Shown: in pieces, positions 1-64,000 of the stretch
Layout: each line of letters begins with the position of its first letter
Position numbering within the stretch: the stretch's first letter is position 1
Origin: Actinomycetota bacterium
GTDB lineage: Bacteria; Actinomycetota; CADDZG01; WHSQ01
Length of the DNA: 64,000 bases
Assembly (NCBI GenBank): GCA_030446465.1
Contig: JAUJNI010000001.1
Span: 233,859 to 297,858 of the forward strand
Direction: 5' to 3'
The notes under the pieces: model-generated
What the model was told of the DNA's origin: nothing
The model's input: only the letters and a program-made list of their open reading frames with translations
Database searches by the model: none
Program-made: the position numbers and the translations under genes

Positions 1-189
1 GGGGTGTGGCTGTGGACCCTTTACGACGCGGGCAGCCATCCCGAAGAGACGTGGAGAGCGGTGGGCGAGAGCAAGCCGCTGTGGTTCCTCGCCATCTTCG
101 TCCTCCAGTTCTTCGGGACCGTCTTCTATCTGCTGTGGGTGCGGCCCAAGCTGGTCGAGCAGGAGAGGCGAGGGGTTCAGGTTCACTGA
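1..189 (+). CDS. C-terminal part of a small PLDc_N-like membrane protein (partial)
   Basis: The reading frame is open at the left edge, so the true start may lie outside the window, although a GTG at position 4 could also start it. The visible part ends with a hydrophobic helix (LWFLAIFVLQFFGTVFYLLW) followed by a positively charged tail. This pattern, with aromatic residues and a short basic end, resembles the phospholipase D/nuclease N-terminal domain found as small stand-alone membrane proteins in Actinomycetota. No catalytic residues are visible and the domain has no known enzymatic role. Its end overlaps the convergent hemY gene by seven bases. The family assignment is tentative. Confidence 0.45.
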   Translation, partial: GVWLWTLYDAGSHPEETWRAVGESKPLWFLAIFVLQFFGTVFYLLWVRPKLVEQERRGVQVH

Positions 190-1595
190 GCCGACCGGAG
201 GTCGAGTCGGGTCACGATTGACTGAGCTGCGGCATGACCGCTCTTGATGCAGTCAGGCAGGCCCGACCCCCTGTAGCCGGCGCCCGCGAGAGCGATCCCC
301 GGAGTGCGTTCCAGCGCCCTCTCGATCCGGTCGACTTGATCGAGGTGGCCGACCGCGTACTGCGGCAGCGCCCGCTCCCAGCGAGTCACGCGCGCGTCGT
401 CGGGCGCCCCTTGAATCCCTGTCGCTTCTCCTAGCTCTCTCGTGACACGGTTGACGAGCTCGCGGTCGTCGAGCTGGGTGACGGCATCGGTTGACGCCCG
501 GCCCACGAAGCAGCGGATCAAGAGCCGTCCCTCGCCTGGGGCGCGGTGGGGCCACTTGGTCGAGTACCAGCTGCACGCCGCCAGGGTCTTCGATTGGCTG
601 CTGGGAATTAGAAGCCCACTGCCTCCGGCGGGAACCGCTCCGGCCGAGGACGGGTAGACGAGCGTGATGGTTACCACCGTCGCGTACTCGATCTCGCCCA
701 CACCCCGTGCGGCCTCGGGGTTGACCTCCTCGAGCAGCGTGGCTGCGGAGTAGGCGGGGGTAGCGATGACGACCGCGTCTACCCGCAGCGCCCCCTGTCC
801 CCGGAGGTGCACTAGATGGGAGCCTTCCCCGCTGCGCTGGAGTCGTTCCGCGAGTGTAGACGTGCGCACGTCGGCGCGGTCTCTTAGGCGTGTGGCGAGG
901 CGTTCCACGAGAACCTGCATGCCCCCTCTTATCGTGAGGAACGGTGGAGGACCGGTCCCCGGGGCGCCGTGGCGACGAGCCGACCGGAGGCCCAGGATGA
1001 CGCTGCGATTGCTGCGTGCAAGCGCATCGATCTGGGGAGCGGCAGCCGCCAGGCTCAGGTCTTCGGCCCGCCCGGCCCGCGTTCCGGCGAGAAGGGGATC
1101 GACCAGTCGATCGAGGACCTCCTGCCCGAACCGCCGTTTCACGAAGGAGCCGATCGAGAGGTCGACGCCGCTGAGGGGGCGCGGGGAGAGCAGATCGGCT
1201 GCGGCCCTCGATGCCCCCTTGACCGAGAGGATGCCCGAGCGCAACGCCCGAATCGGTGACGACGGCATGCCGAAGGTGAAGTCCGCCGGGATCTTGCGGA
1301 GGCCGGCGGGCGTCCACACGTGGGCGCCGAAGATGGCGGGCGCCACGAGCTCGTCTGCGAGACCCAATTCGGTGCAGAGGTCGACTGCCCACGGCTCCCG
1401 AGCGAGGAAGGAGTCGGGGCCGGCTTCGACCGTTACGCCGTCGAGACTTTCGGAGAGGATCTTTCCTCCGAGGCGGTCGTCTGCTTCCACGAGCGTCACG
1501 CGAAGGCCCTCTTGTGTCAGCCGGTCGGCTGCCACTAGCCCGCTGATGCCGCCGCCGATCACCGCGACGCTCCCCCGATTTACTGCTTGGTTCAC
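183..1595 (-). CDS. hemY: Coproporphyrinogen III / protoporphyrinogen oxidase HemY (CgoX)
   Basis: FAD-dependent oxidase of haem synthesis, 470 aa, the normal length for the family. The N-terminal dinucleotide-binding motif GGGISG is at residues 14-19, followed by the acidic end of the second strand (VEADDRLGGK). The C-terminal FAD motif is seen as ALAGAGYRGSGLPDC. In Gram-positive bacteria with the order hemE-hemH-hemY the enzyme normally oxidises coproporphyrinogen III to coproporphyrin III (coproporphyrin-dependent pathway); that substrate is inferred from context. The GTG start overlaps the hemH stop in a GTGA arrangement, so the two genes are translationally coupled. It is the last gene of a three-gene minus-strand operon. 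Confidence 0.93.
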   Translation of the reverse strand: MNQAVNRGSVAVIGGGISGLVAADRLTQEGLRVTLVEADDRLGGKILSESLDGVTVEAGPDSFLAREPWAVDLCTELGLADELVAPAIFGAHVWTPAGLRKIPADFTFGMPSSPIRALRSGILSVKGASRAAADLLSPRPLSGVDLSIGSFVKRRFGQEVLDRLVDPLLAGTRAGRAEDLSLAAAAPQIDALARSNRSVILGLRSARRHGAPGTGPPPFLTIRGGMQVLVERLATRLRDRADVRTSTLAERLQRSGEGSHLVHLRGQGALRVDAVVIATPAYSAATLLEEVNPEAARGVGEIEYATVVTITLVYPSSAGAVPAGGSGLLIPSSQSKTLAACSWYSTKWPHRAPGEGRLLIRCFVGRASTDAVTQLDDRELVNRVTRELGEATGIQGAPDDARVTRWERALPQYAVGHLDQVDRIERALERTPGIALAGAGYRGSGLPDCIKSGHAAAQSIVTRLDLRSAQ

Positions 1596-2503
1596 GTTGT
1601 CTGGTCGAGGGCGCCGCTAACGACTCCTGCCAGCATGTCGAGGAACTCGGGATCGTCGTTGGGAGAACGGGTCCGAGCCAGCTCGACACCGAGATCCTCA
1701 GCTGCTCGCTTGGCTTCGATGTCGACGTCGTAGAGGACCTCGAGGTGGTCGGCAACGAAGCCGCACGGGCAGACCACTACCGACCGAGCGCCTTCGCTGG
1801 CCAGTTCCTTGACGACATCCAGGATGTCGGGGCCTATCCATGGTTCCTCGGTTCGCCCCGCGCTTTGCCAGCCGACTCTCCATCGCTGCAGGCCGGTTTC
1901 GGCCGCGACTGCAGCGGCCGTCTCTGCAAGCTGGTCCGCATAGGGATCTCCGGTGGCGAGGATCTTCGTGGGCAGGCTGTGCGCCGAGAAGATGACGCAG
2001 GTGTCCTCGCCGTTTCCTACGGCGGGGAGGGTTTCCTGCACTCGTGCGCTCAGCCATCTGATGTAGCCGGGTTCGAGATGCCAGCTCCTGACAACCTCAA
2101 CGGCTCCCTCGAACCCGACATCCCTCGCAGCACTCTCCACGCGCCGGGTGTAATCCCCGATGCTCATGGTCGAGTAGTGCGGGGCCAAGACCAGTCCAAC
2201 GATGCGATCGACCCCGTCTGACACCGCGGCGTGGACGCCGTCCGAGATGAACGGGCTCTGGTGCTTCTGGCCGAGGTAGGTCTTCACTCCCTCGAGGCGG
2301 GCCTCGATCCCTTGCTGTTGCGCCCTCGTGATGCCGTACAGGGGGGAGCGGCCACCTATGGCCAGGTAGCGCTCGGTGAGCTCTTCGAGAAACTCTCGAG
2401 GAGGAGGCTTGCCCCTTCGTATGTGGGTGTAATAAGCCTCTACATCGTCGAGGTCCCTCGGGGTGCCGTAGGCCATCACCAGAACTCCCGCCTTATCCGG
2501 CAT
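1592..2503 (-). CDS. hemH: Ferrochelatase HemH (coproporphyrin ferrochelatase CpfC)
   Basis: Inserts Fe2+ into the porphyrin macrocycle, most likely coproporphyrin III given the hemEHY context. The 303-aa product beginning [10 protein letters not shown] has the usual family start (short lead-in then VLVMAYGTP). The conserved catalytic histidine lies in [10 protein letters not shown] (His175), and the C-terminal [13 protein letters not shown] segment matches the family's metal-side acidic region. A longer reading frame continues upstream into hemE, but the extra 96 residues are Arg/Pro-rich shadow sequence, so the ATG at 2503 is preferred. The start overlaps the end of hemE by 11 bases and the stop overlaps hemY, giving a tightly coupled operon. 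Confidence 0.93.
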
Positions 2504-3542
2504 GAGGCCTCCATCGGTGGACGAGGTCGACCAGGCGGGCGAGGGTCGCGGGATCGGTCTCGGGAAGGACTCCGTGTCCGAGGTTGAAGATGTGTCCCCG
2601 GCCCCCACCCCGCTCCAACACCCGCACGGCCTTGGCCTCGAGTGCATCCCACGGCGCGAGGCAGGCAGCGGGATCGAGGTTTCCCTGCACCGGTATCCCC
2701 GGGAGCCGCCCGCGGGCGGCGTCAAGTGGCACCCGCCAGTCCACGCCAATGACGTCGGGACCGGTCGCGGCCATTGCCTCGAGCAGCTCACCGGTAGTGA
2801 CCCCGAAGTAGATGCGAGGCGCGCCGAGGTCCTGGATGCCGTCGAAGATCCGACTCACGGCCGGAGCAACGTAGGCAACATAGTCGTCGCGATCGAGCGC
2901 GCCGGCCCAGGAGTCGAACAGTTGCACCGCCGCGGCCCCCGCTTCGATCTGCGCCCGGAGATAGGCGACGATCGCATCGGCGAGCAGGTCCATCAACCTG
3001 TGCCAGACCGTGGGATTCGAGTACATCAGGGCCTTGGTCCTCGCGTGGTCCTTGCTCGGCCTGCCTTCGATCATGTAGCTGGCTAGCGTGAACGGAGCGC
3101 CTGCGAAGCCGATCAGGGGAACATCGAGCTCTCCAACCAGTAGCTTGACCGCCTCGAGCACATAGGGCACGTCGGTTGGGGGGTCCAGAGGCCGGAGCTT
3201 GTCCACGTCCCGTTCCGAACGGACCGGATTGGCGATCAGCGGCCCCACTCCCTCTTTGATCTCGACGTCGACACCCATAGGGGCGAGGGGGACCACGATG
3301 TCAGAGAAGAGGATGGCGGCGTCGACGCCGAGACGCCGCACCGGTTGCAGCGTGACCTCAGCGGCCAGCTCCGGAGTACGGCAGAGCTCCAACATCGAGT
3401 GCTTGTCGCGAAGCCTTCGGTACTCGGCGAAGCTGCGTCCCGCCTGGCGCATGAACCATACCGGCACGCAGTCGATCTCCTCGCTCCGACAAGCGCGTAG
3501 GAAGCGCGACGTTTCTGTGTGCGAGCCCTCGATTGAACGCAT
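2493..3542 (-). CDS. hemE: Uroporphyrinogen decarboxylase HemE
   Basis: Decarboxylates the four acetate side chains of uroporphyrinogen III to give coproporphyrinogen III in the cytoplasm. The 349-aa length is standard. The first family signature [10 protein letters not shown] is at residues 27-36 (its Arg residues bind substrate carboxylates), and the second signature is seen as [16 protein letters not shown] near residue 145. The C-terminal [13 protein letters not shown] motif is also intact. It is the first gene of hemE-hemH-hemY and is transcribed divergently from mobA across a 44-bp gap that must contain both promoters. Confidence 0.96.
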
Positions 3543-3586
3543 TGTGGTCGATCCTATGGGGCCGCTTCCGTAAGAGGATGGGCGGT

Positions 3587-4162
3587 ATGGACTTCGACGC
3601 GGTCATGCTCGCGGGCGGAGGGGGCCGTCGTCTAGGGGGAGTCGACAAGGCTGCAATCATCGTCGGAGGTCGCCCGCTTCTGGAGCGAGCGCTCGACGCC
3701 GTTGGTGACGCCCAGAACATCGTCGTCGTTGGCCCCCGACGGCACGTCTCGAGAGAGGTGACCTGGGCGACGGAGGACCCGCCCGGCGGCGGCCCAGTGG
3801 CCGCAATCGCTGCGGGGCTCGAATACGTCACAGCGAGAGTCGTGGTCGTGCTTGGGGTCGATCATCCCTTTGTCGAGGCCGCGACGGTCGCGCGCCTCGT
3901 CCACGCGATCGGTGGGCAGGATGGCGCCGTCATTGTCGATCCCGAAGGAAGCCCCGCGCTCGTCGGTGCTTACAAGAAGGTCGTGCTTCGCAGTCGGTTG
4001 GCAGTACTGGGCGCCTCGGGCGTTTCGATGAAGAGCCTAGTAACGGGATTGTGCCTTGCTCGGGTTGAGGATGCACAAGCAGCAATCGACATCGACACCA
4101 CTGAGGACCTGCAGGAGATCAGCCCAGACTCTCGCGCCTCGCCCCTCGACCGGGACGACTAA
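3587..4162 (+). CDS. mobA: Molybdenum cofactor guanylyltransferase-like nucleotidyltransferase
   Basis: The 191-aa protein carries the MobA/NTP-transferase signature [15 protein letters not shown] at residues 8-22, matching LAGGxxRRMGxDKA of enzymes that attach GMP to molybdopterin. A VLGVDHPF segment supplies the usual metal-binding Asp of the family. A start at 3587 is chosen because AAGAGG lies nine bases upstream; ATGs at 3533 and 3578 are also in frame but worse placed. No other molybdopterin gene is in the window, so the exact acceptor is not shown by context. The protein is slightly short and the acidic Asp-Cys pair of some MobA-like enzymes is not obvious. Confidence 0.8.
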
Positions 4163-4187
4163 AGTTGCTGCGCGGTAGTCGAGCCTT

Positions 4188-5612
4188 CTAGCCGAGCATC
4201 AGCTTCGAGATCAGCTTGAAGTACTGCAGCAGGTGCCGGGGGCCGAGGAACTCGTCCCTAACCCGGTTCTGAGCCTCCACGCCTATCTTCTCGGCCCCCA
4301 CCGGGTCCTCGAGCAAACTCACGACGGCGCTGCCGTAGGCCTCGAGGTCTGTGCCGTCGACCAGCACTCCCGTCTTGCCGTCGACGATCTGGTCCTGGAT
4401 CCCTCCGATCCGGCTGGCCACCACTGGGCGGGCCTTCCACATCGCTTCTGCGACGGTGAGACCAAAGCCCTCCGCGAGGCTCTTCTGAACGACGACATCT
4501 GACCTGCGCTGAAGCGCGTTGACGATCGCTGCGTTCTCCTCACCGTCTTCCATCGGCAGGCAGGCAAGGTGGACCCGACCCTTGATGGAGTCGTCCAGTG
4601 AGTCCCATGCGGCGCGGGCCTCTCGCAGGACCTCGGCTCCCTCGGGGTCGTCCGCGACCGCCTCGACCGATGGACCCGCCACCACGAGATGGGCATTGCT
4701 CACGGGAGCGACGTAGCGGGCGAACCCCTCGATCACCCCGAGCGGATCCTTGAGGCGATCCCAGCGGGACACCTGCGTAACGATGGGCCGGTCGAAGGGC
4801 GGAGGTGCGCCGCCGTCGGCGAAGACGGTCTTGCTCTTCACTACCCCCGGGCTCCCGTCCTCGCGGGTGTATTCGGCCCGCGTGTGGGTTTCCTCGGCCG
4901 AGATGCCGGCTGCTGCCAAGATTGCCGCAACCGTCTCGTCCTTCAGGTCCTGGTTCTTCGGAGAGAATGCGTCGATCGAGGGCGGGATGATCCACGTCTT
5001 CTCGGGCTGTAGCCCTTCCCATACGAACCCCTGCCGGGAGAAGACGTGGGCATCGGCCTCGCGCACATGTGGTGCCAGGAACCTCCACGCGTTACGGGCG
5101 AGGTCGTTCGGTATGTCGAGGCCGACGTGACAACGCCATATGACAATTGCGCCTGCTTCCTTCATCGCTTTTGTCAGTCCCGCGGTTTGGGGGTCGTGAA
5201 GGATTACGACGTCACCCGGTGAGACGAGCTTTGCTAGCTCTTCGGCGTTGGGGTCGAGGGTGGCGCAGTAGGAGTTGTGCTCCTCGTCGGCGAGGCTTCC
5301 ACCGTCACCCGGTGAGCCGTGGAGGTGGTTGTGAATTCGCTTCGTGATGCGAAAGAAGTCAGGGTCGCCCTCGATGACGATCCACCGAGCATCGACTCCG
5401 GCGCCGTGCGCGTAGGCGAGCAGCGAGCGCAGCATCTCCGCGACGCCCCCGCCCTTGGCGGTCGAGTTGACGTTCCACACGACGCGGCCCTCGAAGAAGG
5501 ACGAGGCAGTGTCGACGATCTGAATGAACTCCTGGTAGCGCTCGGGAGCGAGCACACCACCGAAACGCTGTGGATCGAAGCTTCCGATCTCGACCCTGGA
5601 CAGCTTTGCCAT
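4188..5612 (-). CDS. treT: Trehalose glycosyltransferring synthase TreT (GT4 family)
   Basis: Makes trehalose in one step from NDP-glucose and glucose, and can run in reverse. The 474-aa protein resembles archaeal TreT: an N-terminal block VNSTAKGGGVAEML, then RWIVIEGDPDFF, the H-D-P loop VILHDPQ, WRCHVGLD, IIPPSIDAFSPKN, and the nucleotide-binding half with ITQVSRWDRLKDP and EGFGLTVAEAMWK. The Glu residues of this last motif contact the donor in GT4 enzymes. An extra stretch around residues 236-275 appears to be an insertion relative to the archaeal proteins as I remember them. An AAGGGGGG ribosome site precedes the ATG. It is divergent from glmM across 77 bp. Confidence 0.88.
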   Translation of the reverse strand: MAKLSRVEIGSFDPQRFGGVLAPERYQEFIQIVDTASSFFEGRVVWNVNSTAKGGGVAEMLRSLLAYAHGAGVDARWIVIEGDPDFFRITKRIHNHLHGSPGDGGSLADEEHNSYCATLDPNAEELAKLVSPGDVVILHDPQTAGLTKAMKEAGAIVIWRCHVGLDIPNDLARNAWRFLAPHVREADAHVFSRQGFVWEGLQPEKTWIIPPSIDAFSPKNQDLKDETVAAILAAAGISAEETHTRAEYTREDGSPGVVKSKTVFADGGAPPPFDRPIVTQVSRWDRLKDPLGVIEGFARYVAPVSNAHLVVAGPSVEAVADDPEGAEVLREARAAWDSLDDSIKGRVHLACLPMEDGEENAAIVNALQRRSDVVVQKSLAEGFGLTVAEAMWKARPVVASRIGGIQDQIVDGKTGVLVDGTDLEAYGSAVVSLLEDPVGAEKIGVEAQNRVRDEFLGPRHLLQYFKLISKLMLG

Positions 5613-5689
5613 CAGTCCCCCCCTTCATCGTTTGTGTTCCATGGCTGCACCATCGGTGAGCCTAGTGCCGCGTCTGCGAGTATTCCCGG

Positions 5690-7018
5690 ATGCCACGCTT
5701 GTTTGGTACCGACGGAGTTCGGGGAGTTGCAAACAAGGACCTCACCCCCGACCTCGTTCTCGCTCTGGGTCGAGCTGCGGGGCTCGTCCTCGCATCGCAC
5801 GGTGGCGATGTGGTGGTTGGACGCGACACCCGCCTCTCGGGCCCAATGCTCGAGAGCGCACTGATTGCCGGCCTCTCCTCGGCCGGAGCCACAGTGCGCG
5901 TGGCAGGCATAGTACCGACTCCGGCGGTCTCCTGGTTGACGGTCGAGGTGGGAGCACGGGCCGGCGCAGTCATCTCCGCTTCTCACAATCCCGTGGCGGA
6001 CAACGGGATCAAGTTCTTCTCCGAAGAGGGACTGAAACTTCCTGCCGGGATCGAGGATGCCATCGAGGCGCGCATGGCGGAAGTCACCCATGAGCTTCCC
6101 ATCGGACTGGACGTGGGCCGAGTTGAGATCCTCGCGGATGCCGGGGCGGGATACGTTAAGCACCTGCTTGCTTCCCTCGAGCGCCCCTTCGAGGACATAA
6201 AGGTCGTCCTCGACTGCGCATTCGGGGCGGCATGGGCGTTGGGTCCCCTCGTCTTCAGGGAGGCGGGGGCCGAAGTGATCGCCATCAATGCCGAACCAGA
6301 CGGCGCGCGTATCAACGTCGACTGCGGTTCGACCTCGCTCAGTCAACTGTCAAAGCGCGTCGTGGAGGAGCGCGCCGCCGTGGGGTTCGCGTTCGACGGC
6401 GACGCGGACCGGGTTCTCGCGGTTAACGAGCGCGGTGAACCGGTGGACGGCGACCGCATCCTCGGCCTGGCCGCCATGCATTTGAAGGATCGTGACGAGC
6501 TCAACAAGGACATCGTTGTTGCCACGGTGATGTCGAACCTTGGCTTTCGCAGGGCGCTCGAAGAGCATGGGATAGAGGTCTTGTCGGCGCCCGTCGGAGA
6601 CAAGTTCGTAGCAGAGGCAATGGCGGAGCACGGGGCGGTTATCGGAGGCGAGCAGTCGGGCCACATCATCTTCGGAGCACACGCGAGGACCGGGGACGGA
6701 CTCCTGACTGCGCTCAAGGTCACCGAGATCGTCACCTCGGCGAGGCGGCCGCTATCCGAGCTGAGCAGCTTCTTCGAGGCCTATCCGCAGGTGCTGATCA
6801 ACGTGGAGGTGTCGTCCAAGGACCGCCTCCAAAGCGAAGAGGCACTATGGGTCGAGGTGGCAGCCATTGAGGAGACGCTGGGGCAGGAGGGCCGTGTCCT
6901 GCTGAGGGCATCGGGAACCGAGCCGCTCGTGCGGGTCATGGTGGAAGCGGCGAGCGAAGAGGCTGCCAGAGCTGCGGCGGAGAAGCTGGCCGACTCGGTA
7001 CGGAAGCACCTCGCCTGA
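5690..7018 (+). CDS. glmM: Phosphoglucosamine mutase GlmM
   Basis: Converts glucosamine-6-phosphate to glucosamine-1-phosphate for peptidoglycan precursors. The 442-aa protein starts with the family block RLFGTDGVRG. The phosphorylated catalytic serine is Ser98 in ISASHNP, the Mg-binding loop is DGDADR, the sugar-binding loop is GGEQSGH, and the phosphate-binding loop is RASGTEPLVRVM near the C-terminus. All four are intact. It lies directly upstream of glmS, the enzyme that makes its substrate, with a 368-bp gap that carries a glmS ribozyme, so the two steps are adjacent but separately controlled. Confidence 0.96.
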   Translation: MPRLFGTDGVRGVANKDLTPDLVLALGRAAGLVLASHGGDVVVGRDTRLSGPMLESALIAGLSSAGATVRVAGIVPTPAVSWLTVEVGARAGAVISASHNPVADNGIKFFSEEGLKLPAGIEDAIEARMAEVTHELPIGLDVGRVEILADAGAGYVKHLLASLERPFEDIKVVLDCAFGAAWALGPLVFREAGAEVIAINAEPDGARINVDCGSTSLSQLSKRVVEERAAVGFAFDGDADRVLAVNERGEPVDGDRILGLAAMHLKDRDELNKDIVVATVMSNLGFRRALEEHGIEVLSAPVGDKFVAEAMAEHGAVIGGEQSGHIIFGAHARTGDGLLTALKVTEIVTSARRPLSELSSFFEAYPQVLINVEVSSKDRLQSEEALWVEVAAIEETLGQEGRVLLRASGTEPLVRVMVEAASEEAARAAAEKLADSVRKHLA

Positions 7019-7026
7019 CTCGATCC

Positions 7027-7077
7027 CGTTCTTGCCGCAATTCGCGCGACTCTTTCGGCCTAATGGCGGCAAGAACG
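7027..7077 (+). terminator. Perfect 12-bp inverted repeat after glmM (possible terminator hairpin)
   Basis: Arms CGTTCTTGCCGC (7027-7038) and GCGGCAAGAACG (7066-7077) are exactly complementary and enclose a 27-nt loop. There is no following T-tract, so a classical intrinsic terminator is not certain. Imperfect hairpins with similar TTCTT/AAGAA stem bases follow guaA (39451-39498) and the esterase (53080-53126). Confidence 0.45.
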
Positions 7078-7120
7078 CTTGATAGACTCACCGGCGAGAG
7101 GAAGCAAGACCCAAGTACGG

Positions 7121-7284
7121 ATCTAGCGCCAGGGCTCGCCGTAGGAGGTGGCGAGTCGACGAGGTAGGGGATCTCGGAGGACCGAAAGCATCCCGGTCCA
7201 CTCGGCGGGTGACCCTCGGCCGGCCACGGTCGTGACGGTGTCGACAAACCCCGGGAGTGATCCCGGGACACAAACCGGCTCCGG
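7121..7284 (+). ncRNA. glmS self-cleaving ribozyme / glucosamine-6-phosphate riboswitch
   Basis: The conserved start AGCGCC occurs at 7125-7130, with the expected cleavage site between A7125 and G7126. P2 pairs GGCTCGCC-like bases (7133-7140) with GGCGAGTC (7150-7157). The invariant core GACGAGGTAGGGG (7158-7170) follows, then the CTCGGCGGGTGACCCTCGG block (7201-7219), and a P4.1-type hairpin CCCGGG-AGTGAT-CCCGGG (7251-7268). The order and the sequences match the B. subtilis and B. anthracis ribozymes closely. It sits about 100 nt before the glmS start. When glucosamine-6-phosphate is abundant the ribozyme cleaves its own mRNA and glmS expression falls; this mechanism is established for the family and inferred here. 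Confidence 0.92.
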
Positions 7285-7386
7285 CGTGGCTCCTCTTTTC
7301 AATATCGTCGTAGCCGCGCGCGGCTTTATGGGTGCCTCCCACGTCACATCGAGTCGAGGGCGCGGCCTCGAGAAGAGGGGACTGTT

Positions 7387-9222
7387 ATGTGTGGAATCGT
7401 CGGATACGTGGGCAGTGACAAAGCGCTTCCCATCCTGATCGAAGGAATGCGCCAGCTCGAGTACAGAGGCTATGACTCGGCCGGTGTCGCGGTCGCCGAG
7501 GGGGGCAGCTTGACGGTGGTTCGGAGAGCAGGCGAGCTAACCAAGCTGGAGCAGGCTTTGGACGGCAACGGCATGGAGGGGACGCTCGGGATCGGGCACA
7601 CCCGCTGGGCCACGCACGGCCCCCCCACCGATGGCAATGCCCACCCGCACAGGGACTGCACCGGCAACATCGCGGTGGTTCACAACGGGATCATCGAGAA
7701 CCACGAGGCACTGCGCGCCGCCTTGCAAGCAGAGGGCCACGAACTGTCTTCCGAGACCGACACCGAGGTCGTCGCGCACCTCCTCGAGGGGGCCGTGGCG
7801 CAGCGTCCGCGTCCTCTGCTCGACGCCGTCATCGAAGTCATCGCCATGCTAGAGGGGGCGTTCGGGCTCGTCTGCATCCATGCGGAGCAGCCGGACAGCA
7901 TCATCGCCGTACGCAAGGACTCGCCGATCATCGTCGGCGTGCCCGACGGCTCGGGAATCGTTGCTTCGGGGATTCCCGCCCTGTTGCCGCACACCCGCGA
8001 CGTCATCCCTTTGGACAACCGCCAGGTCGCCGAGATCAAGGCCGGCAGCGTCTCGTTGTTCGACTTCGACGGAGAGCCGGCCGAGCCGCGAGTCGTCCAC
8101 GTCGAATGGGACATCTCGGCCGCCGAGAAGGGCGGCTACGAGGACTTCATGCTGAAGGAGATCTTCGAGCAGCCGGAAGCGGTTCGCAATGCAATGCGGG
8201 GCCGGGTGGACCTGTCGGGGCGGATCCTTCTCGACGAGGTGTCGTGGGACGCCGACGTGCTGAACGACATCACCAAGATCGTCGTCGTGGCGTGCGGGAC
8301 GTCCTATCACTCCGGGATGGCCGCGAAGCATGCGATCGAGCACTACACGCGCATCCCGGTCGAGTTGGATCTCGCCTCAGAGTTTCGCTATCGCGATCCG
8401 GTTCTTGATGACCGGTCGCTGGTCATCGGCATCGCGCAATCCGGCGAGACCGCGGACACCCTTGCAGCGGTGCGCTTCGCCAAGGACATGGGGGCCAAGG
8501 TCGTCGCCGTCACGAACGTGGTGGGCTCTTCGATCACTCGCGACGCCGACGCGGTGCTGTTCACCCATTGCGGGCCCGAGATCGGAGTCGCCGCGACCAA
8601 GACCTTTCTCGGTCAGCTTGTCGCCCTCAATCTCTTTGCTCTCTACCTGGCTCAGGAGCGGGGGGCCATGGCCGAAGAGAAGGTCGCGGAGACCATCGCA
8701 GCGATGCACGAGCTGCCCGCGCAAATAGAGGAAGTCCTTGCTCTTCACGATGACATTCAGCGCGCGGCCAAGTCCCTCTCGGACGTCTCGGATGTCCTTT
8801 TCATTGGTAGGGGCGTTGGGATGGCGGTCGCCATGGAGGGTGCGCTGAAGCTGAAGGAGATCTCCTACATCCACGCCGAGGGCTACGCGGCAGGTGAGCT
8901 CAAGCACGGCGCCATTGCGCTGATCGAAGAGGGCGTTCCGGTAGTCGCGGTAATGACCGGTCCCTCTCTGTACGAGAAGATGATGGCCAACGTCCAAGAG
9001 GTTCGTGCAAGGGGGGCCGACACCATCTTGATCGCACCGCGCGGCGACGAACGGGCTAAGGCCCTCGCCACAGAGCTGTTCGAGATACCGTTAACCAAGC
9101 CGTTGTTGACGCCGATCCTTGACACCATCCCCCTGCAGCTGCTGGCCTACTACGCGGCGAAAGAGCGGGGTCTGTCCCCCGACAAGCCGCGCAACCTGGC
9201 CAAGAGCGTGACCGTCGAGTAA
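7387..9222 (+). CDS. glmS: Glutamine-fructose-6-phosphate aminotransferase GlmS
   Basis: Makes glucosamine-6-phosphate from fructose-6-phosphate and glutamine, the first committed step to UDP-GlcNAc. The 611-aa length is standard. The class II glutaminase domain begins MCGIVGYVG with Cys2 as nucleophile and GHTRWATHG as the substrate loop. Two SIS sugar-isomerase domains follow (about residues 290-430 and 460-600), with ACGTSYHSG and the SQSGETADT-type loop (here AQSGETADT). The C-terminus DKPRNLAKSVTVE is the conserved end of the family. An AGAGGGG site precedes the ATG. A glmS ribozyme lies in its leader. Confidence 0.97.
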   Translation: MCGIVGYVGSDKALPILIEGMRQLEYRGYDSAGVAVAEGGSLTVVRRAGELTKLEQALDGNGMEGTLGIGHTRWATHGPPTDGNAHPHRDCTGNIAVVHNGIIENHEALRAALQAEGHELSSETDTEVVAHLLEGAVAQRPRPLLDAVIEVIAMLEGAFGLVCIHAEQPDSIIAVRKDSPIIVGVPDGSGIVASGIPALLPHTRDVIPLDNRQVAEIKAGSVSLFDFDGEPAEPRVVHVEWDISAAEKGGYEDFMLKEIFEQPEAVRNAMRGRVDLSGRILLDEVSWDADVLNDITKIVVVACGTSYHSGMAAKHAIEHYTRIPVELDLASEFRYRDPVLDDRSLVIGIAQSGETADTLAAVRFAKDMGAKVVAVTNVVGSSITRDADAVLFTHCGPEIGVAATKTFLGQLVALNLFALYLAQERGAMAEEKVAETIAAMHELPAQIEEVLALHDDIQRAAKSLSDVSDVLFIGRGVGMAVAMEGALKLKEISYIHAEGYAAGELKHGAIALIEEGVPVVAVMTGPSLYEKMMANVQEVRARGADTILIAPRGDERAKALATELFEIPLTKPLLTPILDTIPLQLLAYYAAKERGLSPDKPRNLAKSVTVE

Positions 9223-9265
9223 TTTTGTGGCTAGGGCGGCACAGGTTCAAGGAGGAGGTCCAGTC

Positions 9266-9634
9266 GTGGGTTTCATGGACAAGGTGAAAGCGGCCACACA
9301 GGACGTCGCGGCGCAGGCCAAGACCGCGACGGCTACTGCACAGACCAAGATGGAGCGGGCCCAGCTCAAGAAGAAGATGGACGAGTCGGCGCGCCGGCTG
9401 GGCTATCTGATCTACCAGGAGAGAACCCAGGGCACGCCCTCGGGGGCCGAGGGCGACTCCTTGGTGAGCGACATCGCCGGCTACGAGGCTGCCATCGCCG
9501 CCCAGGCGGCGGAGACTCCGGCAGCCCAGGGGGGCGATCAGGGAACAGCCGCCGCTGCACCACCCGTGGCTCCGCAGCAAGGGGTGGCTCCCGAGGAGCC
9601 GGTCCCGCCACCACCGCCCACCTCGGCCCCCTAA
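9266..9634 (+). CDS. Small helical protein with Ala/Pro-rich tail, unknown function
   Basis: A 122-aa product starting at a GTG seven bases after a strong AAGGAGGAGG site. Residues 1-60 form an amphipathic, Lys/Ala/Gln-rich helix (KVKAATQDVAAQAKTATAT), followed by a RRLGYLIYQE segment that is common in small actinobacterial proteins of unknown role, and then a low-complexity Ala/Pro/Gln tail ending in PPPPPTSAP. No signal peptide or membrane segment is present. The pattern suggests a cytoplasmic structural or adaptor protein. I do not recognise a named family. It follows glmS by 43 bp and could be co-transcribed. Confidence 0.7.
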   Translation: MGFMDKVKAATQDVAAQAKTATATAQTKMERAQLKKKMDESARRLGYLIYQERTQGTPSGAEGDSLVSDIAGYEAAIAAQAAETPAAQGGDQGTAAAAPPVAPQQGVAPEEPVPPPPPTSAP

Positions 9635-9638
9635 CGGT

Positions 9639-9694
9639 CGTCCATTGGGCGTTGGCGCACTGAAGCCGTGGGCTGACGTCCATTAGTCGATGGA
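9639..9694. repeat. Intergenic repeat of the GTCCATTG family (single copy)
   Basis: The element begins CGTCCATTGG and contains GCGCAC, CCGTGGGC and GACGTCCA in the same order as the two copies at 57257-57380. Its ends TCCAT (9641-9645) and ATGGA (9690-9694) are complementary. It lies just after a stop codon, as do the other family members. Function unknown; transcription termination or mRNA stabilisation is possible. Confidence 0.55.
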
Positions 9695-9772
9695 GACTCG
9701 GGGGTTCGCAAGACCATCCTGACTTTCATCATTAGGACCACACGGGTGGGTAGACCGCTTTAGATTGTCTCC

Positions 9773-11284
9773 GTGAGGCCCCTGCTGTCGCCCGAGGAGA
9801 TGGCGCGCGCCGACCGTGCCGCCGTCGACGCCGGCACCTCGACCTACATGCTGATGGAGCGCGCCGGCCGCGCGGTGGCTCGGGCCGCGATCCGATTAGT
9901 CGCCGGCCGCTACGGGCGCAGGGTCGTCGTCGTATGCGGCAAGGGCAACAACGGTGGGGACGGATTCGTTGCGGCCCGTGTGCTGGCCGCCGAAGGCCTG
10001 TCCGTGCGGTGCCTCACTCTCGCCGACGGGCTGCAGGGCGCCGCCAAGGAGCATCTCGAGCGCATGATCGCGGCAGGAATTAGCCCGGAGCGCTTCGATG
10101 CCGGCCGCCTCGAGGGAGCCGACGTCATCGTCGATGCCATCTTCGGCACCGGTTTCAGGGGCGTTGCCGAAGGTGAACCCGCCCGTGCCATAGAAGCCGT
10201 CAACGCAAGCGAAGCTCCGGTTGTTGCGGTCGACATCCCTTCTGGGGTCGACGGGCTTACCGGCGCGGTCAGCGGGCCCGCCGTCAGAGCCGCTGTGACC
10301 GTCGCCATGGGGGCCGAGAAGTACGGCACCGCGCTCCCTCCCGGACTTGCCCACGCCGGCACGGTCGAGGTCGCCGACATCGGCATTCCGGTGGAGTCCT
10401 CGGAGGCCTCGGTCATGGCCCCGGTCGATGTCGCCGGGATCATCCCCGTGAGAGGGACCGACGCCCACAAGCGCAGCGTCGGGTCGGTTGCCATCCTGGC
10501 CGGTTCCGACGGCATGAGCGGCGCAGCCATCCTTACCTCCATAGGGACCATGAGAGCCGGGGCGGGTTACGCGACGCTCATCACGACGCCTTACGTCGAC
10601 GACGCCAAGAAGACGCGGGCGCCAGAGCTCGTCTCGAAGGTTGCCCCAGGGGCCTCTGACCTGGGGCCAGAGGTGCTCCGGAGCTTCTCGGACGTGATTG
10701 AACGCGCCGACGCGGTCGCGATCGGACCCGGCCTTGGGCAGGGGACGCGCCAGCAAGAGCTCGTCGAAGAGGCCCTCCGCTCGGTCGAGGCCCCTGTGGT
10801 GGTGGATGCAGACGGACTGAACGTGCTCTCCGATCGCCCCGAAGTCATCCTCGACCGGACGGCTCCAGTCGTGATCACGCCGCACGCAGGCGAGATGGCA
10901 CGGCTTCTGGGCACCTCGTCTTCCGAGGTGCAAGGCAACCGGCTCGAGGTCGCTCGCGCCGCGGCCCTTAGGTTCGGTTGCGTGGTGCTCCTGAAGGGGG
11001 CGAGCACGGTCATATCGCAGCCGTCGGGCCGGTCCGTGGTCAATCGAACCGGGGGCCCCGAGCTTGCCACCGCCGGCACCGGCGACGTCCTTACCGGGGT
11101 GGTTGTTTCGCTACTGGCGACGGGCATCGACGCGTTCGACGCCACCTGGGCGGCCGCGTTTGTTCACGGGGTGGCCGGTTCGCTGGCGGCGTCGGCCACG
11201 GACGGGTACGGCGTGCTCGCGGGAGACGTCGCCGCCGCCCTGCCCGAGGCGTTCGCGGTGGTCATGAAAGCCCAGAGCACCTGA
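9773..11284 (+). CDS. nnr: Bifunctional NAD(P)H-hydrate epimerase / ADP-dependent dehydratase
   Basis: Repairs NADH and NADPH that have become hydrated. The 503-aa protein fuses two domains. The N-terminal epimerase (about residues 1-215) has CGKGNNGGDGF at 55-65 and AIFGTGFRG with its catalytic Asp region. The C-terminal ribokinase-like dehydratase (about 225-495) has the DADGLN loop, ITPHAGEMARLLG, LLKGAST and the anion-hole motif TAGTGDVLTG. The fused arrangement is the common bacterial form. The GTG start follows a GC-rich leader without a clear ribosome site. It is followed 22 bp later by alr, an arrangement often seen in Gram-positive bacteria. Confidence 0.95.
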   Translation: MRPLLSPEEMARADRAAVDAGTSTYMLMERAGRAVARAAIRLVAGRYGRRVVVVCGKGNNGGDGFVAARVLAAEGLSVRCLTLADGLQGAAKEHLERMIAAGISPERFDAGRLEGADVIVDAIFGTGFRGVAEGEPARAIEAVNASEAPVVAVDIPSGVDGLTGAVSGPAVRAAVTVAMGAEKYGTALPPGLAHAGTVEVADIGIPVESSEASVMAPVDVAGIIPVRGTDAHKRSVGSVAILAGSDGMSGAAILTSIGTMRAGAGYATLITTPYVDDAKKTRAPELVSKVAPGASDLGPEVLRSFSDVIERADAVAIGPGLGQGTRQQELVEEALRSVEAPVVVDADGLNVLSDRPEVILDRTAPVVITPHAGEMARLLGTSSSEVQGNRLEVARAAALRFGCVVLLKGASTVISQPSGRSVVNRTGGPELATAGTGDVLTGVVVSLLATGIDAFDATWAAAFVHGVAGSLAASATDGYGVLAGDVAAALPEAFAVVMKAQST

Positions 11285-11306
11285 GCCGCACCTATAACCT
11301 CCTCCT

Positions 11307-12455
11307 ATGGGATTGACGAGGGCCGAGAGCGAGGACCGGGGGCACGGGGTGTGGGCCGAGGTCGACCTCGGTGCGATCAGGCACAACATCGGGATCCTTC
11401 GGAACATCGCGCGTGGGGCCGAGGTCATGGGGGTCGTCAAGGGATACGCCTACGGCCACGGCAACCCTGCTTCGGCACAGGCCATGCTCGAGGCGGGCGC
11501 GACGAGGCTGGGGGTCGCGAGAGTCGCCGAGGCGTTGCACCTTAGAGACGCGGGGATCTCGGCCCCCATTCACGTGTTCACCGAGCCCCCACCTCGATCG
11601 GCGGACACGATGATCGATCACGACCTGACCGCAACGATCTACACGGAGGCGTTCGCTCGAGAGCTGTCCGAGGCCGCGCTCGCCGCCCGGCGCCGCGTTC
11701 CCGTCCACGTCAAGATCGACACCGGGATGCACCGCGTCGGTCTTCTTGCAGACGACGCGGTCGGCGCCATCAAAGCCATAAAGACGATGGAGGGCATAGT
11801 CATCGAAGGCGCGTGGAGCCACCTCGCGGTCGCCGACCTTGTAGACCATCCTTTTACGCGCAAGCAGCTCGATCTCTTCGTCGACGTGGTCGGTCGAATC
11901 GAACGCGTCGGCGTCAAGCTGAGATACCGTCACCTCGCCAACTCCGCCGCCACGCTGTCGGTTCCCGAGACGCACTTCGACATGGTTCGCTGCGGCATTG
12001 CCGCCTACGGGCTATGGCCCGGGCCGGTCCTGGTCGGCAGCGCGGATCTGCGCCCGGCGATGGCCTTGAGGGCCAGGATCAATCAAGACAAGGTCTTGCC
12101 CGCCGGCGAGCGCCTCTCGTATGGCCTCGACTATGAATTGCCCAAGACGGCAAGAGTGGTGACGGTTCCCGCCGGCTATGCCGATGGTTACGACCGCCGG
12201 CTCTCGGGACGTGCCGACGTGCTGATTGACGGTCGTCGGCATCGGGTATCGGGAACCGTGTGCATGGACCAGTTCTTGGTGGATACCGGAGATCACGAAG
12301 TCAAGGTGGGCGCGGTCGCGACCTTGATCGGAGCCGATGGGTCAGAGACGGTTTCCGCAGAGGAGCTGGCCGGCCACATCGGCACCATCAATTACGAGGT
12401 GACGACTCGCATACCGTCGCGGGTTCCCCGCATCTACCTGAACGAGGGTGCCTGA
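11307..12455 (+). CDS. alr: Alanine racemase Alr
   Basis: PLP enzyme interconverting L- and D-alanine for peptidoglycan. The 382-aa protein has the PLP-lysine motif as VVKGYAYGHG with Lys45. The two residues after the lysine are Gly-Tyr rather than the usual Ala-Asn/Asp, a mild departure. The second catalytic base is the tyrosine of LSYGLDY, followed by VPAGYADGYDR and GTVCMDQFLVD, which are conserved blocks of the C-terminal beta domain. It follows nnr and precedes an alpha/beta hydrolase and an M29 peptidase; 11284-14658 reads as one transcription unit. Confidence 0.95.
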   Translation: MGLTRAESEDRGHGVWAEVDLGAIRHNIGILRNIARGAEVMGVVKGYAYGHGNPASAQAMLEAGATRLGVARVAEALHLRDAGISAPIHVFTEPPPRSADTMIDHDLTATIYTEAFARELSEAALAARRRVPVHVKIDTGMHRVGLLADDAVGAIKAIKTMEGIVIEGAWSHLAVADLVDHPFTRKQLDLFVDVVGRIERVGVKLRYRHLANSAATLSVPETHFDMVRCGIAAYGLWPGPVLVGSADLRPAMALRARINQDKVLPAGERLSYGLDYELPKTARVVTVPAGYADGYDRRLSGRADVLIDGRRHRVSGTVCMDQFLVDTGDHEVKVGAVATLIGADGSETVSAEELAGHIGTINYEVTTRIPSRVPRIYLNEGA

Positions 12456-12518
12456 GTTGCAGCCCTGCGTGACGGCAGCCTCGGTGGCCGCGGCTCGACC
12501 GGCAACCGAGGATGAAAG

Positions 12519-13565
12519 TTGAAAAAGGGCAGCATCGTCGCTCTCGCCGGAACCGCGGCCGGTCTCGCCGCGGGGGCCGTCGCGGAGCGGGTCGCGGTGC
12601 GAAGGAAGCGAACCAAAGACCCTGAGGCCGAGCAAGAGCTCGGGCAAAGAAGGGGAGCTCGCGGACGCAGAACCGATCTCGGGGATGGGGCCAAGCTGTT
12701 CATCGAGGAGACCGGCCCCCGCTCTTCACGCGGCGTCATCTTCATTCACGGATCGGCCCTTCGGACGGACGTGTGGTTCTACCAGCTGGCAGGCATGGGT
12801 GATCACAGACTCGTCTTCTACGACCTTCGAGGTCACGGCCTGTCGCAGCCACGGGGCAAGACCGGTTACGAGATCGCGGCTCTCGCCGAGGATCTCAAAG
12901 CAGTGATGGATGACTGCACGCTCGAGGAAGTGGTTCTGGTCGGTCATTCGGTCGGCGGAATGATCGCCATGACCTTGTGCATGAATCACCCGGAATTGAT
13001 GGGCTCCCGGATCAAGGGCCTTGCGCTGTTGAACACCACCTACGGCCCCGCGGTTGAGACCCTGATCGGAGGTGCCTCGCTGGCGAGGCTGGAACGCCTC
13101 ACTCGTCGCCCCTTCGACGCGCTGGGTTCTCATTCATCCCGCATAGACCGATTGCGCCGAGTCATCAAGCCGTCGGACGCGATGTTTTGGGCCGTTGCTT
13201 TCGCTGCGTTTGCCCCCGGTGCCTCCGCCAAGCACATCGACTTCACCTACGACATGGTTGCAGAGACGCCGACCGATGTGATCTTCGACCTCGTGAAGTC
13301 CTACAGAGCATTCGACGCACGCGGGCGGCTCGACGAGATAAACGTCCCAACTCTGGTCATAGGAGGCGTCCATGACCGCCTGACCCTGCCCTCGGCCTCG
13401 GAATATCTCGCCCAGCACCTACCTAAGTCCGAGCTCCACATCCTCGAAGACTGTGGTCATATGTCGATGCTCGAGGGCCACGCCGAGGTGAACGGTCTGT
13501 TGGAGCGTTTCTTCGACGACAATTTGGGGCGCCCGCGAAAGCAGAGAGGGAGCAATGGTGGATAG
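12519..13565 (+). CDS. Alpha/beta hydrolase with N-terminal membrane anchor
   Basis: A 348-aa serine hydrolase. A TTG start is chosen because GAGG lies seven bases upstream and the frame opens with MKKGSIVALAGTAAGLAAGA, a Lys-led hydrophobic stretch that looks like a signal anchor. The hydrolase fold follows: oxyanion region IFIHGSALR, RGHGLSQP, nucleophile Ser144 in VGHSVGGM, acid Asp in GGVHDRLT, and catalytic His in EDCGHMSMLEG. The lid region between residues 165 and 270 is ordinary. Substrate is not evident. Its 3' end overlaps the next gene by 11 bases, indicating co-translation with the M29 peptidase. Confidence 0.85.
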   Translation: MKKGSIVALAGTAAGLAAGAVAERVAVRRKRTKDPEAEQELGQRRGARGRRTDLGDGAKLFIEETGPRSSRGVIFIHGSALRTDVWFYQLAGMGDHRLVFYDLRGHGLSQPRGKTGYEIAALAEDLKAVMDDCTLEEVVLVGHSVGGMIAMTLCMNHPELMGSRIKGLALLNTTYGPAVETLIGGASLARLERLTRRPFDALGSHSSRIDRLRRVIKPSDAMFWAVAFAAFAPGASAKHIDFTYDMVAETPTDVIFDLVKSYRAFDARGRLDEINVPTLVIGGVHDRLTLPSASEYLAQHLPKSELHILEDCGHMSMLEGHAEVNGLLERFFDDNLGRPRKQRGSNGG

Positions 13566-14658
13566 CAGGGCCGAGAAGCTTGCCGACATCCTGGTCGATT
13601 ATTCGACCCGGGTGAGAAGTGGCGACAAGGTCTCCATTCGCGGGTCCTACGTCGCCGAACCCTTGATCCTTGCCCTCTACCGCAGGTGCCTCGAACGAGG
13701 GGCCTACCCAATGATCAGGGCCGACCTTCCCAGGGCCGAGCCACTCCTTTATCGGTTTGCAGAGGAGCATCAGCTCGAATACGTCTGGGAGACGGAGACG
13801 TGGATGGCGGACAATCTCGACGTCTCCTTCTCGATCATCTCGGACTCGAACACTCGCCAGCTGTCGAGAACCGACCCCGCCCGGCAAGCGATCAGGGCCA
13901 AGGCACGCAGACCGCTTCTCGAGAAGCTCATGCAGCGGGCGGCCGCGGGCGACTATCGCTGGAACGTCACGTTGTATCCGACGGAGGCGCATGCCATGGA
14001 TGCGGAGATGAGCCTGGCCGAGTACGAAGATTTCTATTACGGCGCGTGCCTGGTGGATGCGGCCGACCCGGTTGCGGAGTGGCGGAAGGTCGCCGACCGG
14101 CACCGTCGCCTGGTCGAGTGGATGCAAGACCGTAACGAGGTGCACATCGAGGGTGAGGGAACCGACCTCGTCCTGGAGGTGGGTGGGCGCACCTTTCTGC
14201 CCGCCGACGGAAAGGAGAACTTTCCCGACGGCGAGATCTTCACCGGGCCCCGCGAGGACAGGACCCGCGGCCACATCACCTTCAGCTTCCCTGCGATCCG
14301 CGGAGGGCAGAGCGTCGAGGGCATCAGACTCGAGTTCGAGGGGGGCAGGGTCGTCGAAGCAACCGCCCGCAAGAACGAGGAGTTCCTGATCAAGACGCTC
14401 GACACCGATCCTGGGGCCCGCGTCCTTGGGGAGCTCGGCATCGGGACCAACTATGGGATCACGCAGTTCAGCGGCGAGACGTTGCTCGACGAGAAGATCG
14501 GCGGAACCGTTCACCTTGCCGTCGGATCCTCCTATCCGGAGAGCGGCGGAGTAAACCAGTCCGCGGTGCACTGGGACATGGTGTGTGATCTCCGTAAGGG
14601 TGGCCGCATCACGGTGGACGGGGACGTGCTCATGGAGGACGGCCGGCTCCTGGTCTGA
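13555..14658 (+). CDS. M29-family aminopeptidase (AmpS/aminopeptidase T type)
   Basis: A 367-aa metallopeptidase that removes N-terminal residues from peptides. The metal site blocks of family M29 are visible: NFPDGEIFTGP (first Glu ligand), then RGHITFSFPA, KNEEFL, LGIGTN, and the C-terminal GTVHLAVGSS and SAVHWDMVCD with their His and Asp ligands. These are in the family order and spacing. It starts inside the end of the hydrolase gene, so the two are likely coupled. Likely a cytoplasmic general aminopeptidase; preferred residues cannot be read from the sequence. Confidence 0.9.
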   Translation: MVDSRAEKLADILVDYSTRVRSGDKVSIRGSYVAEPLILALYRRCLERGAYPMIRADLPRAEPLLYRFAEEHQLEYVWETETWMADNLDVSFSIISDSNTRQLSRTDPARQAIRAKARRPLLEKLMQRAAAGDYRWNVTLYPTEAHAMDAEMSLAEYEDFYYGACLVDAADPVAEWRKVADRHRRLVEWMQDRNEVHIEGEGTDLVLEVGGRTFLPADGKENFPDGEIFTGPREDRTRGHITFSFPAIRGGQSVEGIRLEFEGGRVVEATARKNEEFLIKTLDTDPGARVLGELGIGTNYGITQFSGETLLDEKIGGTVHLAVGSSYPESGGVNQSAVHWDMVCDLRKGGRITVDGDVLMEDGRLLV

Positions 14659-14738
14659 CTAGTTGTCCCCTTCTCTTGCCACACTGGCTTTAGAGCGACC
14701 GCCGTGCACCTGAAGATCAATGCCGCCGGCACGCCCGG

Positions 14739-16040
14739 CTAGGCGTCGATGGCGGACAGCGCTTCAGGCTGCGGTGTTTGACCTTCTGACTCTGGCTCTG
14801 TGGGCAGGTAGTCCTCCGCGTGGCCTAGGGGGCCGAACGCGAACACGATTGGGATGATCATTGTGATTACGCCGATGCCCGCGTACACGAGCGCGACATC
14901 GTGCGTGGCCTCGATGATCAAGCCACCGAGATATGCGCCGACCGGGATGGCGGACCATGCGAGCACCCCCGCGATGCTCATGATCCGTCCCATCATGTTG
15001 TTGGGCACGATCGCTTGCCGGAGGCTGATGGTCTGGATGTTGAACAGGATGCCGAAGCCTGCGCCGATGCCGTAGATCGGTAGAGCAATCCAGAACTCTC
15101 GCATTTGGGAGAAGACCAGGATCATCAAGCCGTCGATGACCAGGGCCGTCAGTGCCACCTTGCTGAAGGACCAACGCTTGCGAATCTTGCCGGCAAGCAA
15201 TCCGAGAACCATCATGCCCGCCGCGCCGGACGAGAACAACAGCGCGGTCTGCGATTGGTCCGCTCCGAGGCGGACGTCTGCGAACAGCACGAGCTGGGTG
15301 AACACCGTCGTGCCTATGAGATTGTAGATCGCCATCATCACGGAGATGTTTCGCAACACCGGATGCTTGAGCACGTACGTCAGTCCCTCTTTGACTTCCT
15401 TTCGAATGGTCGTGAGTTCTTTCTTCTCGCCTTCCTCGGGATTGAAGCGGCAGCGGATCAAACCCAGCGATAGTGCCGACAACAAGAAGGTCAGGGCGTC
15501 GAAGTACATGACGTCCTCTATGGCGAGAACCGCGACCAGAGCCCCCGCAACGATGGGACCGGCGATCTGCGCCCCCGAGAGGCTTGCCTGGATGCGCCCG
15601 TTTGCAGTGACGAGCTCGTCCTTGCCGACGATGTTCGGAATGGCGGCCCACTGCGATGAGTCGAAGAAGATAGTGAGCGTCGAGCTGATGAAGCCCACGG
15701 CGTAGATCCACTCCACCGTCAGCGCGCCGGTCAGCGACAACAAGGGGATCGTCGAGATGACCAGCGCGCGCAGGATGTCGACCCCGATCATCAGCCTCTT
15801 GCGGTCGAGCCGGTCGGTCCAGGCCCCGATGATCAGGCCGAAGAGCAGGTAGGGAACGAACTCACTTGCAGTCGTCAGCGCGAGGTTGATGGCGGATCCG
15901 GTTAGCTCGTACACGAGCAGGGGCAGCGCGAAGAAGGTGAACGAGCTGCCCAGATTGGAGATCGTCTGCCCCGCCCAGAACTTCCAAAAGTCGGCGCCGA
16001 GCCGCTCGCTGCGAGGGGCTTGCACCTGCTCCGTTGCCAT
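14739..16040 (-). CDS. MFS transporter, EntS/MFS_3-like efflux type
   Basis: A 433-aa membrane protein with about 12 hydrophobic helices. The first loop carries the MFS signature as GAWTDRLDRKRLMI, and TISNLGSSFTFFALPLLVY starts the first helix, as in MFS_3 exporters of macrolides or siderophores. The mid-protein cytosolic loop is charged (EEGEKKELTTIRKEVK). The ATG at 16040 is chosen because GGAGGAAG sits six bases upstream; a longer frame to 16124 has no such site. The C-terminus is an acidic cytoplasmic tail. It is divergent from the uracil-DNA glycosylase gene; the substrate cannot be told. Confidence 0.88.
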   Translation of the reverse strand: MATEQVQAPRSERLGADFWKFWAGQTISNLGSSFTFFALPLLVYELTGSAINLALTTASEFVPYLLFGLIIGAWTDRLDRKRLMIGVDILRALVISTIPLLSLTGALTVEWIYAVGFISSTLTIFFDSSQWAAIPNIVGKDELVTANGRIQASLSGAQIAGPIVAGALVAVLAIEDVMYFDALTFLLSALSLGLIRCRFNPEEGEKKELTTIRKEVKEGLTYVLKHPVLRNISVMMAIYNLIGTTVFTQLVLFADVRLGADQSQTALLFSSGAAGMMVLGLLAGKIRKRWSFSKVALTALVIDGLMILVFSQMREFWIALPIYGIGAGFGILFNIQTISLRQAIVPNNMMGRIMSIAGVLAWSAIPVGAYLGGLIIEATHDVALVYAGIGVITMIIPIVFAFGPLGHAEDYLPTEPESEGQTPQPEALSAIDA

Positions 16041-16117
16041 TGCGACTTCCTCCGTCAAGACGTTGCTGCGATCATCACAGGCTAGTGCCGGAGGGGCTGG
16101 TGTTTTACCCTGAACCA

Positions 16118-16870
16118 ATGCCACCCTTTGACGGTCCAGGGAGCCCTCTCGGTGATGACTTCGAAGCCGTCAAGCTACAGGCACTGGCGTGCACCAGATG
16201 CCGCCTTGCGGAGGGACGCACCCAGGTGGTGTGGGCCGACGGAAACCTCGAGTCGGACCTCCTCTTCATCGGAGAGGCCCCCGGGTTCAACGAGGACAAG
16301 CAGGGCTTGCCGTTCGTCGGCGCCGCAGGGCAGCTGCTCGACACGCTGCTGGCGGAGATCGGCCTCGATCGCACCGGCGCGGCGATCGTCAACGTCATCA
16401 AGTGCCGTCCCCCCGGCAACCGGGACCCGCTCCCCGACGAGATCGAGGCCTGCCGTCCCTACCTCGAGGCCCAGCTGGCGCACATGAAGCCCAAGGTCAT
16501 CGTCACGCTCGGGAACTTCGCTACCAAATTCGTTCTCGAGCAGCAGATCGGGATCACCAGGGCCCGGGGGCAGGCCTACCAGCGAAGAGGCGCAACCGTT
16601 ATTCCCACCTTTCACCCGGCGGCAGCCTTGCGGGGAGGAAGGTTCGGAGGGACGAGCCCCGTGGACGCCATTCGCCACGACCTCCAAATGGCAGCAAAGG
16701 TTCTGGCTCAGGCCACGGCCGCCGAGCGGGATCGGGCGAGGGAGACTCCGGCGGCCCCGGCCGAGCCCCGCGAGCTCCGTCTCGACGACCTCCACGAAGC
16801 CCCCGCGCAGCAGGCCCCCGAGCCGGCCGTGGTTGCGGCCGCGGAGGCGCGGCAACTCGGCCTCTTCTAA
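16118..16870 (+). CDS. udg: Uracil-DNA glycosylase, iron-sulfur type (family 4-like)
   Basis: Excises uracil from DNA. The 250-aa protein has the four cluster cysteines at Cys25, Cys28, Cys96 and Cys112 (CTRC and a pair spaced by 15 residues), the active-site motif GEAPGFNEDKQGLPFVG at residues 52-68, TLGNFA, and the second motif HPAAALRG. The C-terminal 45 residues are Ala/Pro/Glu-rich and look disordered. The start is ambiguous: a GTG at 16100 has a nearby GGAGGGG but only three bases of spacing, while ATG 16118 fits the family N-terminus. The tsaE start codon follows the stop after three bases. Confidence 0.92.
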   Translation: MPPFDGPGSPLGDDFEAVKLQALACTRCRLAEGRTQVVWADGNLESDLLFIGEAPGFNEDKQGLPFVGAAGQLLDTLLAEIGLDRTGAAIVNVIKCRPPGNRDPLPDEIEACRPYLEAQLAHMKPKVIVTLGNFATKFVLEQQIGITRARGQAYQRRGATVIPTFHPAAALRGGRFGGTSPVDAIRHDLQMAAKVLAQATAAERDRARETPAAPAEPRELRLDDLHEAPAQQAPEPAVVAAAEARQLGLF

Positions 16871-16873
16871 CGC

Positions 16874-17488
16874 ATGCGGAGCACCCTGCGCATCACGTCG
16901 AGATCGCCCGAGGAGACGCGCATCGTGGGATCCGCCTTGGCCCCCTCGCTTTTGCCGGGAGACGTCATCAGTCTCAGCGGTGATCTGGGCGCGGGCAAGA
17001 CCGTGTTCGTGCAGGGGGTTGCGGGGGCCATGGGGGTCAAGGGGCGCGTGACCAGCCCCACCTTCACCCTCGTGCACGAGTACGACGGGAAGTTCCCAAT
17101 CGTGCACCTCGACGTCTATCGTCTCGACCATTTCCAGGAGGTGCTCGACCTCGGCTTCGAGGAGCTGGTGCAGCCGGAGGCAGTCCTTTTTGTCGAGTGG
17201 GGTGAGGCGGTGGCACCGCTCTTGCCGGCGCGCTACCTCGACATCGAGCTTCGCCGGGTGCAGTCCGATCCCGACACCCGGATCTTGAGCTTTCGGGCGC
17301 GGGGCGCGGGCTGGGAGCGCAAGCTGGAGAGCATGCGCATGACCGCGGAGACGCTGCTCGACGCGGCTTCGTCGGACGAAGGCGTAGGAGGACGCCTCTC
17401 TTACGAATCGGACCTTGGCTTGAGTGGTGGCTCCAGCGGTCGTAGGCTCGGCGATGAGGGGTCAGAACCGCCACCGCGGTCACCCTAG
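16874..17488 (+). CDS. tsaE: tRNA t6A synthesis ATPase TsaE
   Basis: ATPase that works with TsaB and TsaD to place threonylcarbamoyl on A37 of ANN-decoding tRNAs. The Walker A motif GDLGAGKT is at residues 36-43, SPTFTLVHEY is the switch region, and LDVYRLD and LFVEWGE are the following family motifs. The core ends near residue 145. The remaining 55-60 residues are a Ser/Gly-rich tail not typical of TsaE, and the end of the gene may simply have drifted. It is followed by tsaB after 19 bp with a strong ribosome site. Confidence 0.94.
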   Translation: MRSTLRITSRSPEETRIVGSALAPSLLPGDVISLSGDLGAGKTVFVQGVAGAMGVKGRVTSPTFTLVHEYDGKFPIVHLDVYRLDHFQEVLDLGFEELVQPEAVLFVEWGEAVAPLLPARYLDIELRRVQSDPDTRILSFRARGAGWERKLESMRMTAETLLDAASSDEGVGGRLSYESDLGLSGGSSGRRLGDEGSEPPPRSP

Positions 17489-17507
17489 ATCCGACCAGGA
17501 GGTCTGA

Positions 17508-18218
17508 GTGCTGGTCCTCGGCATCGAGACGTCGACGCCCCAGACGAGCGTCGCAATCGGCTCGGAGCAGGGCGTCGTGGCGAGCGCCCTGGTGTCGCGG
17601 GGGGCGAGCTACAACGAGTTCCTGCTTCCGGCGATCCGCTTTTGCCTCGATGAGGCGGGGCTAGGGTTCCGCAATCTCGGTGGCGTCGCCGTGAGCCTCG
17701 GCCCTGGCCTGTACAGCGGCATGCGGGTCGGTGTCGCAACCGGCAAGGCGCTCGCTCAATCCCTGTCGGTGCCTATCGTGGGCATGGCGAGCCTCGACTT
17801 GCTGGCCTACGAGGTGCGCTATTCGCCCAAGACGATCTGCGCGGTGCTCGATGCTCGAAGAAGCGAGGTGTTCAACGCCTTCTATCGATCCTCGCCGGGC
17901 GGCATCCAGAGGATGACCGAGTACCGAGTCGAGAGGCCGGAGCAGCTGGCGACCACCCTTGGAGCGTGGCCCCGAGAGGTGCTGCTCGTGGGCGCGGGGG
18001 CGTTGCTCTACCGAGACGTCTTCGAGGACCTGGGCGCCGGCGTCGAAATCGGTACGATGGGCCATTCATTCCCCGATGCTCGAGCTCTGGTCGAGCTCGC
18101 GCTGCCACGTATGTTTCGAGAGGACTTCGACTCGTTGGACGACCTAAAGCCTCTCTATCTGAGGCAATCGGCGAGGCGTATCCAATGGGAGCGCATAAGA
18201 GGAAGCCGGTCGGCGTGA
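17508..18218 (+). CDS. tsaB: tRNA t6A synthesis protein TsaB
   Basis: Inactive ASKHA-fold partner that dimerises with TsaD. A GTG start follows AGGAGG by five bases. The 236-aa product opens with LVLGIETSTPQTSVAIG, then SLGPGLYSGMRVGVATGKAL, the segment conserved among TsaB proteins. It lacks the His-x-x-x-His metal motif, as expected for TsaB. The stop overlaps the next start as TGATG, coupling it to rimI. Confidence 0.94.
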   Translation: MLVLGIETSTPQTSVAIGSEQGVVASALVSRGASYNEFLLPAIRFCLDEAGLGFRNLGGVAVSLGPGLYSGMRVGVATGKALAQSLSVPIVGMASLDLLAYEVRYSPKTICAVLDARRSEVFNAFYRSSPGGIQRMTEYRVERPEQLATTLGAWPREVLLVGAGALLYRDVFEDLGAGVEIGTMGHSFPDARALVELALPRMFREDFDSLDDLKPLYLRQSARRIQWERIRGSRSA

Positions 18219-18781
18219 TGGCTCTTGCCCGCGACCCAGAACCACTGCGCGAAGCGTTGGGAGGGATCGTCCTCGAGAAGATGCGCCGTCGCCATCTCCG
18301 TCGTGTGCTGGCGATCGAGGCTCAGGTCTATCCGCGTCCGTGGAGCCCCACGCTCTTCTTATCCGAGATCGCGCAGAAGAACACCCGCTCCTATCTGGTC
18401 GCCCGCCACCAGGGACAGGTCGTGGGGTATGCGGGCATGATGTTCACCGGACGAGAAGCACATGTCACCAACATCGCGGTCGACCCGGCGTTCCACGGAC
18501 GCAAGGTGGGGAGCCGGCTGCTGGTTGCACTTGTCACCGAGGCGATAGCTAGGGGCGCCGAGACGCTGTCGCTCGAGGTACGGGTGTCAAACGCCAACGC
18601 TCAGGCGATGTACGCCAAGTTCGGCTTCTCGGTGGTCGGTGTACGCAAGGGTTACTACGTCGAGACCAACGAAGACGCGCTGGTCATGGTGGCCGAGGGT
18701 GCGTCCTCGACCGACTACCGGCTCAGGCTCCAACGCATTCGGGACGAGCTCGCCACCGGCGATCGGGGTGGGCATGGGTAG
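18218..18781 (+). CDS. rimI: Ribosomal-protein S18 alanine N-acetyltransferase-like RimI
   Basis: GNAT enzyme predicted to acetylate the N-terminus of ribosomal protein S18 or other proteins. The core (about residues 22-170) has AIEAQVYPRPWSPTLFLSEI, the RimI-type substrate segment, and the acetyl-CoA loop around AVDPAFHGRKVGSRLL, then NANAQAMYAKFGF. The ATG overlapping the tsaB stop is preferred; ATG at 18185 is also in frame. The position between tsaB and tsaD is the standard actinobacterial arrangement. The protein is about 30 residues longer than E. coli RimI, at both ends. Confidence 0.88.
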   Translation: MALARDPEPLREALGGIVLEKMRRRHLRRVLAIEAQVYPRPWSPTLFLSEIAQKNTRSYLVARHQGQVVGYAGMMFTGREAHVTNIAVDPAFHGRKVGSRLLVALVTEAIARGAETLSLEVRVSNANAQAMYAKFGFSVVGVRKGYYVETNEDALVMVAEGASSTDYRLRLQRIRDELATGDRGGHG

Positions 18782-18899
18782 GCTCCCCACTCGCCCGCCC
18801 TGGCCCGTGGACTTGGAGGGCGTGGGTCCGTCCCAACAGTCCGGCCCCCGCACGGCCGTACGGCCGCAGCCTCTGCAGGAGTGGGACCAGGAGACGCTC

Positions 18900-19898
18900 G
18901 TGCTCGGGATCGAGACCTCGTGCGATGAGACCTCTGCCTCGGTGGTGAAGGGGGGCCGGGAGATCCTGTCCAACGTCATTGCGTCGCAGACGGATCTTCA
19001 CCGCGCCTACGGGGGGATCGTTCCCGAGATAGCTTCTCGAGCCCACGTCGAGGTACTCACGCCGGTCATTCGCGAGGCTCTGCTGCAGGCGGATGCGACC
19101 TTTTGGGATCTCGATGGAGTAGCGGCGACGCTGGGGCCCGGCCTCATCGGCTCTCTGCTCGTGGGTGTGGCGGAAGCAAAGTCGATAGCGGCGGTACTCG
19201 ACATCCCGTTCGTCGGAGTCAACCACCTCGAGGCCCACATCTACTCGAGCTTTCTCGGCGATCCCGGGGCGGCGTGGCCGGCGGTCGTGCTGCTCATCTC
19301 GGGAGGACATACCTTGCTTATCCATGCCCGCGGGGATGGGGACTACGAGGTACTCGGGGGCACCGTGGATGATGCAGCGGGAGAGGCATTCGACAAGGTC
19401 GCACGCTTTCTCGGCCTCGACTATCCGGGGGGGCCGGAGATAGACAGACTCTCTCTCCTAGGTGACGGAGATGCGATCGCCTTTCCCCGCAGCATGATCG
19501 ACGAGCCCGGCTTCGACGTCTCCTACTCCGGGCTGAAGACATCGGTCATCAACTACGTCCGGCGGGCAGAGGCGCGTGGTGAGGAGGTGTCGGTCCCTGA
19601 CGTCGCGGCCTCGTTCCAGCAGGCGGTGGTCGACATCCAAGTGCACAAGACGATGGCGGCCGTCGACCACACCGACGGCGAGCGAGTGTTCCTCTGTGGC
19701 GGCGTGGCGGCGAACTCGGGGCTGCGCCGGGGGCTCGAGCAGGCCTGCGAGCGGCGGGGCCTGAGCTTCTACGTCCCCTCCATGGAGCTGTGCACGGACA
19801 ACGGCGCAATGGTCGCCGCCTGTGGCACTGCCCTTCTCAGAAGGGGCCGCTACAGCGCCCTCGACACGGCCCCCGATCCGAATCTGCCACTGGTCTGA
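18900..19898 (+). CDS. tsaD: tRNA N6-adenosine threonylcarbamoyltransferase TsaD
   Basis: Catalytic subunit that transfers threonylcarbamoyl to A37 of tRNA. It opens LGIETSCDETSASVV, has the metal-binding NHLEAH motif (two His), LLISGGHTLL, DDAAGEAFDK and the C-terminal SMELCTDNGAMVA with the third metal ligand. The GTG at 18900 is chosen because AGGAG lies six bases upstream and it gives 332 aa, the usual size. An in-frame ATG at 18774 would add a Pro-rich 42-residue lead with no family counterpart, although it would overlap rimI as neighbouring genes here do. Confidence 0.93.
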   Translation: MLGIETSCDETSASVVKGGREILSNVIASQTDLHRAYGGIVPEIASRAHVEVLTPVIREALLQADATFWDLDGVAATLGPGLIGSLLVGVAEAKSIAAVLDIPFVGVNHLEAHIYSSFLGDPGAAWPAVVLLISGGHTLLIHARGDGDYEVLGGTVDDAAGEAFDKVARFLGLDYPGGPEIDRLSLLGDGDAIAFPRSMIDEPGFDVSYSGLKTSVINYVRRAEARGEEVSVPDVAASFQQAVVDIQVHKTMAAVDHTDGERVFLCGGVAANSGLRRGLEQACERRGLSFYVPSMELCTDNGAMVAACGTALLRRGRYSALDTAPDPNLPLV

Positions 19899-19912
19899 CG
19901 CCGCGGACGGAC

Positions 19913-20023
19913 GTCCAACGTTGATGTGGCGCCGGTGACGGGGGCCCGATTAACAATGGACGGAGAGCAGCCCGGTCCAGCGTTGGTGTGGCGCCCGTGA
20001 CGGGGGGCCGATTAACAATGGAC
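19913..20023. repeat. Two 49-bp direct repeats with GTCCA...TGGAC ends
   Basis: Copy 1 is 19913-19961 and copy 2 is 19975-20023. They differ at four of 49 positions. Each begins GTCCA and ends TGGAC, so each is an imperfect palindrome able to fold. Internal blocks TGTGGCGCC, GTGACGGGGG and CCGATTAACAA are shared. The ends match the reverse complement of the GTCCATTG elements at 9639 and 57257, so I group them as one loose family. Confidence 0.75.
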
Positions 20024-20047
20024 CGTTCGGGCGTCCCAGGCGGGCGT

Positions 20048-20076
20048 TTGACCGACCTCCTACCCCCGGTTACTCT
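20048..20076 (+). promoter_or_regulatory. Candidate groESL promoter
   Basis: A -35 box TTGACC (20048-20053) is followed after exactly 17 bases by a -10-like TACTCT (20071-20076). The CIRCE operator starts at the last base of the -10 box, placing the repressor over the transcription start. Predicted by pattern only. Confidence 0.65.
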
Positions 20077-20102
20077 TAGCACTCAGGCAATGCGAGTGCT
20101 AA
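20076..20102. promoter_or_regulatory. CIRCE element (HrcA operator)
   Basis: A perfect TTAGCACTC, nine-base spacer, GAGTGCTAA inverted repeat, identical to the CIRCE consensus. HrcA bound here represses groESL until heat or misfolding stress. No hrcA gene is in the window. The start of groES is 33 bp downstream. Confidence 0.97.
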
Positions 20103-20135
20103 ACCGTCAGGCAAGACCGAGTTCAGGAGGTACGC

Positions 20136-20438
20136 ATGGCAACCGCCACCAAGACCCTCAAGCCGCTCGAGGACCGCATCCTGGTCCGCCCCGAGGAAGG
20201 GGAAGAGACCACCGCCTCCGGCATCGTCATACCGGACACCGCCAAGGAGAAGCCCCAGGAGGGCACCGTCCTCGCCGTGGGGCCGGGGAAGCGCAGCGAC
20301 TCCGGCGACCTCATTCCCATGGATGTCAAAGAAGGCGACCGGGTCGTCTACTCGAAGTACGGCGGCACGGACATCAAGCTCGAAGGTGAGGACGTGTTGA
20401 TCCTTTCGGCCCGCGACGTGCTCGCAATCGTTGGCTGA
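20136..20438 (+). CDS. groES: Co-chaperonin GroES
   Basis: Ten-kDa lid of the GroEL chaperonin. The 100-aa product has [20 protein letters not shown] (mobile loop containing the GroEL-binding residues), then [10 protein letters not shown] and the conserved [19 protein letters not shown] end. An AGGAGG site lies seven bases before ATG. Expression should be under HrcA/CIRCE control. It is followed by groEL after a 71-bp gap that contains a strong hairpin. Confidence 0.97.
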
Positions 20439-20463
20439 TCGGAGTCACGGCAGGACATCAAGA

Positions 20464-20488
20464 GGTGCAGGGGCCAGGCCCCTGCACC
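20464..20488. promoter_or_regulatory. 25-bp near-perfect palindrome between groES and groEL
   Basis: GGTGCAGGGGCC (20464-20475) and GGCCCCTGCACC (20477-20488) pair perfectly around a single A. It lies 26 nt downstream of groES and 21 nt upstream of groEL. It could form a very stable hairpin that limits read-through, stabilises the groES message or sets the groES:groEL ratio; none of this is shown. Confidence 0.6.
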
Positions 20489-20500
20489 GTTCGCGAGTGA

Positions 20501-22161
<1,661 letters not shown>

Positions 22162-22184
22162 AAACCCGCACGGTTCAGAGCAGC

Positions 22185-22216
22185 AAAAAAGGCCCGGCGT
22201 CGACGCCGGGCCTTTC
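22185..22216. terminator. Bidirectional intrinsic terminator between groEL and the M23 gene
   Basis: A 22-bp perfect palindrome GGCCCGGCGTCGACGCCGGGCC spans 22191-22212. AAAAAA precedes it (22185-22190) and TTTCC follows. Read from the minus strand the A-run becomes a T-run, so it should terminate the convergent M23 gene well, and groEL more weakly. Confidence 0.85.
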
Positions 22217-22228
22217 CTATGGGGCTGG

Positions 22229-23536
22229 CTACGGCAGATAGGCCATTGGATCGACCGGGTTCCCGTTGACCCGTACCTCGAAGTGGAGATGGTCGCCCGT
22301 GCAGGAGCCGGTGCATCCAACGTAGCCGATCACCTGGCCCTGGCTCACCGAAGACCCGTTCGACGTGTTGAAGGCGGACATGTGTCCGTAGAGCGTCGAG
22401 ATGCCGCCGCCGTGGTCGAGCGTCACGGCGTTTCCGTACGCCGAGTACGCGCCGGCCAGAATCACCCTGCCCGCTTTCGCAGCGACGATTGGCTGGCCGG
22501 TCACACCGTCGATGTCGATGCCGGTGTGCATCCCTCCCCAGCGGGGGCCATAGGGCGACGTGACGGGCCCGTTGAGCGGCCAGATGAAGCCCTGCGAGGA
22601 GCCGCCCGTGGTGACGACCGGAGGGGTCGATGTAGTCGGAGGAGGGTTCGGACCGCCGGTCGAGGACGAGGTTTGGTCCTGAGCGGACTCCGCAGCTTGA
22701 GCGCCTCCGCAGCTCTCCGCAGCCTCCGCAGCCTCCGCAGCCTCCGCAGCCTCCGCAGCCTCCGCAGCCCTTGCAGCCTCGGCAGCCCTTGCAGCCTCGG
22801 CCGCCGCCTCCTCCGCCGCCGCGGCCTGTGCCGCCTCTATTCGCCGCTGTATGTCCCGGGACTCGGCGAGGAGGTCTCCCTCGTGCCTCTTGTCCTCCTC
22901 CAGCTTGGTCGTCACTTGGTTCAGGCGCGCAGCGAGCTCGGTACGGTCCGCGGACAGCTGATCGTTCAGCTCCGACTTGTCCGCCAGGGTGGCAGAGAGC
23001 TCGTTCTGCTTGGCAAGGAGCTCTCGGTTGTCTCTCTCGATCAACACCTTCAGGCGGCCGTATTCGATCAGCTCATCGGTGTTCTCTTGGGCAGCGACAC
23101 CGAGTAGCTCGATCCGCTCGTTCAAATCGGTGAGGGATGTCGCCTGGAACAGCACATCGAGCGTGTCGGTGGTCCCGGATTTGTAGAGATCAACGGCCTG
23201 TTGGGTTGCGAGGCGCTCGACCGAGGCTATGCGCTTGGCGGTTCGGTCGACGCGGGCCTGCACCGTGCGGATGTCGGTTTCGATTGTGGCCACGCGCGCG
23301 TCCAGGGCGTTGATCGCGATTTGCAGATCGGTGATGTCGGCGCTGAGCCGGTCGATCTCCCCACGAAGAGACCGACTCTGCTCCGAGCGCGCCTCGATAC
23401 GGTCACGGAGCTGCTCGAGCTGGTTCCGGTTCTCTTGGAGTTCGTCTTGAGGGTCCGCGAGGGAACCCACTGCGGGAATGAGGAGGGTGCAAAGGAGGGT
23501 CGCGGCCAGCGTTGCGCGCTTCAACCTTCCCTGCAA
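22229..23536 (-). CDS. Secreted M23 (LytM) peptidase with long coiled coil
   Basis: Likely cell-wall amidase activator or endopeptidase. The 435-aa protein has a signal peptide (residues 1-28, ending near SLADP), a long coiled coil (about 30-230) and a low-complexity Ala/Glu segment (about 236-280), then a Pro/Thr/Ser linker and the M23 domain (about 310-435). The zinc-site motifs HTGIDID and DHLHFEV are present and the domain ends in VNGNPVDPMAYLP, so it should be able to bind zinc. The overall plan (coiled coil plus LytM) is like EnvC-type division proteins. The TTG start has AGGAG seven bases upstream. Confidence 0.92.
   Translation of the reverse strand: MQGRLKRATLAATLLCTLLIPAVGSLADPQDELQENRNQLEQLRDRIEARSEQSRSLRGEIDRLSADITDLQIAINALDARVATIETDIRTVQARVDRTAKRIASVERLATQQAVDLYKSGTTDTLDVLFQATSLTDLNERIELLGVAAQENTDELIEYGRLKVLIERDNRELLAKQNELSATLADKSELNDQLSADRTELAARLNQVTTKLEEDKRHEGDLLAESRDIQRRIEAAQAAAAEEAAAEAARAAEAARAAEAAEAAEAAEAAEAAESCGGAQAAESAQDQTSSSTGGPNPPPTTSTPPVVTTGGSSQGFIWPLNGPVTSPYGPRWGGMHTGIDIDGVTGQPIVAAKAGRVILAGAYSAYGNAVTLDHGGGISTLYGHMSAFNTSNGSSVSQGQVIGYVGCTGSCTGDHLHFEVRVNGNPVDPMAYLP
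22715..22806. repeat. Nine-nt tandem repeat inside the M23 gene
   Basis: Units of GCCTCCGCA (plus strand) repeat about seven times and then degrade into GCCCTTGCA/GCCTCGGCA variants. On the coding strand they give Glu-Ala-Ala triplets. The flanking SCGGAQ residues look like the same unit read in another frame, consistent with past slippage that was compensated a few codons later. Confidence 0.8.
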
Positions 23537-23880
23537 ATCATCAACTCCTCTGCACTAGGTGGGACAGACCCCGCGAGAGCCGTCTTGGTGTCCGGCCGCC
23601 TTCGGAAGGAGGCCGCCGGGCATCCTGCCATACGATTTCGGTGAGAGGCAAGCAGGTGCCTCTCCCTCCAGCGTTCGTGGCCCACAGCTCAGTCCCTTTG
23701 TGGCGGAGCGCCAAAGGAGGGGCCAAACGCTTCTATGAGGGGGGCCTATCCTCTCGTCACGGCCCCGTTTGCTATCCTGCGGAGTGTTATAGGAGTGTAG
23801 CTAGAGTGTGTCTGAGGGCCCTAGCGCTAGTCCCGCTCCCTTCCTGTGGCACAACCGTCGGCTAAGACGAAGGAGACAGC
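23537..23880. other. 344-bp divergent intergenic region with several hairpins
   Basis: Non-coding gap between the M23 gene (minus) and sat (plus). Visible hairpins include GAGAGGCA-AGCAGG-TGCCTCTC (23643-23664, perfect 8-bp stem), an imperfect stem near 23593-23620 (GGCCGCC/GGCGGCC-type) and CCTTTGTGGCG/CGCCAAAGG near 23695-23717. A perfect 10-bp palindrome CTAGCGCTAG lies at 23821-23830, 51 bp before sat. I could not match either strand to the cyclic-di-AMP, SAM or cobalamin riboswitches, but the density of structure on the leader side of the M23 gene is notable. sat has GAAGGAGA before its ATG. Confidence 0.6.
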
Positions 23881-25062
23881 ATGCCAAGCACGCTCAAGGA
23901 CGTCCCCGGCTTCCAGCCCCACGGCGGGGCGTTGGAGCTGCGGATCGCGGGCCAGGAGGACATCTCCACCAGCAGCAGGGAGGCTGCTTCCCTGCCGACG
24001 ATCGACGTGAAATCGCGACGCGTCCTCTCGGATCTCGAGCTGCTGGCGGTAGGGGCCGTCTCTCCCAACCGAGGGTTCATGACGAGGGCCGACTACGAAC
24101 CTGTGTGCCGCGAGATGCGGCTCTCGAACGGGCTGCCGTGGAGTCTTCCCATCACGCTGTCTGCGACGGAACAAGAGGCAGAGGCACTGAAGACGGGGGA
24201 CCGTGCGGCGCTCGTCCACGAGGGCCGGCCGGTGGCCACCATCGACGTCGAAGACGTCTTTGACTACGACCCTCGCGAGGAGGCCGAGCTCACTTACAGG
24301 ACGACAGACGAGAATCATCCCGGGGTGGCGTATCTCTATTCCCAGGGCCCTTACTACGTTGGTGGTGAGGTGACTGTGCTCGAGAACGTCTTCGCGCACG
24401 AGTTCTCCGAGTACCGCATGACGCCGTTTCAGCTGCGCGAGAAGATTGCGGAGCGCGGCTGGAAGACGGTGGTCGCCTTTCAGACCAGAAACCCGATCCA
24501 TCGCGCGCACGAGTACCTCACCAAGGTCGCCCTCGAGGGGGTGGACGGTCTCGTCATCCACCCACTGGTGGGAGGCACCAAGGGAGACGACATCCCGGCG
24601 GACACGCGCATGAGGTGTTACGGAGTCTTGATGGACAACTACTACCCGCACGACCGCGTGATGCTGTCGGTCTTTCCCGCCGCGATGCGCTACGCGGGCC
24701 CCCGGGAAGCGATCTGGCATGCCCTGCTGAGAAAGAACTACGGGATGACCCATTTCATCGTGGGCCGCGACCACGCCGGGGTCGGCGACTACTACGGCAC
24801 CTACGACGCTCAGCAGATCTTCGATGAGTTCGAGGCGGGTGAGCTCGGCATCTGGCCGCTCAAGTTCGAGCACTCGTTCTTTTGCAAGACCTGCAACTCG
24901 ATGGCGTCGGCCAAGACGTGCCCCCACGAAAAGACTGATCATGTGCACCTGTCCGGGACGCAGGTGCGCCAGATGCTCACCGAAGGGGTCGAGCCTCCCG
25001 CGGAGTTCTCGCGGCCTGAGGTAGCCCGCATCCTGATCGAAGACGCAAGGCGTCGTAGCTAG
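23881..25062 (+). CDS. sat: Sulfate adenylyltransferase (ATP sulfurylase) Sat
   Basis: Makes adenosine-5'-phosphosulfate (APS) from sulfate and ATP. The 393-aa single-chain enzyme has the nucleotide motif [11 protein letters not shown] at residues 201-211, [10 protein letters not shown], the [17 protein letters not shown] block, and a zinc-like cluster [14 protein letters not shown] near the C-terminus. This is the Sat form, not CysND. It starts the cassette sat, AP-superfamily gene, cysC, PHP gene, all on the plus strand and closely spaced, so the product APS is probably passed on to PAPS rather than to a reductase within this unit. Confidence 0.96.
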
Positions 25063-25072
25063 GAGGAGGGTC

Positions 25073-26524
25073 ATGGGTCTGCTGGACAAGCTGAAGAAGA
25101 AGACCGAGGCTGCGGACGCCCCCACGACCGGGGGCAAGCGTCAAAAGGTCATGGTGATTGGGCTCGATTGCGCGCCGCCGCAGCACGTCTTCGACGAATA
25201 CTCAGACGACATCCCGAACATCACGAAGCTGCGCGACAACGGTGTGTGGGGGCCGCTGGAATCGATAGTTCCCCCGATCACCGTGCCGGCGTGGATGTGC
25301 ATGATGACTTCCAAGGACCCAGGAACACTGGGGATCTACGGCTTCAGAAACCGTAAGGACCACACTTACGATGGCCTCGCGTTCGCGACGTCATGGGCGA
25401 TCAAGGAGCCCACGGTCTGGGACATTCTCTCGGAGGCCGGCAAAGACTGCATCGTGATGTCGGTGCCCCCGTCATATCCACCAAAGCCTTTGAAGGGTGT
25501 GCAGGTTGGTTGCTTTCTGACTCCTAGCGACGATGCCGAATACACCTATCCCAAGGAGCTAAAGGCCGAGCTCAAGGCGAACGTGGGCGAGTATATCTTC
25601 GACATTCGCAACTTCCGCACCGACAACACGCAGTACATCATCGACGAGGCCTACCGGATGACCGAGGCTCGCTTCCAGAACGCCGACTATCTTCTTTCGA
25701 CGAAGCCATGGGACTTCTTCATGATGGTGGAGATGGGACCAGACCGTCTCAACCACGGAATATGGAGCTACATAGACCCCAACCATCCTCGCCATGACCC
25801 TGGGAATCCATATAAGGAGTCCCTGCGTGATTACTACCGCTATCTGGACGGCAAGATCGGCGAGCTGCTCGATAAGTACGCCGACGACGACACGACCGTC
25901 CTCGTTGTCTCGGACCATGGAGCCAAAGCAATGGTCGGCGGCGTGTGTTTCAACGAATGGCTGCGCAATGAGGGATACCTCTCGTTCGAGGGCGACATGC
26001 CTTCGGTGATCACGCCCATCAACAAGATGGTGATCGACTGGGCGAACACCAAGGCCTGGGGCGATGGCGGTTACTACGGACGTCTGTTCTTGAACGTCGA
26101 GGGGCGTGAACCAAACGGGGCGATCCCCGCGGGCGACTACGAGCGCGTCCGCACCGAGCTGATCGAGAAGATCGAGGCCATGGTGGACCACGAGGGAAAC
26201 CCGCTCGGCAACAAGGCGCTCAAGCCGGAGGAGATCTACACGGTTCAAAATGGCGTTCCTCCGGATCTGATCGTGATCTTCGGCGCGCTCAGGTGGCGCT
26301 CGGTGGGATCACTGGGGCATGGCTCGATCTACACCTTCGAGAACGACACCGGGCCCGACGAGGCCAACCACGCCGAGCACGGCATCTTCATCATGAACAA
26401 TGCACCCGGGCAGCAGGGTGGCGATCGGGAGGGCCTTCACCTGTGGGACGTGCACAGCACGATCCTCGACCTCTTCGGGCTCGAGCCGGCACCCGGCGCG
26501 CTGGGCAAGTCAGCACTGAAGTAG
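25073..26524 (+). CDS. Alkaline-phosphatase-superfamily phosphodiesterase/nucleotide pyrophosphatase-like
   Basis: A 483-aa protein of the type I phosphodiesterase/nucleotide pyrophosphatase fold. Metal ligand Asp is in VIGLDC (Asp32), the nucleophile is Thr70 in PPITVPAW, a DHG motif (VVSDHGA) supplies further ligands, and a His near EANHAEHGIF completes the site. No signal peptide is present, so it acts in the cytoplasm. The AGGAGG before ATG is strong. It lies between sat and cysC, which suggests a role with APS or PAPS (hydrolysis of the sulfo-nucleotide, or of pyrophosphate-linked by-products) but the substrate is not shown. Confidence 0.85.
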   Translation: MGLLDKLKKKTEAADAPTTGGKRQKVMVIGLDCAPPQHVFDEYSDDIPNITKLRDNGVWGPLESIVPPITVPAWMCMMTSKDPGTLGIYGFRNRKDHTYDGLAFATSWAIKEPTVWDILSEAGKDCIVMSVPPSYPPKPLKGVQVGCFLTPSDDAEYTYPKELKAELKANVGEYIFDIRNFRTDNTQYIIDEAYRMTEARFQNADYLLSTKPWDFFMMVEMGPDRLNHGIWSYIDPNHPRHDPGNPYKESLRDYYRYLDGKIGELLDKYADDDTTVLVVSDHGAKAMVGGVCFNEWLRNEGYLSFEGDMPSVITPINKMVIDWANTKAWGDGGYYGRLFLNVEGREPNGAIPAGDYERVRTELIEKIEAMVDHEGNPLGNKALKPEEIYTVQNGVPPDLIVIFGALRWRSVGSLGHGSIYTFENDTGPDEANHAEHGIFIMNNAPGQQGGDREGLHLWDVHSTILDLFGLEPAPGALGKSALK

Positions 26525-26590
26525 CCACCGGCTCTCTTCGACCTGTCGGCTGGTCGGCCTTGACAGAGAGCCTCGAGTCAGGAGGAAGTC

Positions 26591-27136
26591 ATGAAGCAAG
26601 CTAATCGTGAGCGCGGTGTCGTGATCTGGTTCACCGGCCTCTCCGGTTCTGGAAAGACCACGATCGCCCACCGCTTGGAGGAGAAGCTTCTTACCGCCGG
26701 CGTTCCGGTCGAGCTCCTCGATGGCGATGTGGTGCGTGAGAACCTGAGCAAGGGCCTTGGCTTCTCGAAGGAAGATCGGGACACCAACATTCGAAGGATC
26801 GCATTCGTTGCTCACTTGCTGCAGAGAAACGGAGTGTTCGTCATCACCGCAGCCATATCTCCGTACCGAGCGATCCGAGAAGAGGCGCGCTCCATGATCA
26901 AAGACTTCGCCGAGGTCTACGCGAACGCCCCTCTCGAAGTGTGCGAGGAGCGTGACGTGAAGGGGCTCTACGCCAAGGCGCGGGCAGGAGAGATCAAAGG
27001 CTTCACCGGCATAGACGACCCCTACGAGCCCCCCTCTGGCCCCGAGGTCGAGTGCCGCACGGACCAAGAGTCCGTCGAAGAGTCGGTCCAAAAGGTTCTC
27101 GACAAGCTCGTCGAGCTCAAATACCTCGAGAGGTGA
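26591..27136 (+). CDS. cysC: Adenylylsulfate kinase CysC
   Basis: Phosphorylates APS to PAPS. The 181-aa protein has the P-loop GLSGSGKTT at residues 16-24, the [16 protein letters not shown] lid-region motif, the DTNIRRI segment and the [12 protein letters not shown] motif. The C-terminal [11 protein letters not shown] motif is also intact. AGGAGG precedes the ATG. The stop overlaps the PHP gene start as GTGA, coupling the two. Confidence 0.96.
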
Positions 27137-28029
27137 TCGACCTTCACGCGCACACCACCGTCTCCGATGGTGGTGACAGTCCCACTCAGTTGGTTCGCAA
27201 GGCGGCCGAGGCAGGTCTGTGGGCGCTCGCAGTGACGGATCACGACAACGACGCCGGGTGCGCCGACGCAGTGGCCGAAGGCGACAGGCTTGGCATCGAG
27301 GTGGTGCGTGGCGTCGAGATCTCGTGCGACGTCGAGGACCTCATCGATAGGGGGTACCACCCGAAGCAGCGCCCGACGATGCACCTGCTCGGGTACTTCG
27401 TACCGGCCGAGGACAACCCCCTGTCGAGCGCACTGGCCGAGCTGCAGCGAGCGCGGGCGAACCGCAACCAAACCATGGTTCAGCGACTCAACGACCTGGG
27501 GATCCCCCTGACGTTCGAGGAGGTCGAACGGGAGGCCGGTGGGCCGGGCGCCCAGATCGGGCGTCCTCACTTCGCGGCGGTGCTCGTCCGCCATAAGGCG
27601 GTGCCCGACTATCAGGCGGCGTTCGACCAGTATCTCGCCAAGGGCGCCAAGGCGTACATCGGACGCAAGCTCTACAAGCCTCATGACGCCATTTCGCTCA
27701 TGGCCTCGGCCGGAGTGGTCCCCGTGCTGGCTCACCCCTTCACGCTCCAGCTGGGGCTCGATGAGCTGGAGTCGCTGATCGACGAGCTGGTCGAAGCGGG
27801 CCTTGCAGGGGTGGAGGGCTACCACGGTGACCAATCGCTCGAGGATCAAGCCCCTCTGCGGGCACTGGCTCGCGACAAGAGCCTGGTGATCTCTGGTGGC
27901 AGCGACTATCACGGCGACATGGTTCCCGACAGGCGGTTGCCCGGCGGAAAGCGGGGCGTCATGGTGCCACCGGAAGCTTTGGACGAGCTGAAGCTTGCCG
28001 CCTCCAGGCTGGCTCGAGCGGCGAGCTGA
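27133..28029 (+). CDS. PHP-domain phosphoesterase, candidate PAP (3'-phosphoadenosine 5'-phosphate) phosphatase
   Basis: Polymerase-and-histidinol-phosphatase fold, 298 aa. The GTG at 27133 is preferred because the protein then begins [14 protein letters not shown], as in RNase AM/YciV proteins. Metal ligands are seen in DLHAHT, VTDHD, LLGYF-type positions, LAHPF and GGSDYHGD. Members of this family remove the 3' phosphate from nucleoside 3',5'-bisphosphates, including PAP, which is left over when PAPS is used. Being coupled to cysC, a PAP-recycling role is a reasonable inference. Confidence 0.85.
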
Positions 28030-28451
28030 TGTTCGTCACCCGGGCCACCCGCCACGACAAAGCCGACCTCAAGGAGCTGTTGGATGGGCACGGGTGGGGC
28101 GATTCGAACCTCGACGAGGGGATGGCCTTCATCGCTCGCGACGGTCTCGTGGTCGGTTGCGTCCGTCTCATCGAGGTCGCGCCCCAGACGGTCGTCGTCG
28201 ACGACGTGCTGGTCAAGGAAGGGCGAAGAGGAGAGGGGATCGGCAGGCAGATGATGCAAGCCGCCATGAACGCACGGGGAGGGACCCTGTACCTCTGTTG
28301 CCACGAGGACCGGTTGCGCTTCTACTCCCACTTCGGGTTCGAGCAAATCGGCATCGAGCAGGCTCCCGAAGCGGTGGTGGACTACTGGAAAAAGGTCGAG
28401 GACTATCCGACGCCCGAGGGCCACGAGCACTTCTTTCTGAAGGCGCGTTAA
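28029..28451 (+). CDS. GNAT-family N-acetyltransferase
   Basis: A 140-aa protein starting at an ATG that overlaps the PHP stop. The acetyl-CoA loop is GRRGEGIGRQMMQAAM (about residues 62-77), followed by LYLCCHEDRLRFYSHFGFEQIG, the conserved C-terminal half of the fold. The acceptor substrate cannot be told. Last gene of the sulfate-activation unit. Confidence 0.85.
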   Translation: MFVTRATRHDKADLKELLDGHGWGDSNLDEGMAFIARDGLVVGCVRLIEVAPQTVVVDDVLVKEGRRGEGIGRQMMQAAMNARGGTLYLCCHEDRLRFYSHFGFEQIGIEQAPEAVVDYWKKVEDYPTPEGHEHFFLKAR

Positions 28452-28493
28452 GCGTTCTTACTCGCGGCGAACGAATCCGTTCGCTGCGTGCGC

Positions 28494-28629
28494 AGGGCGC
28501 CCTTCGCTCAGGCACCCCACTCTTCTCAGCCTTCGCTCCGGGCGCCCTCCGTACTCGCTCACTGGCTCCCCACGCCAGAGGCGCTTCGCTCACGCCGCAC
28601 TTCTTCGGCCTTCGCTCCGGGCGCCCTCC
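28494..28629. repeat. Two tandem hairpin repeats (80-bp period), family shared with 37633-37791
   Basis: Unit 1 folds AGGGCGCCC (28494-28502) against GGGCGCCCT (28540-28548) around a 37-nt loop containing CTCAGGCACCCCACT and CAGCCTTCGCT. Unit 2 (28578-28628) has GAGGCGC against GCGCCCTC. Both units share a 33-bp identical stretch exactly 80 bp apart, including GGGCGCCCTCCGTACTCGCT. A further stem GCGGCGAACG/CGTTCGCTGC lies just upstream at 28464-28487. The gap holds no credible gene. Confidence 0.8.
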
Positions 28630-28705
28630 GTACTCGCTCACTCGACGGAAGAGGAATCGTTCTCCTTCGGGGGGCGCACTTCGGTCCTCAACATAGGCTG
28701 CGTTG

Positions 28706-29176
28706 ATGATTGCCGGAGCTGGGTGCTACACCTGCCGACAGAACGCCGACCGCGCCAAGTTGCCAGTGAGGGAGCGTATCTTCGACGATGGGATTTGGCG
28801 GGTTGCTCACGCTTTCGGCTCCGCGCTCGAGGGATGGCTCGTGGTCGTCCCTCTTCGGCACATCACGGGGCTTCAGGAGCTCAGCCAGGCTGAGGAGGTG
28901 GGCCTTGGACCTCTGTTGCGCCGGCTGACGGCAGCACTCGTTTCTGTGACGAGCTGTAGCAAGACTTACGTGATGCTCCTCGCCGAAGCGCCGGGGTTCG
29001 AGCATGTGCACTTCCACGTAGTTCCTCGGGGACCTGAGCTTCCCAGCGAGCTCAGAGGGCCGGGCATCTTCGAGTATCTGAACCGGCCGAAGGAAGAGCA
29101 GCTTTCCGCTCAGAAGATGGACCGAGTCGGCGCAGAGATCGCCCGGGTCCTCGAAGCACAAGAGCGAGGCATATAG
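28706..29176 (+). CDS. HIT-family protein with N-terminal CxxC
   Basis: A 156-aa histidine-triad protein. The HIT motif is HVHFHVVP, so the catalytic His is present, and Cys7/Cys10 (GCYTCRQN) form a zinc-like pair seen in many bacterial HIT proteins. These hydrolyse or transfer nucleotides on phosphoramidates or dinucleotide tetraphosphates. The ATG at 28706 is preferred to the TTG just before it; there is no strong ribosome site. It follows the hairpin-rich gap. Confidence 0.9.
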   Translation: MIAGAGCYTCRQNADRAKLPVRERIFDDGIWRVAHAFGSALEGWLVVVPLRHITGLQELSQAEEVGLGPLLRRLTAALVSVTSCSKTYVMLLAEAPGFEHVHFHVVPRGPELPSELRGPGIFEYLNRPKEEQLSAQKMDRVGAEIARVLEAQERGI

Positions 29177-29252
29177 GGCCTCTGTTAATCACTGGCGCTC
29201 GTGGGTCGAAGCCGCCGTCAGGCACTCGGACAAACGGCCTATCCTTGGACTC

Positions 29253-29426
29253 GTGCGTTCCTGGGGACGGGTGCTCGTCACACTGCTTCTGTTCGGGGGT
29301 TCGGTTTTGGCAGCCCTCCAGCTCAATCCTGTTTGCCAGGACTGGCGGGCGTGGCGGGACTCTAAGGAAGGCCCTGGAGCTCACACGCTTGAGTTGCGAA
29401 CTCGACCGTTCGGCTGTCTCTCGTAG
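29253..29426 (+). CDS. Possible small single-helix membrane protein (57 aa)
   Basis: A GTG-started frame of 57 codons. It begins MRSWGRVLVTLLLFGGSVLA, a positively charged lead and a hydrophobic helix with small residues before ALQLN, like a signal anchor or leader peptide, then an Arg/Trp-rich tail with two Cys. The composition differs from random GC-rich frames. No ribosome site or homologue is known to me. Confidence 0.35.
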   Translation: MRSWGRVLVTLLLFGGSVLAALQLNPVCQDWRAWRDSKEGPGAHTLELRTRPFGCLS

Positions 29427-29625
29427 TCAGCTTCTCACGCCGGCGATCGCCTGAAATGGCTCTGTAAGGCTGATCGACTCCGGCGTTGCCCGGAGCAGAA
29501 GCGAGGCCTGGCCTGGTGCGTTCGACTCGTCCGCGAGAAGCAGTCGGAGTGGCTCGAGGAGCTCCGAGATGCCCTCGTCCGCGTGGAACGGGTGCGTTCT
29601 GAGGGCCCTCAGCGCTCCTGAATGC
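29427..29625. other. 199-bp gap, no convincing gene
   Basis: Lies between the small plus-strand frame and the convergent transglycosylase gene. A minus-strand 79-codon frame (29427-29666) overlaps the latter gene and has no ribosome site. No hairpin with a T-run is obvious. Confidence 0.4.
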
Positions 29626-30315
29626 TCAGGCGCAATTGGGCCAGCGGCTGCTTTGTCCGGCCGCAATCAATCTGGCGGCCGTGCGAGCTTGAGCGACGGG
29701 GTCGTAGATCGAACCGTACCCGTACTCCCCCCAGGTCTGCTGGTCGAACTGGAAGAGCCCGTAATAGCCGGCCGGACTCTGCGCCTGAGGGTCGAGCCCG
29801 GACTCGCACGAGGCGACCGATAGGAGGTACTCCCCGCTGAGGCCAAATTCCGCAGCTGCCGCGTAGATGATGTCGGACACGGAGCCACCCGGTGCGGGCG
29901 CGGGGGCACTCTCGGCCACGGTCTCGCTCGGAGTGGGTGTCGGAGTCGGAGTCGCAGCAGGTGTCGGGGTAGGACTGTAGGTGGGCGTCGGTTCTGGGGT
30001 CGGTGTCGGCGTCGGTGCGGGTGTAGGCGTCGGTGCGGGACGAGCCTCGAAGACCTTGCGCCTGAAGCGAGTCTGAGCCGCGGCGCTGACGCTGGCCTCC
30101 ACCCCCCGGCTCCGAACCACCGTGGTCGCCTCCACCGCCGGGCTGGTGGCCACCTCGGCCCTCCGATGCTGGAGCATGCCGAGGAGGTCAACCTCCCGGG
30201 GGTTGCTGTCGATGCCGGCCAGCGCGGCGACCACCGTGATGACGACGCTCAGAAGCACCAGTCGTCTGGCCTGCGCCCGTTGCTTCGCGCGCCCACCAAA
30301 ATGCAAACGGCTCAT
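29626..30315 (-). CDS. Membrane-anchored transglycosylase (SLT/lysozyme-like) with Pro-Thr linker
   Basis: A 229-aa protein predicted to cut peptidoglycan outside the cell. An N-terminal basic stretch and hydrophobic helix (LVLLSVVITVVAALAGI) anchors it. A long PTPTPAP-type linker spans about residues 92-135, then a C-terminal domain (about 150-229) has SVASCESGLDPQAQSPAGYYG and LFQFDQQTWGEYG, the catalytic-Glu and Gly-Leu-Phe-Gln blocks of the SLT/resuscitation-factor fold. The ATG at 30315 is chosen over 30399 because GGAGGG lies upstream. The linker DNA is a GTCGGTGT-like tandem repeat. Confidence 0.85.
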   Translation of the reverse strand: MSRLHFGGRAKQRAQARRLVLLSVVITVVAALAGIDSNPREVDLLGMLQHRRAEVATSPAVEATTVVRSRGVEASVSAAAQTRFRRKVFEARPAPTPTPAPTPTPTPEPTPTYSPTPTPAATPTPTPTPSETVAESAPAPAPGGSVSDIIYAAAAEFGLSGEYLLSVASCESGLDPQAQSPAGYYGLFQFDQQTWGEYGYGSIYDPVAQARTAARLIAAGQSSRWPNCA

Positions 30316-30532
30316 AGAAAAACGCCCTCCCGGAGTCCCGCGAACGAGGAAAATGCTTGGCAGCGGCCCCAGGCTGCCACGTTTGGCGCCACTCGGCAAA
30401 TGGCGAAGTGGATGCTCGGCTCTTGTCGGGCGGTTCGTTTGGGGTCTGCGGGGAGCAGGCTGAGCAAGTAAAGCCGCAGTAGAGCGCGAAAAGTGGGGGC
30501 TAGCGGCGAAGCGGGCCGGTCACTTCGTCCCC

Positions 30533-31549
30533 TTACCGCTCGGTCAGAATCCGCTCCAGGGTCGCTCGTACCTCGTCTTCTTCTCGGGTTCTGTAGTACC
30601 AGTCGATCGTGCGGTGGAGCCCCTCTTTGAAGGACACCTCGGGCTCCCAGTCGAGCAGCTTTCTGGCGAGGGCGTTATCCGCGACTCGGTTGAGGGGCCC
30701 GGTCGGCATGTCGGGCCGGGTCTTGATCTCGGCGTCGTGGCCCGTGTGCTCCAACACCATTTGGATCGCATCCATCACGGTGACGCGCTCCATGGTCCCG
30801 AGATTGACTGCTGTTGCGTCATCGATCTTCTCCGCCGCCAGGATCGTCCCCTTGACGATGTCGTCTATGTAGGTCCAGTTGCGAATCTGAGTCCCGTCGC
30901 CCCAAATCTCGATCGGGTCGTGTCCGAGGAACGCCTTGGCGATCATCGCTATCACGGCGTGGTTCTCGACCCCGCGGGGCCCGTAGACGGTGAAGTAACG
31001 GCACGAAGCAGCCTTCAACCCGTACTCGCGATGGTAGGCCTCCAGGGTGAGCTCTCCCATCAGCTTGGCCCACCCATACATGTTGTCGGCGTCGTGCGGC
31101 GGCTTGACGATGTCCTCGGTGAGGTAGACCTCCTCTTCGGGATCGGTCTGGACGTAGTTGGGATACACGCACCCTGATGAGGCAAAGACGACCTTGTCGA
31201 CCCCGCCCTTTAGAGCCTCCGAGAAAACCAGTCCGTCGAGGAAGAGGTTCGACGCCGGGCCGGCTTGATGGAGGTCCACGTAGCCGCGGCCCCCGTGGTC
31301 CGCGGCGAGGTGGAAGACGACATCCATGCCCGCGCACGCCTTCCGACAGACGCCCGGCTCGCGCAGGTCGGCCTCGATCACCTCGATGCGCCCGCCTTCG
31401 ATGTGGTCTCGAATGTTCTCGAGGGTTCCACTGCTGAGGTCATCGACGATCCTGACGGTCGATCCTCGCTCCAGCAGAGCGTCGACCAGATGGGAGCCGA
31501 TGAAGGAGGCTCCGCCCGTTACAAGCGTTGACCTATCGTCCCAGAACAT
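30533..31549 (-). CDS. NAD-dependent epimerase/dehydratase, GDP-mannose 3,5-epimerase-like
   Basis: Short-chain nucleotide-sugar epimerase, 338 aa. The NAD motif is TGGASFIGSHL, AADHGGRG resembles the corresponding loop of GDP-mannose 3,5-epimerase, and the catalytic pair is Tyr-x-x-x-Lys in YGWAKLMGE. SSGCVYP holds the third catalytic Ser. Substrate is inferred only from the AADHGGRG block. The start overlaps the end of the glycosyltransferase gene by 17 bases, so both act in one cell-surface polysaccharide or glycoconjugate pathway. Confidence 0.88.
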   Translation of the reverse strand: MFWDDRSTLVTGGASFIGSHLVDALLERGSTVRIVDDLSSGTLENIRDHIEGGRIEVIEADLREPGVCRKACAGMDVVFHLAADHGGRGYVDLHQAGPASNLFLDGLVFSEALKGGVDKVVFASSGCVYPNYVQTDPEEEVYLTEDIVKPPHDADNMYGWAKLMGELTLEAYHREYGLKAASCRYFTVYGPRGVENHAVIAMIAKAFLGHDPIEIWGDGTQIRNWTYIDDIVKGTILAAEKIDDATAVNLGTMERVTVMDAIQMVLEHTGHDAEIKTRPDMPTGPLNRVADNALARKLLDWEPEVSFKEGLHRTIDWYYRTREEDEVRATLERILTER

Positions 31550-32828
31550 GGAGTGTTGCCTTTCTTAGTCGTGATGTGCCCGACGGCGGCGAAGCTCGGT
31601 GATTATTAGAAACCTCTTGAAGGAGCCGATTGTAAGCGGCGACCACGGATTCACTGGAATAGCTTTGTTCTGCGGCCCGACGCCCACGTTCGCCCATCTC
31701 GCGCCTGCGGTCAGGCTCCCGATACAGGGTCATGAGAGCCTGAGCCAGCTCCTGTGGATCCTCAGGTGCAACGCACAAGCCGCAACCGGTCGACTGGACT
31801 AGCTTCCTAAGATCCGTACCAGGATCGGCACTGGCAAGAAGAGGACGACCGCTTGCCATGATCTCGTAGACCTTCGACGGCATCGAGTAGTCGGCTGAGC
31901 CGTGCTTGTACAGGGAAACCTGGACGTCGCAAGAGGCGCGCAGCGATGGCAAGCTCTCCAGTGGCTGAAACGGCAGGAAGCTGACGTTGGTTAGGCCCAT
32001 GTCGCGAGCCTTGGCCTGCAGCTGGGCCTTGGCCACTCCCTCGCCGACTATCAAGAACAGGATGTCTTCGTGGGTCGACATGAGCCTTGCCACCTCGAGC
32101 AACGTCTCGAGGTCGTACACGTGCCCGACGTTCCCAGAGTGGGCGACGACGAACTTGTCGTTCAGGCGGTGCTGCTCGCCGAATTCGTTGATCCTCGGCA
32201 GAGGCTTGATGAAGCTCGTGTTGACAAAATTGGGGATCACCGAGATCTTGCTGTCGGGGACACCCCGCGCCACAAGGTGGTCTCGAAACGACGGGGTGAT
32301 GACGGTGACGTGCGCTGCCTTGTCGTACATGAAGCCGGCGATTCTTTCTAGCAGGGCAATGGCGAGCTTGCTCCGGAGCTGACCCGTCTTGACCGCCACC
32401 TCGGGATAGAGATCCTGGATGTTGTAGACGAATGGGGTGCCCTTTAGAAGGCCTCCGATGTAAGCGGACAGGCCCGTGAAAAAGGAGCCGTTGGTGCACA
32501 GAACGACATCGACAGGTCTTCGGGAGACAAGCCGTGCGAGGGTCGCTAGAAAATTGAATGTGAGGTAGCTGAGGAGCCGTCCTACCATCGTCTTGTTGCC
32601 GCGGGCATAAACGAAGAGACGAAGCACCTTCACGCCCTCGAATGTCTCTCGCTCGGCCAGTTTCCCCCTGTACTCTTCCACCGTCCGGAACTTCTCGTAG
32701 TGAGGGAACGTGGTGACTACCTCGACCTCGTTGCCATGCCTGACCAAGCCTTGGCAGACCTGAAGCATGAGCAGCCCCGTGGAGTTGACGTCCGGCGGAA
32801 ACTGGATGATCTGAAGCAGGATGCGCAC
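31533..32828 (-). CDS. GT4-family glycosyltransferase (WcaI/WbuB-like)
   Basis: A 431-aa retaining glycosyltransferase. It starts MRILLQIIQFPPDVNSTGLL, typical of GT4 proteins acting on lipid-linked sugars, with NIQDLYPEVAVKTG in the N-half and, in the C-half, FVVAHSGNVGHVYDLETLLE, VGEGVAK and SKVYEIMASGRPLLAS containing the donor-binding Glu. No membrane helix is clear, so it is probably peripheral. It is divergent from the broken phosphoesterase gene. Confidence 0.9.
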   Translation of the reverse strand: MRILLQIIQFPPDVNSTGLLMLQVCQGLVRHGNEVEVVTTFPHYEKFRTVEEYRGKLAERETFEGVKVLRLFVYARGNKTMVGRLLSYLTFNFLATLARLVSRRPVDVVLCTNGSFFTGLSAYIGGLLKGTPFVYNIQDLYPEVAVKTGQLRSKLAIALLERIAGFMYDKAAHVTVITPSFRDHLVARGVPDSKISVIPNFVNTSFIKPLPRINEFGEQHRLNDKFVVAHSGNVGHVYDLETLLEVARLMSTHEDILFLIVGEGVAKAQLQAKARDMGLTNVSFLPFQPLESLPSLRASCDVQVSLYKHGSADYSMPSKVYEIMASGRPLLASADPGTDLRKLVQSTGCGLCVAPEDPQELAQALMTLYREPDRRREMGERGRRAAEQSYSSESVVAAYNRLLQEVSNNHRASPPSGTSRLRKATLHVLGR

Positions 32829-32948
32829 TTGTGGAGGCCCCGATCAGCTCGTGAACAGCGTCAGATTCGTACGATCCCGTGGGGAACTCGGGACAGCATA
32901 GGGCCGTTCAGACGAGCAAAGAGGCGAGCAGGTGGCCGGCTGCCGGCT

Positions 32949-34307
32949 ATGGCGGTCGCGGCAACGCTGGCTTTTACGGGGTGCGTTGACGATGCCCCGG
33001 ACCACCGCCGGCGGATCCGATGAGCCGGCAGCACAAGACACCAGCGGGGGCCCGCGCGGTTCGTCTGCCGATGAGTCATCCGGTCGGGTTCCCAAGACAA
33101 GGGTCCCGATCAAGAAGGTCGTCTTCATAGTCAAGGAGAACCGGACCTTCGACAATCTGTTCGGGCGCTTCCCCGGAGCAAACGGCGCCACTCAGGGGGA
33201 GCTCTCCAGCGGCGAGCGCATTCCGTTGGCCCGGGCCCCGACGTCTATCCGCACGACATCTATCACAGCTTCCTGGCCGGCATCGTGGCCGTCAACGGCG
33301 GACGTATGAACGGCTTCGATTCGCCCTACATCTCGGGCTCGGAGGACGGCTCTCCCTTCACCCAATACCGCAGGAGCGACATCCCGGCGTACTGGAGCTA
33401 TGCCAAGAACTTCGCGCTGGCCGACCGGATGTTCTCGTCGATGTACGGCCCGTCGCTGCCGGAGCATGCGTTTGCGGTCGCCGCCACGGCCGGCCGCGTG
33501 GTGAGCAACAAGCTGCCGCTACACGACGGGCGAGCGATGCACTGCGAGGACGCGAGCGAGTACTTCTACCGCTTGAGACGCCATCCCAGCTTGATCGAGT
33601 GGGAGAAACAAGCCGAGATCGACAAGATAGAAGCGCTCTATGAGTCGATCACCGCCTGTCTGGACATCAAGACGATCTTCTCTGCCCTCGAGGAAAAGGG
33701 TGTTTCGTGGCGCTATTACGGCCGGCGTGACGACTTCCACAATCCCATGGGCGCGATCGACGAGATCCGCAACACCGACCGCTGGGACAACGTCATCCCA
33801 CCGGAACGGTTCATCACAGACGCCCGTTCGGGCGATCTGCCCGGAGTGTCTTACCTCCTGCCCCCGGAGGTCTACAACGAGCACCCCCAGTCCGACGGCA
33901 GAAGCATGTGCGTCGGCGAGAATTGGACGGTGAGGCAGGTCAACGCGGTGATGCAGGGTCCGGACTGGAAACACACCGCCATCTTCATCACCTGGGACGA
34001 CTTCGGAGGGCTCTACGATCACGTGCGGCCACCGGTTGTCGATGAGTTCGGCCTTGGCCCCCGGGTTCCGCTGCTGGTCATCTCACCCTGGGCGAAGCCG
34101 GGCCACGTGAGCCACACGACCTATGAGTTCTCTTCCTTTCTGGCCCTGATCGAGCGCCTCCACGACATCCCTCCGCTGACACATAGAGATCGCAGAGCCC
34201 ACGACCTCTTCGACGTCTTCGACTTCGACCAGGAGCCCCTGGACCCCGTGGTTCTCCCCGAGCGCCCCCAGGTCGAAGGAGCCACCCCTCAACGCTGCCG
34301 CCTCTAA
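32949..34307 (+). pseudogene. Phosphoesterase (phospholipase C/acid phosphatase family), frameshifted
   Basis: Three pieces of one gene lie in different frames. A lipobox-like LAFTGC follows the ATG at 32949 in frame A. Frame B then holds [20 protein letters not shown], the conserved start of the PF04185 fold. The main body from about 33245 carries [32 protein letters not shown] and [13 protein letters not shown] in frame C. One missing C in the C-run near 33237-33241 would rejoin B and C; another indel near 33000 is needed to add the lipobox. The upstream limit is uncertain. The protein would be an exported lipoprotein phosphoesterase if intact. Confidence 0.75.
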
Positions 34308-34410
34308 CCCTTCTGCTCCCAGAGTGGGTGATAGATAGTGGCCGCCGTACGGGAAAAGAAAGGCTCGGGCGATAGGGTTATCCAAAGAAGCCGGGGAGGA
34401 GAGCAGCTAC

Positions 34411-35571
34411 GTGGAAATCGAAATCGGCATAGGGAAATCTGGACGCAGGGCCTACGGGTTCAACGACATCGCCATAGTCCCGTCCCGCAGGACGCGCGAC
34501 CCCGATGACGTCGACATCTCTTGGGAGATCGACGCTTTTAAGTTCCAGCTTCCGCTGATGGCCTCCGCGATGGACGGCGTCGTGTCGACCGCCACGGCGA
34601 TTGAGATCGGCCGGCTCGGAGGCCTGGCGGTCCTCAACCTCGAGGGTCTCCAGACCCGCTATGACGACCCCGACTCCATCCTCGCCGAGATCGCAGAGCT
34701 GCCCGAGAGCGAGGCCACGCAACGCATGCAGGTCATCTACCGGGAACCCATCAAGGAAGAGCTGATCTTCAAGCGGATTCGAGAGATCAAGGACGCGGGG
34801 GTCGAGGCATGCGTTTCGCTGACCCCTCAGCGCGTCGAGAGGTACCACAAGCTTGCACTCGAGGCCGAGCTTGACATCCTGGTCATCCAGGGGACCGTCG
34901 TGTCCGCCGAGCACGTCTCCACCAGGACAGAGCCGCTCAATCTCAAGAGGTTCATCTCCACCTATGAGCTTCCCGTGATCGTCGGGGGCTGCGCCTCCTA
35001 CTCGACTGCTTTGCACCTCATGCGCACCGGCGCCATGGGCGTGCTGGTCGGCGTGGGTCCCGGCGAGGCCTGCACCACGAGGGGAGTCCTCGGTGTCGGA
35101 GTGCCACAGGCGACCGCCATCGCGGATGCAGCCGGCGCCCGGATTCGGCACCTCGACGAGACCGGCCGCTACTGCCACGTCATAGCCGATGGAGGGATGC
35201 GGACCGGCGGCGACATCGCCAAGGCCATCGCCTGCGGCGCCGACGCAGTCATGATCGGCTCCCCGCTCGCGACGGCGGCCCAAGCGCCCGGCCGCGGCTA
35301 TCACTGGGGCATGGCGACGTTCCACCCGACGCTTCCCCGGGGCGCTCGGGTCAAGACGTCGACTCTTGGGACCCTCGAAGAGATCCTCGTTGGTCCGGCG
35401 CGCGAGAACGACGGACGACTCAATCTCTTCGGCGGGCTGAGGACCAGCCTTGCGACCTGCGGCTACGCCAACATCAAGGAATTCCAGAAGGCCGAGGTCA
35501 TGGTCGCCCCGTCGCTCCAGACCGAAGGAAAATCGCTCCAGCGTTCCCAGCGCATCGGCATGGGGGCGTAA
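34411..35571 (+). CDS. guaB3: GuaB3-family IMP dehydrogenase-like protein
   Basis: A TIM-barrel protein of the IMPDH/GMP reductase superfamily, 386 aa, without the CBS domains of GuaB. The catalytic-loop cysteine is Cys221 in GPGEACTTRG, and the phosphate loop is seen as DGGMRTGGD and ADAVMIGS. The MASAMDGVVST block is the conserved N-terminal part of the barrel. The role of actinobacterial GuaB3 is not settled: the cyanobacterial relative has IMP dehydrogenase activity. The GTG start has GGGGAGGAG upstream. guaA lies 2.3 kb downstream, which is common context. Confidence 0.92.
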   Translation: MEIEIGIGKSGRRAYGFNDIAIVPSRRTRDPDDVDISWEIDAFKFQLPLMASAMDGVVSTATAIEIGRLGGLAVLNLEGLQTRYDDPDSILAEIAELPESEATQRMQVIYREPIKEELIFKRIREIKDAGVEACVSLTPQRVERYHKLALEAELDILVIQGTVVSAEHVSTRTEPLNLKRFISTYELPVIVGGCASYSTALHLMRTGAMGVLVGVGPGEACTTRGVLGVGVPQATAIADAAGARIRHLDETGRYCHVIADGGMRTGGDIAKAIACGADAVMIGSPLATAAQAPGRGYHWGMATFHPTLPRGARVKTSTLGTLEEILVGPARENDGRLNLFGGLRTSLATCGYANIKEFQKAEVMVAPSLQTEGKSLQRSQRIGMGA

Positions 35572-35615
35572 CCGCCTCGCCCCCGAGTTCCATTCCTTCC
35601 AATCTGCGCGTCGAA

Positions 35616-35984
35616 TTGAGCCGCGCCCGGGTACGCGAGGGTATGAGCCAAGAGGTTGATCGCTGGATGCGGATGCTCAATGAGCGCGTCGACGAATGCC
35701 TTGCAACCGTCGCTCGAGATCGCATGGCGGTGGAGATCATCTTCCGTGAGCGCGGCGACGACGGTGACTGGCTCTACTGGCTGAGCATTCAGGGGGCCGA
35801 TGCCCCTGCGAACGCCGATGAGGTCGAGGAGTCCGAGCGTCACTCCATCGACCGAGACCACATCGAGTTCAGCCGGCGGTGCAAAGAGGAGGGCTGGACC
35901 GAGATGGAGCCCCAGCTGCTGCTCCTTCCCCCACCTGTGCGGCGCGCGATCGGTGCCTGGGTCACCGCCCCCTCGCCCGATTAG
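35616..35984 (+). CDS. DUF6176-like small protein
   Basis: A 122-aa soluble protein. Core features are SQEVDRWMRMLNERVDE (helix), VEIIFRERGDDGDWLYWLSI (strand pair) and ESERHSIDRDHIEFSRRC, an arrangement like the uncharacterised DUF6176 family. The TTG start is weak; homology suggests that the natural N-terminus begins a few residues earlier (VELSRARV), where only CTG or ATT codons are available. Function unknown. Confidence 0.6.
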   Translation: MSRARVREGMSQEVDRWMRMLNERVDECLATVARDRMAVEIIFRERGDDGDWLYWLSIQGADAPANADEVEESERHSIDRDHIEFSRRCKEEGWTEMEPQLLLLPPPVRRAIGAWVTAPSPD

Positions 35985-36004
35985 GAGTTTGACGGCAAGG
36001 GTAT

Positions 36005-36021
36005 GCTGATTTAGAATCAGC
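36005..36021. promoter_or_regulatory. Small perfect inverted repeat upstream of the Lrp gene
   Basis: GCTGATT and AATCAGC are separated by TAG. It lies 47 bp before a small open frame and 199 bp before an Lrp-type regulator gene, so it is a candidate operator or hairpin; no consensus box is claimed. Confidence 0.3.
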
Positions 36022-36051
36022 GGTGAGACGTAGTTCTAGCTTAGAGAGTTG

Positions 36052-36201
36052 GTGGTCACAGTGGTTCTGGACCTCGTTTTCTTCGGAGCAGCTTTTATTC
36101 TCCTGGACGTCCTGGCTTATCGTTTCGGCGTCGACAGCCGGGACGGATCCGAGTGGATAGCTCATCCCGGCCGGTCCCCCTACCTCGTCGGCGACCGTTA
36201 G
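36052..36201 (+). CDS. Conserved-looking small membrane protein (49 aa)
   Basis: A GTG-started frame (a second GTG at 36061 is also possible). It has one hydrophobic helix LVFFGAAFILLDVLAY followed by RFGVDSRDGSEW, an ending pattern (helix, then Arg-Phe-Gly-x-Asp-Ser-Arg) that I have seen in short actinobacterial membrane proteins. It ends two bases before the Lrp GTG. Too short for usual gene-finding cut-offs; support is the helix, the motif and the tight spacing. Confidence 0.5.
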   Translation: MVTVVLDLVFFGAAFILLDVLAYRFGVDSRDGSEWIAHPGRSPYLVGDR

Positions 36202-36203
36202 GG

Positions 36204-36707
36204 GTGGGCGTCTCTCTCGACGGGATCGACCGGCACATCCTGCGGCTTCTTCGCCAGGACGGCCGCATGGCGCACGCGGTCATCGCCAAGGAGGTTGGCC
36301 TCTCGGGGCCAGCGGTGCACGAGCGCGTTCGCAAGCTCGAGCAATCGGGCGTCATCGCGGGTTACACCGCGATCCTGGATCCCGAGGCGCTGGACCGCTC
36401 CCACGTTGCCTTTGCCTTGGTGACCCTGACGGAGGGTGAGGAGTTCGCAAGAGACGAGCCCATCGTCGCCCGCATCTGCGAAGAGCCCGACGTCCTCGAG
36501 TTCCATCGGGTCGCCGGCGAGGACTGCTACTTGGTCAAGATGAGGACCTCGACCAACAAGGAGCTCGAGCAGCTCCTGCGGCGGATCCGCTCCATAAGAG
36601 GCGTGGCGCGCTCTCGGACGACCATCGTGCTCTCCACCGAGCTCGAGAAGCCGACCATCGAGATCCCCGCTGAAGCTAGGACAAAGCAGCTGACCCGGGC
36701 GTCCTGA
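36204..36707 (+). CDS. Lrp/AsnC-family transcriptional regulator
   Basis: A 167-aa regulator. Residues 5-50 form the winged HTH (DGIDRHILRLLRQDGRM, then KEVGLSGPAVHERVRKLE), and 65-145 form the RAM ligand domain ending in SRTTIVLSTEL. The GTG at 36204 is preferred because it removes an Arg/Pro lead of 17 residues. The ligand is unknown; neighbours do not indicate an amino-acid pathway directly, though AroH-type genes are elsewhere in the window. Confidence 0.93.
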   Translation: MGVSLDGIDRHILRLLRQDGRMAHAVIAKEVGLSGPAVHERVRKLEQSGVIAGYTAILDPEALDRSHVAFALVTLTEGEEFARDEPIVARICEEPDVLEFHRVAGEDCYLVKMRTSTNKELEQLLRRIRSIRGVARSRTTIVLSTELEKPTIEIPAEARTKQLTRAS

Positions 36708-36742
36708 AGGGCCCCAACCGGCGCCATGTACCATGCGCCGTC

Positions 36743-37618
36743 ATGGATCCGAGAACCGTGGGGCCGCTCCTCGCGCTTGGCGAGCGCGTCCTCACCGACA
36801 GCAGCCACCTGTTCGACGACCACGACCACAGGCGCGAGGCTGAGGATCTCCTGGCGTCCGTGCTCGACACCGAAGCCGACGATCTGGACGACCAGGAAGA
36901 GGTGTCCAGACGGCTACGGGAGCGCTATCTGTCGCTGGTCGCCCGGCGTGCCGGCGGCGAGCCGTTTCCTTTGCTGGTGGGCCACATCGTCTTCAACGGT
37001 CTCGAGCTGAAGGTCAAGCCGGGCACCTTCATGCCTCGCCCGTCGTCGGAGCTGACCGTTGGACGGGCGGCCAAGCGCCTGCGAGGGCGCAAGCATCCGG
37101 TGCTGGTCGATCTCGCAACCGGCACGGGGCCGATTGCGATTGCAGTCGCCGACGAGGTTCCCCATGCCGAGGTGTGGGGGGCCGACATCGACGACGCCAT
37201 GCTGGCCCTCGGACGTCGTAATGCCCGCACCCTCGGGATCACCAACGTGAGGTTGCGGCGAAGCGACCTCTACGCCGGCCTGCCCCACCGATTAATGGGC
37301 TCTGTCGATGTCGTGACGGGGCACATTCCCTACGTTCCTCCCGACGAGGTAGACGACCTCCCTTCCGAGGTCAGGGAGTTCGAGCCGCTCACGAGCCTGA
37401 CCGACTACTCGGAGGACGGTCTCGGTCTCATGCGACGGGCGGTCGCCGAGGCGCCGGAGTGGCTCAAGCCTGGAGGCTGGCTGCTGCTCGAGATCTCTCA
37501 CGACCTCGAGAGCAAGATTCGCAGGCTCTGCACCAAGGCAGGGCTCGAGGACCACGGAGTCGGCCGAGACGCCGACGACCTGAGCCTCGTGGTGGAGGCC
37601 CGCAAGCCCCGGGCCTAG
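36743..37618 (+). CDS. PrmC/HemK-like methyltransferase with altered NPPY motif
   Basis: A 291-aa SAM-dependent methyltransferase in the PrmC fold. The SAM motif is DLATGTGPIAIAVA at residues 123-136, and FMPRPSSE resembles the family's RPET-like block. The catalytic Asn-Pro-Pro-Tyr of glutamine methyltransferases is replaced by GHIPY (193-197), with the Asn missing, so it probably does not modify release-factor Gln in the usual way. The FEPLTSL block after the motif matches PrmC. It may act on a different substrate. Confidence 0.75.
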   Translation: MDPRTVGPLLALGERVLTDSSHLFDDHDHRREAEDLLASVLDTEADDLDDQEEVSRRLRERYLSLVARRAGGEPFPLLVGHIVFNGLELKVKPGTFMPRPSSELTVGRAAKRLRGRKHPVLVDLATGTGPIAIAVADEVPHAEVWGADIDDAMLALGRRNARTLGITNVRLRRSDLYAGLPHRLMGSVDVVTGHIPYVPPDEVDDLPSEVREFEPLTSLTDYSEDGLGLMRRAVAEAPEWLKPGGWLLLEISHDLESKIRRLCTKAGLEDHGVGRDADDLSLVVEARKPRA

Positions 37619-37632
37619 AGGGCTGCGGGCGA

Positions 37633-37791
37633 CGGGCGTCCGCTGCGCTCAGGCACCCCACTCTCTTCAGCCTTCGCTTCGGGACGCCCGCCGTCCTCGC
37701 CCTTCCATGGCATAGCCGGCCACGTCTGCGGCGGAGGGTCCGCTTCGCTCAGGCACCCCACTTTCCTCAGCCTTCGCTTCGGGACCCTCCG
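37633..37791. repeat. Two hairpin repeats, same family as 28494-28629
   Basis: Unit 3 pairs CGGGCGTCC (37633-37641) with GGACGCCCG (37682-37690). Unit 4 pairs CGGAGGGTCC (37732-37741) with GGACCCTCCG (37782-37791). Both enclose a 40-nt loop with CTCAGGCACCCCACT and CAGCCTTCGCTT. The stems differ in sequence but remain perfectly complementary. The gap between the methyltransferase and guaA holds no gene. Confidence 0.85.
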
Positions 37792-37902
37792 TCCTCCCCG
37801 TGGCCCATCTGGCTTGACCCGATGCAGTCAGCCCGCCGTCCTCGCCTTTCCTATTCGCGTGTATCGCAGCTGATTTCCGTAGGCGGCGCGGTACTGTGAG
37901 CT

Positions 37903-39435
37903 ATGGAGAAGGTCCTCGTCGTGGACTACGGCGCCCAGTATGCTCAGCTGATAGCGCGGCGGGTCAGGGAGTGCCACGTCTACTCCGAGATCGTCCCGCA
38001 CGACAAGCCCGTTTCGGAGCTCGCGGCCGAGCGGCCCTCGGGGATCATCCTGTCCGGGGGGCCGAAGTCGGTTTACTCGCCCGACGCTCCGGCTGTCGAC
38101 CCCGAGTTGTTCGATCTAGACGTGCCGGTGCTGGGCATTTGCTATGGCCAGCAGGCCATGGCTCAGGCCCTCGGAGGCGACGTCGCACGAACGGGCGTTG
38201 CGGAGTTCGGAAAAACCGACCTCGACGTCGGCGAGCCCGCCTCGACCCTCTTTCAGGAGCTTCCGGTCGAGCAGCGGGTGTGGATGAGCCACAACGACGC
38301 GGTCGTACGCGCACCCGAGGGCTTCAGGGCAACGGCTTCGACCCCAGCCTCTCCCGTGGCGGCGTTCGAGAACAAGGAGCGCGGCCTCTACGGCGTCCAG
38401 TTCCACCCCGAGGTCTCCCACACACCCAGGGGGACGGACCTCTTGAAGAACTTCCTCTACGACGCGTGCGACCTTCTTCCCGCATGGACGATGACCTCGA
38501 TCATCGACTCGGCGGTCGACTCGATTCGGGCACTCGCGGGAAGCGAGCGGATCGTGTGTGCGCTGTCGGGGGGCGTCGACTCTTCGGTCGCGGCCGCGTT
38601 GGTTCATCGGGCGGTGGGCCGGCAGCTGACCTGCGTCTTCGTCGACCACGGACTGCTGCGCGAGGGGGAGGCCGACCAGGTCGAAGAAACCTTTAGGAGG
38701 CACCTGGAGGTGGACCTGATCCACGTCAAGGCGGCTGACCGTTTTCTCGAAAGGCTGGCGGGCGTCACCGACCCGGAGCGCAAGAGAAGGATCATCGGCG
38801 AGACCTTCATCAGGGTGTTCGAGGAAGTTGCAAGAGACGATCTCGAGGACGCGCGCTTCTTGGTTCAGGGAACGCTTTATCCAGACGTCATCGAGTCGGG
38901 CACCAGGGACGCAGCGAGAATCAAGAGCCACCACAACGTCGGGGGCCTGCCCGCGGACATGAAGCTGACCCTGATCGAGCCGTTGCGCAACCTCTTCAAG
39001 GACGAGGTGAGGCGCGTGGGAGAGGAGCTCGGCCTTCCCGAAGAGATCGTCTGGCGCCAGCCGTTCCCGGGGCCGGGGCTGGCGGTTCGTATCGTCGGGG
39101 ACGTCACAGGCGAGCGACTGGCCATCCTCCGCTCTGCAGACGCGATCGTCTTGGAAGAGGTCAAGAGGGCCGGGATCGCCGGGGACATCTGGCAGAGCTT
39201 CGCGGTCTTGCCGGCCGTGCGCTCCGTCGGCGTGATGGGCGATGAAAGAACCTATGGCTATCCCATCGTCCTGCGTGCGGTGACCAGCGAGGACGCCATG
39301 ACGGCGGACTGGGCGCGGCTTCCCTACGACCTGCTCGAAGCCATCTCCAGCCGAATCGTCAACGAGGTCCCGGGCGTCAATCGAGTCGCCTACGACATCA
39401 CGTCCAAGCCCCCGGGCACGATCGAGTGGGAGTGA
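37903..39435 (+). CDS. guaA: GMP synthase (glutamine-hydrolysing) GuaA
   Basis: Converts XMP to GMP with glutamine as amine donor. The 510-aa enzyme has a class I glutaminase domain (GICYGQQ with Cys80; catalytic His in FHPEVSH), the ATP-pyrophosphatase P-loop LSGGVDSS near residue 222 and the dimerisation domain ending PPGTIEWE. All motifs are intact and the length is standard. It follows the hairpin-repeat gap. Confidence 0.97.
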
Positions 39436-39450
39436 CCCGACGCCTCAACG

Positions 39451-39498
39451 TTCTTTTGCCCGTGAGCAGTGTCAGCCGGTAGCCCTGGGGCGAAAGAA
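39451..39498 (+). terminator. Inverted repeat after guaA (possible terminator hairpin)
   Basis: TTCTTTTGCCC (39451-39461) pairs with GGGCGAAAGAA (39488-39498) with one G-U wobble. The shape resembles the repeat after glmM (7027-7077). No T-tract follows. Confidence 0.4.
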
Positions 39499-39527
39499 GC
39501 TTTGGCGAGCCCGGGATAATTGAGCTC

Positions 39528-41672
39528 GTGTCCGCAGACTTCTTGCTCGATCTGAATCCGGTCCAACGGGAGGCGGTCGAGCTCCCCGAGGGTCCAGTCT
39601 TGATTATTGCGGGAGCGGGCTCGGGAAAGACCAGGGTGCTCGTTTACCGAATCGCGTTCTTGCTCGAGAACGGCATCTCCCCCGAGTCGATCATCGCAAT
39701 CACGTTCACCAACAAGGCCGCGGGGGAGATGAGGGCTCGGGTGACGAAGCTGGTGGGCCCCGTGGCAGCGAGCATGTGGGTGTCGACCTTTCATTCCGCC
39801 TGCGTTCGCATCCTGAGGCGGGAGGCGCCGCGTCTTGGCTATGCGTCCTCTTTTTCTATCTACGACTCGGCCGATTCCCTGCGTCTGATCAAGCTGTGCC
39901 TCAAAGAGCTCAACATCGACGAGAAGAAGCTCCCGCCCAGAGCCGTCGCGGCCGTCGTCTCCAACGCCAAGAACAAGCTCATGGACGCGGGCTTGTTCTC
40001 GGACTTTGCAAGCAACCCCTGGGAGCGCCAGGTGGGCGAGGTCTACAAGGACTACGAGCGAAGGTTGCGCGAGCAATCCGCCTTTGACTTCGACGACCTG
40101 ATCATGCGAACCGTAGAGGTCTTCGACAAGTTTCCCGACGCTCTCGCCCGCTATCAGGGACGCTTTCGTCACGTACTGATCGACGAGTTCCAGGACACCA
40201 ACCACGCGCAGGCCAGGCTGGCCACGTTGCTTGCGGGACGCTGGCGCAACATCTTCGTGGTTGGCGACGCGGACCAGGGGATCTACGCATTTCGAGGAGC
40301 CACCATCAAGAACCTGCTCGACTTCGAGCGAGACTGGCCCGAGACGCGTGTGGTCACGCTCGAGCAGAACTACAGGTCGACTAGAACCATCCTCGATGCG
40401 GCCAACGCGATCATCGAGAACAACCTCATGCGCAAGCCCAAGTCGCTGTGGACCTCTTCGGCAGCCGGCGAACCCATCACCCGCTACCACGCCGCCGACG
40501 AGCACGATGAGTCGGCCTGGGTCGCTAAAGAGATCAAGCGTCTGAGGGACCTCGGGCACGCCCTCGGGGACATCGCGGTCTTCTACAGGACCAACGCGCA
40601 GTCACGCGTGCTCGAGGAAGCGTTCTCCGCCGCAGAGCTTCCCTACAAAGTGGTCGGTGGTGTCGGTTTCTACGATCGCAAAGAGGTCAAGGACTTGATG
40701 TCGTGGCTGCGGGCCGCGGTCAACCCGTACGACGCGGTGAGTGCAGAGCGCGCCGCCGGTGCTCCCAAGCGCGGCGTGGGCCCCACCTCGTTGAGCCGGG
40801 CCACCGCTTTTGCTCGAGCGAACGAGATCGGGCTCGGTGAGGCGTTCGCACGGGCCGAGGAGATCGAGGGCCTGTCCAAGAAGGCTCGCGGCGGGCTCCT
40901 CGAGGTCGCGCGCATCTTCGAGCGCATTCGCGCCGCAGGAGATGCAGGGACGCCGGTTGCAGACGTCGTGACGATGGCCTGGGAGATGACCGGCTACATG
41001 GAGGAGCTGGTAGCCGAACGCACCTTCGAGTCGCTATCCCGCCAGGAGAACTTGCGGGAGCTCGCCGGAGTCGCTGCCGAGTACGACGAGTCGGCCGAGC
41101 AGCCGAGCCTCGGGGAGTTCCTCGAGCGCATTGCCCTCGTCAACGACAACGACGAGGTCGCCGGCGAGGAGACGGGCGTGACCTTCATGACCCTCCACAA
41201 CGCCAAGGGGCTCGAGTTCCCCGTGGTGTTCATCGTCGGCATGGAGGAGGGAGTGTTCCCCCACATTCGCTCGCTGGCCGAACCGGACCAGCTCGAGGAG
41301 GAACGACGTCTCTGCTACGTCGGCGTAACCAGGGCAGAGCATAGGCTCTACTTGCTCAACGCGTGGCGTCGCCGGCTGTGGGGCGGCGACTCCCACTACA
41401 ACCCTCCATCTCGGTTTCTCAAGGAGGTCCCCCACGAGTTGCTGCATCAGGCCGAGCGCACCGAGCCGGTGAGCGCCAAGCAGCAGCTGGTAAGACGCCC
41501 AGAGCCGTCGAGGTTCAAGGTCGGTCAAGAGGTGAGCCACGACCGCTGGGGCCGGGGCGTCATCATCGACATCCAGCCGTCCTCTTTGGGGCTCGAGGCG
41601 ACGGTGCACTTCCCGGAGATGGGGGCCGACAAGCGTCTCGACCTGACCATTGCCCCCCTCAAGCCGACCTGA
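39528..41672 (+). CDS. pcrA: ATP-dependent DNA helicase PcrA/UvrD
   Basis: A 714-aa superfamily 1A helicase for repair and replication. Walker A is GAGSGKTR (29-36), motif Ia TFTNKAAGEM, motif II DEFQDTN, motif III GDADQGIYAFRGA, motif IV EQNYRST, motif V LHNAKGLEFPVV and motif VI VTRAEHRLYL. The C-terminal 55 residues (GQEVSHDRWGRGVIID) form the Tudor-like domain of PcrA that binds RNA polymerase. The GTG start is preceded by a weak site. Confidence 0.96.
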   Translation: MSADFLLDLNPVQREAVELPEGPVLIIAGAGSGKTRVLVYRIAFLLENGISPESIIAITFTNKAAGEMRARVTKLVGPVAASMWVSTFHSACVRILRREAPRLGYASSFSIYDSADSLRLIKLCLKELNIDEKKLPPRAVAAVVSNAKNKLMDAGLFSDFASNPWERQVGEVYKDYERRLREQSAFDFDDLIMRTVEVFDKFPDALARYQGRFRHVLIDEFQDTNHAQARLATLLAGRWRNIFVVGDADQGIYAFRGATIKNLLDFERDWPETRVVTLEQNYRSTRTILDAANAIIENNLMRKPKSLWTSSAAGEPITRYHAADEHDESAWVAKEIKRLRDLGHALGDIAVFYRTNAQSRVLEEAFSAAELPYKVVGGVGFYDRKEVKDLMSWLRAAVNPYDAVSAERAAGAPKRGVGPTSLSRATAFARANEIGLGEAFARAEEIEGLSKKARGGLLEVARIFERIRAAGDAGTPVADVVTMAWEMTGYMEELVAERTFESLSRQENLRELAGVAAEYDESAEQPSLGEFLERIALVNDNDEVAGEETGVTFMTLHNAKGLEFPVVFIVGMEEGVFPHIRSLAEPDQLEEERRLCYVGVTRAEHRLYLLNAWRRRLWGGDSHYNPPSRFLKEVPHELLHQAERTEPVSAKQQLVRRPEPSRFKVGQEVSHDRWGRGVIIDIQPSSLGLEATVHFPEMGADKRLDLTIAPLKPT

Positions 41673-41694
41673 CCCCCCCTTCGATTAGGCTGAG

Positions 41695-41723
41695 TTGACA
41701 AGTGATTTAGCCATAGCTAATAC
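41695..41723 (+). promoter_or_regulatory. Strong promoter with overlapping inverted repeat before the MCO-ZIP operon
   Basis: TTGACA (41695-41700), 17-base spacer, TAATAC (41718-41723) is a near-consensus housekeeping promoter. The spacer holds TTAGC-CATA-GCTAA (41707-41720), which overlaps the -10 box. Such an arm (TTAG..CTAA) resembles metal-responsive DtxR/MntR-type operators, which would repress when metal is bound. This reading is an inference. Confidence 0.7.
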
Positions 41724-41787
41724 TGGCCTCGTCCCAACTCAGCGGTCGCCGCTTCGGGTGGCCTTAAAGAAGAGCCGGAGGGTTTGC

Positions 41788-42813
41788 ATGGGTGGCGTAG
41801 ATCGGCGGTCATTTCTCAAGCGGGTGGGTGCCGCGGGCGCGATCGGGGGTGCAACCGTCCTGGGGGGCAAAGACTTGCTGCTTGCTCAAGAGCAGTCGGG
41901 GGGCCACCGCGCCGGCACGGACTTGGGCCATGAAGCAAAAGCTCATGGCGGCGGCACAGTTGGCTCGGTCGACCATGCACGCAACGGATTCGACCCTCAC
42001 GACATCCTGACCGACTTCGATTATGGCGAGGTCTCCAAGGACTCCACGGGTCGAACGGTCAGGGAATACGAGTTCGTCGCGGTCGACAAGGAGATCGAGG
42101 TCGCGCCCGGCGTCTTCTTCCCGGCCTGGACCTACAACGGCAGAGTGCCGGGGCCCAGCATCAGAGCGACCGAGGGCGACCGAATCCGCGTTCGTTTGAC
42201 GAACACCAGCGAGCATCCCCACACCATCCACTTCCACGGGATCCATCCCTCCGCGATGGATGGGATTCCCGGGGCGGGTGAGGCCGCGCCTGGAGAGAGC
42301 TTCACTTACGACTTCATAGCCGAGCCGTTCGGGACGCACCTCTATCACTGTCATTCCCTGCCGCTGCTGCAGCACATTCATCGGGGGCTTTACGGCGCCT
42401 TCATCATCGATCCGAAGGGGGGAAGACCCGACGCTCACGAGATGGTGATGATCATGAACGCCTTCGACACCAACTTTGACGGCGGAAATGAGGTCTATGC
42501 GCTCAACACGATCGCGTTCGCGTACATGGATAGACCCATCGAGATCAACAAGGGAGAGCTTCAGCGAGCGCACCTGATCAACGTCACCGAGTTCGACCCT
42601 CTGAACTCCCTTCATCTCCACGCAAACTTCTTCAACCTCTACCGCACCGGCACCTCACTGAAGCCGAGCGAGTTCACCGACATCATCTCCATGGGGCAGG
42701 CAGAACGGCACATGCTCGAGTTCACCTACAACTTCCCGGGGAACTTCATCTTCCATGCTCACGTCACGGAGTTCGTCGACCTCGGTTGGCTGAGCTCGTT
42801 CGAGGTCAGCTGA
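41788..42813 (+). CDS. Tat-exported two-domain multicopper oxidase
   Basis: A 341-aa copper oxidase. A twin-arginine signal (RRSFLKR, residues 6-12) precedes a hydrophobic stretch, and a His/Gly-rich segment follows. Domain 1 has HTIHFHG (His148, His150) and HLYHCHSLPLLQHIH (Cys188 and His), which fits the type 1 copper and trinuclear ligands. Domain 2 has SLHLHANFF and FIFHAHVTEF but no Cys, so a type 1 site is only in domain 1. ATG at 41788 has GGAGGG five bases upstream; a longer frame starts at 41695. Its ZIP and cupredoxin neighbours suggest metal (Mn, Fe or Cu) oxidation or detoxification. Confidence 0.88.
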   Translation: MGGVDRRSFLKRVGAAGAIGGATVLGGKDLLLAQEQSGGHRAGTDLGHEAKAHGGGTVGSVDHARNGFDPHDILTDFDYGEVSKDSTGRTVREYEFVAVDKEIEVAPGVFFPAWTYNGRVPGPSIRATEGDRIRVRLTNTSEHPHTIHFHGIHPSAMDGIPGAGEAAPGESFTYDFIAEPFGTHLYHCHSLPLLQHIHRGLYGAFIIDPKGGRPDAHEMVMIMNAFDTNFDGGNEVYALNTIAFAYMDRPIEINKGELQRAHLINVTEFDPLNSLHLHANFFNLYRTGTSLKPSEFTDIISMGQAERHMLEFTYNFPGNFIFHAHVTEFVDLGWLSSFEVS

Positions 42814-44012
42814 TGGCTACGGCGACGTCCCGCCTCGAGCGACTGCCCAACTGGATGGTTGCGGCCGTCCCCCTTGCGATCATCGTTCTGCTTGTCATTG
42901 GGTTCTTGACACTGAATCCCATTGGGAGCCTTCGTGAAGTGCCTCCTGTTGAGGCAGTTGCGGTTGAGCGGGCCGTCCTGAACGAGGACGAGATAGTTCT
43001 CAGTCTTAGAAACGACGGGCCCGACTCTGTGACGATTGCACAGGTGCTGGTCAACGAGGCCTACAACGATTTTTCGATTACCGACTCCGAGATCGGGCGC
43101 CTCGAGACCGCAACAGTGCGGATCCCTTATCCGTGGGAAGATGGCCTTCCATTGGGGATTGCCCTGGTGACCTCTACGGGAGGTCTCGTCGAGCACGAGA
43201 TAGAGGTTGCTTCCTTGACGCCGGAGGCCGACAGCTCGACTCTGCTCATCTACGCGTTGTTGGGCCTTTACATTGGAGTCATCCCCGTAGCGATCGGCCT
43301 TCTCTGGTTCCCTGCCCTTCGACGTGCCTCCAAACGCTGGCTCGCGTTCTTCTTGGCGTTCACCGTGGGACTGCTGGGATTCTTGCTGCTCGACACGGTT
43401 GCAGAGGGGCTAGAGCTCGCTACGGAAACGGCGGCAGTCCTAAACGGGCTTTCCGTGTTTGCAGTCGGTGCGCTCGCCGCAGTACTTGGATTGTCGGTCT
43501 TCGAGAACTGGTTGAGTCGTCGACGTCACGCGCATTCGGAACAAGGAACGAAGGTTGCAGTGAGTGGCCTTGCGCTCGCCTACCTCATTGCCGCAGGGAT
43601 AGGTCTTCACAACATGGGCGAAGGCCTTGCCGTGGGGGCCGCGCTGGCAGCCGGTGAAGTTGCTCTCGGCACTTTTTTGGTGGTGGGGTTTGCCATCCAC
43701 AACACGACCGAGGGGCTTGCCATTGTCGCCCCGCTGGGCGCCGACGCCAAACGCCCTTCGCTCGTCCACTTCGTGGCGTTGGGGGCCGTTGCAGGCGCGC
43801 CGACGATCGCCGGGGCCTGGGGAGGAGGATTCGCGTTTTCACCCGTCTGGGCGTCGCTCGCATTTGGAGTTGCCGCGGGCGCCATAGCGTTGGTCATCTG
43901 GCAGATCTCACGCAGCATGTCGAAGAAGCACGGGTTCGCAAGCGCCGTGGGGGCACTTGGCCTGCTGGCCGGCTTTCTCTTCATGTACGTCACCGGGCTT
44001 GTGACGGCCTAG
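42813..44012 (+). CDS. ZIP-family metal transporter with extended N-terminal domain
   Basis: A 399-aa membrane protein whose ATG overlaps the oxidase stop (TGATG). One N-terminal helix (about residues 15-35) and an external beta-rich domain (about 40-140) lie before the ZIP core. The core holds the metal-path motifs GLHNMGEGLAVG and FAIHNTTEGLAIV (HNxxEG in both), the helices that form the binuclear centre. ZIP proteins import divalent metals such as Zn, Fe or Mn. The His-rich loop RRRHAHSEQG after helix 3 may bind metal too. The extracellular domain is not usual in the family. Confidence 0.88.
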   Translation: MATATSRLERLPNWMVAAVPLAIIVLLVIGFLTLNPIGSLREVPPVEAVAVERAVLNEDEIVLSLRNDGPDSVTIAQVLVNEAYNDFSITDSEIGRLETATVRIPYPWEDGLPLGIALVTSTGGLVEHEIEVASLTPEADSSTLLIYALLGLYIGVIPVAIGLLWFPALRRASKRWLAFFLAFTVGLLGFLLLDTVAEGLELATETAAVLNGLSVFAVGALAAVLGLSVFENWLSRRRHAHSEQGTKVAVSGLALAYLIAAGIGLHNMGEGLAVGAALAAGEVALGTFLVVGFAIHNTTEGLAIVAPLGADAKRPSLVHFVALGAVAGAPTIAGAWGGGFAFSPVWASLAFGVAAGAIALVIWQISRSMSKKHGFASAVGALGLLAGFLFMYVTGLVTA

Positions 44013-44018
44013 GACCTG

Positions 44019-44411
44019 ATGCGTCGCGGCGTTTGTCTTGCACTCGGGCTTTTCGCGTTCGGATTGACCGGCTGCTCTGCCAGTGAGGACAGCGAGGTCT
44101 CGCTGGCTTCAGGACATCGCTTCGAGCCAGAGACCATCACCGTCGAGGTCGGAACGACGGTGACATGGGTCAGCGAGAGCGACGACGCGCACACCGTCAC
44201 TGCCTATGAGGAATCCATACCTGACGCAGCCAGCTACTTCAGCAGCGGAGGCTTCGCCAGCGAAGAGGAGGCGCGGGACGATTTGCCCGGCGCGCTCCTC
44301 AAGAGCGGTGACACTTACGAGGTCACCTTCAAGAGGCCGGGGACCTACGCCTATTTCTGCATCCCCCACGAAAGCGACGGTATGAAGGCCACGGTGATCG
44401 TTCAGGAGTGA
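44019..44411 (+). CDS. Cupredoxin (plastocyanin-like) lipoprotein
   Basis: A 130-aa blue-copper-like protein. Signal peptide with lipobox LTGC (Cys19). The type 1 copper ligands are His58 (DDAHTV) and Cys114, His117, Met122 (FCIPHESDGM), a complete set. Third gene of the oxidase-ZIP-cupredoxin unit, six bases after the ZIP stop. A plausible partner for electron transfer with the oxidase. Its end overlaps tyrA (convergent) by ten bases. Confidence 0.92.
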   Translation: MRRGVCLALGLFAFGLTGCSASEDSEVSLASGHRFEPETITVEVGTTVTWVSESDDAHTVTAYEESIPDAASYFSSGGFASEEEARDDLPGALLKSGDTYEVTFKRPGTYAYFCIPHESDGMKATVIVQE

Positions 44412-45265
44412 GCTCTGAGTAGCTCCGCCAAGACGTGGGGCCCCTGCTCGAGCGCAGCTCCCAACCTGGTCAGCGCATCGAGCAGGTCGTGGAGCGCGCC
44501 GCGCACCTCTGTGGAGTTGGCGGTGAGGAAGCCCGCCACCATGTCGGGATCGCTCCCCGCCAAGCGAGTGGCGCTCAGGTAACCGGTCGAGGTGAGTGCG
44601 CCCGCGATGTCGCGGGTGCCGGCCCCCAGATCCACGGACGCCAGGGCGAAGGCCATCACGTGCGGGAGATGGCTGGTCCGGGCGACCACTCGATCGTGAA
44701 GGTCGGCGTCGATCTCCAGAGGGCTCGCACCCACCGCTCGAACCACTGCCCGGCCCCTTGACAATGCCTCGGGGTCTGGCCGGAAAGGCGTCAGGACGAA
44801 GGTAGCGTCGCGCAACGCCCCCAGCCTGGCTCCGCCCGGGCCCGGCCTCTCGGTGCCGGCCATGGGATGTCCGCCGATTGCATGCACCGAAGCCGGAACG
44901 CTGCGTCGCATCGCGTCGACCACCGCCCTCTTGGCGCTGCCCGTGTCGATCAACGCCGTCCCGGGCCCGAGCTGGGGTCCGAGCTCATCGACCAGCTCCA
45001 CTATTGCGGGGACCGGAGCGGCGAGGATCACGGTGTCGGCCTCGAGCGCTTCCAGCTGTCGCGCCAGGACCCGGTGCCCGGCACCGTGAGACAGGCTCTC
45101 GCGTGCTACCGAAGCGTCCCGATCGAACAGGGTGACCTCGTCGATACTGGCTGTGGCACCGGCACCAACGAGAGCGCATCCCAGCATGGTCCCGACCTGT
45201 CCGGCGCCGATGATGGCGACTGTGCCAAGGCGCGGCTCCGCCGCGGAGGGAGCCGCTTCGGTCAC
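44402..45265 (-). CDS. tyrA: Prephenate dehydrogenase TyrA
   Basis: Oxidatively decarboxylates prephenate to 4-hydroxyphenylpyruvate, the Tyr precursor. The 287-aa protein has NAD-binding GAGQVG (20-25), GGHPMAGTE and HDRVVARTSHLPH with the catalytic His. There is no ACT domain at the C-terminus, so feedback by Tyr is unlikely through that route. The start overlaps the aroF stop by four bases (ATGA). Last gene of the aroH-aroF-tyrA unit. Confidence 0.94.
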   Translation of the reverse strand: MTEAAPSAAEPRLGTVAIIGAGQVGTMLGCALVGAGATASIDEVTLFDRDASVARESLSHGAGHRVLARQLEALEADTVILAAPVPAIVELVDELGPQLGPGTALIDTGSAKRAVVDAMRRSVPASVHAIGGHPMAGTERPGPGGARLGALRDATFVLTPFRPDPEALSRGRAVVRAVGASPLEIDADLHDRVVARTSHLPHVMAFALASVDLGAGTRDIAGALTSTGYLSATRLAGSDPDMVAGFLTANSTEVRGALHDLLDALTRLGAALEQGPHVLAELLRAHS

Positions 45266-46281
45266 CGTGCCGCTGCCCCGATGGCATCGGAGACGCGCCC
45301 CACGTCGACCATTAGATCCGCAAACGACTGTGGGTCGAGGGCTTGGGGGCCGTCAGAAAGGGCCTGCTCGGGGTTGGCATGCACCTCGACTATCAGCCCG
45401 TCGGCGCCCGCCGCCACGCCCGCACGCGCTATCGGTGCGACGAGCTTGGCTCGTCCCGTCGCATGGCTCGGGTCGACAACCACAGGAAGCGAGGTCAGCT
45501 CCTTGAGGACGGGCACTGCGTTGATGTCGAGCGTGTACCGAGTGGCCGTCTCAAAGGTCCTGATGCCGCGTTCACAGACGGCAACATCCTCGTTTCCCCT
45601 CGAAAGAACGTATTCGGCGGCCTGCAGCAGCTCGTCGAGCGTCGAGCCCGCGCCTCGCTTCAACAGGACCGGCCGCCCCTCGTCTCCGACCGCTTGCAAA
45701 AGGCTGAAGTTGGTCATGTTGCGGGCCCCGACCTGAAGCATGTCGGCGTGCTGGGCGACAAGGGGAACATCGGGAGGCGTGACTACCTCCGTGACAACGG
45801 CCATCTCCAGATCGTCGGCGACCCGGCGCAGCATCATCAGGCCTTCTTCGCCGAGCCCCTGGAAGCTGTAGGGCGAGGTGCGCGGCTTGAACGCCCCACC
45901 TCGCAACACCTTTACTCCGGATTCGGCGACCGCGACAGCGGATGCGTGCAGCTGTTCCTCGCTCTCGACCGCACAAGGTCCCGCCATCACCAGCAGTCCC
46001 CCTCCGCCCAGGCGCGCTCCGTTGGCAAAGGTGATCACCCGATCTTCTGGTTGGAAGTCTCGGCTTGCCAGCTTGAAAGGGTGCAGGATGCGAACGACCC
46101 GCTCCACGCCGCTCAGGACCTCGAACAACTCGGCGTCGACGGGCCGTTCGTCTCCGACGACTCCGACAACGGTTCGCTCGATCCCTTTGGAGAGGTGCGG
46201 GCGGAAGCCGAGGGAGCTGACCCGCTCCAGCACTCCGGTCAACTGCTCGTCGGTCGCATGTGACTGCATCACGATGATCAT
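45262..46281 (-). CDS. aroF: DAHP synthase, type I-beta (AroF/AroG-like)
   Basis: Condenses phosphoenolpyruvate and erythrose-4-phosphate, the first step of the shikimate pathway. The 339-aa protein has an N-terminal ferredoxin-like regulatory domain (residues 1-65), then the barrel with AGPCAVES, GGAFKPRTSPYSFQG, LLKRGAG and DPSHATG (metal-binding His). The N-terminal domain is typical of feedback-regulated Gram-positive enzymes. It follows aroH after nine bases. Confidence 0.95.
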   Translation of the reverse strand: MIIVMQSHATDEQLTGVLERVSSLGFRPHLSKGIERTVVGVVGDERPVDAELFEVLSGVERVVRILHPFKLASRDFQPEDRVITFANGARLGGGGLLVMAGPCAVESEEQLHASAVAVAESGVKVLRGGAFKPRTSPYSFQGLGEEGLMMLRRVADDLEMAVVTEVVTPPDVPLVAQHADMLQVGARNMTNFSLLQAVGDEGRPVLLKRGAGSTLDELLQAAEYVLSRGNEDVAVCERGIRTFETATRYTLDINAVPVLKELTSLPVVVDPSHATGRAKLVAPIARAGVAAGADGLIVEVHANPEQALSDGPQALDPQSFADLMVDVGRVSDAIGAAAR

Positions 46282-46290
46282 CTGTTCCTC

Positions 46291-46680
46291 CTAGAAGTCG
46301 TCTTCGGTAACAAGATCGGGACGCAGAGCCGCTGCCCCGCGCAAATAGACGTGACGGATCTCGCTTTGGGATCGGATTGTGTTGCAGAGGAGCAGGACTC
46401 GCAGGCAGCGCGGCACACTCGTGTCGCCTCCGTGCTCGCTCACCATGAGAAAGGGCACGAGCCGCCACCCATGCCGTCGGGCTGCAGCCGAGGGATTCGA
46501 ACCGGCCAGGTCCTCCGGGATCGTGAAGATCGCCGCGGCGATGTCCTCGAGCGCGCAACGGTTAGCGGTGACCAGGGCATCCAGCAACGTGAGCGTGGCC
46601 TCCTCGATGGCTTCCGGGCCGTCTCCTTCAACCGCGATGGCCCCCCGGATCCCCCGGCATGCATTCGTTGCCTGTTCCAT
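46291..46680 (-). CDS. aroH: Chorismate mutase AroH
   Basis: Turns chorismate into prephenate. The 129-aa protein is the trimeric AroH type: RGIRGAI near the N-terminus, PFLMVSEHGG, PRCLRVLLLCNT (catalytic Arg) and IRHVYLRGA (active-site Tyr). The length matches B. subtilis AroH. First gene of the Tyr/Phe unit; its leader contains a reading frame and terminator. Confidence 0.95.
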   Translation of the reverse strand: MEQATNACRGIRGAIAVEGDGPEAIEEATLTLLDALVTANRCALEDIAAAIFTIPEDLAGSNPSAAARRHGWRLVPFLMVSEHGGDTSVPRCLRVLLLCNTIRSQSEIRHVYLRGAAALRPDLVTEDDF

Positions 46681-46701
46681 TCGCTCTCTTTTCGTCTCCC
46701 A

Positions 46702-46734
46702 ATAGAAAAAGCGTGGAGCGGGTGCTCCACGCTT
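46702..46734 (-). terminator. Intrinsic terminator in the leader of aroH-aroF-tyrA (attenuator)
   Basis: On the minus strand AAGCGTGGAGC, loop ACCC, GCTCCACGCTT form a perfect 11-bp stem (46709-46719 with 46724-46734), followed directly by a T-run. It lies 22 nt upstream of the aroH ATG and 24 nt after the leader stop codon, so it stands between promoter and operon. This placement is that of an attenuator. Confidence 0.85.
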
Positions 46735-46758
46735 CTTGGTATCGAATCAGGCGGTTCC

Positions 46759-46848
46759 TTAGCCGATGACGTCTCCCACAGAGCGCGCGAAGCAAGCGTA
46801 CGGATAGTAGGAGTGCAAGCTGCGGGCGGTGTTGCAGACGGTCGACAT
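46759..46848 (-). CDS. Aromatic-amino-acid leader peptide (29 aa)
   Basis: An ATG frame of 29 codons with a GGGGG-type site before it. Residues 13-20 are SYYPYACF: three Tyr codons in four and a Phe three codons later. Such a run is characteristic of leader peptides that sense charged tRNA. It ends before an intrinsic terminator in front of the Tyr/Phe operon. The segment GCTCTGTG (codons 22-24, 46777-46784) can pair with CGTGGAGC of the terminator's 5' arm, including three G-U pairs, so ribosome stalling at the Tyr codons could free an antiterminator. Confidence 0.75.
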   Translation of the reverse strand: MSTVCNTARSLHSYYPYACFARSVGDVIG

Positions 46849-46857
46849 CACGCCCCC

Positions 46858-46886
46858 ATCTTGGGCCCCAAGGGCTCAGACGTCAA
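46858..46886 (-). promoter_or_regulatory. Candidate promoter for the aro leader
   Basis: Minus-strand TTGACG (46881-46886) and CAAGAT (46858-46863) are spaced 17 bases. It would start transcription a few bases before the leader ATG. The -10 match is weak. Confidence 0.45.
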
Positions 46887-46954
46887 CTCGACCTCCACTC
46901 TCCAGTGCTTCTGGTTGCCACTGGAGACAGTTCGATCTAACAGCCCAACAGAGG

Positions 46955-47152
46955 CTACGAACGGCGCGCGGATCGCCAAAGTTGGATTCCCCCAATCACC
47001 CCGATGAGCCCTGCGAGGATTTGCACCACCGTCACGATCGATCGATCACCTGCGACGTAGTCAGAGAGGTTAGCTACGGCTAGAGCGGCCTGAGCGAGAA
47101 CAAACACAGCCCACAGCACAGGTGGTGTGGTCCCGCGTCCCCTTTCCGCCAT
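46955..47152 (-). CDS. Small two-helix membrane protein, unknown function
   Basis: A 65-aa product with two hydrophobic helices (VLWAVFVLAQAALAV and VTVVQILAGLIGVIGGI) joined by an Asp/Tyr loop, and an Arg end. Hydrophobic composition and length fit a genuine small membrane protein. It sits between the PPIase gene and the aro leader on the same strand. Confidence 0.6.
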   Translation of the reverse strand: MAERGRGTTPPVLWAVFVLAQAALAVANLSDYVAGDRSIVTVVQILAGLIGVIGGIQLWRSARRS

Positions 47153-47182
47153 CCGAGCAACGCTACCGAAGTTGAGGGACTC

Positions 47183-48025
47183 CTAGCCTTCTTTGATGTC
47201 GATTGAGTTTATGAACACGGGAACCGTTGGCTGGTCCTTGTTCGCAGGATCGGTCCCGCCCTTCACCGGCACCTGTTGCAGGCGTGCCAGTGTGGCGAAG
47301 GAGGACGGGGATGCTTGCCCGAACAGCGAGTAGAGAGGGTTGAGCCCCGCCGGCTCGGGAGCCGGTTGCCCGGGCACCGGAAGACCCGTCTCGGGATCGA
47401 GCTCCGGAGGGTCGTGGGTGACGAAGAAGAACTGGCTGCCAGAGGTGTTGGGGCCCGAGTTCGCCATGGCCAGAGTGCCGAAGACGTACTCGTCCGGTCG
47501 CTCGGGCAGCTCGTCGGGGAGGGTGTAACCAGGCCCCCCCAGCCCCGTGCCTTGCGGATCCCCTCCTTGAATCACGAAGTCTCGAACGATGCGGTGCCAG
47601 GTCAAGCCGTCGTAGAAGCCCTCTCGAGCCAAGAAGACGAAGCTGTTCACCGTCTCGGGCGCCGCCTGCTCGTCGAGATCCACCTCGATGTCACCGCAAG
47701 AGGTGTGAATGACGGCGCGGTAGTCGACACCCTGCTCGAGCACCTGCTCGGGCTGGTCGTATTGCTGCTTGTCGCCGGCAGGGGGCGTGGCGCTCGAGCA
47801 TCCCTCGGGCAGCCCTGGGGCCTTCTTGCCTTCAGCTCGCGGGGCGGGGGGCTCGTCACCGGCCAGGGCCACGAGCGCGAGCGAGGCGATGATCGCGATG
47901 ACCAGCAGCAGCCCGCCCAGCCTTATGTAGCGCCGGCGCCTCGCTTCGGCGGCCCGTTGAGCTTGGGCCGCGCTGCGCCTGTCCCTCTCACGCTTCTGGT
48001 GTGCTTGTCTCTGCTTGCTTCCCAC
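47183..48025 (-). CDS. Membrane-anchored cyclophilin-type peptidyl-prolyl isomerase
   Basis: A 280-aa protein with a basic, Arg/Ala-rich N-terminus (residues 1-34), one membrane helix (about 35-55) and an extracytoplasmic cyclophilin domain (about 100-270). The active-site Arg is in TWHRIVRDFVIQGGDP and the substrate loop is SGSQFFFVTHDP. The insert GLPVPGQPAPEPAGLNP enlarges the loop. It begins inside the end of accDA (38-bp overlap). Likely assists folding of exported proteins. Confidence 0.9.
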   Translation of the reverse strand: MGSKQRQAHQKRERDRRSAAQAQRAAEARRRRYIRLGGLLLVIAIIASLALVALAGDEPPAPRAEGKKAPGLPEGCSSATPPAGDKQQYDQPEQVLEQGVDYRAVIHTSCGDIEVDLDEQAAPETVNSFVFLAREGFYDGLTWHRIVRDFVIQGGDPQGTGLGGPGYTLPDELPERPDEYVFGTLAMANSGPNTSGSQFFFVTHDPPELDPETGLPVPGQPAPEPAGLNPLYSLFGQASPSSFATLARLQQVPVKGGTDPANKDQPTVPVFINSIDIKEG

Positions 48026-49517
48026 GGTCTCTCCAGCGCTGTCTTCGAGCTTGCGCCAACTCGTTTCCCGACATGTTGGCGAGCCGGTCGAGATGATACG
48101 CGACCACGTTTTTGAGCGAATCAGGCTCGAGTGGCTCGGGGACTACCTCATCAGCGATGCCTAATCTGTGGAGGTCCTGGGCCGTCGGCCTGAGCAGCTC
48201 CGCCGCCTCGGGGGCCCGGGTGGGGTCGCGCCACAGGATCTCGGCAGCCATGTCGGGGCCGATCACAGAGAAGACCGCGCCGGCATAGACAACGAGCACG
48301 TCGGCTGTGGCCAATGCCAGAGCGCCGCCGCTGCCTCCTTCGCCGGTCACCACCGAAATGATCGGGACCGGCGCCGTGAGCATGGAGGTGAACAGCTCGG
48401 CGATGGCCCATGCGATGCCCCCGTTCTCCGACGCCTCGGACGGGTTCGCCCCCGGCGTGTCGATCAGCGTCACGACCGGCAGGTCGAGCCGCACCGCGAT
48501 GGCCACGCAGCGCTGCGCCTTTCGATAGGCCGAGGGCCCGGGCGAGAAGGTCCGGTCGAACGCCATGGCCATGATCCGTCGCCCCTGAAATCGTCCGAGC
48601 GCAACCACCAGGGAGGGATCCTCCCGTCCGGCCCTGTCTCCCTGGAGTACGGCGTGAGCATCCAGGGCGTCTCGGAGGAGGTCGGGCCCCTTGGGTCTCT
48701 CGGCCGACCGCGACGACTGGTACGCGGCCCAGGCATCCGCGGGGGGCTCGGCCTCCTGACCGTGTCCGCCCTTGCCCAGGGGCTCTACCGGCGCACGCCC
48801 GTCGCCAGCATCGGGTGCCAGGACATCGAGGAGATGGGCGACCGTGCGAGCGGCCCGTTCGGGGGGCACGACCGCGTCCACCAATCCCGCGGCAAGGGCG
48901 GTCTCGGCGGTGTGGGAACCGGCCACCGGCCGGCCGGTGAAGCGCTCCACGACCCGGGGGCCGGCAAAGCCGATCGTTGCGCCCTGCTCGGCGATTGTCA
49001 CGTCGGCCGTGGCTGCAAGGCTCGCGAGCACTCCTCCGGTGGTCGGGTGGCCGAGCACCACGATGAATGGCAGGTGTGCTTGCGCAAGCGCGAGCCTGGC
49101 CCCCACCACCTTCGGCATCTGGACCAAGGCCGCCATGCCTTCTTGCATGCGAGCACCCCCCGTGGCTGTTCTCACGACGACCGGCTTGCGTCTCGCGGCA
49201 GCCCGCTTGAGCGCCAGGGCCAGCTGCTCACCGGCGACAATCCCCATGCTTCCGGCGAAGAAGGAAAAGTCGAACATCGCCACCTCGACCTCATGCCCGC
49301 CGATGGTGGCGGATCCGGCGATTACTGCTTCGGTCGCTCCCGAGGCAAGGCGGGCCCTCTCTACGGCGTCACGGTAGCCAGGCCACTTGAGTGGGTCGAC
49401 CGGGCCGTGGTGGCGTCCTGCTGGCTCGAAAGACCCCTCGTCCACGAGCCGTTCGACGGCGGTTGCGCCTCGTTGCTCCACTACCGTCCTTCCCGGGTGG
49501 CCTGGGGGGATACCCAC
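47988..49517 (-). CDS. accDA: Fused acetyl-CoA carboxylase carboxyltransferase AccD-AccA
   Basis: Transfers carboxyl from biotin carrier to acetyl-CoA. The 509-aa chain joins a beta-type half (about residues 15-245, with ATGGARMQEG and FAGPRVVERFTG) and an alpha-type half (about 270-495, with IDTPGANPSEASENGGIA and GEGGSGGALALA). The zinc ribbon of separate AccD is missing: the N-terminus has no Cys. The GTG start lacks a clear ribosome site. The biotin carboxylase and carrier genes are not in the window. Confidence 0.92.
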   Translation of the reverse strand: MGIPPGHPGRTVVEQRGATAVERLVDEGSFEPAGRHHGPVDPLKWPGYRDAVERARLASGATEAVIAGSATIGGHEVEVAMFDFSFFAGSMGIVAGEQLALALKRAAARRKPVVVRTATGGARMQEGMAALVQMPKVVGARLALAQAHLPFIVVLGHPTTGGVLASLAATADVTIAEQGATIGFAGPRVVERFTGRPVAGSHTAETALAAGLVDAVVPPERAARTVAHLLDVLAPDAGDGRAPVEPLGKGGHGQEAEPPADAWAAYQSSRSAERPKGPDLLRDALDAHAVLQGDRAGREDPSLVVALGRFQGRRIMAMAFDRTFSPGPSAYRKAQRCVAIAVRLDLPVVTLIDTPGANPSEASENGGIAWAIAELFTSMLTAPVPIISVVTGEGGSGGALALATADVLVVYAGAVFSVIGPDMAAEILWRDPTRAPEAAELLRPTAQDLHRLGIADEVVPEPLEPDSLKNVVAYHLDRLANMSGNELAQARRQRWRDRGKQAETSTPEA

Positions 49518-49576
49518 GGTGACCTGCTAATGTCCGAAAACTAACAACCTCGTCGCCAAGCTCTTGGGAGAATTCC

Positions 49577-49987
49577 ATGCCATCGGGACGACCGCGCATT
49601 CTGGTCGCCAAGCCCGGCCTCGACGGACACGACCGAGGCATAAAGGTAGTCGCGCGGGCATTGAGGGACGCCGGTATGGAGGTCATCTACACCGGTCTTC
49701 ATCAGAGCCCCGAGCAAATCGCCTCCGCGGCAATCCAGGAGGACGTCGACGCCGTGGGCCTCTCGTGCCTGTCGGGCGCCCACATGACCCTGTTTCCTCG
49801 CGTTGTCCAGCTCGTCAAGGACCAGGGCGGCGACGAGATCCTGGTCTTCGGCGGCGGGATCATCCCGGAGGCCGACATCCCGGCCTTGAAGGAGTCTGGA
49901 ATAAGCGAGATCTTCACCCCGGGCGCGACGACGCAGTCGATCGTGGAGTGGGTCAGGGAGCACATCGGCGAGACCCAGGACGCCTAA
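49577..49987 (+). CDS. mcmA2: Cobalamin-binding subunit of methylmalonyl-CoA mutase
   Basis: A 136-aa B12-binding domain. The cobalt-ligating motif DGHDRG (Asp-x-His-x-x-Gly) has His18; GLSCLSGAH and FGGGIIP bind the nucleotide tail. Its size and sequence ([17 protein letters not shown]) match the separate small C-terminal subunit of acyl-CoA mutases. The large subunit is elsewhere. It precedes sucCD after three bases, linking succinyl-CoA formation from methylmalonyl-CoA with its use. Confidence 0.92.
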
Positions 49988-49990
49988 TCG

Positions 49991-51142
49991 ATGGACCTCT
50001 TCGAGTACCAGGGCAAGGAGTGTCTCAGGCGCTTCGAGGTGCCCGTTCCCGAGGGGCGCGTCGCCACCACACCGGACGAGGCGGTTGCTGCCGCCCGGGG
50101 GCTCGGCGGCAAGGTGGTCGTCAAGGCACAGGTGCAGGTGGGTGGCCGCGGGAAGGCGGGGGGTATCAAACCCGCCGGCTCGCCAGAGGAGGCGGGCGAT
50201 GTGGCCTCCCGCATCCTCGGGATGGATATCAAGGGTCACACCGTCAAGCGGGTTCTGGTCGAGCGGGCGGGCGACATCCGGTCGGAGTACTACCTTGCCT
50301 TCCTGGTGGATCGCTCGGCCCGGATGTTCCTCGGGCTGATGAGCGCCAAGGGCGGCATCGACATCGAGGAAGTCGCGGACACGGATCCTGACGCCATCGC
50401 CCGGGTCCACATCGATCCCGCCATCGGGTTGAGCGACTTCCATGCACGGCGGCTCGTCTTCGGCGCCGGCATCGATCACCAGGCGCGCAAGGGCGCCATC
50501 GCGTTGATCCCGCCCCTTTACCGCGCCTTCGTGGAGCTCGACGCGTCGTTGGTCGAGGTCAACCCTCTCGTTCTGACCGGCGACGGGCGCGTGATGGCGC
50601 TCGACGCCAAGGTGAGCGTGGACGACTCGGCGGAGTTCCGCCACCCTAGTTTTGCCGAGCTGAAGGCGGCGCACGACATCCCCGAGCAGGAACGGCGGGC
50701 CAAGGAGAAGGGGCTCAACTTCATCAAGCTCGAAGGTGACGTCGGCATCATCGGAAACGGGGCCGGTCTCGTGATGTCGACCCTCGACGTCGTCAAGGCC
50801 GCCGGAGGTGACCCCGCGAACTTCCTCGACGTCGGAGGCGGAGCGGGGGCCGAGGTCCTCTCCAATGCGCTCGAGGTCATCACCTCGGATCGGTCGGTCA
50901 AGAGCGTGCTGGTCAACATCTTCGGTGGCATTACCCGCTGCGATCTGGTGGCGGAAGGGATCCTCAGTGCCCTCGGGCGCCTCGACATGGAAGTGCCGAT
51001 CGTGGTGCGTCTCGACGGCACCAACGCCGAGCAGGGCCGCAAGATGCTGGCCGATGCTCCGCATCCGATGCTGCACGCGGCAGAGACGATGCTGGGGGCC
51101 GCCGCTCGGGCGGTCGAGCTGGCCCATGCAGGAGGTGCCTAG
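49991..51142 (+). CDS. sucC: Succinyl-CoA synthetase beta subunit SucC
   Basis: ATP/GTP-grasp subunit of succinyl-CoA ligase in the TCA cycle. Starts [26 protein letters not shown] is the nucleotide-binding part; [17 protein letters not shown] and [13 protein letters not shown] close the active site. 383 aa, family length. The sucD start follows after two bases. Confidence 0.96.
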
Positions 51143-51144
51143 CG

Positions 51145-52014
51145 GTGGCGATCCTCGTCGGTGACGACACCAGGCTGGTGGTCCAGGGCCTCACCGGTCG
51201 GGAGGGCTCGTTCCACGGCCTTCGCAACCGTGACTACGGGACCAACCTCGTCGCGGGGGTCACTCCCGGCAAGGGCGGCTCGGACGTCGAGGGGGTTCCC
51301 ATCACCGACACGGTGGCCGAGGCGGTCAAGAGCACGGGGGCCAACACGTCGATGGTGTTCGTGCCGCCTCGTTTCGCGGCCGACGCCATTCTCGAGTCCC
51401 ACGACGCAGGCATCGAGGTCATCATCGCGATCACGGAGGGCATCCCGGCGATGGACATGGCAAAGGTGGTGGGGTATCTGCGTCGGGGCAACGGCGCCAG
51501 CCTGATCGGGCCCAACTGTCCGGGCGTCATATCTCCCGACAAAGCCAACGTCGGCATCATCCCGGGCGAGATCTGCCGGCGGGGGCCTGTCGGGCTCGTG
51601 TCTCGCTCGGGCACCCTCACTTACCAGATCGTGCACGAGCTCACCCAGCGGGGGATCGGCCAATCGAGCTGCGTGGGCATCGGCGGAGACCCCATACCCG
51701 GGTCCGATTTCATCGACATCCTTGCCAAGTTCGAGGCCGACGACGAGACCGAGCTCGTCGTTCTCACCGGAGAGATCGGGGGGGACGCCGAGGAACGCGC
51801 CGCTGCGTGGGCTCGGGCCAACATGACCAAGCCGGTGGTCGCCTACATCGCCGGCTTCACCGCCCCTGCCGGCAAGCGGATGGGCCACGCGGGGGCCATC
51901 ATCTCGGGAAGCAAGGGAACTGCGGCAGCCAAGGCCGAGGCACTGGAGTCGGCCGGAATAAGGGTGGGGCGCAATCCGTCAGAGGTGGCCGAACTGGTGG
52001 CGGAAGCGCTCTGA
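51145..52014 (+). CDS. sucD: Succinyl-CoA synthetase alpha subunit SucD
   Basis: CoA-binding subunit, 289 aa. [12 protein letters not shown] binds Co[11 protein letters not shown] lies at the dimer interface, SRSGTLTYQ and GIGGDPIPG follow, and the phosphorylated His is in [11 protein letters not shown] start. Its stop TGA overlaps the following esterase start (CTGA). Confidence 0.96.
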
Positions 52015-53063
52015 GCCTCAGGGAAGTCCCGGGCGCGCCGGGTCGGCCATGGGACCGGGATCTCCGCGGGCGACTCGACAAGCTGGTCGTCGAGTCGGAG
52101 CTGCTGGCAGACAACCCCCTCGGTGATCCCGCTCGGCGGCCTCTGTACGTCTACCTTCCTGAGGGGGTCGGCGAGGCCGGCGCGTACGCCTCGATCTATC
52201 TGATCCAGGGGATGACCGGCCAGGTCGACATGTGGTTGAGCCGCACCGCCTTCGAGCCCACGGTGGTCGAGCGGGTCGACGAGCTGTTCTCCTCAGAGAA
52301 CTCTCCGCCGGCCGTCGTCGTGTTCGTCGACGCGTGGACCTCCTACGGAGGATCGCAGTTCATCAACTCGACAGCGACCGGGAACTACATGGACTACCTC
52401 TGCGACGAAGTCGTCCCGTTCATCGACGCGCTCTATCCCACAGTTGCCGACCGCAACCATCGGGGACTAACCGGCAAATCGAGCGGCGGCTACGGCGCCA
52501 TGGTCGTCCCCATGCTGCGCCCCGACGTCTTCGGGGGCCTTGCATCGCACGCAGGCGACGCGCTGTTCGAGTGCTGCTACCTGCCCGAGTTCAGGGAGAC
52601 GGCTCGCTTTTTGCGCGACAAGTTCGAGGGGTCCTGGGACGTCTTTTGGGAGAGGTTTCGCGCTGCTCCATCCCTCGACTGGGAGCTTTACGGCACCCCG
52701 TTGAACACCTATGCGATGGCCGCGTGCTACTCGCCGGACGAGTCGAAGCCGGGCAAGGCGATCATGCCGTTCGACCTGGTTACGGGCCGTCTGGACGAGG
52801 AGGTGTGGGCCCGGTGGCTCGCCTGGGATCCGGTTCGCATGGCCCCCGAGCGCGCCGACGCCCTGGCGAGCATGAAGCGTATCTATCTCGACGCCGGGAA
52901 GTCCGATGAGTACTACCTGGACCTCGGCGCGCAGGCGTTCTCGGCCGAGCTCGACAAGCTCGGGGTCGAGCACACCCTCGAGCTGTTCGACGGCAAGCAC
53001 GGAGGCATCGCCTACCGCTACCCGGGCGCCATCGCCGAGCTGGCCCGAGTCCTGGCCCCCTGA
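52011..53063 (+). CDS. Esterase (putative esterase/S-formylglutathione hydrolase-like fold), probable CTG start
   Basis: A 350-aa alpha/beta hydrolase. [14 protein letters not shown] and [13 protein letters not shown] hold the oxyanion region, the nucleophile Ser is in [12 protein letters not shown], and the catalytic His in [10 protein letters not shown]. No ATG, GTG or TTG is available in frame before residue 68, so CTG at 52011, overlapping the sucD stop like the NTGA couplings of other genes here, is the likely start. The alternative is an upstream start inside sucD. Substrate unknown. Confidence 0.78.
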
Positions 53064-53079
53064 CCCCATACCCCGACCG

Positions 53080-53126
53080 TTCTTTCTGAGCCAGACCACG
53101 ACAGAGGTGGCAATCCTCAGAAGGAA
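53080..53126 (+). terminator. Inverted repeat between esterase and purN
   Basis: TTCTTTCTGAG (53080-53090) pairs with CTCAGAAGGAA (53116-53126) with one mismatch. It resembles the hairpins after glmM and guaA, and could end transcription after the esterase. Confidence 0.35.
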
Positions 53127-53147
53127 AGTTGGGGGGAGGCCGGTAGG

Positions 53148-53765
53148 GTGGGGGTAGTGGCGGGGCGAATGGTGGTCTTGGTCTCGGGCTCTGGCTCCAA
53201 CATGGAGGCGCTCGCAGACGCGTGTGGCCGGGGCGAGGTGGATGCCGGCGTGGTGGCGGTCGTCGCCGACCGGGATTGTGTGGGGTTGAAGGCCGCAGAT
53301 AGCCGGGGTCTTCAGATCGCGCTACTCGAACCTGCCGGCTTCGATTCGAGGGAGCAGTGGAGCGAAGCCCTGCGCGACCTCGTGGCCGGCTATGAACCGG
53401 ACCTCGTGGTCTCCGCAGGGTTCATGCGGATCCTGGCCCCCCCATTCGTCGACGCCTTCTACGGCCGCCTGATCAACCTGCATCCGTCGTTGCTCCCGGC
53501 CTTTGCCGGCGCTCATGCGGTTCGGGAGGCGCTCGAGTACGGAGTCAAGGTCACCGGCAGCACGGTTCACTTCGTCGACAGGCAAGTCGATCACGGGCCG
53601 ATCATCATGCAAAAGCCTGTGCCGGTGCGTGCCGGTGACGACGAGGAGACTCTGCATCAGCGGATAAAGGCTCTCGAGCACCGCTTGCTGCCCGAGGTCT
53701 GTCGTCTGTGGTTCCAGGGACGGATTCACCTCCAAGGTCGTCGAGTCGAGATCCAAGAGCGATGA
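53148..53765 (+). CDS. purN: Phosphoribosylglycinamide formyltransferase PurN
   Basis: Adds a formyl group from 10-formyl-THF to GAR in purine synthesis. The 205-aa protein has the GAR phosphate loop SGSGSN (13-18), AGFMRIL, the catalytic block NLHPSLLPAFAGAHA (Asn and His), and TVHFVDRQVDHGPII (catalytic Asp). The GTG has GGAGG eight bases upstream. The stop overlaps the ABC gene (ATGA). Confidence 0.96.
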   Translation: MGVVAGRMVVLVSGSGSNMEALADACGRGEVDAGVVAVVADRDCVGLKAADSRGLQIALLEPAGFDSREQWSEALRDLVAGYEPDLVVSAGFMRILAPPFVDAFYGRLINLHPSLLPAFAGAHAVREALEYGVKVTGSTVHFVDRQVDHGPIIMQKPVPVRAGDDEETLHQRIKALEHRLLPEVCRLWFQGRIHLQGRRVEIQER

Positions 53766-54733
53766 GTGACTCTTCGACGGCTATAACGATGCCGCCTCCG
53801 CCATCTCCCGACGGGATGCCGGCCATCCGAACCGAGGGTCTGGGACGTTCGTTTGGCTCGGTCCACGCCCTCAATGGGTTCGACGTCTCTCTGCCTGCCG
53901 GTGAGGTCTGCGCGCTGGTCGGCCCCAACGGCTCGGGAAAAACGACCCTGCTGTTGATCCTGGCCGGGTTACTCGGGCCCGATCGAGGCACTGCTTCGCT
54001 CGGAGGCATCAACCCGACGGACCATCCCTTCGAGGTTCACCGCATCGTGGGATGGATGCCCGATTTCTTTGGTACCTACGACGACCTCACCTCGTTCGAG
54101 TACCTGGAGCTGTTCGGCGCCGCCTACAAGTTGCCGGTGAACCAGCGGGCTCCGAGGGCTCGCGAGTTGCTCCATCTCGTGGGCCTCGAACCACTGGCGA
54201 GCTCGCCCGTCCACACGCTGTCGCGCGGGCAGAAGCAAAGGCTCGGGTTCGCCCGGTCGATAGTTCACTCGCCGACCATCTTGCTGCTGGATGAGCCGGC
54301 TAGCGGCTTGGATCCGAGGGCTCGCATCGAGCTCCGGGACCTGGTGCGGAGGCAGAAGCGCGACGGAGTCACGGTCGTGATCTCCTCTCACATCCTCACC
54401 GAGCTGGAGGAGATGTCCGACATCGTGGCGTTCGTCGACCGCGGCACGTGCCGAGGGGTCTATCCGCTTGCGGAGCTTCCGTCTACCTCGACGATGGGCA
54501 GGCGATACAGGTTGCGGGCGTTGGGCTCGGTCGAGCCCGCTCTGGGCGCGCTTGGCTGCACCTGGGAGCGGGTCTCTGACGAGCGGGCCGTCGTTGAGAT
54601 AGCGACCGAAGAGGCGGCGGCCGACCTGGTCGCACAGCTTGTCGCTCGGAGCGTGCGCGTGGTCGAGATGACCCCGATCGGAGGGGGCCTCGAGGACGCC
54701 TTCTTGGCTATGGACCAAGGGGGGCGGTCATGA
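53762..54733 (+). CDS. ABC transporter ATPase
   Basis: A 323-aa ATPase. Walker A GPNGSGKT (54-61), signature TLSRGQKQR, Walker B ILLLDEPASGLD, and SSHIL as the switch His. ABC-2-type ATPase in its C-terminal half (residues 230-320 form the usual accessory domain). Inserted between purN and purH with overlapping starts; its cognate permease follows, overlapping by four bases. Substrate unknown. Confidence 0.93.
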   Translation: MSDSSTAITMPPPPSPDGMPAIRTEGLGRSFGSVHALNGFDVSLPAGEVCALVGPNGSGKTTLLLILAGLLGPDRGTASLGGINPTDHPFEVHRIVGWMPDFFGTYDDLTSFEYLELFGAAYKLPVNQRAPRARELLHLVGLEPLASSPVHTLSRGQKQRLGFARSIVHSPTILLLDEPASGLDPRARIELRDLVRRQKRDGVTVVISSHILTELEEMSDIVAFVDRGTCRGVYPLAELPSTSTMGRRYRLRALGSVEPALGALGCTWERVSDERAVVEIATEEAAADLVAQLVARSVRVVEMTPIGGGLEDAFLAMDQGGRS

Positions 54734-55734
54734 ACGCGCTGATTCGCAGCGATCTGAAGCAACGAACCCGCGGCAAACGCTGGTGGATCCTGTTGGCGCT
54801 GTGGACTCTGTTGCTCCTCGCCTTGCTGGCGTTCGTGCGATCGGCGGCCGTCAGATCCCAGCAGTTCGTGAGTATCGAGGGCCAGCTCAGACAGGCGCGG
54901 GAGCCGGTCGGCCCCACGATGTTCGGCTCCCTCATGCTCTTCACACTCATCCTTGCTTGCCTGATAGTCCCCTCGCTTACCTCCACCACCATTAACGGCG
55001 AGCGCGAGCGGGGGACCTTTGCCGTTCTCCAGGCAACGATGTTGAGGCCGTGGGAGATCTTCTTTGCCAAGTTCTTCTCCGCTCTGGCGACGACGGGTGC
55101 CTTCCTGCTCGCGACGGTCCCTCTCACTCTGTGGTGCCTCTCCGAAGGCGGCGTCGACGTTACGCGTGTAGTGGTGACCTACCTGATACTGGTTCTTCTT
55201 TGCGCAGTGCTCTTGGCGGTGGGTCTCATGACTTCGACCTTCCTTCGACGACCTGCGCTGTCGGCGGTTGCCTCCTACGGCGTTGTGTTTGCCCTGACGC
55301 TGGGGAGCCTCATCATCTTCGGCCTCTCTTTGGTGACCGCCCCGACTGAGGAAGTCACTATCGAGGTGAGGCGGGGACCCGATTTCACCACCGAGCAACA
55401 GGTCATCGGGTGGCGGTGGCTTCTCTTGGCCCCCAACCCCTTCGTGGTGCTCGCCGACGCCGCGCCTCGGCGGGAGGTGCCCAGAGACCAACTGACCTTT
55501 GGCGCGCCGGATCCCTTGGCCGCCATTAGGGACGGGGCTCGAGCAATCCGTCGCCCGCCCGAGATGCAATTCGGTGGGCGGGCCGAAGTGGTCGGGCCAG
55601 AAGAGGAGCCTCCCGCGGTGTGGCCGGCGGGAATGGCCATTGAGTTGGCGCTGGCGCTGGGGGCCGGCTACCTCACGATCAGGCGCCTGCGCATACCGGC
55701 CCACAGGCTTGCCCCCGGGCAGAGGGTCGCCTAG
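54730..55734 (+). CDS. ABC-2-type permease
   Basis: A 334-aa membrane protein with about six helices (for example WWILLALWTLLLLALLAF and YLILVLLCAVLLAVGLM). GERERGTFAVLQATMLRP is the coupling-helix motif of ABC-2 permeases. A long loop before the last helix is extracytoplasmic or cytosolic (TTEQQVIGWRW to EEEPPAV). The purH start overlaps its stop (TAGTG). With the ATPase it forms an exporter embedded in a purine operon. Confidence 0.9.
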   Translation: MNALIRSDLKQRTRGKRWWILLALWTLLLLALLAFVRSAAVRSQQFVSIEGQLRQAREPVGPTMFGSLMLFTLILACLIVPSLTSTTINGERERGTFAVLQATMLRPWEIFFAKFFSALATTGAFLLATVPLTLWCLSEGGVDVTRVVVTYLILVLLCAVLLAVGLMTSTFLRRPALSAVASYGVVFALTLGSLIIFGLSLVTAPTEEVTIEVRRGPDFTTEQQVIGWRWLLLAPNPFVVLADAAPRREVPRDQLTFGAPDPLAAIRDGARAIRRPPEMQFGGRAEVVGPEEEPPAVWPAGMAIELALALGAGYLTIRRLRIPAHRLAPGQRVA

Positions 55735-57257
55735 TGGCCCGGGTCAAACGGGCGTTGATAAGCGTGTCGGACAAGAGGGGTGTTACCGAGCTCGCTCTCG
55801 GCCTCGCCGAAGCGGGGGTGGAGATCCTCTCTTCCGGAGGCACTGCGGCGACGTTGAGCGAGGCCGGCGTCCCGGTTACCAAGGTTGCCGACGTCACAGG
55901 AGCCGCCGAGATGCTGGGGGGCCGGGTCAAGACTCTCCATCCGGCGATTCACGGAGGCATCCTTGCCGACCGCAGCAAGCCGGAGCACATGCAGCAGCTT
56001 GCCGACGCGGGGATCGAGCCCATCGACCTCGTCGTCGTGAACCTCTATCCCTTCCAGGAGACCGTCGCTGCTTCGGACGTGAGCGAGGACCAGGCGATCG
56101 AGCAGATCGACGTGGGGGGGCCTGCGATGGTGAGAGCGGCGGCCAAGAACTTCCGTTCCGTTGGGGTGGTGGTGGATCCTGGCCGGTACGGCGAGGTTCT
56201 CGACTGCATCCGCTCGAGCGGGGAGGTCCCAGAGGAGCTCAGGCGGGAGCTGGCACTGGAAGCGTTCCAGCACACCGCTGCTTACGACGCGGCGATCTCT
56301 GCATATCTGGCCGGAGGCGAGCGCTGCCCCCCCCGCCTGGTCCTGACCTACGAGAAGGCCCTCGACTTGCGCTATGGCGAGAACCCCCATCAACAAGCGG
56401 CCTTCTATAGAAGCAATGGTGAGCCGTCGGGGCTGGCGGCGGCCGAGCAGCTCCACGGCAAGGAGCTGTCCTACAACAACCTGCTCGACATCGATGCTGC
56501 GTACAGGCTGGTCGGCGAGCTCGAGGGGTTCGCCTGCGCCATTATCAAGCACAGCAACCCCTGTGGCGCGGCCGTCGCAGATTCGATCGAAGAGGCTTAC
56601 GAGCGGGCCTACCAGTGCGACACCACCTCCGCCTTTGGGGGGATCGTCGCGCTGAGTTCCCTCTGCACGAGCGGGGCAGCCGAGGCGATCGCACGCATCT
56701 TCACGGAGGTCGTAATCGCGCCGGACTACGAACCTGCAGCGCTGGACGCTCTGAGGGCCAAGAAGAATCTCCGCATCCTGCGCGCGCCGCTGTTCGAGCA
56801 ATCCGGGTTTGAGCTTCGGCGGGTCACCGGGGGCTTGCTGGTGCAGTCAAACGACCCGCCGGACGACGCTGCGGACGCCACCGTTGTGACCAGGGTGCAA
56901 CCGACTCCGGATCAGTGGGCGGACCTCCGGTTTGCATGGACCGTCGCCAAGCACGTCAAGTCCAACGCGATCGTCTTGGCGGTGGGCCGGACGGCTGTGG
57001 GTGTGGGGGCCGGCCAGATGAGCAGGGTCGAGGCGACCGAGCTGGCGGCGCGCCGAGCCGGCGACAGAGCGAAGGGAACCGTGTGCGCCTCGGACGCGTT
57101 CTTTCCGTTTCGGGACGGGCTCGACGCCGCGGTCGAGGCCGGGGCGGTCGCGGTCATCCAGCCGGGAGGCTCGGTGCGAGACGACGAGGTAGTCGCGGCC
57201 GCGGACGAGCACGGCATCCCGATGGTGTTCACCGGCCGCCGCCACTTCCGCCACTAG
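55734..57257 (+). CDS. purH: Bifunctional AICAR formyltransferase / IMP cyclohydrolase PurH
   Basis: Last two steps of IMP synthesis. The 507-aa protein has the cyclohydrolase half with [17 protein letters not shown] and [13 protein letters not shown] (about residues 10-70), and the transformylase half with [22 protein letters not shown] and DAFFPFRDG. Both active sites look intact. It follows purN in the same unit, with only an ABC exporter between. Confidence 0.96.
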
Positions 57258-57380
57258 CGTCCATTGGACATGCGCGCACCGTTCCGGTGGGCAGACGTCC
57301 ACCGGACGACTTGCACCGGTCCCCCTCTGCGTTCATTGGACATGCGCGCACCGTTTTGGTGGGTGGGCGTCCGATGGACG
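57257..57380. repeat. Two 52-bp direct repeats of the GTCCATTG family
   Basis: Copy 1 is 57257-57308 and copy 2 is 57329-57380; they differ at nine of 52 positions. Each has GCGYCCATTGGACATGCG then GCGCACCG, a central GGTGGG block and a GTCC...GGACG end. They are partly self-complementary (GTCCATTGGAC is itself a palindrome of 11 bases around T). They follow the purH stop immediately and separate it from folD. Confidence 0.8.
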
Positions 57381-57422
57381 CACGATTAGGATGCTGCCTT
57401 CCTGTGAGCAAGTGGGGTCGAG

Positions 57423-58280
57423 ATGACGGCTAGGACAATCGACGGCAAGGCCATAGCAGCGGAGATCAGGGCCGAGGTGAAGCGCGACGTCGCCGCTCTT
57501 GCGGAGCAAGGGATAACGCCGGGCCTGGCTACCGTTCTCGTTGGCGACGACCCCGCCTCGCATGTCTACGTGCGCACGAAGCGCAAGGCCTGCGGCGAAG
57601 CCGGGATCCGGTCGTGGGACCACGACCTCGAGGCGAGCGTTCCAGAGCAAGAGTTGCTCGAGCTCATCGAACGCCTCAACTCGGACGATGAGGTGCATGG
57701 AATCCTGGTTCAGCTACCTCTGCCCGAGCACGTGCGGGAGCAAACGGTTCTCGACGCGGTCCGTCCTCACAAGGATGCCGATGGCTTTCACCCGTATAAC
57801 TTTGGCCGCCTTCTTGCCGGGAGCCCCCTTGTCGCGTCGGCGACCCCAGCCGGGATCCAGGAGCTGCTGATTCGCTCCGGCGTCGAGATCGCCGGCAAAG
57901 ACGTCGTCATCGTCGGCAGGAGCAACATCGTTGGAAAGCCCCTCGCGGCCTTGCTCATGCAGAAGGGGGCGGGGGCCAACGCCACGGTCACCGTGTGCCA
58001 CACCGGCACCGAGGATCTTGCAGGTCACACGCGCCGGGCCGACATCCTGATTGCCGCCATCGGCAGAGCCAAGGCGATCACCGCTCCCATGGTCAAAGAA
58101 GGCAGTGTGGTGATCGACGTCGGCATGAACCGCACAGAAGACGGTCTCGTGGGCGACGCCGACTACGACGCGGTCAAAGAAGTGGCGTCCGCGATCACTC
58201 CGGTGCCCGGAGGAGTCGGGCCGATGACGATTGCGATGTTGTTGGCAAACGTCGTCAAGCTCGCCCGCAGCACCATCTAG
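57423..58280 (+). CDS. folD: Methylenetetrahydrofolate dehydrogenase/cyclohydrolase FolD
   Basis: Makes 10-formyl-THF, which PurN and PurH use. The 285-aa protein has the catalytic Lys in YVRTKRKACGE, VQLPLPEHV, KDADGFHPYNFGRL and the NADP loop IVGRSNIVGKPLAALL; the C-terminus has PVPGGVGPMTIAMLL. Length is standard. The ATG has no strong ribosome site. Downstream of purH, functionally fitting. Confidence 0.96.
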   Translation: MTARTIDGKAIAAEIRAEVKRDVAALAEQGITPGLATVLVGDDPASHVYVRTKRKACGEAGIRSWDHDLEASVPEQELLELIERLNSDDEVHGILVQLPLPEHVREQTVLDAVRPHKDADGFHPYNFGRLLAGSPLVASATPAGIQELLIRSGVEIAGKDVVIVGRSNIVGKPLAALLMQKGAGANATVTVCHTGTEDLAGHTRRADILIAAIGRAKAITAPMVKEGSVVIDVGMNRTEDGLVGDADYDAVKEVASAITPVPGGVGPMTIAMLLANVVKLARSTI

Positions 58281-58313
58281 CAGCCGGCATCGAAGTCGTC
58301 ATCTCCGGAGCCT

Positions 58314-59435
58314 TCAGCGCTCGGACAGCGGCGTCCACTTCCGTGGTTCTGGCCCCACGTAACCGTGATCCGGTCGGATCAAGCGATTGTCCGCATACTG
58401 CTCCCGCACGTGGGCCGTCCAGCCAGACACCCGACTGCAAGCGAACACCGGCGTGAACAGATCAGTGGGGATTTGCAAGTATCCGTACACGGACGCCGCG
58501 TAGAAGTCCACGTTGGGATACAGGCCCTTGGCGTCCATGACGGCCTTTTCGATCTCTTGAGAGATCTCGAAGTTGTTGCCGTCCGATGTCTTCTCGGCCA
58601 GTTGTTTCGCCATGCGTCGCAGATGCGTCGCTCGAGGATCCTCCGTCTTGTAGACGCGATGACCGAAGCCCATCACCTTCTGCTTGCTCTCGAGCCTCTT
58701 GGTGATGTAGTCGCGCGCCCGAGAGGGCTCCTTTATCTCCTTGATCATCTTCATGACCTGCTCGTTCGCTCCACCGTGCAGAGGTCCCTTTAGAGCGGCA
58801 ATCGCCGCGGTGGTTGCCGAGTGGATGTCCGACAACGTCGCGGCGCAAACCCTCGCCGCGAAGGTCGAAGCGTTCATCGTGTGATCGGCGTGAAGGGTGA
58901 GACACATGTCCAGGATCCGCGCCGACTCGTCGTCGGCCTTGTCTCCCTGAAGCATCCAGAGAAAGTTGGCAGCCAATGAGAGACCTTGATCCGGGGGGAC
59001 GACCTGCTCGTCGTTGCGAATCCTGTCGTAATAGGCAACGAGCGTGGGGAACACGGCGCACAGCCTTATGGCTTTGCGGTAGTTGCCCTCCTCAGAGGTG
59101 TTCCAACCGTCCGGGTCCTTGGCCGATGATGCCGACACCGCGGTTCTGAGCATGGACATGGGTGCGCAGTTCTTGGCCAGCTGCGGCATCAGCCCCATGA
59201 CGAAGTCGTTGGGCTCGCGTTCCTTGGCGAGCTGCTCCTTTATATCGTCGAGCTGGGAGGCGTTGGGAAGCTCGAGGTTCTGAAGCAGGTAGATGACCTC
59301 TTCGAAGGTGGCGTTGGGGGCAAGGTCGTGGATGTCGTATCCGACATACCAGAGGCGTCCCTGCTTGCCGTCGATGTCGCTGAGCGCCGTCTCGGCTGCA
59401 ATGACGCCCTCGAGGCCTTTGCCGGATGTAGCCAT
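58314..59435 (-). CDS. gltA: Citrate synthase
   Basis: First TCA step: acetyl-CoA plus oxaloacetate. The 373-aa protein is the dimeric type. The catalytic His residues are in GPLHGGANE and [14 protein letters not shown], and the catalytic Asp in [16 protein letters not shown]. The ATG at 59435 is preferred to the TTG at 59441 because GGAAAGG is then about nine bases away. Divergent from isocitrate dehydrogenase, with a shared control region. Confidence 0.95.
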
Positions 59436-59486
59436 CCCCAAACTTGCCTTTCCTTGTTCGGTCGGGTCGTCGCTCTTTTCGCTCCA

Positions 59487-59510
59487 AACCTATCAGGTAG
59501 GTTAGATAGG
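59487..59510. promoter_or_regulatory. Candidate operator between citrate synthase and isocitrate dehydrogenase
   Basis: AACCTA-TCAGG-TAGGTT (59487-59503) overlaps CCTATC-N10-GATAGG (59489-59510), two nested inverted repeats with Tn.AGG cores. They lie in the 114-bp divergent region, so one regulator could control both TCA genes. I do not recognise the protein that binds. Confidence 0.5.
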
Positions 59511-59549
59511 ACTGCCCGAATAAGAACGCTTACGAGCACAGGAGCCCTC

Positions 59550-60668
59550 ATGTCGCGAACTGTTCATCGAGTGACCCTCATCCCGGGCGACGGCACCGGT
59601 CCTGAGATAGCGGAGGCCACACGCCGGGTCCTGGAGGGCACCGGAGTGGGTTTTGACTGGGACGTGCAGCAAGCGGGGGCGGACGTGATGGACCAATACG
59701 GGACGCCGTTGCCAGAAGACGTCCTCGACTCGATCCGGACCAACAAGATCGCCATCAAGGGCCCGATTACGACCCCCGTGGGCACCGGCTTTCGCAGCGT
59801 CAACGTGGCTCTTCGCAAGGAGCTCGATCTCTACATGTGCCTGAGGCCGTGCAAGTCGTACAGGGGCGTGCGCTCTCGCTACGAGGACATTGACCTCGTG
59901 GTCGTACGCGAGAACCACGAAGACCTCTACGCGGGCATCGAGTTCGAGCAAGGCTCCTCAGAGGCCCGCAAGCTGATCGACTTCATAGCCGACCTCGGGG
60001 CTCGCAGGATACGCGAGGACTCCGGCATCTCAATCAAACCGATATCCGTCACCGGAACCCAGAGGATCGTTCGAGGTGCGTTTGACTACGCATCCAAGCA
60101 CGGCCGCAAGAAGGTCACTGCCGTGCACAAGGCCAACATCATGAAGTACTCGGACGGGCTCTTCTTGAAAACGGCTCAAGAGGTCGCCGTCAACGAGTAC
60201 GGGGACTCGGGCATCGAGTTCGAGGAGCGGATCGTCGACAACATGTGCATGCAGCTCGTTCAGAAGCCCGAGCTGTACGACGTGCTGGTCTTGCCCAACC
60301 TCTACGGCGACATCGTCTCCGACCTTGGTGCCGGTTTGATCGGTGGACTGGGAGTTGCTCCGGGAGGCAACATTGGCGACGACGCTGCGGTGTTCGAGCC
60401 GACTCACGGCTCGGCCCCCAAGTACGCGGGCCAGAACAAGGTCAACCCCATGGCGATGATGTTGTCGGGAGTCTTGCTCCTCCGGCACCTCGAGGAGATC
60501 GAGGCGGCCGACCGTTTGGAATCTGCGATAGCAGCGGTCATCGCCGAGGGCAAAGACGTCACCTACGACATGAAGCCGCATCGCGATGATCCAACTGCGG
60601 TAGGGACCTCGCAGGTAGCCGACGCAGTGATCAAGAAGATGGAAGAGAGCGCACAAGCCAATGGCTGA
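59550..60668 (+). CDS. icd: Isocitrate dehydrogenase, NAD-dependent type
   Basis: Oxidises isocitrate to 2-oxoglutarate. The 372-aa protein has [32 protein letters not shown], the active-site loop [32 protein letters not shown] and [12 protein letters not shown], all typical of the NAD-type family related to isopropylmalate dehydrogenase. The ATG has AGGAG five bases upstream; upstream frame extension to 59328 is shadow. The end overlaps mdh by eight bases. Confidence 0.93.
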
Positions 60669-61602
60669 GGACCACAAGGTCACCGTCGTTGGGGCCGGCA
60701 ACGTCGGATCGAACACCGCTCGCCGCATCGCCGAGAAGGACTCGGCATCAGAGGTGGTCATGATCGACATAGTCGAGGGCCTTCCACAGGGTCTCGCGCT
60801 CGACATCAACCAGAGCGCCCCGGTGGAGGGCTTCCGCAGTCACGTCACGGGGACCAACGACTACGCGGACACCGCAGGGTCTGCGGTGGCGGTCGTGACC
60901 GCGGGTCTTCCTCGCAAGCCGGGAATGAGCCGCATGGACCTCCTCGAGAAGAATGCGGGCATCGTCGGGGGCGTGGTGCGGCAGCTGGCCGAGCACTCTC
61001 CCGACGCGGTCATCATCGTCGTCAGCAACCCTCTCGACGAGATGACTTATCTAGCCTCGACCGTCTCCGGGTTTCCCAAGGAGCGAGTGTTCGGCATGGC
61101 AGGCGTTCTGGACTCGGCTCGGCTCAGATACTTCATCTCGGAGCGCTTGAGCGTCGCCCCGGTAGAGGTCGAGGCCATGACTCTGGGCAGCCACGGAGAT
61201 CAGATGGTTCCTCTCCCCCGACATGCGACCGTGCAGGGCAAGCCTCTTGCAGAGCTGGTCGACGACAGCGCGCTGGAAGAGTTGTTCCAACGCACGCGCG
61301 ATGGGGGGGCCGAGATCGTCGGCTATCTGAAGAAGGGCAGCGCCTATTACGCCCCCTCTTCATCGGCTGCGGCGATGGTTGTCTCCGTCCTCGAGGACAG
61401 AAACGATGTCGTTCCCACCTGCGCATGGACGTCTGGCCAATACGGGATATCGGACGTCTACCTGGGGGTGCCGGCGCGTCTGGGGGCCGGGGGCGTCACG
61501 GAGATCGTCGAGCTCGAGCTGAACGAGGACGAGCGCAAGCAGCTCGAGTCGGCCGCGGAAGCTATCCGGGCCAAGTGCCAAGAGCTGTCCCCTTCCAGCT
61601 AG
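60661..61602 (+). CDS. mdh: Malate dehydrogenase
   Basis: Converts malate to oxaloacetate. The 313-aa protein has the NAD loop [12 protein letters not shown], the loop [14 protein letters not shown] whose Arg after Pro discriminates malate from lactate, VSNPLD, and the catalytic His in [10 protein letters not shown]. Good match to the LDH-like MDH family. The start lies within icd's end, coupling them. With gltA it gives three TCA enzymes in one locus. Confidence 0.95.
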
Positions 61603-61613
61603 AGGCTTGGTCC

Positions 61614-62363
61614 ATGAGCTCTGCCGTCGATGTCTCCGAAGCGACCTTCGAGCGAGACGTCATCAAGCAGTCTCACGAGACTCCGGTCGTCGTTGACTTC
61701 TGGGCGGCATGGTGCGCTCCGTGCCGGGCCCTCGGTCCTGTGCTCGAGAAGCTGGCTGCTGAGGACCAAGGGGAATGGCGGCTGGCCAAGGTGGATGTCG
61801 ACTCCAACCAGAGCCTGGCAGGCGCATTTGGCGTCCAGGGGATCCCCGCGGTCAAGGGCTTCAAGGACGGCCGGGTCGTCGCCGAGTTCACCGGCGCGCT
61901 CCCCGAAAGCCAGGTCCGCGAGTGGTTGAGCCGCCTTCGTCCCAGCCCTGGGGATCGAGTATTCGCCGAAGGAAGGGAAGCCGAGCGACGCGGCGATCTG
62001 GAGGGCGCGGCTGCGGCATACCGCCGAGCCCTCGAGCTCGAGCCGGGCCACGCCGATGCTAGAAGCGCACTGGCGACGGTCGAGCTCCTCGTGAGGGCTA
62101 AGCCCGGCGACGAGGCAGCCTTGAGGGAGCGGCTGGCCGCCGATCCTGCCGATGTCGATGCAACGACGTCCATGGCCGATCTCCGAGCCGCCGCCGGTGA
62201 CTTCGGCGAAGCCTTTTCCATACTCCTCGAAGGCGTGAGGCAGACCTCGGGGGACGACCGGGAGCGGGTCAGAAAACACCTCGTCGGCTTGCTCGACGCT
62301 CTTCCTCCCGACGATCCGCGCGCGATGTCGGCTCGCCGTGCCCTTTCCCTGGCGCTCTATTAG
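61614..62363 (+). CDS. cnoX: Thioredoxin-TPR protein (CnoX/YbbN-like)
   Basis: A 249-aa protein with an N-terminal thioredoxin domain (WCAPC, Cys34/Cys37, both present) and C-terminal TPR-like helices (about residues 120-249: AEGREAERRGDLEGAAAAYRR and repeats). This is the domain plan of CnoX, a redox chaperone that works with GroEL and DnaK. Start at 61614 has AGAGG upstream. It follows mdh by 11 bases and its 3' end is followed by a lipid kinase. Confidence 0.88.
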   Translation: MSSAVDVSEATFERDVIKQSHETPVVVDFWAAWCAPCRALGPVLEKLAAEDQGEWRLAKVDVDSNQSLAGAFGVQGIPAVKGFKDGRVVAEFTGALPESQVREWLSRLRPSPGDRVFAEGREAERRGDLEGAAAAYRRALELEPGHADARSALATVELLVRAKPGDEAALRERLAADPADVDATTSMADLRAAAGDFGEAFSILLEGVRQTSGDDRERVRKHLVGLLDALPPDDPRAMSARRALSLALY

Positions 62364-62409
62364 ATGGACGGGCCCCGCGTCGAAGCGAGCGTTGCATGAT
62401 TCGGGTCAC

Positions 62410-63297
62410 GTGAGAGTTCTCGTGGTGTCCAACGCCTCCTCGGGGTCATCCAACGAGGAGACCCTTCGGGCGGTACAGAACGCCCTGAAACCACTCGGAG
62501 AGGTCTCGTCGCTTCAGCCCTCGGCCGGCGATTCCCCGACCGACGAGCTGACCTCAGCCGTCGACGGCACGGATCTGGTCGTGGTGGCGGGGGGCGACGG
62601 CACGATGAACCACACCGTCAATGCTCTTGCGAACCGGCTCGACGATTTCACCCTCGCCGTGGTGCCAATGGGCACCGGCAACGACTTCGCCAGGACGCTG
62701 GGGCTGCGCGACGATCCGGTCGCCGTGGCCTCCGGGCTGGTGGACGGGCGTGAACGAGTGGTTGACGTCTCCAGGGCGTCCGGCCCCGGCGTCGAGCGCC
62801 TCTTCTTGAACGCCTGCATGGGGGGCTTTCCCGTTCGGGTCAACCAGGAGATCGACGAGGACACGAAAAAGCGATTTGGTCCTTTGGCGTTCTGGGTTGG
62901 CGGACTCAAGGCGGCTGCCGATCTGACCCGCTCGACGGTCGAAGTGGCGGGTGCTCGAGTCGAAGAGGTGGTGGCCGTTGGAGTGGGAAACGGCAGGACC
63001 TGTGGCGGAGGGATAGAGGTGTGGCCTCACGCCTTGCCCGACGACGGCTCGCTAAACGTCTGCGCGATGCCGGCGGACACCATCCCCGCCGCGCTCAAGC
63101 TCGCCGCCAAGGTCAAGGGGGCCAGTCACGAGGAGTTAGAGGATGTCTTTACCTCGAGTGGACGACGCATCGAGATCTGGTCGGAGCCACCGGTCGAGTT
63201 CAACGTCGACGGGGAGCTGGTCGGGCTAAAGACCCCCGCAACCTTCGAGATCGTGTCCTCGATCCGAGTGAGAGTGCCCGCGAAGTCGTCTTCGTAG
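62410..63297 (+). CDS. Diacylglycerol kinase-family lipid kinase
   Basis: A 295-aa soluble enzyme of the DAGK catalytic fold. The GGDGTMNHTVNAL motif and PMGTGNDFARTLGL are hallmark nucleotide-binding loops, and NGRTCGGGIEVWP is the third conserved block. Substrate could be diacylglycerol or a related lipid. The GTG at 62410 gives the family start (VRVLVVSN); longer in-frame starts exist at 62338. Ribosome site is weak. Confidence 0.9.
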   Translation: MRVLVVSNASSGSSNEETLRAVQNALKPLGEVSSLQPSAGDSPTDELTSAVDGTDLVVVAGGDGTMNHTVNALANRLDDFTLAVVPMGTGNDFARTLGLRDDPVAVASGLVDGRERVVDVSRASGPGVERLFLNACMGGFPVRVNQEIDEDTKKRFGPLAFWVGGLKAAADLTRSTVEVAGARVEEVVAVGVGNGRTCGGGIEVWPHALPDDGSLNVCAMPADTIPAALKLAAKVKGASHEELEDVFTSSGRRIEIWSEPPVEFNVDGELVGLKTPATFEIVSSIRVRVPAKSSS

Positions 63298-63329
63298 GTT
63301 CAAAGTCACCGTGACCTGATTCCCTCTCG

Positions 63330-63683
63330 TCAGGCGTTGCTGGTGTCGACCACACAAAAGAGGTTGCCGTCGGGATCCTTCAGCACGACGAAGTCCTCAT
63401 CCGGCTCGGGCGTCCGTGGGTGGCGCATCGCTCCAAGTGCCACTAGACGCTCCACCTCACCTGCCTGGTCGTTCGTGTAAAGGTCGAAGTGGAATCGGTT
63501 CTTGCCTGAGGGCTTCTCGGGGACCTGTTGCAAAGAGACGTTTGGGCTTCTCCCACTGGTGTCTTGAAGGATCACCCAGCCATCCTCGGGAGGTCGTTTA
63601 GGGGCGTAGTGAAGCGCCTCGCTCCAGAACGCCAACATCTTGTCGAACTGGTTGCACTCGATAACGACCGATCCGATTTTCAA
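63330..63683 (-). CDS. VOC-family (glyoxalase-like) protein
   Basis: A 117-aa single-domain protein: KIGSVVIECNQFDKMLAFW, HFDLYTNDQAGEVERLVALGA and VLKDPDGNLFCVVD are typical of the fold. Metal ligands are incomplete compared with glyoxalase I, so the function may be binding rather than catalysis. Convergent with the lipid kinase gene. Confidence 0.88.
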   Translation of the reverse strand: MKIGSVVIECNQFDKMLAFWSEALHYAPKRPPEDGWVILQDTSGRSPNVSLQQVPEKPSGKNRFHFDLYTNDQAGEVERLVALGAMRHPRTPEPDEDFVVLKDPDGNLFCVVDTSNA

Positions 63684-63743
63684 TTGGGCAACCTCCCGTG
63701 AAATGCCGGCGTGTCCCCCGAATATAAGGCCGACGAGGGGGCT

Positions 63744-64000
63744 CTACCGGTTGAGGATCTGGTACGCCGCGAGCGCGGTGATCTCGTGCAGCAGCTCTTT
63801 GAGCTTGGTCGTCCGGCTCCTGTTGAGCTCTTCGTAGGACGCCCAGCTTGCGTAGGCCTCCTCGAAACCGAGGTCTCGAGCCATGGTCTTGATGCGTTCC
63901 GAATGGAGGGGGTCGGAGACGAGCAACACGGTGTCGATGCCCTCGTGGCTGGCGATGTGCCCAACCTCCTCCAGGCTCTCCAGCGTCGTGCGTCCCTCGG
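63744..64000 (-). CDS. YdcF/DUF218-family protein, C-terminal part (cut by window edge)
   Basis: The frame continues past the right edge. The visible C-terminal 85 residues have the conserved TVLLVSDPLHSERIKTMARDLGFE of the YdcF/SanA/ElyC family (His then Ser-Glu-Arg), followed by a helical tail ending AAYQILNR. These proteins are usually membrane-associated and linked to envelope integrity; only the C-terminus is seen here. Confidence 0.7.
   Translation of the reverse strand, partial: EGRTTLESLEEVGHIASHEGIDTVLLVSDPLHSERIKTMARDLGFEEAYASWASYEELNRSRTTKLKELLHEITALAAYQILNR

Follow-up and report, generated by a model that had tools for sequence, protein, structure and literature searches.

In the 64-kb stretch of DNA analyzed here (hereafter the window), a short frame rich in tyrosine codons and a hairpin with a T-run precede the genes aroH, aroF, and tyrA, and the locus raises the question of whether these elements form a switch that adjusts expression of the operon to the supply of tyrosine. 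The three genes encode a chorismate mutase, a DAHP synthase, and a prephenate dehydrogenase, that is, makers of the amino acid that would be sensed. An earlier note had proposed a leader-peptide attenuator responding to tyrosine at this position, and the conservation of all of its parts in related operons supported the proposal.

Organization of the leader and the operon

The 29-codon leader, the 24 nt between its stop codon and the terminator stem, the 11-bp hairpin with a T-run, the 17-bp promoter spacing, and the gene order aroH-aroF-tyrA were read directly from the sequence, and the coordinates and description in the earlier note held (Table 1). The aromatic codons of the leader are Tyr14, Tyr15, Tyr17, and Phe20. 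Its ATG lies 9 nt past the −10 hexamer, with an in-frame GTG one codon upstream, and the leader region is bounded upstream by a small minus-strand frame ending at 46955. The terminator stem, AAGCGTGGAGC-ACCC-GCTCCACGCTT (46734-46709), consists of 11 perfect pairs and is followed by TTTCTATT. The T-run is followed after just about 20 nt by the aroH start codon, an ATG at 46680; the operon promoter must therefore lie upstream, and the polymerase has to pass the terminator.

Table 1 Features of the aroH-aroF-tyrA locus in the window
Feature	Position	Strand	Description or basis
Promoter-like pair	46886-46858	minus	TTGACG-N17-CAAGAT; read directly from the sequence
Leader frame	46848-46759	minus	ATG, 29 codons and TAA; peptide MSTVCNTARSLHSYYPYACFARSVGDVIG; read directly
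Candidate strand 1	46813..46836	minus	In the absence of a covering ribosome, would sequester the antiterminator strand; single-sequence MFE
Candidate sensor codons	46798..46809	minus	Tyr14-Tyr15-Pro16-Tyr17 (UAC UAU CCG UAC); read directly, and folding
Predicted antiterminator 5' strand	46776..46794	minus	UGCUUCGCGC-GC-UCU-G-UGG, codons 19-25; stalled-ribosome folding
Predicted antiterminator 3' strand	46723..46739	minus	CCAAGA-A-GCGUGGAGCA, overlaps the terminator 5' arm; folding
Intrinsic terminator	46702..46734	minus	11-bp stem, ACCC loop, T-rich tail; −19.7 kcal/mol
aroH	46291..46680	minus	AroH-type chorismate mutase, type I, CM_1, PF07736 (1.8e-34); first structural gene
aroF	45262..46281	minus	Type-Ib DAHP synthase with ferredoxin-like domain, PF00793 and PF18152 (1.8e-75)
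tyrA	44402..45265	minus	Prephenate dehydrogenase, PF02153 (2.5e-25)

Among 780 short ATG or GTG frames (8-50 codons) in the 64-kb window, seven contained at least four Tyr, Phe, or Trp codons within eight codons (or at least three Tyr within four), and the aroH leader was the sole frame with at least three Tyr within four codons. It was also the only one of these seven with a terminator within 60 nt; terminator-like hairpins of the same stringency numbered only six in the window. Simple consensus scans of the window reported neither the promoter pair, whose −10 hexamer has three of six consensus matches, nor the terminator, which was probably passed over because its stem can be extended by A-T and G-T pairs into the T-run. 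The silence of these scans is not contrary to the elements described.

No match to class II DAHP synthase (DAHP_synth_2) was obtained in the assembly of the window, and AroF was the only DAHP synthase found there, so that a control point at this operon makes sense. The genome carries four WhiB genes, consistent with Actinomycetota. Prephenate dehydratase (PF00800) gave no match in the same assembly but was present in all 14 control genomes; either the assembly, which is 96% complete, lacks this stretch, or phenylalanine is made by an alternative route.

Related operons and predicted folding of the leader

The closest AroF proteins (72 and 71% identical) come from two genomes that belong to another class of the same phylum, at loci L058 and L059, both with the gene order aroH-aroF-tyrA; AroH is 59-64% and TyrA 59% identical to the proteins of the window. 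These two, both from draft genomes, are the only close homologous operons known. Every part seen in the window was found again in both, namely, the promoter, the short frame with an aromatic cluster, the antiterminator complement, and the terminator. L058 has TTGACG-N17-CACCAT, 9 nt, the peptide MSTSMTGSGTFATFGYRWYGRPTPVVKGGIG, and the terminator GACGGCGTGGAGC..GCTCCCCGCCGTT with a T-run, and L059 has TTGACG-N17-CAAGAT, with hexamers and spacing identical to those of the window, 10 nt, the peptide MNAATDLVRSIARTFFFYGWAYTCTPSVSGVAG, and the terminator GAAGGCGTGGAGC-CCG-GCTCCGCGCCTTT with a T-run. The terminator 5' arms of all three share GCGTGGAGC, and the leader peptides have little in common outside the aromatic cluster. 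At the place where UGCUUCGCGC and GCGUGGAGCA are complementary in the window, GGC-CCACGCCG pairs with CGGCGUGG-A-GCC in L058, and CACGCCUUCCGUG pairs with CACGGAAGGCGUG in L059, exactly and over 13 of 13 nt. The three leaders thus differ in the upstream strand but keep its complementarity, the pairing being retained while the strand changes. The earlier note had named loss of the Tyr codons or the terminator from homologous leaders as a reason to abandon the proposal; aromatic codons and the terminator were kept in both relatives, although Tyr was not kept alone, because these leaders mix Phe, Tyr, and Trp, so that conservation applies to aromatic codons as a class. Since the arrangement recurs in distant relatives, the attenuator is very likely real.

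A match to type-Ib AroF was present in 2 of 16 genomes of the same family, including that of the window, and absent from the other 14. Same-family relatives had no comparable leader ahead of aroH, which in several of them follows an rluB-like frame; because most of these genomes lack type-Ib AroF, their aroH genes are not counter-evidence. It is a reasonable inference that the aroH-aroF-tyrA operon has been transferred between classes.

We then folded the RNA from the ribosome as far as the terminator loop, a state in which the 3' arm has yet to be transcribed; the leading edge of the ribosome was set 12 nt past the first A-site nucleotide. A ribosome with Tyr14 or Tyr15 in the A-site gave an antiterminator as the best fold (−27.7 and −27.5 kcal/mol, respectively), in which UGCUUCGCGC (codons 19-22) pairs with GCGUGGAGCA and UCU.UGG pairs with CCAAGA. 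The earlier note had instead drawn the antiterminator between codons 22-24, GCUCUGUG, and CGUGGAGC and had suspected this pairing of weakness, rightly, because it scored −6.2 kcal/mol, compared with −15.5 kcal/mol for the outer helix UGCUUCGCGC/GCGUGGAGCA alone and about −27 kcal/mol for the whole structure that replaced it. The probability of the antiterminator, as a mean over the terminator 5' arm, was 0.90 with the A-site at codon 14 or 15, 0.73 at codon 16, approximately 0.55 at codon 17, and 0.13 at codon 19. The result at codon 14 was stable for leading edges of 9 to 16 nt, and that at codon 15 was lower, 0.67-0.80, only when the edge was set at 14-16 nt. The suggested stall at codons 14-17 therefore stands for Tyr14 and Tyr15, which free the antiterminator fully, and only in part for Tyr17; as Phe20 lies inside the strand, the main sensors are predicted to be Tyr14-Tyr15.

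In the ribosome-free leader, the best nascent fold placed the antiterminator strand against codons 5-12 (single-sequence prediction), which would favor the terminator. Folding of the leader, a check that the earlier note had advised, thus gave an antiterminator with a stalled ribosome and a sequestered strand without a ribosome. Less favorable to a switch, a ribosome that has reached the stop codon covers the antiterminator strand only toward its 3' end. By prediction, the leader contains a mutually exclusive antiterminator that is freed by a stall at regulatory codons. When the stretch from the ribosome to the terminator was dinucleotide-shuffled, 4 of 100 shuffles matched the probability of 0.90 at Tyr14 of the window, one matched the value of L058, and none that of L059; by minimum free energy, the antiterminator of the window was unremarkable (9 of 100 shuffles equally or more stable). 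With the full terminator present and the ribosome stalled, the terminator state was better than the antiterminator by 5.1 kcal/mol in the window and by 3.6 to 17.5 kcal/mol in other leaders. The terminator is thermodynamically favored at equilibrium in all the folded leaders, and the switch must therefore be kinetic, set by the order of synthesis.

Aromatic leaders upstream of aroF in other lineages

An aromatic-cluster frame was found in 26 of 106 examined upstream regions (2.6 in shuffles), and such a frame together with a terminator in 16 (0.0 in shuffles); the sequences are related and the window locus is counted three times, so these are not counts of independent cases. About nine additional candidates, varied in architecture, came from forty more upstream regions of other families.

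The largest set comprised 17 loci of another class (L088-L102, L105, and L107), in which a leader of 17-18 codons of the pattern ..FG.WFFYGG.xPA, for example MRRFFGGRYFFYGGDDPA, lies upstream of aroF. As in the window, a promoter (TTGCCA type) 7-11 nt before the ATG, an aromatic cluster, and an antiterminator/terminator complement precede aroF, whereas the peptide and terminator sequences are different and the antiterminator strand spans the conserved last codons. A conserved GTAGTCGCC spans the stop codon, and the terminator CCCCGGGC..GCCCGGGG lies ahead of aroF. The terminator arm carries CCGGGxx, which is complementary to xxCCCGG in the final codons of the leader; 92% of the cells of this outer helix are paired in the alignment of the 17 leaders. 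Counted across the complete structure, five cells have exchanges on both sides, a number reached by 1 of 500 shuffles; five of the seven pairs of the outer helix are invariant, and the two outer pairs show two-sided exchanges. An inner antiterminator helix as drawn for this alignment was off register and unsupported. With the leader, the stop-spanning segment, and the terminator in common, the 17 loci form a conserved family of putative attenuators.

For the window, L057, L058, and L059, the point at which the predicted antiterminator disappears lies between −1 and +3 codons from the final aromatic codon of the cluster. The same fall was seen in most leaders of the 17-locus set, with L091, L093, L097, and L098 giving a less distinct picture at their first aromatic codon. 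In 20 of 22 leaders, 17 of them beyond the window, L058, and L059, a pair made up of a TTG-type −35 and a NANNNT −10, with a spacing of 17-18 nt, ends 7-11 nt before the ATG. The exceptions were L032, a longer leader with AGGAG, and L057, in which the automatic pick was poor and TTGACA-N17-TACAAA, recognized by eye, ends a few nt before the ATG. This geometry puts the transcription start at or beside the ATG, and the leader frames are therefore probably leaderless; the mRNA that carries the window leader, too, is probably of this kind.

Other architectures were also observed. L057, from the class of the window, represents a second architecture within that class, in which the TTGACA promoter, the peptide MKLYFAWWYLGSRSPAAPATTRF, and a GC-rich terminator precede aroF. 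In a Chloroflexi MAG (L032), the leader upstream of aroF, MALHGSASADRYYWFYRGIT, overlaps a terminator: its last codons and stop (GGGCATAACGTGA) pair as the 5' arm with TCACGTTATGCCC-T6 in a hairpin of 13 bp. A stalled ribosome would thus block this terminator directly, and a second one lies behind it. A candidate cyanobacterial aromatic attenuator was seen in a Leptolyngbyaceae cyanobacterium (L049), where the frame MTHSTRYFYFWYFPVHQG and two terminator-like hairpins behind it precede a DAHP synthase gene. In L128, L132, L136, and L133, leaders ending in YWRFS, YWRFT, or WPWRFS precede a long hairpin of the GGCGTCCGG..CCGGACGCC type without a T-run, which is possibly not an intrinsic terminator. 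L087 carries MATSFWYRSPA with GCAGAGG-CGAGA-CCTCTGC-T6, in a genome with several aroF-like matches and two different aromatic leaders.

Aromatic leaders thus occur ahead of aroF in several Actinomycetota lineages about which little is known, and they are apparently widespread. We lean slightly toward a broader reading, in which leaderless aromatic-codon attenuators of the first shikimate enzyme are old and phylum-wide in little-studied Actinomycetota (perhaps also in Chloroflexota and Cyanobacteria), have been rebuilt repeatedly with different peptides and stems, and move with aroH-aroF-tyrA between classes.

Proposed mechanism and comparison with known systems

We consider it highly probable that the element is a ribosome-mediated transcription attenuator controlling aroH-aroF-tyrA. 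Judging from the promoter geometry, transcription would begin at the leader ATG or just a few nt upstream of it, and a ribosome would translate the short frame behind the RNA polymerase. When charged Tyr-tRNA is scarce, the ribosome would stall at Tyr14/Tyr15, codons 19-25 would pair with the terminator 5' arm once it is made, the terminator would come too late, and the polymerase would continue into aroH-aroF-tyrA. With ample tyrosine, the ribosome would cover the antiterminator strand and reach the stop codon, and the terminator would form, ending transcription approximately 20 nt before aroH. The operon is thus probably turned on by tyrosine shortage in this model, and we infer the amino acid sensed in vivo accordingly from the codons.

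The same attenuator might respond not chiefly to tyrosine but to phenylalanine through Phe20 or to a mixed aromatic supply, and the mixture of Phe, Tyr, and Trp codons in the related leaders is in keeping with this, as is the Phe-Tyr-Phe leader of Corynebacterium glutamicum, which responds to Phe and not Tyr (PMC11802643). We judge it unlikely for the window, in which Tyr accounts for three of the four aromatic codons and a stall at Phe20, within the antiterminator strand, would destroy the antiterminator. Control of the terminator by a T-box, a riboswitch, or an RNA-binding protein, with an incidental leader frame, is highly unlikely: the terminator is clear, T-boxes and protein-controlled leaders also employ antiterminators, and tyrosine genes are under T-box control in other bacteria (PMC1262725), but an Rfam search of 44300-48200 gave no match, a T-box included, up to E = 5, nearly all of the approximately 115 nt from the inferred transcription start to the terminator are occupied by the frame, and the leaders of related operons share aromatic codons within peptides that otherwise differ. 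The thermodynamic preference for the terminator in every state of the window leader would also suit a constitutive partial terminator that fixes the level of the operon, with Tyr codons present by chance; the conservation of the aromatic cluster, the promoter-ATG distance, and the antiterminator complement in L058, L059, and other groups leaves this explanation with hardly any probability. Attenuation by a translating ribosome thus remains the preferred reading. Under this reading, several uncultured lineages place the same logic ahead of the first enzyme of the aromatic pathway, and the strands and codons involved can be named exactly. The element gives a regulatory annotation for the pathway in organisms without genetics, and its counterparts offer natural variants for studying the balance of kinetics and stability in leaderless attenuators.

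Attenuator leaders of Escherichia coli are translated from a Shine-Dalgarno sequence, whereas the window leader is predicted to be leaderless. Regulatory codons, an antiterminator, and an intrinsic terminator are shared with E. coli trpL and pheL (Yanofsky type, as summarized in PMC11802643), although the operons differ. In a comparative study of 2005, Actinobacteria showed no conserved regulation by RNA for operons of Phe or Tyr (PMC1262725), and the literature searched contained no paper on the lineages described here and no account of this breadth. The earlier note had known of no attenuator for such genes in Actinomycetota, but a DAHP-synthase case exists in C. glutamicum aroR-aroF (Neshat et al. 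2014, as cited in PMC11802643; also PMC4046766), which, as described there, resembles the window in phylum, DAHP-synthase gene, aromatic leader peptide, and ribosome-mediated attenuation; compared by description, its Phe-Tyr-Phe differs from the Tyr-Tyr-Pro-Tyr ahead of aroH-aroF-tyrA. Streptomyces lividans leuL, trpL, and ilvL (PMC8079986) and Mycobacterium tuberculosis ilvB1 (PMC13236596) likewise combine, in Actinomycetota, a short frame of regulatory codons with competing terminator and antiterminator, but, compared by description, concern other amino acids and operons; several of the S. lividans leaders are reported to be leaderless, as predicted for the window (PMC8079986). The principle of attenuation is classical and the element in the window is a further case of it, the wider distribution being its most interesting side.
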